Below, in pieces: positions 1 to 34,702 of a stretch of DNA of 34,702 bases. The notes under the pieces were generated by a model. That model was not told the DNA's origin. It saw only the letters and a list, made by a program, of their open reading frames with translations, and searched no databases. The DNA comes from Bacteroidota bacterium (GTDB lineage Bacteria; Bacteroidota; Bacteroidia; J057; JAJTIE01), in contig JAHBTG010000029.1 in NCBI GenBank assembly GCA_019638695.1, forward strand, positions 1 to 34,702. The letters run 5' to 3'. The translations under genes and the position numbers were made by a program. The number at the start of each line of letters is the position of its first letter. Within the stretch, counting starts at the first letter, position 1.

Positions 1-348
1 AATAACCTGGAAGCCCTGCTCAAGGCACGCCGCCGCTATCCAGGCTATACGGGCACTGTGGTGCTTATCGCAGATAACGGCGCCCGCATCCGGGATATGG
101 CGCTGATAGAACAGGTTGATTTCCCGGTGCATATTATCCTGTGCGGCTTGCTGGTCAATGGCGTGCGGCCGGAATATGTGGAACTGGCCTGGCGCACCGG
201 TGGCAGCATTCATACCTATACGCGCGATCTGCAGTTCAAAGGCCCCTATCAGACATTTATGCTCAACAAGGTTTCCTTTGCCGGTTGTGATTACCGCCTG
301 GACCGCAAAACAGGGGTCACCCGTGAGTTTTCCATTCAGCTGGACTGA
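1..348 (+). CDS. vWA-like protein, C-terminal fragment
   Basis: The reading frame is open from the first base of the window and ends at TGA 346-348, so only the last 115 residues are present and the start lies outside. The fragment has alternating hydrophobic strands and helices (a VVLIADNG strand, then a FPVHIILCG strand, then a WRTGGSIHTY stretch). This resembles the second half of a von Willebrand factor A fold, where a strand ending in D-N/S is followed by a helix and another strand. The metal-site half of the domain is missing, so its function cannot be checked. The 3' end overlaps the convergent cinA gene by 13 bases. The vWA assignment is inferred from strand pattern only. It could be another Rossmann-like domain. 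Confidence 0.6.
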   Translation, partial: NNLEALLKARRRYPGYTGTVVLIADNGARIRDMALIEQVDFPVHIILCGLLVNGVRPEYVELAWRTGGSIHTYTRDLQFKGPYQTFMLNKVSFAGCDYRLDRKTGVTREFSIQLD

Positions 349-1595
349 TCCGCGGTTCTCAGGGCCTTGCAGGCCATCCATAGTGCAGCGTGCACAGCCC
401 GTTGCATATTGCGCCGACGGTCTTTTTCAAAAAGAAAGCGGCGGGCAACGGTCCCTGCCGGGGTATGCACCCCTATCCATACAGTCCCCACCGGTTTGTC
501 CGGCGTGCCTCCCTCCGGTCCGGCGATACCTGTAGTGGAGAGCGCTACCTGTGCACCCGTGAGCCCGGCCACTCCTGCGGCCATCGCCAGGGCCACCTCT
601 TCACTGACGGCGCCTGCCGTTTCGAATAATACGGGGGGTACACCCAGCAGCTGGGTCTTCAGCACATTGCTATAGGTGAGGGCGCCGCCCACATACCAGG
701 CGCTGGCGCCAGATACCTCTGCAATGGTATTGGCCAATAGCCCGGCGGTGCAGCTTTCGGCCACAGCCAGCTGTAGCCCTTGCGTCCGCAATGCCTGGCC
801 CAGGGCCATAGCCAGCGAAACGCCATTTTCTCCATAACACCAGGGGGCTACTATCCGGCTGATTTCTGCCCGTATCTGCTCAAACCGGACTTGTTTGCCG
901 GCATCCGGTGCCGGGATGCGCATTCCCAGCCGCAGGTCGAGTATTCCCAGTCCGGGATTATAGGCTAGGCTGCATGCTTCCGGCAGTCCGGCTTCCTGTG
1001 CGGCCAGGAGCGCAGCCAGCTCGCTCTCTGCTGCTACCAGGTGCCAGGTGTGATACTGTACCTTGTCCAGTGCATAGTGCCGGTGCAGCCACGGAAGCAC
1101 ATGGTCCTGCATGAGCGCTTTCATCTCGTGGGGCACTCCCGGCAATATAATGACCGGTTTATCTGCTATGTGCATCAGCAACCCGGGTGCGGCGCCGGCG
1201 GGGTTGGGCAGCACGGTGGCGCCTTTGGGGAGCAGCGCCATCTTGCGGGAGTATTCATTGGGCTGCCGTCCGCGGGCACGCAGCAACTGGTCTATATGGG
1301 CCAGTGTGGGAGCATGCAACTCCAGGGGCATTCCAGCATATTGCGCCAGTGCCGCCACGGTATAGTCATCGCCGGTGGGGCCCAGTCCGCCTGTAGTGAT
1401 GACCACATCTGCCCGTGAAAGCGCCAGTTGCAGCGCCTGGTGAATATCCGTTACCCGGTCTGCCAGGGTTACGCTGTGAGATACATATGCCCCCGCTTCT
1501 GTGAGGGCATTTCCCAGCCAGGTGGCATTGGTATTCACCGTGCGGCCGATGAGCAGTTCATCTCCAATGCAAAGGATCTCAAGGGTAGCGGGCAT
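336..1595 (-). CDS. cinA: CinA-family protein: MoCF-like domain plus nicotinamide-nucleotide amidase domain
   Basis: This 419-aa protein has the normal two-domain CinA length. Residues 4-170 form the molybdopterin-binding-like (MoCF) domain, with TGGLGPTGDD at 68-77 and LPGVPHEM at 151-158. Residues 260-415 form the PncC-type amidase domain, with AESCTAG at 279-285 and TTGIAGPEGG at 354-363. In the family, PncC converts nicotinamide mononucleotide to nicotinate mononucleotide and ammonia in NAD salvage, and the N-terminal part can hydrolyse ADP-ribose. The protein should be cytosolic. It starts at ATG 1593-1595. It is transcribed alone, away from the desaturase. Its last 13 bases overlap the convergent upstream gene. 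All family motifs look intact. Confidence 0.95.
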   Translation of the reverse strand: MPATLEILCIGDELLIGRTVNTNATWLGNALTEAGAYVSHSVTLADRVTDIHQALQLALSRADVVITTGGLGPTGDDYTVAALAQYAGMPLELHAPTLAHIDQLLRARGRQPNEYSRKMALLPKGATVLPNPAGAAPGLLMHIADKPVIILPGVPHEMKALMQDHVLPWLHRHYALDKVQYHTWHLVAAESELAALLAAQEAGLPEACSLAYNPGLGILDLRLGMRIPAPDAGKQVRFEQIRAEISRIVAPWCYGENGVSLAMALGQALRTQGLQLAVAESCTAGLLANTIAEVSGASAWYVGGALTYSNVLKTQLLGVPPVLFETAGAVSEEVALAMAAGVAGLTGAQVALSTTGIAGPEGGTPDKPVGTVWIGVHTPAGTVARRFLFEKDRRRNMQRAVHAALWMACKALRTADQSS

Positions 1596-1798
1596 ATTGT
1601 GCGAAACGATGGAGGCTCTAAGTTAAGCCAATGATGCCAGAGATCTGCCGCCGGAGAAAGTAGGCAGTTTCTATACCATTTGGCAGCCAGCCAGCGTTAA
1701 CCTATTACTATTTGTTATATTGCATCCTAAAACCTATTCCAGACGCACGCACAATACTGGTAAAATACAATGTTTCTTCTATTTCACACATACCATTT

Positions 1799-2935
1799 AT
1801 GTCTATCGTAACCGCTCCTTCACAGGAGAAAAAAGTCCGTTTTAATAACGGGAAGAATGAGTTTTTTACTGAGCTGCGTTCACGGGTCGATGCCTATTTT
1901 GCCCAGAAAGGGGCTGCTAAGACAGCTAATGCCGAGATGGTGATGAAAACCATCATTCTGCTGGGAGCGTTTGTGGGCAACTACCTGCTTATCCTGCTGA
2001 GCGGCTGGAACCTTTGGGTAATTCTTGGCCTGGCGGCTTTCCAGGGTTTTTTGCTGGCAGGTATCGGTTTCAGTGTGGCGCATGATGCTATTCATGGCTC
2101 TTATAGCAATAACACCCGTGTAAATACCTGGCTTTCGTATACGATGAACCTGATCGGCGGCAGCCAGTATGTCTGGAGCCTGAGCCATAACATCGTACAC
2201 CATACCTGGACCAATATCCATGAGATGGATGGCGACCTGGAAGTGGCGCCTTTTATCCGGCTCTCCCCGCATCAGCCCCTGAAGAAGGTACACCGCTACC
2301 AGCAGTGGTTTGCCCTGCCGGTATATGCCCTGGCCTCCTTCTTCTGGGTATTTGTCAAGGATTATAAAAAAATGGCTGCCAAAAGCATAGGCCCCATTGC
2401 CCGCAAGCACCCTGCCAGGGAGTGGGTTATCCTGTTCTTTACCAAAAGCCTGTACTATACTTACAGTATCGTGTTGCCCCTGGTGTTCCTGGATATTACC
2501 TGGTGGCAGTTTGTTATTGGCTATATGACCTTCCATTTCATGGCAGGCATTACCCTGGGCATTGTTTTCCAGCTGGCGCATGTGGTGGAGGAGACCGAAT
2601 TTCCCATGCCTGATGACCAGGGCAGTATGGAGAACGCCTGGGCTGTGCACCAGATGGTGACCACCAATAACTTTGCCCGCCGCAACCGCTTTCTCAACTG
2701 GTACATAGGCGGCCTCAATTACCAGATAGAGCACCACCTGTTTCCCAAAATATGTAGCGTGCATTACCCTGCTATCAGCCACATTACAAAAGCTACCGCA
2801 GAGGAATATGACATCCCCTATAATGAGCATCCCAGCTTTGCCGCAGCAGTAAGCAGTCACTTTCGGGCATTGCGTATGCTGGGACGCGTGGAGTATAAAC
2901 CGGTAGAAGCTGCTCCCACCCTGCAGGTTGCCTGA
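1799..2935 (+). CDS. membrane acyl-lipid/acyl-CoA fatty acid desaturase
   Basis: This is a 378-aa integral membrane di-iron desaturase. The three histidine boxes are HDAIH (residues 95-99), HNIVHH (130-135) and QIEHH (309-313). The Q in the third box is typical of front-end and linoleoyl-CoA-type desaturases. Hydrophobic helix pairs sit around residues 50-95 and 210-265. It should insert a double bond into membrane fatty acyl chains using an electron donor that is not encoded nearby. I chose ATG 1799 because residues before it look non-coding, and an upstream in-frame ATG at 1712 lies in an AT-rich stretch that resembles promoter sequence. The regiospecificity cannot be read from sequence. 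The gene stands alone, divergent from cinA. Confidence 0.93.
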   Translation: MSIVTAPSQEKKVRFNNGKNEFFTELRSRVDAYFAQKGAAKTANAEMVMKTIILLGAFVGNYLLILLSGWNLWVILGLAAFQGFLLAGIGFSVAHDAIHGSYSNNTRVNTWLSYTMNLIGGSQYVWSLSHNIVHHTWTNIHEMDGDLEVAPFIRLSPHQPLKKVHRYQQWFALPVYALASFFWVFVKDYKKMAAKSIGPIARKHPAREWVILFFTKSLYYTYSIVLPLVFLDITWWQFVIGYMTFHFMAGITLGIVFQLAHVVEETEFPMPDDQGSMENAWAVHQMVTTNNFARRNRFLNWYIGGLNYQIEHHLFPKICSVHYPAISHITKATAEEYDIPYNEHPSFAAAVSSHFRALRMLGRVEYKPVEAAPTLQVA

Positions 2936-2998
2936 GAGGCCTAACCTTCTGTGTCTGTTTTTCGTATGTTGGGACAAATTGTACGCCCCTGACTCACT

Positions 2999-3577
2999 AT
3001 GGCCAATCCCTTTGAAGACATTATTCTCCGCCGCTTCCCGCACAATGAAGCCAAAGGCTTTTTCCGCAAGCCCGATATCCCCAATGGCCCCAAGGCGCGG
3101 GTGCTCAATGACTATACCCGGGTAAACCCCAACGATGTGCTGGCGTTCTACCGCTACGGCTCTTTGCTGGGGAGCAGCAGCAGCCTGCTCTTCACGCCCA
3201 CACACCTGTGGCATCCCAAAGGCAGCATTGCCCTGGCAGATCTCAAAGGCGCCAGTGTGCAGGAGAAGACACTGGCCATAGCGTTTAATGCCGGAGGCGC
3301 CATGGGTGCCCAGCCTTTTAAATGTGATACCGCAGAAGATGCCGCTCAATTAGCCGGCTTCCTGGAGAACCTGGCTATGGCGCCCAAGGCGGAAGACCTG
3401 GTGCAGCAGGCTGCTCCCAAATCCTATGAAGGGTATAGCCCGGAGGCTGTGCAGTGGCTGGAGATCCGGGATGAGGTGATGCGCACCATTGATCTGCTAT
3501 CCGAGCGCTTTCAGGACGGGCGCCTCAATTTGCTGGAGTACGAGGAGAAAAAGGCCGATTTGCTCAGCCGCCTGTGA
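2999..3577 (+). CDS. PH-like/SHOCT domain protein
   Basis: This 192-aa soluble protein is of unknown function. Residues ~25-125 look like a bacterial PH-like domain, with short strands around a SSLLFTPTHLW hairpin. The last ~33 residues (ERFQDGRLNLLEYEEKKADL and flanks) match the SHOCT pattern, a short C-terminal helical hairpin with the GxLxxxEYExKKxxLL motif. SHOCT domains usually sit at protein ends and are thought to mediate oligomerisation. The stop codon overlaps the GTG start of the tatD homologue in GTGA, so the two are very probably translated together. No signal peptide or membrane segment is visible. The domain calls are from motif recall. The role and the link to tatD are unknown. 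Confidence 0.75.
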   Translation: MANPFEDIILRRFPHNEAKGFFRKPDIPNGPKARVLNDYTRVNPNDVLAFYRYGSLLGSSSSLLFTPTHLWHPKGSIALADLKGASVQEKTLAIAFNAGGAMGAQPFKCDTAEDAAQLAGFLENLAMAPKAEDLVQQAAPKSYEGYSPEAVQWLEIRDEVMRTIDLLSERFQDGRLNLLEYEEKKADLLSRL

Positions 3578-4344
3578 GCCTTATAGACACGCATGCACAC
3601 TTGTATGCGGACAAGTATGCGCAAGACCGGGATGCGATGATCGCCCGGGCTCGTGTCCATTGCAGTCACCTGCTGTTACCCAACATAGATGAAGCCAGCA
3701 TAGCTCCTTTGCATGCACTGGCAGCGGCTTATCCCGGTTATTGCCTGCCCATGATGGGTCTGCATCCTTGCTATGTGCCGGAGGACTACACGCCTGTATT
3801 GGAGCGTATGGCCGCTTTACTGGATACCGGGCAATACATAGGCGTGGGAGAAACGGGCCTGGACCTGTACTGGGATAAAAGCACGCTCCCCCGTCAGCAG
3901 GAGAGCCTGCGTGTGCATATCCGGTGGGCCAGGGACTATGATCTGCCCCTTATCCTGCATACCCGCAATGCCACACAAGAAGTGATTGCAGAGCTGGAAG
4001 CGGCACAGGACGGCCGCCTTCGGGGGATCTGTCATTGTTTCAGCGATGGCCCGGAGGAGGCTGCCCGCATCACAGACCTGGGGTTTCACCTGGGGATCGG
4101 CGGGGTGATCACCTATAAGAACAATGGCCTGCTGCCCGATGCCGTGCGGAGTGTAGACCCGCGCTGGCTGGTCCTGGAGACCGATGCCCCTTACCTGGCG
4201 CCGGTGCCTCACCGCGGCCAGCGCAACGAAAGCGCTTATCTTATTCATATAGCCGGACGCCTGGCGCAGGAGCTGGATATGTCCTCGGATGAACTGGCGG
4301 CGCTCACTACCCGCAATGCTAAGGCACTGTTTCGATTGAATTAG
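3574..4344 (+). CDS. tatD: TatD-family metal-dependent hydrolase (DNase)
   Basis: This 256-aa protein has the usual TatD length and the complete metal-ligand set of the amidohydrolase-like barrel: H7 and H9 in DTHAHLY, E93 in GETGLDLYW, H129 in ILHTRN, H154 in ICHCFS and D204 in LETDAPYLAP. Family members are cytosolic Mg2+/Mn2+-dependent 3'-5' exonucleases that also act on damaged DNA. Some are annotated YcfH/YjjV. The start is GTG 3574, overlapping the preceding stop by four bases (GTGA), which points to translational coupling with the PH/SHOCT gene. The gene is convergent with a small secreted-protein gene across 148 bases of non-coding DNA, in which I see only short imperfect inverted repeats. 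Confidence 0.93.
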   Translation: MSLIDTHAHLYADKYAQDRDAMIARARVHCSHLLLPNIDEASIAPLHALAAAYPGYCLPMMGLHPCYVPEDYTPVLERMAALLDTGQYIGVGETGLDLYWDKSTLPRQQESLRVHIRWARDYDLPLILHTRNATQEVIAELEAAQDGRLRGICHCFSDGPEEAARITDLGFHLGIGGVITYKNNGLLPDAVRSVDPRWLVLETDAPYLAPVPHRGQRNESAYLIHIAGRLAQELDMSSDELAALTTRNAKALFRLN

Positions 4345-4492
4345 GGCTCCAATCAGCTGATAGAACTTGTAATGTTCAGCTTTGTTCACAAGGGAAATAA
4401 GGCCCTTTTATTCCGGGAAGAGATTTAATTCCCCGCCCAATCGGGCATACGAAAAGCAGGAATAGCTGTCGCCAGTAAAAACACCCGCTATT

Positions 4493-4924
4493 CTACCTCA
4501 CCATCACCCGGAAGTTCCGGGTAAGGTTCTTGCCGGAGCTGGTTGTGTAGCGCAGTTCGGCAGTGCCCCCTATTTTCTGGTTGCCGGTATTGATCTCCAG
4601 GTTGAGTTCGCCTTTTTCATTGGCGTCAAAGCTCTGGCGGCTCAGTACCTTGCCTGCCTTGCTGATCTCCACATGCACCTTGCTGTAGGGTTTCAGGTAT
4701 TTTACCCAGATGTCCAGCTTCTGGCTTTTTTCAAAGGTCATTTCCTCCGTCAGCGGGGTCAGCTTTTCATTTACCCGCACCTCGGCTTCCTCCCGTTTTT
4801 CTACCACCACCTCTTCACTGGTGGCGTCAAAGCCCAGGTCATCGTCGTCATAGTCTTGCGCCTGTGTGCTGAGGGCACAGAGGGCAAAGAACAGCAGGAA
4901 GGGATATTTCAGGTACTTTTGCAT
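4493..4924 (-). CDS. small secreted protein of unknown function
   Basis: This 143-aa protein has a clear N-terminal signal peptide (Lys-rich start, hydrophobic LLFFALCALS, cleavage near TQA-QD). An acidic stretch DYDDDDLG and a Glu/Lys-rich linker follow, then a predicted beta-rich domain from about residue 65. It resembles a single Ig/CARDB-like extracellular module, with patterns such as KLDIWVKYLKPYSKVHVEI. The protein should sit in the periplasm or on the surface. There is no lipobox and no T9SS C-terminal domain. The gene is divergent from the glycosyltransferase pair with 59 bases between the starts, so regulatory sequence is probably shared. I do not recognise a named family. Confidence 0.7.
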   Translation of the reverse strand: MQKYLKYPFLLFFALCALSTQAQDYDDDDLGFDATSEEVVVEKREEAEVRVNEKLTPLTEEMTFEKSQKLDIWVKYLKPYSKVHVEISKAGKVLSRQSFDANEKGELNLEINTGNQKIGGTAELRYTTSSGKNLTRNFRVMVR

Positions 4925-4983
4925 AGTAGACGAAATTACGCGTTTTTGCGGAAAAGGTTATCTTCTTTACCCAGGCAAAGCCC

Positions 4984-5775
4984 GTGCCACAAAATCCCGG
5001 TTCCCACCCTGCAGGCATCAGTGTCACCATCATCGCGCTGAACGAGGCTGCCAACCTGCCGCGCTGCCTGGCCAGTGTGCAGGGGCTGGCAGATGAAGTG
5101 CTGGTGGCAGATACCGGCAGTGCCGATGAAACGGTTGCCATAGCGCAGGCGCATGGGGCTAAGGTGCTAAGCCTCCCCTGGCAGGGATATGCGGCTACCA
5201 AGAATACCCTCAATACGCATGCGCAGTATGCCTATATCCTAAGCCTGGATGCAGATGAAGCCTTGAGTCCCGCTTTGCTGGAAGCGCTGCAGGCACTGAA
5301 ACCCCATCTGGCCGGGCAAGCCGTCTCCTTTCCCCGCCTGACCAGCTGGTGCGGGCATTGGGTGCGTCATTGCGGGTGGTACCCGGACGTCAAGGTGCGG
5401 CTTTTTCCGCAGGATGCCGCGCGCTGGGAGGGTGCGTATGTACATGAAACACTCCAGTGTATCCATGGCACCCGGGTACAGCATCTGCCCCATGACCTGC
5501 TGCATTATTCCATAGACAGCATTGCCCGGCACCTGGAGACGGTGCGCACATACAGCGCACTGCAGGCCCGCGAGCTGGCCGCCCGCCGCAAAAAAGGCCT
5601 CCGCCTCAAGGCATGGGTGTCTCCTTCCTGGCGCTTTTTTCAGATGTTTGTGCTCAAAGGAGGCTTCCGGGATGGTCATGCAGGGTTTGTGATCTGTAAA
5701 CTCTCGGCGCTTGCCGTTTTTCTGAAATATACACAGGCTATTGAACTCATCCGGAACGAACGTGCGCATACTTGA
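4984..5775 (+). CDS. family 2 glycosyltransferase (KdtX/WaaE-like)
   Basis: This 263-aa protein opens with SVTIIALNEAANLPRCLASV, the start of a GT-A fold. ADTGSADET follows, then LSLDADEAL, which carries the DxD-type metal site. The pattern and length fit the KdtX/WaaE-like GT2 group, which adds a sugar to the lipopolysaccharide or lipooligosaccharide core at the inner face of the membrane. An amphipathic C-terminal segment around the KAWVSPSWRFFQMFVLKGGF region is typical of this group. The start is GTG 4984. I see no better start between it and the upstream gene. It overlaps the next glycosyltransferase, so the two form an operon. The sugar donor and acceptor cannot be inferred. Confidence 0.9.
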   Translation: MPQNPGSHPAGISVTIIALNEAANLPRCLASVQGLADEVLVADTGSADETVAIAQAHGAKVLSLPWQGYAATKNTLNTHAQYAYILSLDADEALSPALLEALQALKPHLAGQAVSFPRLTSWCGHWVRHCGWYPDVKVRLFPQDAARWEGAYVHETLQCIHGTRVQHLPHDLLHYSIDSIARHLETVRTYSALQARELAARRKKGLRLKAWVSPSWRFFQMFVLKGGFRDGHAGFVICKLSALAVFLKYTQAIELIRNERAHT

Positions 5776-6808
5776 GATGAATACCCTCCGGGGCTGGCGC
5801 GGAGGGGAACGCCAGACACTTTTTAATGCGCTTGGCTTCTTGCAGGCAGGGCACTCCTGCGAGCTGTTGTGCCGCCGTGCCGAACCCCTGGCGCATAAGG
5901 CGCAGGCGGCCGGTGTGCCTGTTCGTCCGGTGTCAGGTCTGTGGGGAGCCCTGCGTTACCTTTTGCGTCATGGCCGTCGCTATGATATTATTCATGTGCA
6001 GACCAGCAAAGACCAGACGGCCGCCTTGCTGGCCAGGCCCTTTCACCACCGCCCCGTGGTCTATACCCGCCGGGTAGACTTTGTGCCCAAGAAAGGACTG
6101 AGCCGGTGGAAATACCGCCGCACAGATTGTGTGGTGGCGATCAGCCCGGCCATACAGGATATTCTGAAGCGCGTGGGCATCCCCGATCCGCCCCTGATCT
6201 CGGAGGCCATTGTGGCCCGGGAGCTGGATAAGGCTCGTGCCAGCCGTTTGGTAGCCCGGCTGGGGGTCTCCGGCAAGCGGCTGCTGGGTACCACCGCGGC
6301 ACTGGTTCCGCACAAAGACCCGCTTAATTCTGTGAGGGCTGTCTATCATCTGTACCAACAGCGGCAGGATTTTGTTTTCCTGCACTTTGGCGAAGGGCCC
6401 CTGCGTCCCCAGGTGGAGGCAGAGATTCACGCGCTGGGGCTCGGCCAGGTATATCATCTCTGCGGGTTCCAGGACCAGGTAGAGGATTTCTTCTCGGTGC
6501 TGGAGTTGTTTTCCATGAGCTCTGAAGAAGAGGGCCTGGGCAGCAGCCTGCTGGATGCTTTTATTTATGGCGTGCCGGTGGTAGCCACAGTCGCCGGCGG
6601 TATGCGCGACCTGGTGGCCGGCGTAGGCTTGCAGGTCGCTATCCATGATCCCCGGGCGCTGGCACAGGCCCTCAACCGGCTGATGGAGGACAGTCACCTG
6701 GCGGCCAGCCTGGCCGCACGCGCCAGGGAGAAAGTGATGGCGCACCACAGCGTGGAAGTTATCACCCGGCAGTACCTGGGGCTGTTTGAGCAGCTGGTGA
6801 AGGCCTAG
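5762..6808 (+). CDS. family 4 glycosyltransferase
   Basis: This protein of about 348 aa has the GT-B architecture. The N-terminal acceptor domain begins VRILEMNTLRGWRGGERQ, with the glycine-rich GGERQ loop. The C-terminal nucleotide-sugar domain contains HFGEGPLR, the SSEEEGLGSSLLDA motif (the E-x7-E region of GT4) and YGVPVVATVAGG. It probably extends the cell-envelope polysaccharide or lipooligosaccharide begun by the preceding GT2 enzyme. I prefer GTG 5762, which gives the family-like N-terminus and overlaps the GT2 stop by 14 bases. A TTG at 5741 would add seven residues and an ATG at 5777 would remove five. The gene is convergent with the YnfA gene, with only four bases between the stops. 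Confidence 0.9.
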   Translation: MRILEMNTLRGWRGGERQTLFNALGFLQAGHSCELLCRRAEPLAHKAQAAGVPVRPVSGLWGALRYLLRHGRRYDIIHVQTSKDQTAALLARPFHHRPVVYTRRVDFVPKKGLSRWKYRRTDCVVAISPAIQDILKRVGIPDPPLISEAIVARELDKARASRLVARLGVSGKRLLGTTAALVPHKDPLNSVRAVYHLYQQRQDFVFLHFGEGPLRPQVEAEIHALGLGQVYHLCGFQDQVEDFFSVLELFSMSSEEEGLGSSLLDAFIYGVPVVATVAGGMRDLVAGVGLQVAIHDPRALAQALNRLMEDSHLAASLAARAREKVMAHHSVEVITRQYLGLFEQLVKA

Positions 6809-6812
6809 GCTC

Positions 6813-7142
6813 TTATCCCCTGGGTGCATAATAGATGATGCACACACCCAGGAGGGCAATAAGTGCGCCAATGATGTCATAGCGGTCGGGCACAAACCCG
6901 TCTACCTTCCATGCCCAGAGCACGGACAGGACAATGAAGATTCCCCCATAGGTGGCATATACCCGGCCGAACCCGGATGTTTGCAGGGTAGCCACCAGAC
7001 CATACCCTATGAGCAGGGCTGCACCCAGGATGGCCAGCCATACGGACCTGCCCTCCTTCAGCCATAACCATATCAGGTAACCCCCGCCTATCTCGCAGAT
7101 GCCAGCCAGCAGGAAAATAGCAACGGATTTCAGGACGGGCAT
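6813..7142 (-). CDS. YnfA-family (UPF0060) small membrane protein
   Basis: This 109-aa integral membrane protein has four hydrophobic helices: [49 protein letters not shown] and [17 protein letters not shown]. The [16 protein letters not shown] and [12 protein letters not shown] motifs are those of YnfA, an SMR-like family reported to act as a drug/quaternary-ammonium exporter in some enterobacteria. The length matches the family's ~108 residues when translation starts at ATG 7142. An upstream in-frame ATG at 7169 would add nine basic residues and is less likely. It is the last gene of a leftward DedA-YggS-YnfA run, 10 bases after the yggS stop. Its substrate in this organism is unknown. Confidence 0.9.
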
Positions 7143-7152
7143 GGGTAAAGGA

Positions 7153-7848
7153 TTACGTGCGCGTCCCAAATATGGCGGAGCCTACCCGTACCAATGTGCT
7201 GCCTTCGGCTATGGCCACGGCATAGTCCCCACTCATGCCCATGCTCAGGGTCTGCATCTGCACCCGGTCGGTGGCATGCGCTCCCAGGGTATCGAATAGC
7301 TTGCGCAGGTGGCGAAACTGCCCGGCAATGCGGCGCAGGTCTTCCGTGAACTCAGCCATTCCCATCAGTCCGCAGATGCGCAGGTGAGGGAGGTCCTGCA
7401 GCGTCGCGATAAAGTCTGCCACGGTCTCAGGTGCTACGCCCCCCTTCTGGGTTTCCGCGCTGATATTTACCTGTATCAGGCAGTCCAGGGTGCGGTTGAC
7501 CTGTTCTGCACGGCGGTTGATCTCCTCGGCCAGTTTCCTGCTGTCCAGGCTATGGATCAGGTATACGGACGGGGCAATGTACTTTACCTTGTTGGTTTGC
7601 AGGCTCCCGATGAGGTGCCAGTGCGCCTGTGGCTGCAACGGCTGTTTCTGCTGGTATTCCTGCACGCGGTTTTCCCCGAAATGCAATTGCCCGGCAGCTG
7701 CGGCTGCCGCCACCGCTTCGGGCGGGTAGGTCTTGCTCACCGCCACCAGCGTCACTTCATTGGGGGAGCGTCCTGCTGCCAGGCAGGCTTCGGCAATGCC
7801 TGCCTGCACCCGGGCCAGTGCCGGCGCTATGTGGGCGTATCCGGGCAT
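7153..7848 (-). CDS. yggS: YggS-family pyridoxal 5'-phosphate homeostasis protein
   Basis: This 231-aa protein has the single-domain alanine-racemase-like barrel of the PLPBP/YggS family. The PLP-binding lysine is K39 in [28 protein letters not shown] and the C-terminal [13 protein letters not shown] plus [13 protein letters not shown], which bind the phosphate, are all present. The family binds PLP without known catalysis and buffers B6 vitamers, with effects on amino-acid and keto-acid metabolism. The ATG start shares one base with the stop of the upstream dedA gene (TAATG on this strand), so translation is coupled. The protein is cytosolic. It is full length and conventional. Confidence 0.95.
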
Positions 7849-8519
7849 TAGGGCTGGGCTTGCCGGGCGCGGCGGCGTTCACTCAGCGCCGTGGTGATGA
7901 TGGGGATCACGCTGATCAGGATGATGACGATCGTGATATACTTCACGTTCGGTTTGATATGCGTTTCTGCAATATCCGGTCCGGCGATTATCACCGGCAG
8001 GTACCCCAGCATCGTCATGCTGGTGATCCAGACCATGCCCCCGGCAATGTTGAAGAATACGAACTTTCGGTAGGCCAGCTGGGCTACACCCGCTATCACC
8101 GGCACAAATGTGCGCACAATGGGTACAAAGCGCCCGATAATGATGGCTTTGCCGCCGTGGCGGTCATAGAAGGCCTTGGTGCGCTCCACGTAAGCCGGTT
8201 TGAAGAACCGGGACTCCGGTCTTTTGAACAGTGCCGGGCCTATCTTCCGGCCGATGATATAACCCGTCTGGTCGCCGATGATGGCCGCGCTGATAAGCAG
8301 GCCCAGGATAAGCAGTATGGGGTAATCAATGACCCCCGTGGCGGTGTAGAGCCCCACCAGGAACAGGAGACTGTCCCCCGGCAGGAAAAAGCCCGCCAGC
8401 AGGCCGGTCTCGGCAAAGATGATGCCCCACAGGATGACCAGCACATAGGGGCCGGCCAGGTCTATAATGGTCTCGGGGTTGATGTAGTGGAGAAGATCCT
8501 TGATGAACAGGAGATCCAT
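7848..8519 (-). CDS. DedA/SNARE-associated (VTT) membrane protein
   Basis: This 223-aa protein starts at ATG 8519. Upstream in-frame codons run into promoter and terminator sequence and are not family-like. It has the DedA/VTT layout: the re-entrant region IFAETGLLAGFFLPGDSLLF near residues 35-55, then GDQTGYIIGRKIG, and a second conserved block GRFVPIVRTFVPVIAG around residues 130-145, followed by a final helix and a basic tail. DedA proteins are inner-membrane lipid scramblases/flippases (undecaprenyl phosphate or phospholipid recycling) needed for envelope integrity. A TATCTTTG box lies about 34 bases upstream, after the terminator of the peptide transporter, so this gene probably starts the DedA-YggS-YnfA operon. 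Confidence 0.93.
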   Translation of the reverse strand: MDLLFIKDLLHYINPETIIDLAGPYVLVILWGIIFAETGLLAGFFLPGDSLLFLVGLYTATGVIDYPILLILGLLISAAIIGDQTGYIIGRKIGPALFKRPESRFFKPAYVERTKAFYDRHGGKAIIIGRFVPIVRTFVPVIAGVAQLAYRKFVFFNIAGGMVWITSMTMLGYLPVIIAGPDIAETHIKPNVKYITIVIILISVIPIITTALSERRRARQAQP

Positions 8520-8552
8520 ACGGTGATGAATAGGATAGGGTGCGCAAAGGCT

Positions 8553-8560
8553 CAAAGATA
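8553..8560 (-). promoter_or_regulatory. Bacteroidota -7 promoter box for dedA operon
   Basis: On the minus strand the sequence reads TATCTTTG, a perfect match to the Bacteroidota -7 consensus TAnnTTTG. It lies about 34 bases before the dedA ATG. A TTTG lies upstream (minus strand 8578-8575) but only 14 bases away, shorter than the usual ~17-20, and it overlaps the terminator stem. The assignment is by motif only. Confidence 0.45.
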
Positions 8561-8576
8561 AGGGCATTTTCATGCA

Positions 8577-8604
8577 AAAGCCCGCCTCTTGCAGGGCGGG
8601 CTTT
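8577..8604 (-). terminator. Rho-independent terminator after the POT gene
   Basis: A perfect 10-bp stem AAAGCCCGCC/GGCGGGCTTT with an 8-base loop is followed on the minus strand by TTTTGC. It lies 66 bases beyond the stop of the leftward peptide transporter gene and just before the dedA promoter, so it separates the two transcription units. Confidence 0.75.
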
Positions 8605-8607
8605 CGA

Positions 8608-8663
8608 CTTTTGGTACGAGAAAAAGATGCTGTTGTATGGGATGGCAATTCTCGTGCCAAAAG
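8608..8663. repeat. 15-bp inverted repeat in the POT 3' UTR
   Basis: Arms CTTTTGGTACGAGAA (8608-8622) and TTCTCGTGCCAAAAG (8649-8663) are complementary except at one position, which is a G-U pair if transcribed rightward. The spacer is 26 bases. It sits between the transporter stop at 8670 and the GC-rich terminator. It could be a 3'-end-protecting stem or a second terminator. On the plus strand it is followed by a T-run. Confidence 0.6.
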
Positions 8664-8669
8664 CAATTT

Positions 8670-10292
8670 TTAATGGATGCCATGCATCATGCGGCTCAGC
8701 TTGCGGGAGATCCCCAGCAGGAAGAGTCCGGATGCCATAATGACGCCTGCAAACAGGCCGAAGAACGTCAGGTGGTCCACTTTGCCTTTGGGGGCTACAT
8801 AGACTATGGTTGCATTTTTTTCCACGGTAGCACCTTCGGTTGTAGATACAATGGGGATGGTTCCGGCAAAAGGCGCTGTGAGCGTGGTGTCTTTGTTTTG
8901 GATGCTTAGCACATAGAGTTTGTCACCGGCGGCTACCTCCTGGTTGGGTTTTACGTAGACGGTGCGTACCACCGCTTTCTCCGGGGCATTGGACTCTTTG
9001 GGAATGGCGATGAAACCTGCCAGCCAGCCGCCGAGGAGATTGGCCAGGAACACGCTCAGGAACCATACGCCCATCATCAATGATGTCAGCCGTGCCGGAG
9101 ACAGCTTGGTGATCATGGACAGGCCCACCGGGGAAAGGCAAAGCTCGCCCATCGTATGTAGCACATACGCAAATACTACCCAGAAGATGCCTGCCTTGAC
9201 GTTGGGATCCAGGCCGGCGGCCGGTCCGCGGTCCAGGGCGGCGCCCACCATAAAGAGAAAGCCTATGCCCAGCAGGGTAATGCCTATACCCATCTTGGCG
9301 GGCGTGCTGGGGTTCTTGCCGCGCTTGTCCAGCCACACCCACAGGGCAGAGAATACGAATGCCAGGGTGATGATGAGGAAAGGGTTGATGGACTGGAAGA
9401 ATGAAGTGGGAATGAGTGCACCGCCTACATTGCGGTTGATATAGTCGCGCGTATAGTAGTTCATGGAAGTGGGCGCCTGGTCAAAACCCGCCCAGAAGAA
9501 GGTGGAGAAGAATACCAGGATACCGATGACCCACAGGCGGTCCTTTTCTATTTTGGTAAAGCCCTTGGCGGGTGCAGCCATGCCTGCGGCAGCGTCTGCA
9601 GCATCCTTGGCCTTTTTCAGTTTGGCGGCCGGCACTTTACCCAGATCTCCCAGGATGCGGTCTCCCATCACCCACAGGGTGATGAGTCCCAGCAGCATGC
9701 CCACACCGGCTGCCAGGAAGCCGTAGCGGTAGCCGAAGTCAATATTCTCTCCAAAGTACCCGCATATGAAGGGGGCAATGAGTGCGCCCAGGTTGATACC
9801 CATATAAAATATGGTAAAGCCGCCATCCCGGCGGGGATCGTTCTCAGGATACAGGTTGCCTACGATGGTAGAGATATTGGGCTTAAAGAAACCATTGCCT
9901 ATGCACAGCAGGGTAAGACCGGCAATGAACCCGCCTACGCCCATCTCTGCAAACAGGGCGAACTGCCCCAGCATCATGATGATGCCGCCCAGCACCACAG
10001 AACGGCGCTGCCCCAGGTACTGGTCTGCCAGCCAGCCGCCGATGAGGGGCGTCAGATAGACAAATGCCTGGAAGAAGCCCATGATAAGGCTGGAGTCGTC
10101 CTCCTGCAGGCCCAGGCCTCCTCCCTTGATCTCGCCATTCTGGTCTATAAACATGGGAACGGCCGCAGCGGCCATATACAGGGAAAGAACCGCACGCATA
10201 CCGTAGTAGCTGAACCGTTCCCACATCTCCACGGTAAAGAGCAGATAAAGCCCTTTGGGGTGCCCCTTGGGGGCAGAAGCTATATTTTCCAA
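8670..10292 (-). CDS. POT/PTR2 proton-coupled peptide transporter with periplasmic insert
   Basis: This 540-aa major-facilitator protein is of the POT family, importing di- and tripeptides with protons across the inner membrane. The signature ERFSYYG is at residues 25-31, within VEMWERFSYYGMRAV. GGWLADQYLGQRR and the family motif GNGFFKPNISTIVGNLY follow, and GELCLSPVGLSMI lies in the C-terminal half. The start is TTG 10292. An in-frame stop lies just upstream and the next ATG would delete the ERFSYYG region. Unusually, about 75 residues (429-503) are inserted between the last two membrane helices. They include TAPFAGTI and EGATVEKNATIVYV, which resemble a biotinyl/lipoyl (barrel-sandwich) fold without an attachment lysine. 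The gene is divergent from rqcH and has its own promoter and terminator. Confidence 0.95.
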   Translation of the reverse strand: MENIASAPKGHPKGLYLLFTVEMWERFSYYGMRAVLSLYMAAAAVPMFIDQNGEIKGGGLGLQEDDSSLIMGFFQAFVYLTPLIGGWLADQYLGQRRSVVLGGIIMMLGQFALFAEMGVGGFIAGLTLLCIGNGFFKPNISTIVGNLYPENDPRRDGGFTIFYMGINLGALIAPFICGYFGENIDFGYRYGFLAAGVGMLLGLITLWVMGDRILGDLGKVPAAKLKKAKDAADAAAGMAAPAKGFTKIEKDRLWVIGILVFFSTFFWAGFDQAPTSMNYYTRDYINRNVGGALIPTSFFQSINPFLIITLAFVFSALWVWLDKRGKNPSTPAKMGIGITLLGIGFLFMVGAALDRGPAAGLDPNVKAGIFWVVFAYVLHTMGELCLSPVGLSMITKLSPARLTSLMMGVWFLSVFLANLLGGWLAGFIAIPKESNAPEKAVVRTVYVKPNQEVAAGDKLYVLSIQNKDTTLTAPFAGTIPIVSTTEGATVEKNATIVYVAPKGKVDHLTFFGLFAGVIMASGLFLLGISRKLSRMMHGIH

Positions 10293-10331
10293 ATGCTGTT
10301 GAGATTAGGTGAAACCAAATTTTGCGTTAGG

Positions 10332-10360
10332 CAAAAATAAACGAATTTCAGTACAGCGAA
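10332..10360 (-). promoter_or_regulatory. Bacteroidota-type promoter for the POT gene
   Basis: On the minus strand, TTCG (10360-10357, close to the -33 TTTG) is followed after 17 bases by TATTTTTG (10339-10332), a perfect TAnnTTTG -7 box. The box ends 40 bases before the TTG start. No equally good box was found for the divergent rqcH gene. Confidence 0.5.
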
Positions 10361-10408
10361 CATTTCCGCCATTTTTGTGAACTGCAGCCGCTTTTCTTCC
10401 CCTTCTTT

Positions 10409-11911
10409 GTGCAACACCTCACGTACCTGACCCTGGCTATGCTGGCATACCGCCTGTCTCCGCAACTGGAGGGCTGTCGTGTGGTCAGCGCCTTTACCCA
10501 GCACAAGGACGAACTGGTGCTGGAGACCGATGCCCCCGCCTGTCCCTGGTTGCGGGTCTCCTGCAGTAATCGCATACAATACTGTGTGCCGGTACCTCAG
10601 TATGGCCGTGCCCGCGCCAACAGCACCCGGGTGCTGGAGCCGCTGGCGGGACAGTCTGTCTTAGCGGTGCAGATGGCTGCCCAGGACCGGGTGATTCGCA
10701 TCGTGTTCGCTGGCGGTTGCCTGGATCTCTGCCTCTTTGGGTCGCGTAGCAACATAGTGTGGAGGCCTGCTGCGGGAGAGCCTCTCCGCTTCAGGGGAGA
10801 TGTGCCGTTGCCTGCCCAGCCATCTGCGTGGGTAGCTGCCCGGGACATTCCTGCCTGGCTGCACGGCCAGCAGGACATGCCTCCCTGGCTGGACAAGTAT
10901 AGCCAGCGGCACCTGGCAGCTACCGGTATCGCTTTGCCGCAATACCTGGCTCAGGTAACAGAGGGCCGGTGTTGTGTGGGACTGATAGACGAACAACCTG
11001 CCTTGTGCTGGATGCCGCATCCTCAACTGGAGGAAATGGACCTTGAAGAGGGGCTGCGGCGTTTTCTCAGCCTTTACTGGCAGCAGCAGGACTATGCCAC
11101 CCGGTATGCCACTGTGGCCCGCAAAGTACAAAGCCGGGAGCGGCTGGCCACGGCCCGCGCCCGGCAGACCACAGAGGCGCTGGAGGCCCTGGCCCTGGCG
11201 CGTTCACCGGAAGAGATAGGCCACCTGATGATGGCCCAGTTACATAAGATGGCAACTCCAGCGGATGAAGTGGAATTGGAAGACTTTTACCGGGGGGGTA
11301 TGCTTACGGTTAAACTGGATGCCCGGTTGTCGGCTGTGGAGAATGCCCAGCTGTGGTATGCCCGGCATAAAACCCGGCAACGGGAACAGGCTCACCTGGT
11401 GCAGCGATTACCCCAGCTGGAAACCGAAGCCCGGCAGGCTCAGGCTTGTACCGCTGATTTTGCCGCGGTAACCCGGGCGGAAGAACTACGGGCGTTCTTG
11501 AAAAAATGGCCCCAAATGGGTGGCTCGCCTGTCAGCCAGGTGCAGCAGGCGCCGGACTTCCGGCACTTTGTGTGCCAGGGGTATGATATTTATGTGGGCC
11601 GCAATGCCCGCAATAATGACCGGCTTACCCAGTCTTTTGCCCGCAAGGAAGACATCTGGCTGCATGCCCGCGAGGCCCAGGGTTCGCATGTGGTGGTTCG
11701 CCGGAAAGATAAGCAGCCGGTGCCCCCTGCGGTGCTTGAATATGCGGCCGGATTGGCAGCCTGGTTCTCCAAGCAAAGAGGCAGTGGCCTGGTGGCCGTC
11801 ATGTATACTCCCCGCAAATATGTGCGCAAGTCCAGGCGCATGGCGCCGGGGCAGGTAATTGTGGAGCGGTCTCAAACCTTATTGGTGCCGCCGGTGGATC
11901 CCCAGGAATAA
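10409..11911 (+). CDS. rqcH: NFACT-family ribosome quality control factor RqcH
   Basis: This 500-aa protein has the Rqc2/RqcH layout. The NFACT-N domain (~1-200) contains QDRVIRIVF (D93-R94, the conserved DR pair needed for tRNA-Ala use in characterised RqcH) and CLFGSRSNIVW. A middle helical and coiled-coil part (~220-370) is rich in Arg, Glu and Gln. The C-terminal NFACT-R domain contains VGRNARNNDRLT and DIWLHAREAQGSHVVVR. RqcH binds obstructed 50S-peptidyl-tRNA and adds C-terminal alanine tails that mark the nascent chain for degradation. Older annotation calls it fibronectin-binding protein. The start is GTG 10409. It gives the typical HLTYLTLAMLAYRL beginning, while the next ATG (10439) would trim it. 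The protein is cytosolic and the gene stands alone. Confidence 0.92.
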   Translation: MQHLTYLTLAMLAYRLSPQLEGCRVVSAFTQHKDELVLETDAPACPWLRVSCSNRIQYCVPVPQYGRARANSTRVLEPLAGQSVLAVQMAAQDRVIRIVFAGGCLDLCLFGSRSNIVWRPAAGEPLRFRGDVPLPAQPSAWVAARDIPAWLHGQQDMPPWLDKYSQRHLAATGIALPQYLAQVTEGRCCVGLIDEQPALCWMPHPQLEEMDLEEGLRRFLSLYWQQQDYATRYATVARKVQSRERLATARARQTTEALEALALARSPEEIGHLMMAQLHKMATPADEVELEDFYRGGMLTVKLDARLSAVENAQLWYARHKTRQREQAHLVQRLPQLETEARQAQACTADFAAVTRAEELRAFLKKWPQMGGSPVSQVQQAPDFRHFVCQGYDIYVGRNARNNDRLTQSFARKEDIWLHAREAQGSHVVVRRKDKQPVPPAVLEYAAGLAAWFSKQRGSGLVAVMYTPRKYVRKSRRMAPGQVIVERSQTLLVPPVDPQE

Positions 11912-11929
11912 GACTTCCTGGCAGAAATG

Positions 11930-12238
11930 CTATTCCACCTCCTCCAGCAGGGTGCGGAAGGCCACAAAACGGTCGCGGTAACGCTCCGTATGTTCGGCTT
12001 GCAGGCGGGGCGCTTCCAGCCGCTGGTAGTTATTGTAGTCGTCCCAATGCCTGCACAGGTATTGGATATTGAAGGTGGCATGCCCATCTTCCGTTTCGGG
12101 GTGCACCAGCCGCTGAATACGGTGACCCGTGAAGTAGCCCGTGGCCAGCACATCAGGGATATGATATGCCCGCATCCACTGCAACCAGTCTTCTGCTATA
12201 CTGCCTTCTACTTGTACTGTGACGCTGTAAATAACCAT
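11930..12238 (-). CDS. DUF4286 family protein
   Basis: This 102-aa small cytosolic protein starts at ATG 12238 (MVIYSVTVQVEGSIAEDWLQ). A more distal ATG at 12307 overlaps the neighbouring gene and gives a non-family leader. The pattern YSVTV-x-WLQWMRAYHIPDVLATGYF, the central NIQYLC strand and the ending RDRFVAFRTLLEEVE are those of DUF4286. This is a ferredoxin-like-fold family common in Bacteroidota with no assigned function. It is convergent with rqcH (18 bases apart) and divergent from the DUF819 gene (54 bases apart). The region between the starts is T-rich and has no perfect promoter box. Confidence 0.88.
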   Translation of the reverse strand: MVIYSVTVQVEGSIAEDWLQWMRAYHIPDVLATGYFTGHRIQRLVHPETEDGHATFNIQYLCRHWDDYNNYQRLEAPRLQAEHTERYRDRFVAFRTLLEEVE

Positions 12239-12292
12239 GCACCCAAAGTAAGTGATTTCATTTTTGTGTTTTTTGCCTGTAAATAAAAAAAG

Positions 12293-13432
12293 ATGGCCGC
12301 TACACAAGGAATCGCCTTTCTGTTGATATTGATTCTGCCCGCTGCTTTGCAGATCCTGTGCCGGCGGGGCCCCCTGGCGGTGCTGGGCCCCGCCGTGTTG
12401 TGTTACCTGGCCGGTATGGGTATGGGCGCGCTGGAGTTGCGGCTGCCTGCCGCTCAGACGGAGACCCTGGTGGGGGTGAGTGTATTGCTGGCGCTGCCCT
12501 TACTGCTCTTTACTGCAGATGTGCGCAGCTGGCTGCGCTTCTCGCGGGATACCTGGCTGGCTTTTGGGCTGGCGGTGGTCGCTACCATGGCCGCTGCCGC
12601 TGTCGCCGGGCGGTTCAGTGCACATCCGGTGGCGCATCACTGGGCCGCTATGCTCACCGCCGTCTATGTGGGAGGTACTCCTAACCTGGCGGCTGTGGGC
12701 TGGAGCCTGGGCACGCCCTCTGAACATATAACCCTGATGCACACCACCGATGCGGCCTGCAGTGCGGTATATATCCTCTTTATGATGCGGCTAGCCAGGC
12801 CCCTGCTCCGGCATTTGCTGCCGGCCAAGGACCTTCGGGCAGCAGATGCGCTGCCCGCGCAGCGGGCGCCGCTGCCGCCCCTGTTGAGCCTGCAGTCTGC
12901 GGTTGCACTGGGGCTGGGTTTGCTGGTAGCCGTACTTTCCTATGGAGGTGCGCTGGGTCTGCTGGCCGTGTGGCCAGACCCTGCTGTGGCGGTGGATAGG
13001 GGCGGCTACCTGTTTGCCATGCTGGTGAGCCTGGCCGGGTTGCTGGGGCTGGCGCTCAGCCTGGTGCCCAGGGTGCGTACCCTGCGCGCAAGTGAACCGC
13101 TGGGTGAATATGCGGTACTGGTGTTTTGTGTGGCGTTTGGTTCGCTGACAGACATACGGGTGCTGCTGGCCAGCAGTACGGATGCCCTTTTGTTTACGGC
13201 AGGTGTGCTCACCGGCACCGTGGTCCTCTACTATCTCCTGTGCATGTTGCTGCGGATAGACCGGGACACTGCCATTATCGTCAGCTGTGCAACTACTCAG
13301 GGCCCGGCTTTTGTCTCTCCGGTGGCCCAGGCCCTTAAAAATCCGCAACTATTGGTGCCGGGTATTGCTGCCGGACTGGCCGGTTATGCTGCCGGAACCT
13401 GGGCGGGCCTGCTGCTCTATCGCCTGCTCTAG
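12293..13432 (+). CDS. DUF819 family integral membrane protein
   Basis: This 379-aa polytopic membrane protein has about ten hydrophobic helices. It carries the DUF819 (YjcL-like) hallmark TAVYVGGTPNLAAVGWSL near residues 122-139 and a related motif CATTQGPAFVSPVAQAL near residues 331-347. The two halves look like an inverted repeat, as in other secondary carriers. The family has no proven substrate. The resemblance to GltS-like carriers suggests a secondary transporter. The gene shares a 4-base CTAG with the convergent DUF4468 gene, both stops being TAG within that palindrome. No signal peptide beyond the first helix is visible. Confidence 0.85.
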   Translation: MAATQGIAFLLILILPAALQILCRRGPLAVLGPAVLCYLAGMGMGALELRLPAAQTETLVGVSVLLALPLLLFTADVRSWLRFSRDTWLAFGLAVVATMAAAAVAGRFSAHPVAHHWAAMLTAVYVGGTPNLAAVGWSLGTPSEHITLMHTTDAACSAVYILFMMRLARPLLRHLLPAKDLRAADALPAQRAPLPPLLSLQSAVALGLGLLVAVLSYGGALGLLAVWPDPAVAVDRGGYLFAMLVSLAGLLGLALSLVPRVRTLRASEPLGEYAVLVFCVAFGSLTDIRVLLASSTDALLFTAGVLTGTVVLYYLLCMLLRIDRDTAIIVSCATTQGPAFVSPVAQALKNPQLLVPGIAAGLAGYAAGTWAGLLLYRLL

Positions 13433-14007
13433 CCGTTGCTTGCTACATATTCCGTGATGCTGCGCATGATCTTGCGCAGGGCGACGTCTATATGTGTGAG
13501 GGCGTCCAGGCTTTCATCCTGGTATTTCTTGTACCGGGGGCGCAGCTTTTCCTCGCTAAGCAATCCAAATGTATTGGCCTCTTTCCATTGCTCATAGGTG
13601 AGCATGTACTTTTCGTTGAGCGTCTGGGTCTTCAGCGGATCTGTGGTGCGGATGGTATGCAGCCGCAGCAGGTATCTCCCCTCAAAAGCCTGCACTTCCA
13701 GCACATAGGTGAAATCGCCTTTACTGAGTTTACCTGTGAGGGTGCTCACGCCCTGGGCTACCAGGTAAAACTTGCCGCTGAATACGTCGTGCGCCATGTC
13801 GTCATTCAGCGTGCCTTCTACGGGGGAAGCGTTGGCCAGCAGCCAGCCTTTCACGGCATTGAGTATCCGTTTGGGGCCATATCCGGGCACAGTCACTTCC
13901 TGGCTGTAGACCACTTGTCCCTGCCCATCCAGGGGTACCGGCCACGTGGGTTGCTGTGGTTGCCTTCCTGCACCGAGCAGACTCAACATAAGTATCCACT
14001 GTATCAT
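13429..14007 (-). CDS. secreted DUF4468-type protein
   Basis: This 192-aa protein has a short hydrophobic N-terminus (WILMLSLLGAG) that probably acts as a signal peptide. A TBP-like DUF4468 region follows (PLDGQGQVVYSQEVTVPGYG, then an AVKGWLLANA helix and a GKLSKGDFTYVLEVQAFEGR hairpin). A charged C-terminal helical part (LTYEQWKEANTFGLLSEEKL) completes it. DUF4468 proteins are periplasmic or surface proteins of Bacteroidota with unknown function. A TACCTTTG box on the minus strand (14028-14021) matches TAnnTTTG but would leave only a few untranslated bases before ATG 14007, so the transcript may be nearly leaderless. The stop overlaps the DUF819 gene. Confidence 0.75.
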   Translation of the reverse strand: MIQWILMLSLLGAGRQPQQPTWPVPLDGQGQVVYSQEVTVPGYGPKRILNAVKGWLLANASPVEGTLNDDMAHDVFSGKFYLVAQGVSTLTGKLSKGDFTYVLEVQAFEGRYLLRLHTIRTTDPLKTQTLNEKYMLTYEQWKEANTFGLLSEEKLRPRYKKYQDESLDALTHIDVALRKIMRSITEYVASNG

Positions 14008-14084
14008 ACTTCTTAAGAATCAAAGGTAAACATTAAGCTATATAATGAGTTGATATCGAATTATATACGTACGTAATGTGCAAA

Positions 14085-14945
14085 CTAGTGCAGGTAGAAC
14101 CTGCTATGTACCTCCTGGTCCTGATAACGTGCCCGGAACAGGTATACACCGGGGCTGAGCGCCGGCAGTTCCCACTCGCTTCCGGCTGCCAGCTGGGCCA
14201 TACACTGCCCCTGTATATTGTATACGGCGGCAGCGGACACCCGGTTGGAGGATCGCAGCCTGCAGGTGGTACCACAGAGTGCGCGCAGTGAGAAGGGAGT
14301 GCTCAACATGCTGTGCCGGCTGGTGGCCCACACCACTTGGTTCAGCGCCACTATGCCGTCCAGCTCGGCAGCCAGGCGGTCTGCCGTTTGGCAGGCAGTG
14401 GCGTCGGTCACCCGCACATGGCGGATGGTATCCAGGCCCAGGTCTTGCAAGTCATAGCTATCGCCGCCGCTTAAAGCCGGGTCCTGGTAGTCTGTGCCAA
14501 AAGCTGCCGTGGGCGTGCGTCCGGCCATTCCAGCGCCGGTCCCGCAATCGTTCGGGAAGGTGTGCCAGGTGAGGCCGTCTGCGCTTACCGCTACCTCCAG
14601 CCATTCATCAAAGATGAGATCTTCATTGGGCCCATAGAAAAAGGCGTTCTCGAACACCGTGAGATCCGGCCCTGGTCCATTGATGATAGGTGGATCAAAG
14701 GTGACGGCTATCCATCCTCCCCGGCCCAGGGATACCACTTGTTCCGGCGTGCTGGCGGGCGCTGTGGGGGTTATAGGTCCTATGAGCGGTCCCAGCACAT
14801 TGGCAGGGAAATAGGCGGCTTCCTGCCCAAAGGCTTGCCCGGTGCCAAACTGCCAGTCCAGCACAGCCACCGGCCAGGCCGATTGTGCAGAGGTGGTATT
14901 CTGTAGCCACAACAGGGTAGTGGCTGCCAGGAACAGGAAACGCAT
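14085..14945 (-). CDS. secreted T9SS cargo protein with C-terminal sorting domain
   Basis: This 286-aa protein has a signal peptide (FLFLAATTLLWLQNTTSA-Q). The exported domain contains GRGGWIAVTFDPPI, DLTVFENAFF and DEWLEVAVSADGLTWHTFP, a jelly-roll-like pattern found in Bacteroidota cell-surface proteins. The last ~70 residues (AAVYNIQGQCMAQL, then LSPGVYLFRARYQDQEVHSR) form a type A T9SS sorting domain. The family-level prediction is export by T9SS and attachment to the cell surface. The substrate or ligand is unknown. The gene is divergent from a 100-aa gene with 80 bases between starts. Downstream, 77 AT-rich bases separate it from the DUF4468 gene in the same orientation. Confidence 0.85.
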   Translation of the reverse strand: MRFLFLAATTLLWLQNTTSAQSAWPVAVLDWQFGTGQAFGQEAAYFPANVLGPLIGPITPTAPASTPEQVVSLGRGGWIAVTFDPPIINGPGPDLTVFENAFFYGPNEDLIFDEWLEVAVSADGLTWHTFPNDCGTGAGMAGRTPTAAFGTDYQDPALSGGDSYDLQDLGLDTIRHVRVTDATACQTADRLAAELDGIVALNQVVWATSRHSMLSTPFSLRALCGTTCRLRSSNRVSAAAVYNIQGQCMAQLAAGSEWELPALSPGVYLFRARYQDQEVHSRFYLH

Positions 14946-15025
14946 AGGGGCAAAAATACGGCTAAAAGCGACTGGGAAATCCCACCTTTTTTGGGTAAAT
15001 TGGTCGTAAATTAAACTTTACGCTT

Positions 15026-15328
15026 ATGGCCAGAGCCTATGAAACTGTGGTGGAAGCCCTGAACGACCTCAAAGCAAGGGGATTTACGACCGATTTTAAC
15101 CTGGAAGAAAACTGCCTGGTATGTAATCATACGTCACAACGTTATGACAGCGAAGCGTTTGAGGTAGTAGAGTTTTACCGTTTTGAAGGAATGACCAACC
15201 CGGAAGACAGCAGCATGCTGTATGCTATCCGCACCCAAAGCGGTCAGCAGGGAGTGTTGCTGACCGCTTATGGGATGTATACCGATAGTATGAGTACCGC
15301 CATCCTGGAAAAACTGCGCATGCACTAG
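15026..15328 (+). CDS. small conserved Bacteroidota protein (often mislabelled PRPP synthetase)
   Basis: This 100-aa cytosolic protein begins MARAYETVVEALNDLKARGF. It continues with TTDFNLEENCLVCN, then EFYRFEGMTNPEDSSMLYAI, and ends TAYGMYTDSMSTAILEKL. This matches a family of ~100-aa proteins widespread in Bacteroidota that databases often call phosphoribosylpyrophosphate synthetase. It is far too short for that enzyme and lacks its PRPP loop, so that name should not be used. Two Cys in CLVC could bind metal, which is speculation. Upstream, TAAATTGG is a near match to the -7 box. The stop shares CTAG with the convergent glycosyltransferase gene. Confidence 0.85.
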   Translation: MARAYETVVEALNDLKARGFTTDFNLEENCLVCNHTSQRYDSEAFEVVEFYRFEGMTNPEDSSMLYAIRTQSGQQGVLLTAYGMYTDSMSTAILEKLRMH

Positions 15329-15948
15329 TATCCGGGCAGGTACATCTGGCGGTCCGGGTGGTTGCGGTACCATTCGAGGTCATCCAGGCAGCCTACATCC
15401 CGCAAAGCGGGGAGTTGTGCCACAGTGGCGCTCAACTGTGTTATATGTGCCAGCGTATGGTGGAGCAGCTGGCCTTCCTGCCAGTATCTGGCGGCCAGCA
15501 GATCCGGTGTGGGGTGGTTCATCCCCAGCAGGTAATAGCCTCCGGCCTCGGTGGGGCCCACTACATAGTCATGGGTTTTTAACAGTTCCTGGGCCTGGTA
15601 GATCAATTCCCGGGTAAGAGAGGGGCAATCCGTGCCCACTACCATGACAGGGCTGTAGCCCCTGCTGAACCCTTGCTGGAACGCGTGTTGCATCCGCTCG
15701 CCAAGGCTCTCGCCCTGTTGCAGGGCTTTTACGTAAACATAATTATCCCAGTGATCCCGGTCATCTATATACAGGTCATAATAAATGACCTTGGGGAGCT
15801 GCAGCCCGGAGGTAATCTGGTAGGCGCGGCGGAGCAGCGACTGGTAGATGCGGCAGGCTTCCTGCTCTCCCACGCTGCCGGCCAGGCGTGTCTTGACATG
15901 CCCGGGGCGGGCATTCTTGGTGAGCAGGAGCAGAAGAGGCTTTTGCAT
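15325..15948 (-). CDS. TIGR04282/DUF2064-type glycosyltransferase
   Basis: This 207-aa protein starts at ATG 15948 (MQKPLLLLLTKNARPGHVKT). An ATG six codons upstream is possible. The nucleotide-sugar site has NARPGHVKTRLA, GTDCPSL and VVGPTEAGGYYLLGM. This matches TIGR04282, a GT-A-fold family named for arsenosugar biosynthesis in cyanobacteria and found in many bacteria without that pathway. The usual DGGYY motif reads AGGYY here, so one acidic residue is missing. Activity could be altered. No arsM, radical-SAM or other arsenosugar gene is nearby, so the substrate is unknown. The gene overlaps the convergent 100-aa gene by four bases. Confidence 0.85.
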   Translation of the reverse strand: MQKPLLLLLTKNARPGHVKTRLAGSVGEQEACRIYQSLLRRAYQITSGLQLPKVIYYDLYIDDRDHWDNYVYVKALQQGESLGERMQHAFQQGFSRGYSPVMVVGTDCPSLTRELIYQAQELLKTHDYVVGPTEAGGYYLLGMNHPTPDLLAARYWQEGQLLHHTLAHITQLSATVAQLPALRDVGCLDDLEWYRNHPDRQMYLPGY

Positions 15949-16013
15949 ACAGCTTTTAGGCTGCATCTTCTACGTATGGGCAAGGATAAAGTTACAGGGG
16001 CGGGCTATAAAAA

Positions 16014-16039
16014 GCCGGAACCTTTTGAGGGGTTCCGGC
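16014..16039 (-). terminator. Rho-independent terminator of the T9SS/TonB receptor unit
   Basis: A 9-bp perfect stem GCCGGAACC/GGTTCCGGC with an 8-base loop is followed on the minus strand by TTTTTATAG. It lies 43 bases past the stop of the leftward 583-aa surface-protein gene. Confidence 0.8.
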
Positions 16040-16082
16040 ACGAAGAGTGAGCGAAAAAGGTGCCTGTCGCAAGCTCGCAGGG

Positions 16083-17834
16083 TTATTTCTGCACCACGAA
16101 ACGGGCGGAGATGGTTTCTCCGTGGGTGTAGATGCGGGCGAAGTATACGCCGTTGCGCAGTTGCTCTGTGTGGAAGCGAAGGGTGTGGTTGCCTGCGGCA
16201 AGTGTGCCCTGGTCAATAACGTTTACCACCTGGCCGCTTACGTTGAGGATCTCTACGCGCACGTTGGCAGCGCTGTTGAGCGCAAACGCTACCTGCACCT
16301 GGCTGCTGGCCGGGTTGGGGTAGAGCAGCAGGGTGTTTACGAACCGGTTGGCGGCCTCACGGCTTACGTTGGTGCCGGTGGTATACCAGCCGGCCAGCTG
16401 GTTGGCCAGGTCGGAGGTAGGGGAGTTGGCCTCGAACACCGTACTGGTGCTGCCGATAAGTACGTTGTTGTTGATCACGATGAGCGAGTCTCCGCCTGCA
16501 GTGTTTACGGCGTTGTCTTCAGTAGCGGCATCTGTGATGCGGATCAGCTTGGGATAACCCATCACCACACTGTTCATCAGGCGCATGGAGCTGTTGCGGC
16601 GGATGCGCGCACCGGCACCGATAGTGTTGCTGCCAATCCCTGTGCTCACATCGGGGCTGCCATTGAGCGCAGGGCCCACCAGGGTCATGTTGCTGAAGAT
16701 ACAGTTGGTAAAGTATTCCAGGGTGCTGGTGAAGCCGTTCTCGCGGCCGTCGGACTCAAATCCACGGGCTTCTGTATTGGTGATATCAATGGCAAAAGGA
16801 TCCCGGACGCCTATGCCGAACTGAACTTTGCCGCTGTAGCCAAAGCTGGTGTCAAACTCATCATCATAGGTGCCCAGTGCAATGAGGTATTTGCAGTTAA
16901 CGCTGCCGCCAAACCATTCAAAGGCATCGTCTGCACCGTAGCTGCACTGGATATACTCAATGGTAGTGCCGCTGCCGACGGCTGCCATGGTCAGTGCATT
17001 GATCTCATTGTTGTTCTGCAGCACCTTGCCGCCAAACTCAATGCGGATATAGCGCAGGGTACCGGAGTTGTCCTCATCATCCAGGGTGTTGCCCGCATCT
17101 CCGTATCCGTAGGTAAGGAGGTCATTGCCGGCAGGAAACCCTTCCACGGGTGCGTTGTTGCCTATGTTATTGTTGCGAGCACGGCCCAGCAGTACGATGC
17201 CTCCGCAGTCAGAAGCTTCGCGGTTGCCTGCTGTGTTGGCGCTGGTGAATATGATGGGGTTGGCGGCAGTGCCCTCGGCTGCCAGTTTGCAGCCGCGGGT
17301 AATGACCAGGGTTCCTGCGCCGCGAAAGATTGCGCCCGGAGCAATGGTGAGGATGGCGCCATCCGTCACCAGGATATCATTGGGTATGGAGTAGATCCCT
17401 GCGGGTATGGTGCAGCTGGCTGCAATGCGCAGGGTGCCGCTTACGGTGCTGATGCTGACGCTGCCGAATGTGGTGCCGTCCTGCAGGGTGACGGCGGGTG
17501 CGCCATAGTTGGTGTTTTGCGGGTCCCAGTTAACCCAGGCGGCATCCAGCCAGGTAGTCCCGGCATTGGGGTCCACAGCCCCGGCATACGTGGTGGTTGT
17601 CCAGAAATTATCTATGGAAGAACCGCCTGACGCCTGGAAGATGGCGTGTGTGAAATCTGCATGGCTGCTTACATCCGCATTTGCGTTCGGCTTCCAGTTG
17701 GCCACCGCGCGGGTGCTGCTGAAAGCGTTGGGAAAACCGGCGCCTGCATGGTTGTTATAATACAGGTTGTCGGTTTGTGCGAGGCCTTGTGTGGCCATCA
17801 GCACCAGGAGCATGGAGAATAGATTTTTGAACAT
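16083..17834 (-). CDS. secreted beta-helix-like surface protein with T9SS sorting domain
   Basis: This 583-aa protein has a signal peptide (MFKNLFSMLLVLMATQGLA-Q). The central region (~140-470) is rich in Gly, Asn, Ile and Val. It contains GIYSIPNDILVTDGAILTIA, CGGIVLLGRA, LRYIRIEFGG and DDAFEWFGG, which looks like a right-handed parallel beta-helix. The final ~85 residues (LLLYPNPASSQVQV, VRVEILNVSGQVV, LRNGVYFARIYTHG) are a canonical type A T9SS sorting domain. It lies 100 bases after the TonB receptor in the same direction and precedes a terminator. The two are probably expressed together, with this protein acting on the cell surface as a capture partner for the receptor (inference). The ligand is unknown. 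Confidence 0.9.
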   Translation of the reverse strand: MFKNLFSMLLVLMATQGLAQTDNLYYNNHAGAGFPNAFSSTRAVANWKPNANADVSSHADFTHAIFQASGGSSIDNFWTTTTYAGAVDPNAGTTWLDAAWVNWDPQNTNYGAPAVTLQDGTTFGSVSISTVSGTLRIAASCTIPAGIYSIPNDILVTDGAILTIAPGAIFRGAGTLVITRGCKLAAEGTAANPIIFTSANTAGNREASDCGGIVLLGRARNNNIGNNAPVEGFPAGNDLLTYGYGDAGNTLDDEDNSGTLRYIRIEFGGKVLQNNNEINALTMAAVGSGTTIEYIQCSYGADDAFEWFGGSVNCKYLIALGTYDDEFDTSFGYSGKVQFGIGVRDPFAIDITNTEARGFESDGRENGFTSTLEYFTNCIFSNMTLVGPALNGSPDVSTGIGSNTIGAGARIRRNSSMRLMNSVVMGYPKLIRITDAATEDNAVNTAGGDSLIVINNNVLIGSTSTVFEANSPTSDLANQLAGWYTTGTNVSREAANRFVNTLLLYPNPASSQVQVAFALNSAANVRVEILNVSGQVVNVIDQGTLAAGNHTLRFHTEQLRNGVYFARIYTHGETISARFVVQK

Positions 17835-17849
17835 AAAATAAGCATTAGA

Positions 17850-17867
17850 AGCTATTACAAAATAGCT
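17850..17867. repeat. short hairpin upstream of the T9SS protein gene
   Basis: AGCTATT-ACAA-AATAGCT forms a 7-bp stem with a 4-base loop, 15 bases before the ATG of the downstream surface protein. A second small hairpin GGTGC-GTT-GCACC lies at 17882-17894. Neither has a T-run expected of a terminator on the minus strand. They may affect RNA processing between the receptor and the surface-protein gene. Confidence 0.35.
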
Positions 17868-17934
17868 ACCGGGCCATTAAGGGTGCGTTGCACCTGTGTT
17901 AAGCTTATGTTATGAAAACCCGCAAAGAGGCTTC

Positions 17935-20900
17935 TTATTCTTTGGCGCCTGTGAGCTTGAAACGCAGGCCCAGGGAGAAATAAGGCTGCTCAAAGAATCG
18001 CAGGACAGACAGGTCTGCACTGTTGCGCGCTGCCTTCAGGTTCTGGTCCGTATCCTGCACATACAACATCTCGGCATTGAGCAGGTTCTGGATACCCAGA
18101 GAGAGCTCTGTGTATTTACCCAGGCCTTTGCTCAAGGTGAGATCCAGCATATGGCGGGGCATGATATAGGTGTTGGGAATGAAGACGTTGCCCACAAACG
18201 CAATGCTGGGCCCTACCACGTTGTAGGCAACGCTGGCATTGAGCGCCTTGTCCTTGTTGGCATAGAACAAGCCTGCGTTGATCACATAAGAAGATTGCCC
18301 TTGCAGGGGGCGGTTCTGTCCGCCCTGCCGGCTGGCGATCGCAGGGTCGTTAAAGGAAACCTCACTCTGGATAAGTGCCAGGTTGGAGATGATGCTGAAG
18401 TTCCGTGCGGACCTGGAGATGAACTCCAGGTTTTTGCGCAGTTCCAGCTCCACTCCATAGCTTTGGGCGCGGTCTGCATTGAGGAAAGAGAAGGTGCCAA
18501 ACTGGGCATTGGCTTCCTGTATGCTTTCGATAGGGTCTTTGAAGTTCTTGACAAAACCACCGATGGTAATCAGTTCCGCAGCAGAGGGGTAGAACTCATA
18601 GCGGAACTCAAAGTGGTCAATGGTGGCCGTGCGCAACGAATCGTTGCCCCTGACGTTGAAATTGAAATCGAAGTTATAAAAGTTAAAGGGGGCCAGTTCC
18701 CGCAGCTCCGGGCGGTTCACCGTGCGGCTATAGCTGCCGCGCAGCACATGTTTGTCTGAGAACCGGTAGGTGCCTGTGGCTGTGGGCATCCAGATGGAGA
18801 AGGGATTGGATACGTTCACAATAGTGGCGTTGCCGCCCCCGGTACCGATGCGTGATTGGAGGCGCTGCTCGCTTTTTTCATAGCGCACGCCGCCAAAAAG
18901 CTTGAAGTGGCTGCCCAGCGGCAGCTCCGTGGCCAGATAGCCGGCGGCCACATACATATCGGCTTTATAGGAGTCTTGCGGCTGGGTGATCTCTTCTATA
19001 CTGAGGCCGCCGCTGCCCTGGAACTTGTCCTCTGCAAAGGCATATTCCAGTACGTCGGTTGTGTATTTGTCCGCTTCGTTCACATAAAGCCGGCTAAAGT
19101 CGCCATAAACCCCGTTGGGGCCTGCCTGGTAGATGAGGGCGAATGCGCGGGAATCGAAGCTCCGCTTGCGGGTTTCATAATAGCCGCCATATAACAAACG
19201 GGCATCGCGCTTCATGAACTTGAAGTCTGTACGCAGGTTGAGCTGGCCTACATAGATGTCCTCTGTGTTCTTGGCCCAGAACTGGCTGCCTTTCTGCAGG
19301 TTGCCGGGAAGCGAGGGCGGCGCCAGGTAGAACGGTGCGTCGCTGTCTTGTACGCGGGAAAGCAACGTCTGGCGCCAGTTAGGGATGTTCTTGCTGCCAT
19401 AGTTGTAAGCGGCTGTCCAGTCCACCTGGGTATGCAGTCCCTCAAAGGTGTGGTTGCCATTGAGCTGACCGCTGTATACGGTGCGGTTCTCATGATAGAG
19501 GGAGTAGCGCAGTTCTTCGGTCTTGTTTCCATCCAGGTTGGCGCCCTGGCGCACAATGCTTTGGGAGGAAGCATTCTGGTTAAAGAAATTCTTGACCTCC
19601 AGCTTATGGTTCTGGTTGAAGATAAACACCCAGTTGTGCAGGATGCCGCTGGAAATATTGCGGCTGTAGTTGTCGTCATCCCAGTAGAACTGGGGGATAC
19701 TGCCGGAGATATAGTCCTCGCGTTTGAGCTGGAAGTAAGTGTGCGTCTGGCTGTAGCGCAGGGTAGTGCTGGTGCCGATGACCATCTTGTTGCCTACCCG
19801 GAAGCGTGTACCATAACCCAGGCTGGCGCGGACGTCCGGTGTGGTCTGCTGCATGCGTATGGCCCAGTTGTTATCCAGCGATTTGCCAAAATCGGCCCGG
19901 GCTGCCCGGGAATAGCCATTGGCGTTGCGTACGGTGCCGGTGGCAGGCATGGTTTCGGGCACATCGCTGCTGCCGTTATAGAAGCCCAGGGAATATAGCC
20001 CGGGCATCTTGTAGCTGCGCACGTCTTCAAAAGTGCTGCCTGGGCGGTAGCTGGTTTGCAGGGAGGCGGTAAACTCGTTCTTCTCCGGCACATTCTTGGT
20101 ATAGATGCGCACTATACCACCACCCATATCTGCATACAGTTCCGGGCTGGGGCTGCGGTATACCACCACGCGGTCCAGCATGCTGCTGGGAATGGTGTTA
20201 AAGGAAAAGGCTCTTTTATCGCTCTCTGTGCTGGGGGCGATCACGTTGTTGAGCATCACCACATTGTAGCGTTCATTCAGTCCTCGGATATTCACAAAAC
20301 TGCCTTCCATGATGGTGATGCCCGGCAGGTTGCGCACCACATCGCCGGCGCTGCGGGCCTGGCTGTTTTGTATCTGCTGCGCACTGATGCCCGTTTCTAT
20401 CAGGCTGCTGGTTTTGATGTCTGAGATAAGCGCCACGTTGTTGGTCACCGCCACCCGTTCGGAAACGATCTCCACGGTCTCCATGACCATATTGATGTCC
20501 TGCATCTTCACATTGACTTCTGTGAAGGCGCCTTCCTGCACCTGTATGTTATACACGGTGTCAGACCGGTACCCGCCATAGGAAAACACCAGCGTATACA
20601 CGCCTGGCTGCAGGTTGTCCATTACATAATTGCCTTCAAAGTCTGTGAGGGTGCCCTGCGTAGTGCCGCCTATGGAGACCATCGCCTGGATGAGCTCTTC
20701 TCCCGTGACCGCATCGGTCAGTTTGCCACGTATACCTCCCGGACGCTTGTTGTCCTCCAGGTTGCGCGGGGCCAGTTGTATGGTTGCCAGCTCTCCCCCC
20801 CGGGTGGCGGGTGGTTCTGCTGCCGGGGTTTCCTGGGTACTGCGCCGGGTGCGGGCATCATTGCTGCCTTGGGCAATTGCGGTTGTGGTAACTGCGCAAT

Positions 20901-20937
20901 ACAGCAAAATAGTAGTAACAATCGCTCTTATCAACAT
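17935..20937 (-). CDS. TonB-dependent outer membrane receptor
   Basis: This ~1000-aa protein starts at ATG 20937 (MLIRAIVTTILLYCAVTTTA, signal peptide). An upstream ATG at 20970 would precede a non-signal-like stretch. A Pro/Thr/Arg-rich linker is followed by a carboxypeptidase-regulatory-like beta-sandwich (~69-149, ending in GVYTLVFSYGGYRSDT). The plug domain (~175-290) has AGDVVRNLPGIT, VNIRGLNERYNVV and ADMGGGIVRIYT. The 22-strand barrel fills the rest. It imports a ligand across the outer membrane using TonB energy. There is no SusD partner, so it is not a typical glycan SusCD system. The next gene is a T9SS surface protein. An ArsR-type regulator lies 145 bases upstream and could control it. 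The ligand cannot be named. Confidence 0.95.
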   Translation of the reverse strand: MLIRAIVTTILLYCAVTTTAIAQGSNDARTRRSTQETPAAEPPATRGGELATIQLAPRNLEDNKRPGGIRGKLTDAVTGEELIQAMVSIGGTTQGTLTDFEGNYVMDNLQPGVYTLVFSYGGYRSDTVYNIQVQEGAFTEVNVKMQDINMVMETVEIVSERVAVTNNVALISDIKTSSLIETGISAQQIQNSQARSAGDVVRNLPGITIMEGSFVNIRGLNERYNVVMLNNVIAPSTESDKRAFSFNTIPSSMLDRVVVYRSPSPELYADMGGGIVRIYTKNVPEKNEFTASLQTSYRPGSTFEDVRSYKMPGLYSLGFYNGSSDVPETMPATGTVRNANGYSRAARADFGKSLDNNWAIRMQQTTPDVRASLGYGTRFRVGNKMVIGTSTTLRYSQTHTYFQLKREDYISGSIPQFYWDDDNYSRNISSGILHNWVFIFNQNHKLEVKNFFNQNASSQSIVRQGANLDGNKTEELRYSLYHENRTVYSGQLNGNHTFEGLHTQVDWTAAYNYGSKNIPNWRQTLLSRVQDSDAPFYLAPPSLPGNLQKGSQFWAKNTEDIYVGQLNLRTDFKFMKRDARLLYGGYYETRKRSFDSRAFALIYQAGPNGVYGDFSRLYVNEADKYTTDVLEYAFAEDKFQGSGGLSIEEITQPQDSYKADMYVAAGYLATELPLGSHFKLFGGVRYEKSEQRLQSRIGTGGGNATIVNVSNPFSIWMPTATGTYRFSDKHVLRGSYSRTVNRPELRELAPFNFYNFDFNFNVRGNDSLRTATIDHFEFRYEFYPSAAELITIGGFVKNFKDPIESIQEANAQFGTFSFLNADRAQSYGVELELRKNLEFISRSARNFSIISNLALIQSEVSFNDPAIASRQGGQNRPLQGQSSYVINAGLFYANKDKALNASVAYNVVGPSIAFVGNVFIPNTYIMPRHMLDLTLSKGLGKYTELSLGIQNLLNAEMLYVQDTDQNLKAARNSADLSVLRFFEQPYFSLGLRFKLTGAKE

Positions 20938-21082
20938 GCTCTTCGTGATTCTGATAGATTCAGCGCACAAAGAAACTAAGCCTGAAAACGATTAAGGGCG
21001 CGTGTCAGAACCTTTACTAATTAATAACAATTCCGTAACATTCAGGTTATAGCAGACCGGTAACCTGCTCTTGACAACAGAA

Positions 21083-21388
21083 CTAGGCAGATTGCTCCAC
21101 CAGCCGGATAATGTTCAGCATATTCTGTTTCTCAAGATAATAGTACGTGTGTTTGCCCACGCGGTAATGCTCCAGTACGCCTTTATCTCTCAGGATCCCC
21201 AGGTGGTGAGAAGCCACTGCCTGTTCCAGCCGCAGTTTCTCATAGATCTGCGTTACTGTCATCCCTTCTTTCTGGTGAAGCAGATCTACAATGGCCATGC
21301 GAATGGGGTGTGCAAGCGCCTTGAGCACATTGGCATATTTATCCAGGAGTTTGGTATCTGTGCGCTCCAGCAAGGTGGGGTCTTGCAT
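21083..21388 (-). CDS. ArsR-type winged-helix transcriptional regulator
   Basis: This 101-aa protein has the ArsR/SmtB winged helix: ANVLKALAHPIRMAIVDLL, the recognition helix in EQAVASHHLGILRDKGVLEH, and the wing YRVGKHTYYYLEKQN. The metal-sensing Cys motif of helix 3 (CxC) is absent. The protein contains no cysteine, so it is unlikely to be an arsenic or cadmium sensor. Some family members respond to redox state or act without a ligand, which could apply. It has a well-formed promoter. It lies upstream of the TonB receptor on the same strand with 145 bases between, which makes the receptor a plausible target (inference). Confidence 0.93.
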   Translation of the reverse strand: MQDPTLLERTDTKLLDKYANVLKALAHPIRMAIVDLLHQKEGMTVTQIYEKLRLEQAVASHHLGILRDKGVLEHYRVGKHTYYYLEKQNMLNIIRLVEQSA

Positions 21389-21450
21389 GTATCTTTTAGA
21401 TTAGTGTTGTTGACAAAAAATAGGACAAATGCAGTGTGGTGAATTATCTG

Positions 21451-21479
21451 CAAAGCTATATGTACTGCAAGTAAGCAAA
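21451..21479 (-). promoter_or_regulatory. Bacteroidota promoter for the ArsR-type regulator
   Basis: On the minus strand, TTTG (21479-21476), 17 bases, then TAGCTTTG (21458-21451) match both halves of the Bacteroidota sigma-ABfr promoter. The -7 box ends about 62 bases before ATG 21388. This is the best promoter in the window. Confidence 0.65.
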
Positions 21480-21556
21480 CAAAATCAAGCAACCCGCAAA
21501 CACACGACTGTGTGCCATTATTTGCCCATGAAAGGCCAAAAACGGGGGACAAAAAT

Positions 21557-22054
21557 TTAACTGAAGCTTACCAGCACCTGATTCTTCTCCACAGCCTGGC
21601 CCTGGCTCACCGGTACTGCCGCCAGTGTACCCTGGGTGGGGGATTTAATAACATTTTCCATTTTCATGGCCTCCAGGATGATCAGGGGTTCCCCCTTCTC
21701 CACAGCCTGGCCGGGTTGCACCAGTATTTCCTTGATGAGGCCCGGCATAGGCGCTTTCAGTTCTTTCACTACCTGGCTGGCCGCAGGGTCTATGCCTATG
21801 GTCTTGAGCAACCGTTGTCCCAGGGTTTCATAGCCTGCCGCCAGGGTCTTGCCGTTGAGGGAGAGGTACACCAGGCTTTTTTCGGGATCATGCTTGCGGA
21901 GCACCAGCTCCCAGGTTTTGCCATTGACTTCGGCCTGCCAGGTATAGTTGTCCTTACGGACCCAGTTCAGGGCACTTGGCTGACCATCTACCCATATCTG
22001 GTGCACGTCCTGTAGTACCTCGTGAGTGGTGCCGGCTAGGGTTACAACTGTCAT
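21557..22054 (-). CDS. biotin carboxyl carrier protein-type biotinyl domain protein
   Basis: This 165-aa protein ends in a biotinyl domain (~97-165), with APMPGLI at 101-107 and the biotinylation motif EAMKMEN at 128-134 (K131 is the modified lysine). The N-terminal half (~1-90) has WVDGQPSALNWV and other strands and looks like the extra N-terminal domain of acyl-CoA carboxylase carrier subunits in Bacteroidota. It should carry CO2 for a propionyl-/acetyl-CoA-type carboxylase. No carboxylase or biotin carboxylase gene is adjacent, so its partners are encoded elsewhere. Its start region is divergent from the aminopeptidase gene, with a perfect -7 box (TATATTTG) on its side. Confidence 0.93.
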   Translation of the reverse strand: MTVVTLAGTTHEVLQDVHQIWVDGQPSALNWVRKDNYTWQAEVNGKTWELVLRKHDPEKSLVYLSLNGKTLAAGYETLGQRLLKTIGIDPAASQVVKELKAPMPGLIKEILVQPGQAVEKGEPLIILEAMKMENVIKSPTQGTLAAVPVSQGQAVEKNQVLVSFS

Positions 22055-22073
22055 CTTGCGCTGTGGTTTTGGT

Positions 22074-22081
22074 TAACTTTG
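22074..22081 (+). promoter_or_regulatory. -7 promoter box for the M1 aminopeptidase operon
   Basis: TAACTTTG matches TAnnTTTG exactly, 61 bases before ATG 22143. A convincing -33 TTTG is not present at the expected distance (only CTTG at 22055-22058). Confidence 0.4.
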
Positions 22082-22121
22082 AGGGCTTGGCCCGCCCGTT
22101 GAGGCGCCTGGTTTTCCGATC

Positions 22122-22129
22122 CAAATATA
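22122..22129 (-). promoter_or_regulatory. -7 promoter box for the biotin carrier gene
   Basis: On the minus strand TATATTTG matches TAnnTTTG exactly, 67 bases before ATG 22054. It overlaps in position the 5' end region of the divergent transcript, so the two promoters face across each other. No good -33 element is seen. Confidence 0.4.
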
Positions 22130-22142
22130 CGCCCAAAACCCT

Positions 22143-24758
22143 ATGCGCCTTCCTGTCGCTCTTGTCTTCTGTAGTATCCTGCTGGTGGCCGGGTGCAAAA
22201 AAAGCAAGTCCCTGCAAAAACACTCCCCGGTAGTAGTACCTGGAGCCACTGCTGTTGCCCCTTCCTGGTTACCCTCAGCGGAAGCGCCCTTGCGTCCTGC
22301 ACAAACCCGCTATTTCAGATTGCTGCATACCCGTCTGGATCTGCTGCCCCGCTGGGACCGCCGCGAGCTGGAAGGGACCGCCATACTGTGCCTGACCCCC
22401 TGGTTTCGGCCGCAGGATACCCTGGTGCTGGATGCCAAAGGCATGCATATCCACGAACTGGCGCTGTTGCTGCCCACCGGCCCCAGCCCCCTCAGCTACC
22501 GGTATGATGCAGACAGCCTGCGCCTGCATATTGCTCTGGGAAGCCTTTTTACCCGCACGGATACCCTGGAATTGCAGGTGCGTTATACTGCACGCCCCTA
22601 TGCGCTTAGACTGCCGGGGTCGGAAAGTATTGCAGATGCCCGCGGGCTGTATTTTATCAATCCCGATGGCCGCCATCCGCTGAAGCCCACCCAGCTCTGG
22701 ACACAAGGCCAGCCGGAGTCTGCTTCCTGCTGGTTTCCTACCCTGGATGACCCCGCACAGCGTTCCACACAGGAAGTGCGCCTCACTGTGCCGGACAGCA
22801 TGCTTACCCTTTCCAACGGCCGGTTCCTGGGCGGTGTTCCGGCTGGTGAGGGCCTCCGCACAGATACCTGGCGGATGGATCTGCCCCATCCGCCCTATCT
22901 GTTTATGATAGCTGCGGGCAAGTTTGCACGGGTGCAGGATACCTGGCGGGATGTGCCGGTAGACTACTATGTAGAGCCTGCGTTTGAGCCGTATGCCCGG
23001 CTGGTCTTCGGTCATACGCCGGAGATGATAGAGTTCTTTTCCACCCTGTTCGACTTCCCTTACCCCTGGCCCAAATACAGCCAGATTGTGGTGCGGGATT
23101 TTGTTTCTGGTGCTATGGAGAATACTACCGCCACCGTGCACAACGGCAACCTGCAGCACGATGCCCGCCAGCACCTGGATGATACCGAGGAAGATTACAT
23201 CTCACACGAGCTGTTTCACCAGTGGTTTGGCAATGTGGTCACCTGCGAGAGCTGGGGACAGCTGAGCCTGAATGAAGGACTGACTACCTATGGAGAATAC
23301 CTCTGGCGCGAATACAAGTATGGCAAGGATTATGCGGATGTACAGTTTGAGGAGTCTCTGCGCGGGTACCTTGCCGAGGCGGAAGGCAAGCGCGAACCTG
23401 TCATCCGTACCCGGCACAACAGCCCCGGCGATATGTTCGACAGCCATAGCTATTCCAAGGGTGGCTGTGTGCTGCACCAGCTGCGCCAGTATATGGGCGA
23501 TGACGCCTTCTTTGCCGGCTTGCGGCTTTACCTGCACCGCCATGCGTTCCAAAGTGTGGAGGTGCACCAGCTGCGCATTGCGTTTGAGGATGTGCTGGGG
23601 GAGGACCTTAACTGGTTCTTTGACCAGTGGCTGTTGCAGCGCGGTCACCCGGAACTTACTGCCGCTTACCGCTATGACTGGAATGCCGGGCAGCTGGTGA
23701 TCAACGTGAAGCAAACCCAGGACCTGCGGTACCAGCCCCTGTATCGCCTCCAGTTCCTGGCGCAGGTGGATGGCCACCTGGGCACACAGTTCTTTCCCCT
23801 GGAGCTTACCCGGCAGGATACCACCTTCCGCTTGCCCTATCCCCGTCCCGAGAAGGCTTCCGGCGGCGAGGAAGACCTGCCCTCTTTTATCTATAATGCA
23901 GACCTGGACAGCCGTCACACCCTGCTGGGCACGCTCAAGGATGAGAAACCTTCCCGTTGCTGGGTCTATCAGCTAACCAATGGCCGTAATTTCAGCCAGA
24001 CGCTGGATGCCCTGGAACAGGTGGCGCTCCTGGCGCCGGGTCCCAAGGCTGCCCAGGCCCTGTGGCAGGTGCAGCGGCACCCCGGCTGGCACCTGCGAAA
24101 CATGGCGCTGGAAGCGCTCGGCGACTTTTATGGCCCAGACAACCGCCAGGCGTGGCAGGACAGCCTGGAGACTATATATCGCAGAGATCCGCAGCCTGCG
24201 GTGCGCGCCACGGCACTGCGCTTGCTGGCAGACCTGGGGGCTGTGGGAGACGAGCTCCTGCCCGAGGACCGCCTGGAACCGCTGCGCAAAGTCCTGCGAA
24301 TGGGTATGCAGGACAGCAGCTACCAGGTAGTGGCGCAGGCGCTAATGGCCCTCAGCACGCTGGATTCTGCGCAGGTAATGACATATACCTTGCCCGTAGC
24401 TGATTACCCCAGTGAGATCATCCAGCAGACGGTGACCGATATCCTGCTGGAACGCAAGCATCCTATGGTGAATGACTATGTGGTCAAATGCCTCTGGCGT
24501 ATGCCCGGCTATGGCCGTATGTTCATTATCAACAGCTATGTGGCCTATGCAGAGGACCGCAATGATGCAGAAATAGAAGCCGTGCTGCCCGTGCTGAAAT
24601 ACACCGCGCAGGAAGATCCCCTGTGGTTTATGCGCTATACCGCCGCCCGGGCGCTGTCCGAGCTCAGGACCCGCCGCCCGGAACTGGCTGGGTGGCTGAA
24701 ACAGCTGAAAGCCCGCGAGACCGATCCCAAGCTCAGGAATTTGCTGGACACATTCTAG
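22143..24758 (+). CDS. M1-family zinc aminopeptidase lipoprotein with C-terminal HEAT-like repeats
   Basis: This 871-aa protein begins with a lipoprotein signal (LLVAGC, lipidated Cys18) and KK after it. The N-terminal beta domain (to ~280) precedes the catalytic domain. GAMEN is at 323-327, the zinc motif HELFH at 355-359, and the third ligand E378 in LNEGLTTY is at the canonical 18-residue spacing. The substrate-stabilising tyrosine lies in the SHSYSKGG region. Residues ~600-871 form helical repeats of HEAT type (RATALRLLADLGAVGDELL and similar). It should trim N-terminal residues from peptides at the periplasmic or outer-membrane surface. Four bases separate it from the deacetylase gene, so they are co-transcribed. 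All catalytic residues are present. Confidence 0.95.
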   Translation: MRLPVALVFCSILLVAGCKKSKSLQKHSPVVVPGATAVAPSWLPSAEAPLRPAQTRYFRLLHTRLDLLPRWDRRELEGTAILCLTPWFRPQDTLVLDAKGMHIHELALLLPTGPSPLSYRYDADSLRLHIALGSLFTRTDTLELQVRYTARPYALRLPGSESIADARGLYFINPDGRHPLKPTQLWTQGQPESASCWFPTLDDPAQRSTQEVRLTVPDSMLTLSNGRFLGGVPAGEGLRTDTWRMDLPHPPYLFMIAAGKFARVQDTWRDVPVDYYVEPAFEPYARLVFGHTPEMIEFFSTLFDFPYPWPKYSQIVVRDFVSGAMENTTATVHNGNLQHDARQHLDDTEEDYISHELFHQWFGNVVTCESWGQLSLNEGLTTYGEYLWREYKYGKDYADVQFEESLRGYLAEAEGKREPVIRTRHNSPGDMFDSHSYSKGGCVLHQLRQYMGDDAFFAGLRLYLHRHAFQSVEVHQLRIAFEDVLGEDLNWFFDQWLLQRGHPELTAAYRYDWNAGQLVINVKQTQDLRYQPLYRLQFLAQVDGHLGTQFFPLELTRQDTTFRLPYPRPEKASGGEEDLPSFIYNADLDSRHTLLGTLKDEKPSRCWVYQLTNGRNFSQTLDALEQVALLAPGPKAAQALWQVQRHPGWHLRNMALEALGDFYGPDNRQAWQDSLETIYRRDPQPAVRATALRLLADLGAVGDELLPEDRLEPLRKVLRMGMQDSSYQVVAQALMALSTLDSAQVMTYTLPVADYPSEIIQQTVTDILLERKHPMVNDYVVKCLWRMPGYGRMFIINSYVAYAEDRNDAEIEAVLPVLKYTAQEDPLWFMRYTAARALSELRTRRPELAGWLKQLKARETDPKLRNLLDTF

Positions 24759-24762
24759 CTGT

Positions 24763-25668
24763 ATGCTGCGCATAGCTTACCGCGATTCCTATACCTATCC
24801 TTTGCCGGAGGGACATCGCTTCCCTATGCGCAAGTACGAACTGATCCCCCAGCAGCTGCTGTGGGAGAACAGCATCCGGCCGGAACAGCTTTTTGCCCCC
24901 GAACCACTGACCGAAGCCCAGGTGCTGCGGGTGCATGAGGCTGCTTACGTGCAGCAACTTGCACAGGCTACGCTGGAAAAACGTGCGGAGCGCCGCCTGG
25001 GTTTCCCGCAAAGCCCGGCGCTGTACCGCAGGGAAACGGAGATCTGCGGGGGTACCTGGCAGCTCTGCGAATATGCTCGCCAGCATGGTGTGGCCTTTAA
25101 TGTGAGCGGAGGCACCCACCATGCCTACCACAACCGGGGAGAGGGATTTTGTTTGCTCAATGACATTGCACTGGCTGCCCGGCTGCTGCTGGATGCCGGC
25201 CTGGCCCGGCAGATACTGGTCATAGACCTGGATGTGCACCAGGGAAATGGCACGGCCGCCATTTTTGTACAAGAGCCCCGTGTATTCACTTTCAGTATGC
25301 ATGGCCGGGCCAATTATCCCCTGCCCAAGGAAACCAGCGACCTGGATGTGCATTTGCCGCCCGGCACCTCGGATGCGGAGTACCTGGCCGAACTGGCTGC
25401 CCATTTGCCCCACCTGTTGTATAGCCTGCGGCCCGATCTTGCCTTTTACCAGGCGGGCGTGGATGTGCTGGCTACGGATAAGCTGGGGACCTTGTCCCTT
25501 TCCCTGGAGGGGTGCCGGCAACGGGACCATTTTGTCTTCAGTCAGTGCCGGCAGGCGGGTGTGCCTGTGGTTACCGTCATGGGCGGGGGCTATAGCCCCC
25601 GCCTCCACGATATTGTGGAGGCCCATTGCAATACCTACCGCACAGCGATCGAGATCTACGGCGGGTAG
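24763..25668 (+). CDS. class I-type histone deacetylase/acetoin utilisation-family deacetylase
   Basis: This 301-aa protein has the arginase/HDAC fold length of bacterial acetylpolyamine amidohydrolase/AcuC-like enzymes. Catalytic elements are GGTHHAYH (H119-H120 pair), LVIDLDVHQGNGT (zinc ligands D157, H159), AGVDVLATDKLG (D234) and MGGGYSPR (transition-state Y277). All canonical residues are therefore present and it should be an active zinc deacylase. Substrates in the family include acetyl-lysine, acetylpolyamines and other acyl groups, and the sequence alone does not choose. It is cytosolic, with no signal peptide, although its upstream partner is a surface lipoprotein aminopeptidase. The start is ATG 24763, four bases after that gene. 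Confidence 0.93.
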   Translation: MLRIAYRDSYTYPLPEGHRFPMRKYELIPQQLLWENSIRPEQLFAPEPLTEAQVLRVHEAAYVQQLAQATLEKRAERRLGFPQSPALYRRETEICGGTWQLCEYARQHGVAFNVSGGTHHAYHNRGEGFCLLNDIALAARLLLDAGLARQILVIDLDVHQGNGTAAIFVQEPRVFTFSMHGRANYPLPKETSDLDVHLPPGTSDAEYLAELAAHLPHLLYSLRPDLAFYQAGVDVLATDKLGTLSLSLEGCRQRDHFVFSQCRQAGVPVVTVMGGGYSPRLHDIVEAHCNTYRTAIEIYGG

Positions 25669-25828
25669 ACCCCTCAGGAGGGCACTGATATACCAATTTA
25701 CACCTCCACCAAACAAGATATTGCTCTACATTTCTGCCCAAAATGGCCTTACAGAAAAGGGCGAAACCGTGGGGCTTGCCGCGCAGGCGAACAGTCAAAA
25801 ACACCAATTCCATTGGATCGGTATCCTT

Positions 25829-25865
25829 TGCCAGATCCGGGATGAGCAGCGTTCCGGATCTGGCA
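25829..25865. repeat. 12-bp perfect inverted repeat
   Basis: TGCCAGATCCGG (25829-25840) and CCGGATCTGGCA (25854-25865) are perfect reverse complements around a 13-base loop. There is no T-run directly after it on either strand, so it is not a textbook terminator. Confidence 0.75.
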
Positions 25866-25899
25866 GCAATTGCCGCCCGGCAGGGGCCTTGAGCTTTTG

Positions 25900-25925
25900 C
25901 TTCTTTTGGGTCAAGCCAAAAGAAG
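25900..25925. terminator. 10-bp hairpin CTTCTTTTGG/CCAAAAGAAG, possible bidirectional terminator
   Basis: A perfect 10-bp stem with the 6-base loop GTCAAG lies midway between two convergent genes. The A/T-rich stem and position would suit 3'-end formation, but no T-run follows. Similar CTTCTTTTGG hairpins recur between genes in related genomes, as I recall, so it may instead be a dispersed repeat. Confidence 0.4.
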
Positions 25926-26021
25926 GCCACCCGCAGGGGCCAGGCGAGTTTAGATGCGGGAGTGGTTATCCTTGAGAGGGGAACTGGTGTGAGCTGTTGT
26001 GTAAATTGTATACTATTGCCC

Positions 26022-27626
26022 TCAGGAGAGTACGGCGGCGGCCTGGGCAGCCTGAATGCCCCTATACTGCGCTTCCTCGAAAATAGAGATACCCGAAACA
26101 TCCGTGTGGGCCAGGTGCAGGCCCTGATGCGGTTGTTTCAACTGCTCCCGTGCGGTGCCCCAGAGATAGCCGGGCGTGGGGGCCACCATGCCATGTCCCC
26201 ATACCCAGATATCCATGCCTGTCAGCAGGCTGCGGATGTCCGGATGCATAGGTTGCAAGTCTTCCAGGATACTGGCTGCCCACTGGCGGTGGCTCCGCCT
26301 AAAGGCTACTGCCCGGGCTTCCTGCGGCGGCAGGTCTGTCAGTGGATAATAGTAGGTGAGGGTTACCTCTTTCCGGTAACCTTGTAACAACTGGTGGTTG
26401 GCCAGTACATACCCTACACCCTTTCCCCGGTAGTTCACATTGTCCCAGTGCATCGGTTCGCCCTGGTGGGCGGGTTCGTGTTTCAGGTGAAGCTGGGCCA
26501 CCACCCAGGGGGTATGCAATAGTTTGGGGACCGCAGGCGCCTCCGGGTAAATGTACGGCAGGGTGTGCAGGGGGCTGGCATAAATAACCTGCCGGCAGCG
26601 ATATCCCTGTGCCTTTTGGGTATCCGGCAAAAAAACGCTGACCTCCCATCCGTGGGTGGTGCGTTGTAGGTTATAGACCAGGCTGCGCACCTGCATATGG
26701 TCTTGTACCCGTGCGGTGAGATACCGGGCTAGGTGGGCATTGCCCATAGGCCAGGTGAGTTCCGCGTCTTCCGGGGCATTGGCCGCCTGCCCGCGGCGAC
26801 CCGCCAGGTAGTGTAGCCCGGCCCAGGTGGAGGTCTGTGCCAGCGTGCTGCCGTAGTCGTCGCGGCAGCAGTAGTCGAGATACCATAGCAGTTCCGGACT
26901 ATGATACCCTGCTTGCTGCAGATATTGCGCCAGGGAGAGGGTATCCAGCGCTTTGGGGCTTTGCGGTGAGGAGAGGTCCAGCGGAATGGCAAAGTGAGGT
27001 GTGCCCTGGCTGTCCCTGGCCTCGCGCAGGGTCTCTACGTGGCTGAAAAAGCGGGCGTATTCCTCCCGGGTTTGTTCCGTAATGCCCCGCATGGGTATCA
27101 AGCCTTTTTGCCAGGTTCCCCGGTACCACAGCCGTTCCTGCGGGGCATGGCACAGGGCCCGTTCGTCAAAAACCGGTAAGCCGCCGGCATAGTCTGTGAT
27201 AAGGCCCATTTCTTCAAGCAATTCCCGTACGTGAACGGACTCCGCATTGGGAACAGGCAGGTAATGTGCTCCCCAGGGGTAGGCAGTGTGTGCGCTATGT
27301 CCTGCCCGGCTGTTCCCTCCGCTCTCTGCCTCCAGTTCCAGCAAACGGAAGGGGATGCCCTTCTTTTCCAGCGCATAGGCGGCGCTTAGGCCGCTGATAC
27401 CTGCACCCACGATGATCACGGGGATCTCTTCCCAGTGTGCGGGCTTCGGGAACTGTCGCTTGCGGAGCAGATGCCCGGCCTGTGCGTCCGGCCCCAGGAG
27501 ATAGCCGGGGATATCCGTTTCCTGCGTTTCCCCGCAGGCGGCCAGCAGGGGCGCTATCCCCAGGGCGGCAGCGGTGTGCAGCCCCCGTTTCAGGAACTGC
27601 CTTCGGCTATACTCAGGGGTTGGCAT
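26022..27626 (-). CDS. Tat-exported FAD-dependent oxidoreductase (amine oxidase-like) with lipobox
   Basis: This 534-aa protein starts at ATG 27626. A TTG seven codons earlier is less likely. The N-terminus carries a twin-arginine motif SRRQFLK (residues 7-13), then a hydrophobic stretch ending in the lipobox LLAAC (Cys31), so it should be folded in the cytosol, exported by Tat and lipid anchored. The FAD/NAD-binding fold begins with VIIVGAGISGLSAAYALE (GAGISG near residue 74), followed by LLELEAESGGNSRAG, the second dinucleotide-site element of flavin amine oxidases. It overlaps the aminopropyltransferase gene by 14 bases. Amine oxidase activity on polyamines is suggested by the context only. 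The substrate is unproven. Confidence 0.88.
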   Translation of the reverse strand: MPTPEYSRRQFLKRGLHTAAALGIAPLLAACGETQETDIPGYLLGPDAQAGHLLRKRQFPKPAHWEEIPVIIVGAGISGLSAAYALEKKGIPFRLLELEAESGGNSRAGHSAHTAYPWGAHYLPVPNAESVHVRELLEEMGLITDYAGGLPVFDERALCHAPQERLWYRGTWQKGLIPMRGITEQTREEYARFFSHVETLREARDSQGTPHFAIPLDLSSPQSPKALDTLSLAQYLQQAGYHSPELLWYLDYCCRDDYGSTLAQTSTWAGLHYLAGRRGQAANAPEDAELTWPMGNAHLARYLTARVQDHMQVRSLVYNLQRTTHGWEVSVFLPDTQKAQGYRCRQVIYASPLHTLPYIYPEAPAVPKLLHTPWVVAQLHLKHEPAHQGEPMHWDNVNYRGKGVGYVLANHQLLQGYRKEVTLTYYYPLTDLPPQEARAVAFRRSHRQWAASILEDLQPMHPDIRSLLTGMDIWVWGHGMVAPTPGYLWGTAREQLKQPHQGLHLAHTDVSGISIFEEAQYRGIQAAQAAAVLS

Positions 27627-29106
27627 AGCGGCTCCATTCTTCTTCAAAATACTGCACCAGCACCTGTGTGCTCAGCCGGTTGACCTCTACCGGCTGGCGC
27701 GCCATATCCGGGGGGAAATTGCACATGGCGACAAAGGTGGATGCTGTGAGGAAACGCAAGTTGGGCGGCAGGTGCCCCGGGCGAGGGGGTTCGTGTCCGG
27801 CCAGTACAAATCCCCATTCCCCAAAAGAGGGTACGTAGGCATGGTAGGGCAGGGTGTGGAAGCCCGCCGCCGCAATGGTGCGTTCTACGCACCAGAAGGC
27901 CTTGGGGGCAAAATAAGGGCTGGTGCTTTGCACCACAAAGACCCCGCCTGGACGCAGGATGCGGTGCAGGCTCTGGTAAAAATGCTGGCTGTAGAGCTTG
28001 GCAATGCTGAAGCTCGTGGGGTCCGGAAAGTCTATGATGATGACATCGTAAGTGGCGGCGGCCGATCTCACCCAGTGAAAGGCATCCGTGTTGACGATAC
28101 GCAGCCTGGGGCTTCCCAGGCTCTCACTGTTAAGCCGTGCCAGTTGCCCTTTGCCGAAAAGGCGGGTCATCTCCGGGTCCAGTTCCACCAGCGTGATGCT
28201 GTCTACGCTGGCATGGCGCAATACCTCCCGCACAGCAAAACCATCCCCTCCGCCCAGGATAAGTACCCGGCGCGGTTGCGGGGTGCTTACCATTGCCGGG
28301 TGCACCAGGCTCTCGTGGTAGCGGTATTCGTCGGCGCTGTCGAACTGCAGGTTGCCGTTCAGAAAGAGGCGGTATCCTTTATTACTATGGGTGAGGACGA
28401 TGCGCTGATAGGGCGTGGTGCGGGCCGTGACCACGTGGTCTGCATAGGCGCTGGCTTCTGCCGCATACTGGATGTCCTGCGCCCAGATGAACCCACCCAG
28501 CAGCAGCAGCCATACCAAAGCCCCGCCGGCATAGTGGCCTGCCAGTCCTTTGAGCTGTCCCCGGAAGTAGTAGATGGTCCACAGGGCCACGGTGGTATTG
28601 AGCAGGCCGAAGAGCAGCCCTGTGCGCAGGATGCCCAGGTGCGGGATCAGCAGCAAAGGGAACAGGATGCTGGCCAGCAGGGCCCCGATATAGTCAAATG
28701 TGAACACATGGGCTACCAGGCTGCTGAAGGGATAGCGGTCTTTGAGAATGCGCATCAGCAGGGGAATCTCCAGCCCTACCAGCGTGCCGGTGAGGAAAAG
28801 AAGCCCGAAGAGCAGGCCCTGGAAGCCTGTGCCTACATTGAACAGTACGAACAGCAATGTGGCGCTGAATCCGCCCACCAGCCCCACCAGTAACTCTACG
28901 CGGATAAAGGTGGCCAGCAGGGCAGTCTGCACATAGCGGGAGAGGAAGCTGCCCACGCCCATGCTGAACAGGTAAACCCCGATCACCAGTGAGAACTGGG
29001 TGATGCTGTCGCCCAGCAGGTAGCTGGCCAGTGTGGCACTCAGCAGCTCATAGACCAGTCCGCAGGTACTGATAACCAGGGCCGATAACAGGAGCAGCCT
29101 GCCCAT
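27613..29106 (-). CDS. membrane-embedded polyamine aminopropyltransferase (spermidine synthase-like)
   Basis: This 497-aa protein has about seven transmembrane helices in residues 1-210, followed by a spermidine synthase-like catalytic domain (~220-497). The polyamine/dcAdoMet signature LNGNLQFDSADEYRYHESL is at 249-267. The nucleotide motif ILGGGDG is at 283-289, VELD at 307-310, and the catalytic-loop region IIIDFPDP at 356-363 takes the place of the canonical DSTDP. Soluble spermidine synthases lack the helices. Membrane versions are known in many bacteria. It should transfer an aminopropyl group from decarboxylated AdoMet, near or within the membrane. No AdoMet decarboxylase gene is adjacent. 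The start follows the DUF350 stop by three bases and the 3' end overlaps the oxidoreductase gene. Confidence 0.92.
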   Translation of the reverse strand: MGRLLLLSALVISTCGLVYELLSATLASYLLGDSITQFSLVIGVYLFSMGVGSFLSRYVQTALLATFIRVELLVGLVGGFSATLLFVLFNVGTGFQGLLFGLLFLTGTLVGLEIPLLMRILKDRYPFSSLVAHVFTFDYIGALLASILFPLLLIPHLGILRTGLLFGLLNTTVALWTIYYFRGQLKGLAGHYAGGALVWLLLLGGFIWAQDIQYAAEASAYADHVVTARTTPYQRIVLTHSNKGYRLFLNGNLQFDSADEYRYHESLVHPAMVSTPQPRRVLILGGGDGFAVREVLRHASVDSITLVELDPEMTRLFGKGQLARLNSESLGSPRLRIVNTDAFHWVRSAAATYDVIIIDFPDPTSFSIAKLYSQHFYQSLHRILRPGGVFVVQSTSPYFAPKAFWCVERTIAAAGFHTLPYHAYVPSFGEWGFVLAGHEPPRPGHLPPNLRFLTASTFVAMCNFPPDMARQPVEVNRLSTQVLVQYFEEEWSRYANP

Positions 29107-29109
29107 GTA

Positions 29110-29319
29110 CTAGCCGCGGATGGCAGAAGCAATGATATGCGCCATGCTCAGCAGGAACATGCCGATGAGGACGGCCACCGCCACATTCTGTTTCTCTGTG
29201 ACCTCATGCCATAGTTTCTCTGGCGTGAGCAGCTCCAGGATGAGGAAGGCCATCACCAGGATGAGCAGGCCCAGCCCGGAGAAGACAAGTGCATTGAGTA
29301 CGTAATCCCAGTGTATCAT
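29110..29319 (-). CDS. DUF350-type small membrane protein, half length
   Basis: This 69-aa protein has two transmembrane helices: ALVFSGLGLLILVMAFLIL (~10-28) and VAVAVLIGMFLLSMAHIIA (~46-64). They are joined by a charged loop ELLTPEKLWHEVTEKQN. The pattern FxxLGLxILVxxFxILELLTP and EKxNxAVAxxxGxFLLxxxxIxxxAI matches the DUF350 repeat, seen in E. coli YjfL, where ~130 aa contain two copies and four helices. This version has only one copy and would have to work as a dimer. It sits between the 50-aa protein and the aminopropyltransferase with gaps of 12 and 3 bases, so it is part of one operon. Confidence 0.85.
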   Translation of the reverse strand: MIHWDYVLNALVFSGLGLLILVMAFLILELLTPEKLWHEVTEKQNVAVAVLIGMFLLSMAHIIASAIRG

Positions 29320-29331
29320 GGTGATATATAG

Positions 29332-29484
29332 TTACTTGTGGTGATAGGCGCCTGCGGCACCCGGTTGCGCATGTGTGGCCTGCGGTCCTGCCAGCAGGTA
29401 CCGGATGATACTGAAGCCACGGGCATTGGTCAGCCAGAAGCCGCCCAGCAGGGCTATGGCGAAGACGATGTAGAACTTACGCAT
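29332..29484 (-). CDS. 50-aa membrane miniprotein in the polyamine-type cluster
   Basis: A short frame begins at ATG 29484, 17 bases after the stop of the membrane DUF4178 gene, and ends TAA 29332-29334, 12 bases before the DUF350 start. The product begins MRKFYIVFAIALLGGFWLTN, giving a positively charged start and one transmembrane helix (~4-20). A GFSIIRYLLAG segment follows, and the Ala/Gly/His-rich tail ends AYHHK. The frame fills an otherwise empty gap within a tightly packed operon, which supports it as real. Homologues were not checked and I do not recognise a family. It is probably a small subunit or anchor of the same membrane system. Confidence 0.7.
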   Translation of the reverse strand: MRKFYIVFAIALLGGFWLTNARGFSIIRYLLAGPQATHAQPGAAGAYHHK

Positions 29485-29501
29485 GGGGGTAGGCAGGTGA
29501 T

Positions 29502-30812
29502 TTAGTCGCCGGAAGCATAGGGGTTATAGTCGCTTTCTGCCCAGCGCCTGCGCTCGAATAACAGCGAGCGTATGCGGTAGACGACAGGCAACAGGCAGAG
29601 GACCAGCACAGCCAGGAAGAAGTTACCATAAGGACTTACGCCGCGCACTACACTGACCTGTAGTCCTTTGGGGCCGTTCTGCGGCATGATCACGAAGATC
29701 TCCAGGTGATAGGTGCCCTGGGGTACGTTGTTGATGAGCGAAGAAGCCCGCTGGCTGCCTTCGCTCCAGCTGCCTTCTGAGTCTACGCCTGAATAATACT
29801 CCATGTTCTCCGCTACCTCGAACGAGGCGCCCGTCTGCTCATTTACCAGGGTATAATAGACCTCTGCCCAGTTATTGCTGAGCCCCGGCATTTCGGTGTT
29901 GATCTCGATATTGTCGGTTTCCCCGGTTACCCCGAAAGGGGCAGAGATATAAGTGGGGAACGAATCTGTGGAAGCGCTTCCCTGTATGGAGAAGCCCGTA
30001 CTCCGCTGGGTAAAGTTGAGCTCACTACGAAATGCCACTTCCTCTTTTGCACGAATGGCAGAGATCGCCTGGAGCACGATGAGAGCCACCACCGCCAGGA
30101 GGCACGTGAGGGTCATGGCACGCACCGTGCGCTTGTGCGGATTGGGCTGCGACGGCGCCACTCCTTTGACGGATGGCAGCTTGAGGTGGGGTATGGTTTT
30201 GCAGGCTGCCCGCAGCTCTGCCCGGCTGATATACCGGCCATGCGTCCAGGCAGTTTCTTCCTTGTTGGATTCTACATTCAGGTTATAGGGCGGGCAGATA
30301 TAATCTGCAAAAGAACCCTTGTCTCCCACCCGGGCCCGCCAGTAGAACTCTCCCAGCACATAGGTAGTCTCATAGTGGCCCTTGTGATAGAGCTTGTAAT
30401 ACTTTTTCTGCCAGGACTGCGTCTGGTTGGTGGGATGCAGCTCAAAGTGCGACGTCAGCGGCTCATTGAGGAGGAAATGCCCTTCATACTGGGACAGCCA
30501 GCGGAACCCGTAGCGGGGGTTGTACAGCAGCAGTTCTTCCCAGCTGTATTTCCATTTCACGTCCTTTTTGATCTGCATCCCGATGATTTCCCACTCATGG
30601 CCGTCGAACTGCACCCGGCTGCCCAGGGGCAGCGTAGGTTTCTGCGCATTCTTTTGCGCTTCAATGACCTTGTACTCCGGCGTGTTGACGTCTATCAGGC
30701 TGTTGCAATACTGGCAGGCCAGGGTGACGGTGTGGCCGGGAGCCCTCAGTTCCAGGCTGCCGCCGCAGTGGGGGCAGCTGAAGGTGCGTGCATATTTGGC
30801 AGAAGTGGTCAT
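29502..30812 (-). CDS. DUF4178 zinc-ribbon membrane protein
   Basis: This 436-aa protein starts with a zinc ribbon: CPHCGG (residues 14-19) and CQYCN (~33-37). The DUF4178 domain follows (~60-200), with LGSRVQFDGHEWEIIGMQIK, SWEELLLYNPRYGFRWLSQY and the Trp/Gly-rich EGHFLLNEPL. Two transmembrane helices lie at ~229-247 (TCLLAVVALIVLQAISAI) and ~402-420 (FFLAVLVLCLLPVVYRI), enclosing an external beta-rich region. DUF4178 proteins occur beside polyamine genes and DUF350, with unproven function. The start lies three bases after the other DUF4178 gene's stop. Having a cytosolic zinc ribbon and an external domain fits an adaptor linking the cytosol to the envelope (inference). Confidence 0.87.
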   Translation of the reverse strand: MTTSAKYARTFSCPHCGGSLELRAPGHTVTLACQYCNSLIDVNTPEYKVIEAQKNAQKPTLPLGSRVQFDGHEWEIIGMQIKKDVKWKYSWEELLLYNPRYGFRWLSQYEGHFLLNEPLTSHFELHPTNQTQSWQKKYYKLYHKGHYETTYVLGEFYWRARVGDKGSFADYICPPYNLNVESNKEETAWTHGRYISRAELRAACKTIPHLKLPSVKGVAPSQPNPHKRTVRAMTLTCLLAVVALIVLQAISAIRAKEEVAFRSELNFTQRSTGFSIQGSASTDSFPTYISAPFGVTGETDNIEINTEMPGLSNNWAEVYYTLVNEQTGASFEVAENMEYYSGVDSEGSWSEGSQRASSLINNVPQGTYHLEIFVIMPQNGPKGLQVSVVRGVSPYGNFFLAVLVLCLLPVVYRIRSLLFERRRWAESDYNPYASGD

Positions 30813-30815
30813 GGC

Positions 30816-31454
30816 TCAGAACTTCCAGCCATGCAGGCTGCGCAGGTTGTGAAGGTTCAGGGAATCGAAATGCACGTACCTGCCCAGGTACAAGCGGGGC
30901 GCTTCTTCGCCTTTGGGGTAATCCAGCGTGGCAAAACGCTGATGCTGCCCGGCCAGGTCTACCACTGTGGCCTGGTCCTCCGGCGCAAGCCGGAACGGTA
31001 ATTCGCCTTCTATACCGGCGTAGGTGATCTTTTTGAAGTCGATAGGGATATACTCAATGCCTGCCAGCTTCTGCCATTTACCCAGCTTCAGCTCGCTGAG
31101 CGGGGGAATAGGCGGGTTATCTTTGGCCGGGAAGCTGAGCATCCAGAAGCCCTGGGCCTCGGCCAGCCAGCCGATGGTGTCATTGGCAAAGTAGAGGTAC
31201 CACTCGTTCCACATGCCGCTGTGGTACTGCACCTTGAGCCTGCCGACCACCTCAAAAGCCTTGCCGTCATACTTGCCCGTGGCGCCCGTTTGCAGCGGGC
31301 TGTTGTCGTCCGGCATATCTGCCACGGTGCCCAGCGCCCGGGTGTAGTCGTCCACCCGCACCAGCATACTGCCGCAATGCGTGCAGACGCAGTTGACCGA
31401 AAAACGGTCTTTGAATCGCACGGGGCCGCCACAGTTAGCACAGGTAGTGGTCAT
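30816..31454 (-). CDS. soluble DUF4178 zinc-ribbon protein
   Basis: This 212-aa protein starts at ATG 31454 (MTTTCANCGGPVRF). An upstream in-frame ATG at 31535 lies in repeat-like DNA and is rejected. The zinc ribbon has CANCGG and CVCTHCGS. The DUF4178 region (~60-190) includes YDGKAFEVVGRLKVQYHSG, WNEWYLYFANDTIGWLAEAQ and GFWMLSFPAK. No membrane helix is seen, so it should be cytosolic and pair with the membrane DUF4178 protein that follows three bases later. It is the first gene of the six-gene leftward cluster. No perfect promoter box was found in the 50 bases before it. Confidence 0.87.
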   Translation of the reverse strand: MTTTCANCGGPVRFKDRFSVNCVCTHCGSMLVRVDDYTRALGTVADMPDDNSPLQTGATGKYDGKAFEVVGRLKVQYHSGMWNEWYLYFANDTIGWLAEAQGFWMLSFPAKDNPPIPPLSELKLGKWQKLAGIEYIPIDFKKITYAGIEGELPFRLAPEDQATVVDLAGQHQRFATLDYPKGEEAPRLYLGRYVHFDSLNLHNLRSLHGWKF

Positions 31455-31530
31455 GCCTGCAAGATACGGAATCTCATTATTGCAGTATATAGGTGGGGCT
31501 ATCCTTTGGTATGCCTGGGGAACCCAAACC

Positions 31531-31591
31531 GTCATGCCGAACTGGTTTCGGCATCTCCCGCACGCGTCATCCTGAGCGCAGCGAAGGATCT
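31531..31591. repeat. dispersed intergenic repeat (GTCATGCCGAA / GTCATCCTGAGC type)
   Basis: Two related modules are present. The first contains ATGCCGAA-CTGGT-TTCGGCAT (8-bp inverted repeat, 31534-31554). The second is the CGTCATCCTGAGC...GAAGGATCT module (31565-31591), with ATCCT/AGGAT ends. This family of non-coding repeats is very common between genes in Bacteroidota and other phyla, as I recall. It often produces spurious ORF translations such as HAELVSAS and VILSAAKDL. Confidence 0.75.
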
Positions 31592-31604
31592 CTGTCCTCC
31601 CTGC

Positions 31605-31623
31605 GGGTGGGGGTGGGGGAGGG
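31605..31623 (+). other. G-quadruplex motif with one-base loops
   Basis: GGG-T-GGGGG-T-GGGGG-A-GGG: four guanine tracts separated by single bases, the most stable class of predicted G-quadruplex. It lies on the plus strand in the non-coding DNA between the XRE gene's terminator and the start of the DUF4178 cluster. Confidence 0.6.
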
Positions 31624-31649
31624 TCTTATGGGCCCCCCTTAAATACAAA

Positions 31650-31668
31650 ACCCGGGGGTCTCCCGGGT
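31650..31668 (-). terminator. terminator after the XRE regulator gene
   Basis: The stem ACCCGGG/CCCGGGT (7 bp, 5-base loop) is followed on the minus strand by TTTTGTATTT. It lies 34 bases past the stop of the leftward regulator gene. Confidence 0.65.
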
Positions 31669-31701
31669 CTTTGTGCTTGTTTGTTGGAGGGGGGCGGGCG
31701 T

Positions 31702-32079
31702 CTACTTTTGGGTGAGGCGCTCGATCAGTTCTTTATAGGTGGCCAGCATTTCTTTGAGGGTAGTGATCTCTTGGTTTTTGGACGCGATCACTTGTAGTGC
31801 AAGTTCCAGGCTCTGGGTCATGGTTTGCGCGCTGTGCTCGGTAATAGTGCCGTGGTTATTATTGATATAAAGAGTAATTCCCTTTTCTTCATATAGAAGG
31901 TCTGCTATATCAATTTCAAGGACCTCTCCCAGCTTCATAAGGCGTTTGATATTGGGGCTGGTCTCACCTCGCTCAATATTGCTGTAGGATGCCTGGCTAA
32001 TCCCTAATTGCTCTGCCACATATTCTTGAGATAGTCCTTTGGCTTCTCTGGCCTGCCGTATTTTCTCTCCAATCATCAT
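31702..32079 (-). CDS. XRE-family transcriptional regulator
   Basis: This 125-aa protein has a Cro/C1-type helix-turn-helix at residues ~5-60: IRQAREAKGLSQEYVAEQLG, then ISQASYSNIERGETSPN and LMKLGEVLEIDIADLL. A short linker and a C-terminal helical coiled-coil (~88-124, LALQVIASKNQEITTLKEML) follow, probably for dimerisation. Two adjacent ATGs (32079, 32076) could start it. A palindromic site lies immediately upstream, suggesting autoregulation and control of the divergent secreted-protein genes. Whether it also controls the DUF4178 cluster downstream is unknown, because a terminator intervenes. No toxin or peptidase partner is adjacent, so it is not an obvious toxin-antitoxin or ImmA/ImmR pair. 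Confidence 0.92.
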   Translation of the reverse strand: MMIGEKIRQAREAKGLSQEYVAEQLGISQASYSNIERGETSPNIKRLMKLGEVLEIDIADLLYEEKGITLYINNNHGTITEHSAQTMTQSLELALQVIASKNQEITTLKEMLATYKELIERLTQK

Positions 32080-32081
32080 TG

Positions 32082-32110
32082 TTATCAGAAATTATCAGCT
32101 AAGCTAATAA
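32082..32110. promoter_or_regulatory. probable XRE operator: palindrome plus an extra half-site
   Basis: TTATCAGCT-A-AGCTAATAA (32092-32110) is a 19-bp palindrome with a single mismatch between its 9-bp half-sites. A further TTATCAG half-site lies at 32082-32088, ten bases away, so spaced by one helix turn. It begins 3 bases upstream of the regulator's ATG. Confidence 0.6.
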
Positions 32111-32187
32111 ACAATTGACACCTATGCAAGTATTTTTACTAAAAATCCGGGGTTAAAGCTGTTTTTTGTATATTGAAGGATATAGTT

Positions 32188-32222
32188 ATAGACTTATGAA
32201 AACACTTATACTTACTTGCTTG
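32188..32222 (+). repeat. 35-bp direct repeat, copy 1
   Basis: This 35-bp block covers the last bases before the ATG and the first nine codons (MKTLILTCL) of the first secreted-protein gene. It is identical to 33127-33161. Confidence 0.9.
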
Positions 32223-33125
32223 TTCTGGATGGGGGGATTGGCGGCTTATGCGCAGCCTACGGAATGGTTTCCTGTGGGGGCGGAGTGGTATTATGGTGCA
32301 GGTGATAATTATAATGGAGGCACGGGTTATTTGTATATGACTGTAGAGAAAGATACAATATATGCAGGTGAGCTTGCCCGGAAGATGTTGAAATACGAGT
32401 TTTATGACGGCCGGGGGATTGTCAAGAGGGATACATTCTATCTCAAGATTATCGGTGATACCGTATGGGTATATCATCCAGATTCTGCAAAATATAACCT
32501 GCTATATAACTTTGATGCACCTATTAATACTCGATATAATGTACCTCCCTATAACTTTTATTTTGGTTCTTGGCCTGATGGGTATAGTACCATCCGGTAT
32601 AGATATAAGGTTGTTGAGCATGGTGTAGAAGAATTAAATCAAGTAATGTGGGATTATATTAAAGTGGAGAACTTTGAAGGGATGGGGTTTTCTGAATATG
32701 CTATAGAGAGGATATATAAGTATATTGGAAACACAGGGGCACCTTTTCCTCAGTTTTATATAATTGATGGAGGGGCAGTGGAGCTATGCCGGTGTTTTAT
32801 AGATGAATCTACATCAACAGAGATTCATTTTTCGGATATGCCCTGTGATTATACGAATGCCACTGTATCTAGAGCATCATACAAGGCATCGGCTGGAAAA
32901 TCTATGAAGTATTATAGACGGCAAGAACAAATCATGGTGACTAATCTGGTTTGGTTGCCTAATAGTAATAATATCTTAAGTGTATTTGATGGAAGTGGAA
33001 AATGTTTGTTGCGTCGGCAGATAAAGAGCGGGCAAGAATCCTATGTTTTACAGGAGAACCTGCTGGCGCCTGGAATATATATTGTCTTGTTTAATGACCA
33101 AAATTTAAAAATACCTGTTCAATAA
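32196..33125 (+). CDS. secreted protein with T9SS-like C-terminal domain, AT-rich copy 1
   Basis: This 309-aa protein starts at ATG 32196 (MKTLILTCLFWMGGLAAYA-Q, signal peptide). A beginning ten codons earlier is unlikely because the repeat block defines the start. The body shows PVGAEWYYG near residue 28, then repeated strand patterns (GDTVWVYHPD, RYRYKVVEHG). The last ~75 residues (LVWLPNSNNILSVFDGSGKC, LLAPGIYIVLFNDQNLKIPV) resemble a type A T9SS sorting domain. It is exported and surface bound by inference. Base composition and codon use are far more AT-rich than upstream genes. The next gene is a paralogue. Confidence 0.75.
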   Translation: MKTLILTCLFWMGGLAAYAQPTEWFPVGAEWYYGAGDNYNGGTGYLYMTVEKDTIYAGELARKMLKYEFYDGRGIVKRDTFYLKIIGDTVWVYHPDSAKYNLLYNFDAPINTRYNVPPYNFYFGSWPDGYSTIRYRYKVVEHGVEELNQVMWDYIKVENFEGMGFSEYAIERIYKYIGNTGAPFPQFYIIDGGAVELCRCFIDESTSTEIHFSDMPCDYTNATVSRASYKASAGKSMKYYRRQEQIMVTNLVWLPNSNNILSVFDGSGKCLLRRQIKSGQESYVLQENLLAPGIYIVLFNDQNLKIPVQ

Positions 33126-33126
33126 A

Positions 33127-33161
33127 ATAGACTTATGAAAACACTTATACTTACTTGCTTG
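33127..33161 (+). repeat. 35-bp direct repeat, copy 2
   Basis: Identical to 32188-32222 at a distance of 939 bp. It again spans the start codon and the beginning of a signal peptide. Confidence 0.9.
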
Positions 33162-34013
33162 CTCTGTGTTACGGGATTAATGGCCAGAGGACAGGATTTT
33201 AATTTTGCGCCAGTAGGGGCGGAATGGGAGTATACTTATTATGAACACCAAATGGGTCCAATGGTAGCGAATTACGTTTCTGTTAAAGATACTATTGTTA
33301 ATACAAGAGCATGTAGGAAGGTACAGAGAAGTGGACAATCTGATTTTTTGATTCTTAATGTAGATCCCGATACAAAGCGAGTTTATCATTATATACCGCA
33401 ACTCGACGAATTTGGTTTATATGCAGACTTTTCCTTAGAAGTGGGAGATACACTCAAGAGACAAGAATATAGTCTTGATTGTATGATGGAGACAAAGATG
33501 CTTAAGATAGATGCTATTATAGAGCAGAATATATTTGGAAAGGACTATAAATTCTTTCAATTCTCAGATGAATTTGTTCATGTCTCTGACTGCGAGAGGT
33601 CTGGGCTTGATGATCAATCAATATTTAGGCTAGCTTGCCCTATTTATTCTTATGTTGGGATGTCAGAACTATATGGATTTGTTGGATTTATTACTCCTAT
33701 GTATAATCCAGAAGGAACTTATGGATTGATTCGATATTCATTCTTAGATGAAGATTTTGTTATTCCTTGTTCAACTGTACAACGGAAGCCTGTTGGGTAT
33801 TCTACGGCTAAGGTATTATATAATAGAGATGAATTAATTATTCAGTCTTTAGACTATTCTAATAAGTTAGAAATTAGGAGTGCCGTTGGGTCATTACTTT
33901 ATAGTGATAGATTCTACGACTCAAAGAAAATTTTAGATCTAGATTTCTTGCCTAATGGGGTATATATAGTGACGGTTAATAATTCTCAAACTAAAATATT
34001 GGTTACAAAATGA
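33135..34013 (+). CDS. secreted protein with T9SS-like C-terminal domain, AT-rich copy 2
   Basis: This 292-aa protein starts at ATG 33135, nine bases after the preceding stop. Its signal peptide MKTLILTCLLCVTGLMARG matches the previous gene's first nine codons exactly. The body has FAPVGAEWEYTYYEHQ, aligning with the preceding protein's PVGAEWYYG. The C-terminus (ELIIQSLDYSNKLEIRSAVG, FLPNGVYIVTVNNSQTKILV) is sorting-domain-like. It is therefore a diverged tandem paralogue of the previous gene. Its stop overlaps the next gene's ATG in ATGA. Like its neighbours it is AT-rich. The role is unknown. Confidence 0.8.
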   Translation: MKTLILTCLLCVTGLMARGQDFNFAPVGAEWEYTYYEHQMGPMVANYVSVKDTIVNTRACRKVQRSGQSDFLILNVDPDTKRVYHYIPQLDEFGLYADFSLEVGDTLKRQEYSLDCMMETKMLKIDAIIEQNIFGKDYKFFQFSDEFVHVSDCERSGLDDQSIFRLACPIYSYVGMSELYGFVGFITPMYNPEGTYGLIRYSFLDEDFVIPCSTVQRKPVGYSTAKVLYNRDELIIQSLDYSNKLEIRSAVGSLLYSDRFYDSKKILDLDFLPNGVYIVTVNNSQTKILVTK

Positions 34014-34702
34014 AGAGCTTAATTCTTTCATATTTATTGTTATTCCCTTTTGTATTATCAGCACAGGTGATTTGTCTATATGATAGTTCTGAGACACTTG
34101 GTGAGGAGCCGCAAGCCAATACCTCATGTGAAGTTTCTCTTAATTATGCACCACTTGTTTCTAGCCACCATCCCAATCTAACAGTAAGAGTTATGGTTCA
34201 TGTCCTGCAGAAGCCTGGCTGCGGCTCTGGAGGAGTATATAGCGATAGTACATGCAAGAATTATTATGATACCGGAAACCCATCTACATCTACCTACCCA
34301 CTTATCTATAACTACTTAGATAGTATAAACGGTATAAATAAACGTCTTAAAGATTTGCATACCCATTCCTACCCTAGTTGGACGTCTTCTGCTCCATATA
34401 TACAGGACTCAAGAATACGGATTTACCTACATGGGATAAAGTATCATCAAACTGAACACTTGGATCCCATAAACCATAATAATATAACTTTTAAGTACGA
34501 TGCAAGTACTATAAATTCTTGTACTGGCAATAACTATCACCCTCAAGGTTTATTCAAGAATATATATGGATTAGTTCAGTTTACGCTTTTCCCGCAGTTC
34601 GTTACAAATGATACTAATCTATCTACCCTTGAAAAAGATAGTTGCTTGCATATATTTCTTTTTGGAACACCTCATCTAATTTCTGCATTTAATACCCTAG
34701 AC
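34010..34702 (+). CDS. secreted protein, N-terminal fragment (possible M43-like peptidase)
   Basis: The frame begins at ATG 34010 (overlapping the previous stop) and is open to the end of the window, so 231 residues are seen and the stop is outside. A signal peptide is present (MKSLILSYLLLFPFVLSA-Q), similar to its neighbours. The pattern TVRVMVHVLQKPGCGSGGVY, the helix YNYLDSINGINKRLKDLH and SRIRIYLHGIKYHQTEH is reminiscent of the pro-region and first strands of T9SS-exported pappalysin (M43) metalloproteases. The HEXXH motif would lie beyond the window, so this is a weak suggestion. Cysteines near 68, 82, 170 and 213 may form disulfides. Confidence 0.65.
   Translation, partial: MKSLILSYLLLFPFVLSAQVICLYDSSETLGEEPQANTSCEVSLNYAPLVSSHHPNLTVRVMVHVLQKPGCGSGGVYSDSTCKNYYDTGNPSTSTYPLIYNYLDSINGINKRLKDLHTHSYPSWTSSAPYIQDSRIRIYLHGIKYHQTEHLDPINHNNITFKYDASTINSCTGNNYHPQGLFKNIYGLVQFTLFPQFVTNDTNLSTLEKDSCLHIFLFGTPHLISAFNTLD

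Follow-up and report, generated by a model that had tools for sequence, protein, structure and literature searches.

The window analysed here, a stretch of 34,702 nucleotides, is the entire contig C69 of a 2.9-Mb source genome that was assembled in 146 contigs and is 96% complete. Its end is occupied by three genes on the plus strand: w1 (32196..33125), whose translation and tail match predict an exported protein of 309 aa with a T9SS-like tail; w2 (33135..34013), which likewise encodes a predicted exported protein with such a tail, of 292 aa; and w3 (34010..34702), of which 231 aa are seen and which has a signal-peptide-like start. The stop codon of w2 (34011-34013) overlaps the start of w3 at 34010 in an ATGA motif, as the initial annotation of this DNA had described, and w3 is incomplete because the window is all of the contig and the contig end cuts the gene. 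The end of the contig had no match at any other place in the genome. The GC content, about 0.50 to 0.61 along the window as far as 32 kb, was 0.548 at 31001-32000 and then 0.384 and 0.348 in successive kilobases, which bears out the sharp shift from GC-rich (about 0.55) to AT-rich (0.35 to 0.38) DNA that had been placed at about 32.1 kb. Divergent from w1, on the minus strand (31702..32079), lies a gene for a Cro/CI-type HTH regulator of 125 aa (PF01381, 67.6 bits against a cut-off of 23); the intergenic region between the two genes (32080..32195) is, from its position, a predicted and probable divergent promoter region. Adjoining the AT-rich island, the minus strand at 27613-31535 encodes a spermine-synthase-like protein, a small membrane-like ORF, and two DUF4178 proteins.

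The adjacent genes w1 and w2 share a block of 35 bp, an exact direct repeat on the plus strand that extends from -8 to +27 of w1 (32188..32222) and from -8 to +27 of w2 (33127..33161), with the repeat still 88% identical over 52 bp. The regions of w1 and w2 have no exact match longer than this, and first-order resamplings (n=60) reached at most 16 bp. The bodies have diverged strongly, the longest exact match between them being 9 bp, and on both points the initial annotation was right. Its further statement that the block covers the start and the signal peptide holds for the start codon, which the block passes from -8, and for about half of the signal peptide, since only the first nine codons are included. 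Between w1 and w2, the tails show no greater likeness than the middles (difference, 0.03); within the window, the part that is apparently homogenised comprises the starts only.

We then examined the family to which these proteins belong. A body profile run against 395 genomes of the class (E<=1e-6) found members in 119 of them; the window genome has four only, and the one other genome of its taxonomic family had no member of the gene family at E<=1e-4. A related-loci search with w2 found no relative. By eye, the translations show at their N termini a hydrophobic start ending in an A-x-A-Q-like or similar motif. In the four members of the window genome, namely, w1, w2, and genes A and B of a second locus on contig C66, the tails scored 14.9, 18.2, 19.6, and 28.9 bits, respectively, against PF18962 (cut-off, 27), with only B above the cut-off; against TIGR04183 (cut-off, 23), w1 and w2 scored 19.9 and 17.4 bits. 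The genome contains other T9SS cargo, with 74 PF18962 matches at E<=0.001. A structure model built from the w1 and w2 sequences alone had a pLDDT of 34; that of a relative from genus g25 (pLDDT 87) showed an antiparallel beta body that leads into a tail matching solved T9SS tails, the modelled tail superposing on the mirolase CTD with a Z score of 12.3 and 1.2 A over 74 residues. The fold-match list for this relative was filled by the tail, and the beta-rich body had no Pfam or NCBIfam family above the cut-off. As in T9SS type A cargo (PF18962/TIGR04183), a C-terminal Ig-like sorting domain is thus predicted in a family member; unlike such cargo, w1 and w2 have tails that fall below the curated cut-offs, and the body belongs to no family that passes them. 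The earlier description of the products as surface proteins is reasonable in view of the visible tail of T9SS type, although those of w1 and w2 stay below the curated cut-offs.

The 35-bp block is not unique to the pair in which it had been noted. A search of the genome with a 26-mer of the block, allowing up to three mismatches, returned three places: w1, w2, and a third copy on contig C66. At the latter locus, an HTH gene is divergent from genes A and B, each of about 300 aa, and these are followed by a gene of 1,052 aa that overlaps B by ATGA. Judged from their sequences, the C66 locus and the window have the same layout, with a divergent HTH gene, two T9SS cargo-like genes, and an ATGA-overlapping gene, and the gene cluster is AT-rich at both. 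The two HTH proteins are 42% identical across 106 aa, and between -40 and -20 the upstream region of w1 has 15 of 20 bases in common with that of gene A. That HTH genes of this type generally accompany cargo genes was considered and rejected: of 11 matches to the regulator, we inspected the neighbourhoods of three further paralogues (on C46, C24, and C135), and none lay beside a family member, nor did the family scan list any there. The 1,052-aa gene encodes a Peptidase_M43 (PF05572, 29.4 bits against a cut-off of 23) with the zinc motif HEVGH (HExxH). Its third-position GC (L004:5682-8840) is 0.16 to 0.48 in the first 350 codons, which form the peptidase part, and 0.66 to 0.92 thereafter, and an incoming AT-rich part may have become fused here to a GC-rich 3' part that was already resident. 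The position of w3 matches that of the M43 gene; a comparison of the two proteins gave a blastp E value of 0.37 and an hhalign probability of 4%, and the contig end cuts w3 before the HExxH region. Contig C130, which is matched by the C66 peptidase, was rejected as a continuation of w3, as it carries a separate, GC-rich M43-like gene.

The AT-richness and the absence of the gene family from the one other genome of the same taxonomic family fit an acquisition of the cluster from elsewhere, without proving it. Two weak tests of a mobile origin were negative: a tblastn search of plasmids with w2, the one protein tried, and a search of viral contigs with the block, for exact matches only, gave no match.

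A comparison of the four genes revealed that their starts and bodies are related in different ways. The exact runs through the ATG were 35 bp between w1 and w2, 34 bp between w1 and B, and 39 bp between w2 and B; with gene A, each of these three genes had an exact run of only 8 bp. The body of w2 is nevertheless nearest to gene A within the genome (117 bits, versus 34 for B and 30 for w1), and w1, itself excluded, is nearest to gene B (63 bits), so the order of the two gene types is reversed between the loci. The identity of w2 to gene B continues to 33166 (+32), the end of the 39-bp run and of approximately the first 10 codons. From about +60, w2 is A-like, with 17 of 20 bases as in gene A at +60 to +80. 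The end of the run and the A match place a mosaic junction in w2, with a B-type start before it and an A-type body after it, at 33167..33194 (plus strand), a combination that we take to reflect gene conversion at its 5' end. The likeness of w1 and B extends to about +95: nucleotide identity is 0.97 over codons 1 to 10 and 0.90 over the 23 that follow, beyond which it falls to 0.39. With M and W excluded, identical residues were encoded by the same codon at 8/8 positions (w1/w2) and 9/9 positions (w2/B) in the starts; in the bodies, the corresponding counts were 32/61 and 33/62. Since synonymous codons are kept in the starts and not in the bodies, the starts are younger than the bodies, a difference for which selection at the protein level does not account.

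To see the family in other genomes, we compared tandem sets chosen by eye among the family matches listed. The comparison covered 47 loci, from which 78 genes were kept; genes with no ATG near the profile start or shorter than 540 nt were dropped, as were fetched loci such as L018-L039, L061, and L071-L081, along with L101, which is the same place as L106. Loci L120 and L121 contributed one gene each and hence no pair, and the further named family loci held no additional tandem set. For the first 20 codons, nucleotide identity was 0.648 in the tandem pairs (n=37, from 26 loci, pairs inside one locus not being independent) and 0.439 in the between-genome pairs (n=2,953); the corresponding values were 0.479 and 0.418 for the middle and 0.657 and 0.415 for the last 70 codons. 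The start exceeded the middle by more than 0.2 at 10 of 26 tandem loci, versus 98 of 2,822 between-genome pairs, and the tail did so at 9 of 26 loci, versus 104 of 2,837 pairs. No start effect was seen at 16 of the 26 loci. For 15 of the 57 tandem genes, the start was best matched within the own genome and the body elsewhere, and the reverse held for 3; for 7 genes both best matches were in the own genome, and for 32 neither was.

Three arrays differed in what was shared. The clearest case of shared ends is L105 (G225:C5:21500-27500), where the signal peptide and the tail hardly vary among four tandem members whose middles differ. The pair at L088 (G357:C109:2500-8000) has an exact upstream stretch of 54 bp, and its 33 start codons are 0.95 to 0.97 identical, over bodies that are 0.49 identical; of the two genes, the first is longer and is a two-domain fusion. 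The opposite pattern was found at L086 (G100:C46:63500-69500), with an exact stretch of 95 bp in the 3' part and a start that is not shared.

The arrays of g25 allowed a resampling against a null in which genes were drawn from different g25 genomes (2000 resamples, 19 loci). The start effect was present at 6/19 loci, against a resampled mean of 1.99 (6 was reached in 17/2000 resamples), and the tail effect was present at 7/19, against a mean of 2.45 (7 was reached in 6/2000). Both ends were affected in one pair at 4/19 loci, a weak excess over the mean of 1.39 (93/2000 resamples reached 4). Among the between-genome pairs of g25, 45/997 had a start exceeding the middle by more than 0.2; since some such pairs thus combine a high start with a low middle, conserved signal peptides explain a part of the effect.

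We also asked which part of the genes moves, using site patterns in three author-chosen quartets from G225, G072, and G430, all of which are given here, with codons 0 to 25 as the start, 25 to 225 as the middle, and those beyond 225 as the tail. The sites grouping by genome and by orthologue numbered, respectively, 1 and 3 in the start, 4 and 149 in the middle, and 6 and 1 in the tail of quartet 1 (G225/G072); 5 and 0, 18 and 47, and 7 and 1 in quartet 2 (G225/G430); and 6 and 0, 6 and 86, and 9 and 3 in quartet 3 (G225/G072). By these patterns, the middles go with orthology, whereas the grouping by genome holds for the tails in all three quartets and for the starts in two. In the g25 arrays, which are those that the comparison of ends by genome covered, one segment thus goes by genome and another by orthologue, as in concerted evolution.

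Short-tract gene conversion at the ends of old paralogues is, in our judgement, the best explanation of these observations and probably the right one, the process itself, like the identity of the donor copy, being something that we infer from the patterns. The initial annotation had suggested recombination-preserved starts or gene conversion, and the third copy of the block, the mosaic w2, and the recurrence in other tandem sets speak for it. In this scheme, w1 and w2 would be paralogues of long standing and strong divergence within a T9SS cargo family of the Bacteroidota. The operon-like, AT-rich cluster in which they lie, beside an HTH regulator, is present twice in the genome. Short 5' stretches would have been copied recently between the paralogues by homologous recombination, making the starts alike; the copied tract would measure about 39 bp in w2 and about 100 bp in the stretch common to w1 and gene B. 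The bodies would be too diverged for recombination, each keeping its own history. In other members of the family the same is seen at the start and, often, at the T9SS tail as well, the two regions needed for export, and the shared export signals would presumably keep the ends similar enough for recombination to pair them. Several points count against conversion: the 16 of 26 tandem loci with no start effect, the quartet in which the start does not favour its own genome, the weak excess of pairs alike at both ends, the between-genome pairs with a high start and a low middle, and the shortness of the window's own tracts, 35 to 39 bp.

The initial annotation had also proposed a cassette-like diversification, in which a start carrying the promoter or export signal stays fixed and bodies are swapped behind it, diversifying the exported protein. 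The roughly 100 bp shared by w1 and B ahead of bodies at 0.39 identity, the reversed order of the A-type and B-type genes between the loci, and the AT-rich bodies inside a GC-rich genome would all suit such an exchange. Yet no silent cassettes were found, four family members being all that the whole genome holds, and the bodies are distant relatives that align along their length rather than unrelated sequences. In g25, moreover, where the middles persist as stable orthologues, the parts that move are the ends, which tend to track the genome. Body swapping behind a fixed start is possible for the window, but in g25, where it can be tested, it is unsupported, and we regard it as unlikely. More improbable still is selection acting on the start as DNA or mRNA (for translation initiation, a regulator site, or RNA structure) that keeps the 35 bp without recombination: the block does span the start codon and take in 7 to 8 untranslated bases, but it is missing from gene A, a member of the same family (8 bp exact), the identity of w1 and B runs well beyond it, and between genomes synonymous codons are kept no better in the start (0.330) than in the middle (0.370). 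An assembly artefact, with short repeats at contig ends causing wrong joins in a metagenome assembly, has the slimmest chance, for although the genome is in 146 contigs, both loci lie at contig ends, and the copies share nothing upstream of -8, which would allow upstream joins to be scrambled at the repeat, the same pattern occurs in other assemblies, and a wrong join would affect only the sequence upstream of the block, because each block reads through into a different body.

Gene conversion of the ends might be general. That tandem arrays of small T9SS cargo genes across the Bacteroidota have ends kept alike by conversion, with middles that diverge or are exchanged behind them, is a tentative proposal to which we give somewhat less than an even chance. 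If it is true, each species would have its own signal pair on varied exported proteins. The present arrays would offer a case beyond the well-studied pathogens in which export signals appear concerted within a genome and bodies evolve apart. If general, this would bear on how Bacteroidota build large sets of T9SS cargo; the starts and tails of such genes would mislead orthology calls in annotation, and short identical starts could confuse assembly.

A literature search, with most subscription papers outside its scope, found no publication describing such concerted change at the ends of T9SS cargo genes; known examples of gene ends that evolve in concert come from Helicobacter pylori. In a review and primary data on babA/babB and homA/homB (PMC3960876, PMC2795765), one segment, the 3' end, evolves in concert by gene conversion, and the 5' segment of homA/homB diverges. 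The likeness to our arrays is that paralogues of the same genome are alike in one segment, with other segments following orthology. The concerted segment is 3' in H. pylori, however, whereas the likeness lies at the 5' end only in the window genes and at both ends in other arrays of the family; the protein family and the secretion route are also different, and conversion was demonstrated there, whereas we infer it here. For T9SS-exported surface proteins of Porphyromonas gingivalis, PMC5266723 describes domain rearrangement and allelic exchange. These proteins resemble the present ones in combining T9SS export with recombination between genes, but in P. gingivalis whole adhesin domains or alleles are exchanged, whereas in the present family the resemblance lies in short ends, with differing middles.
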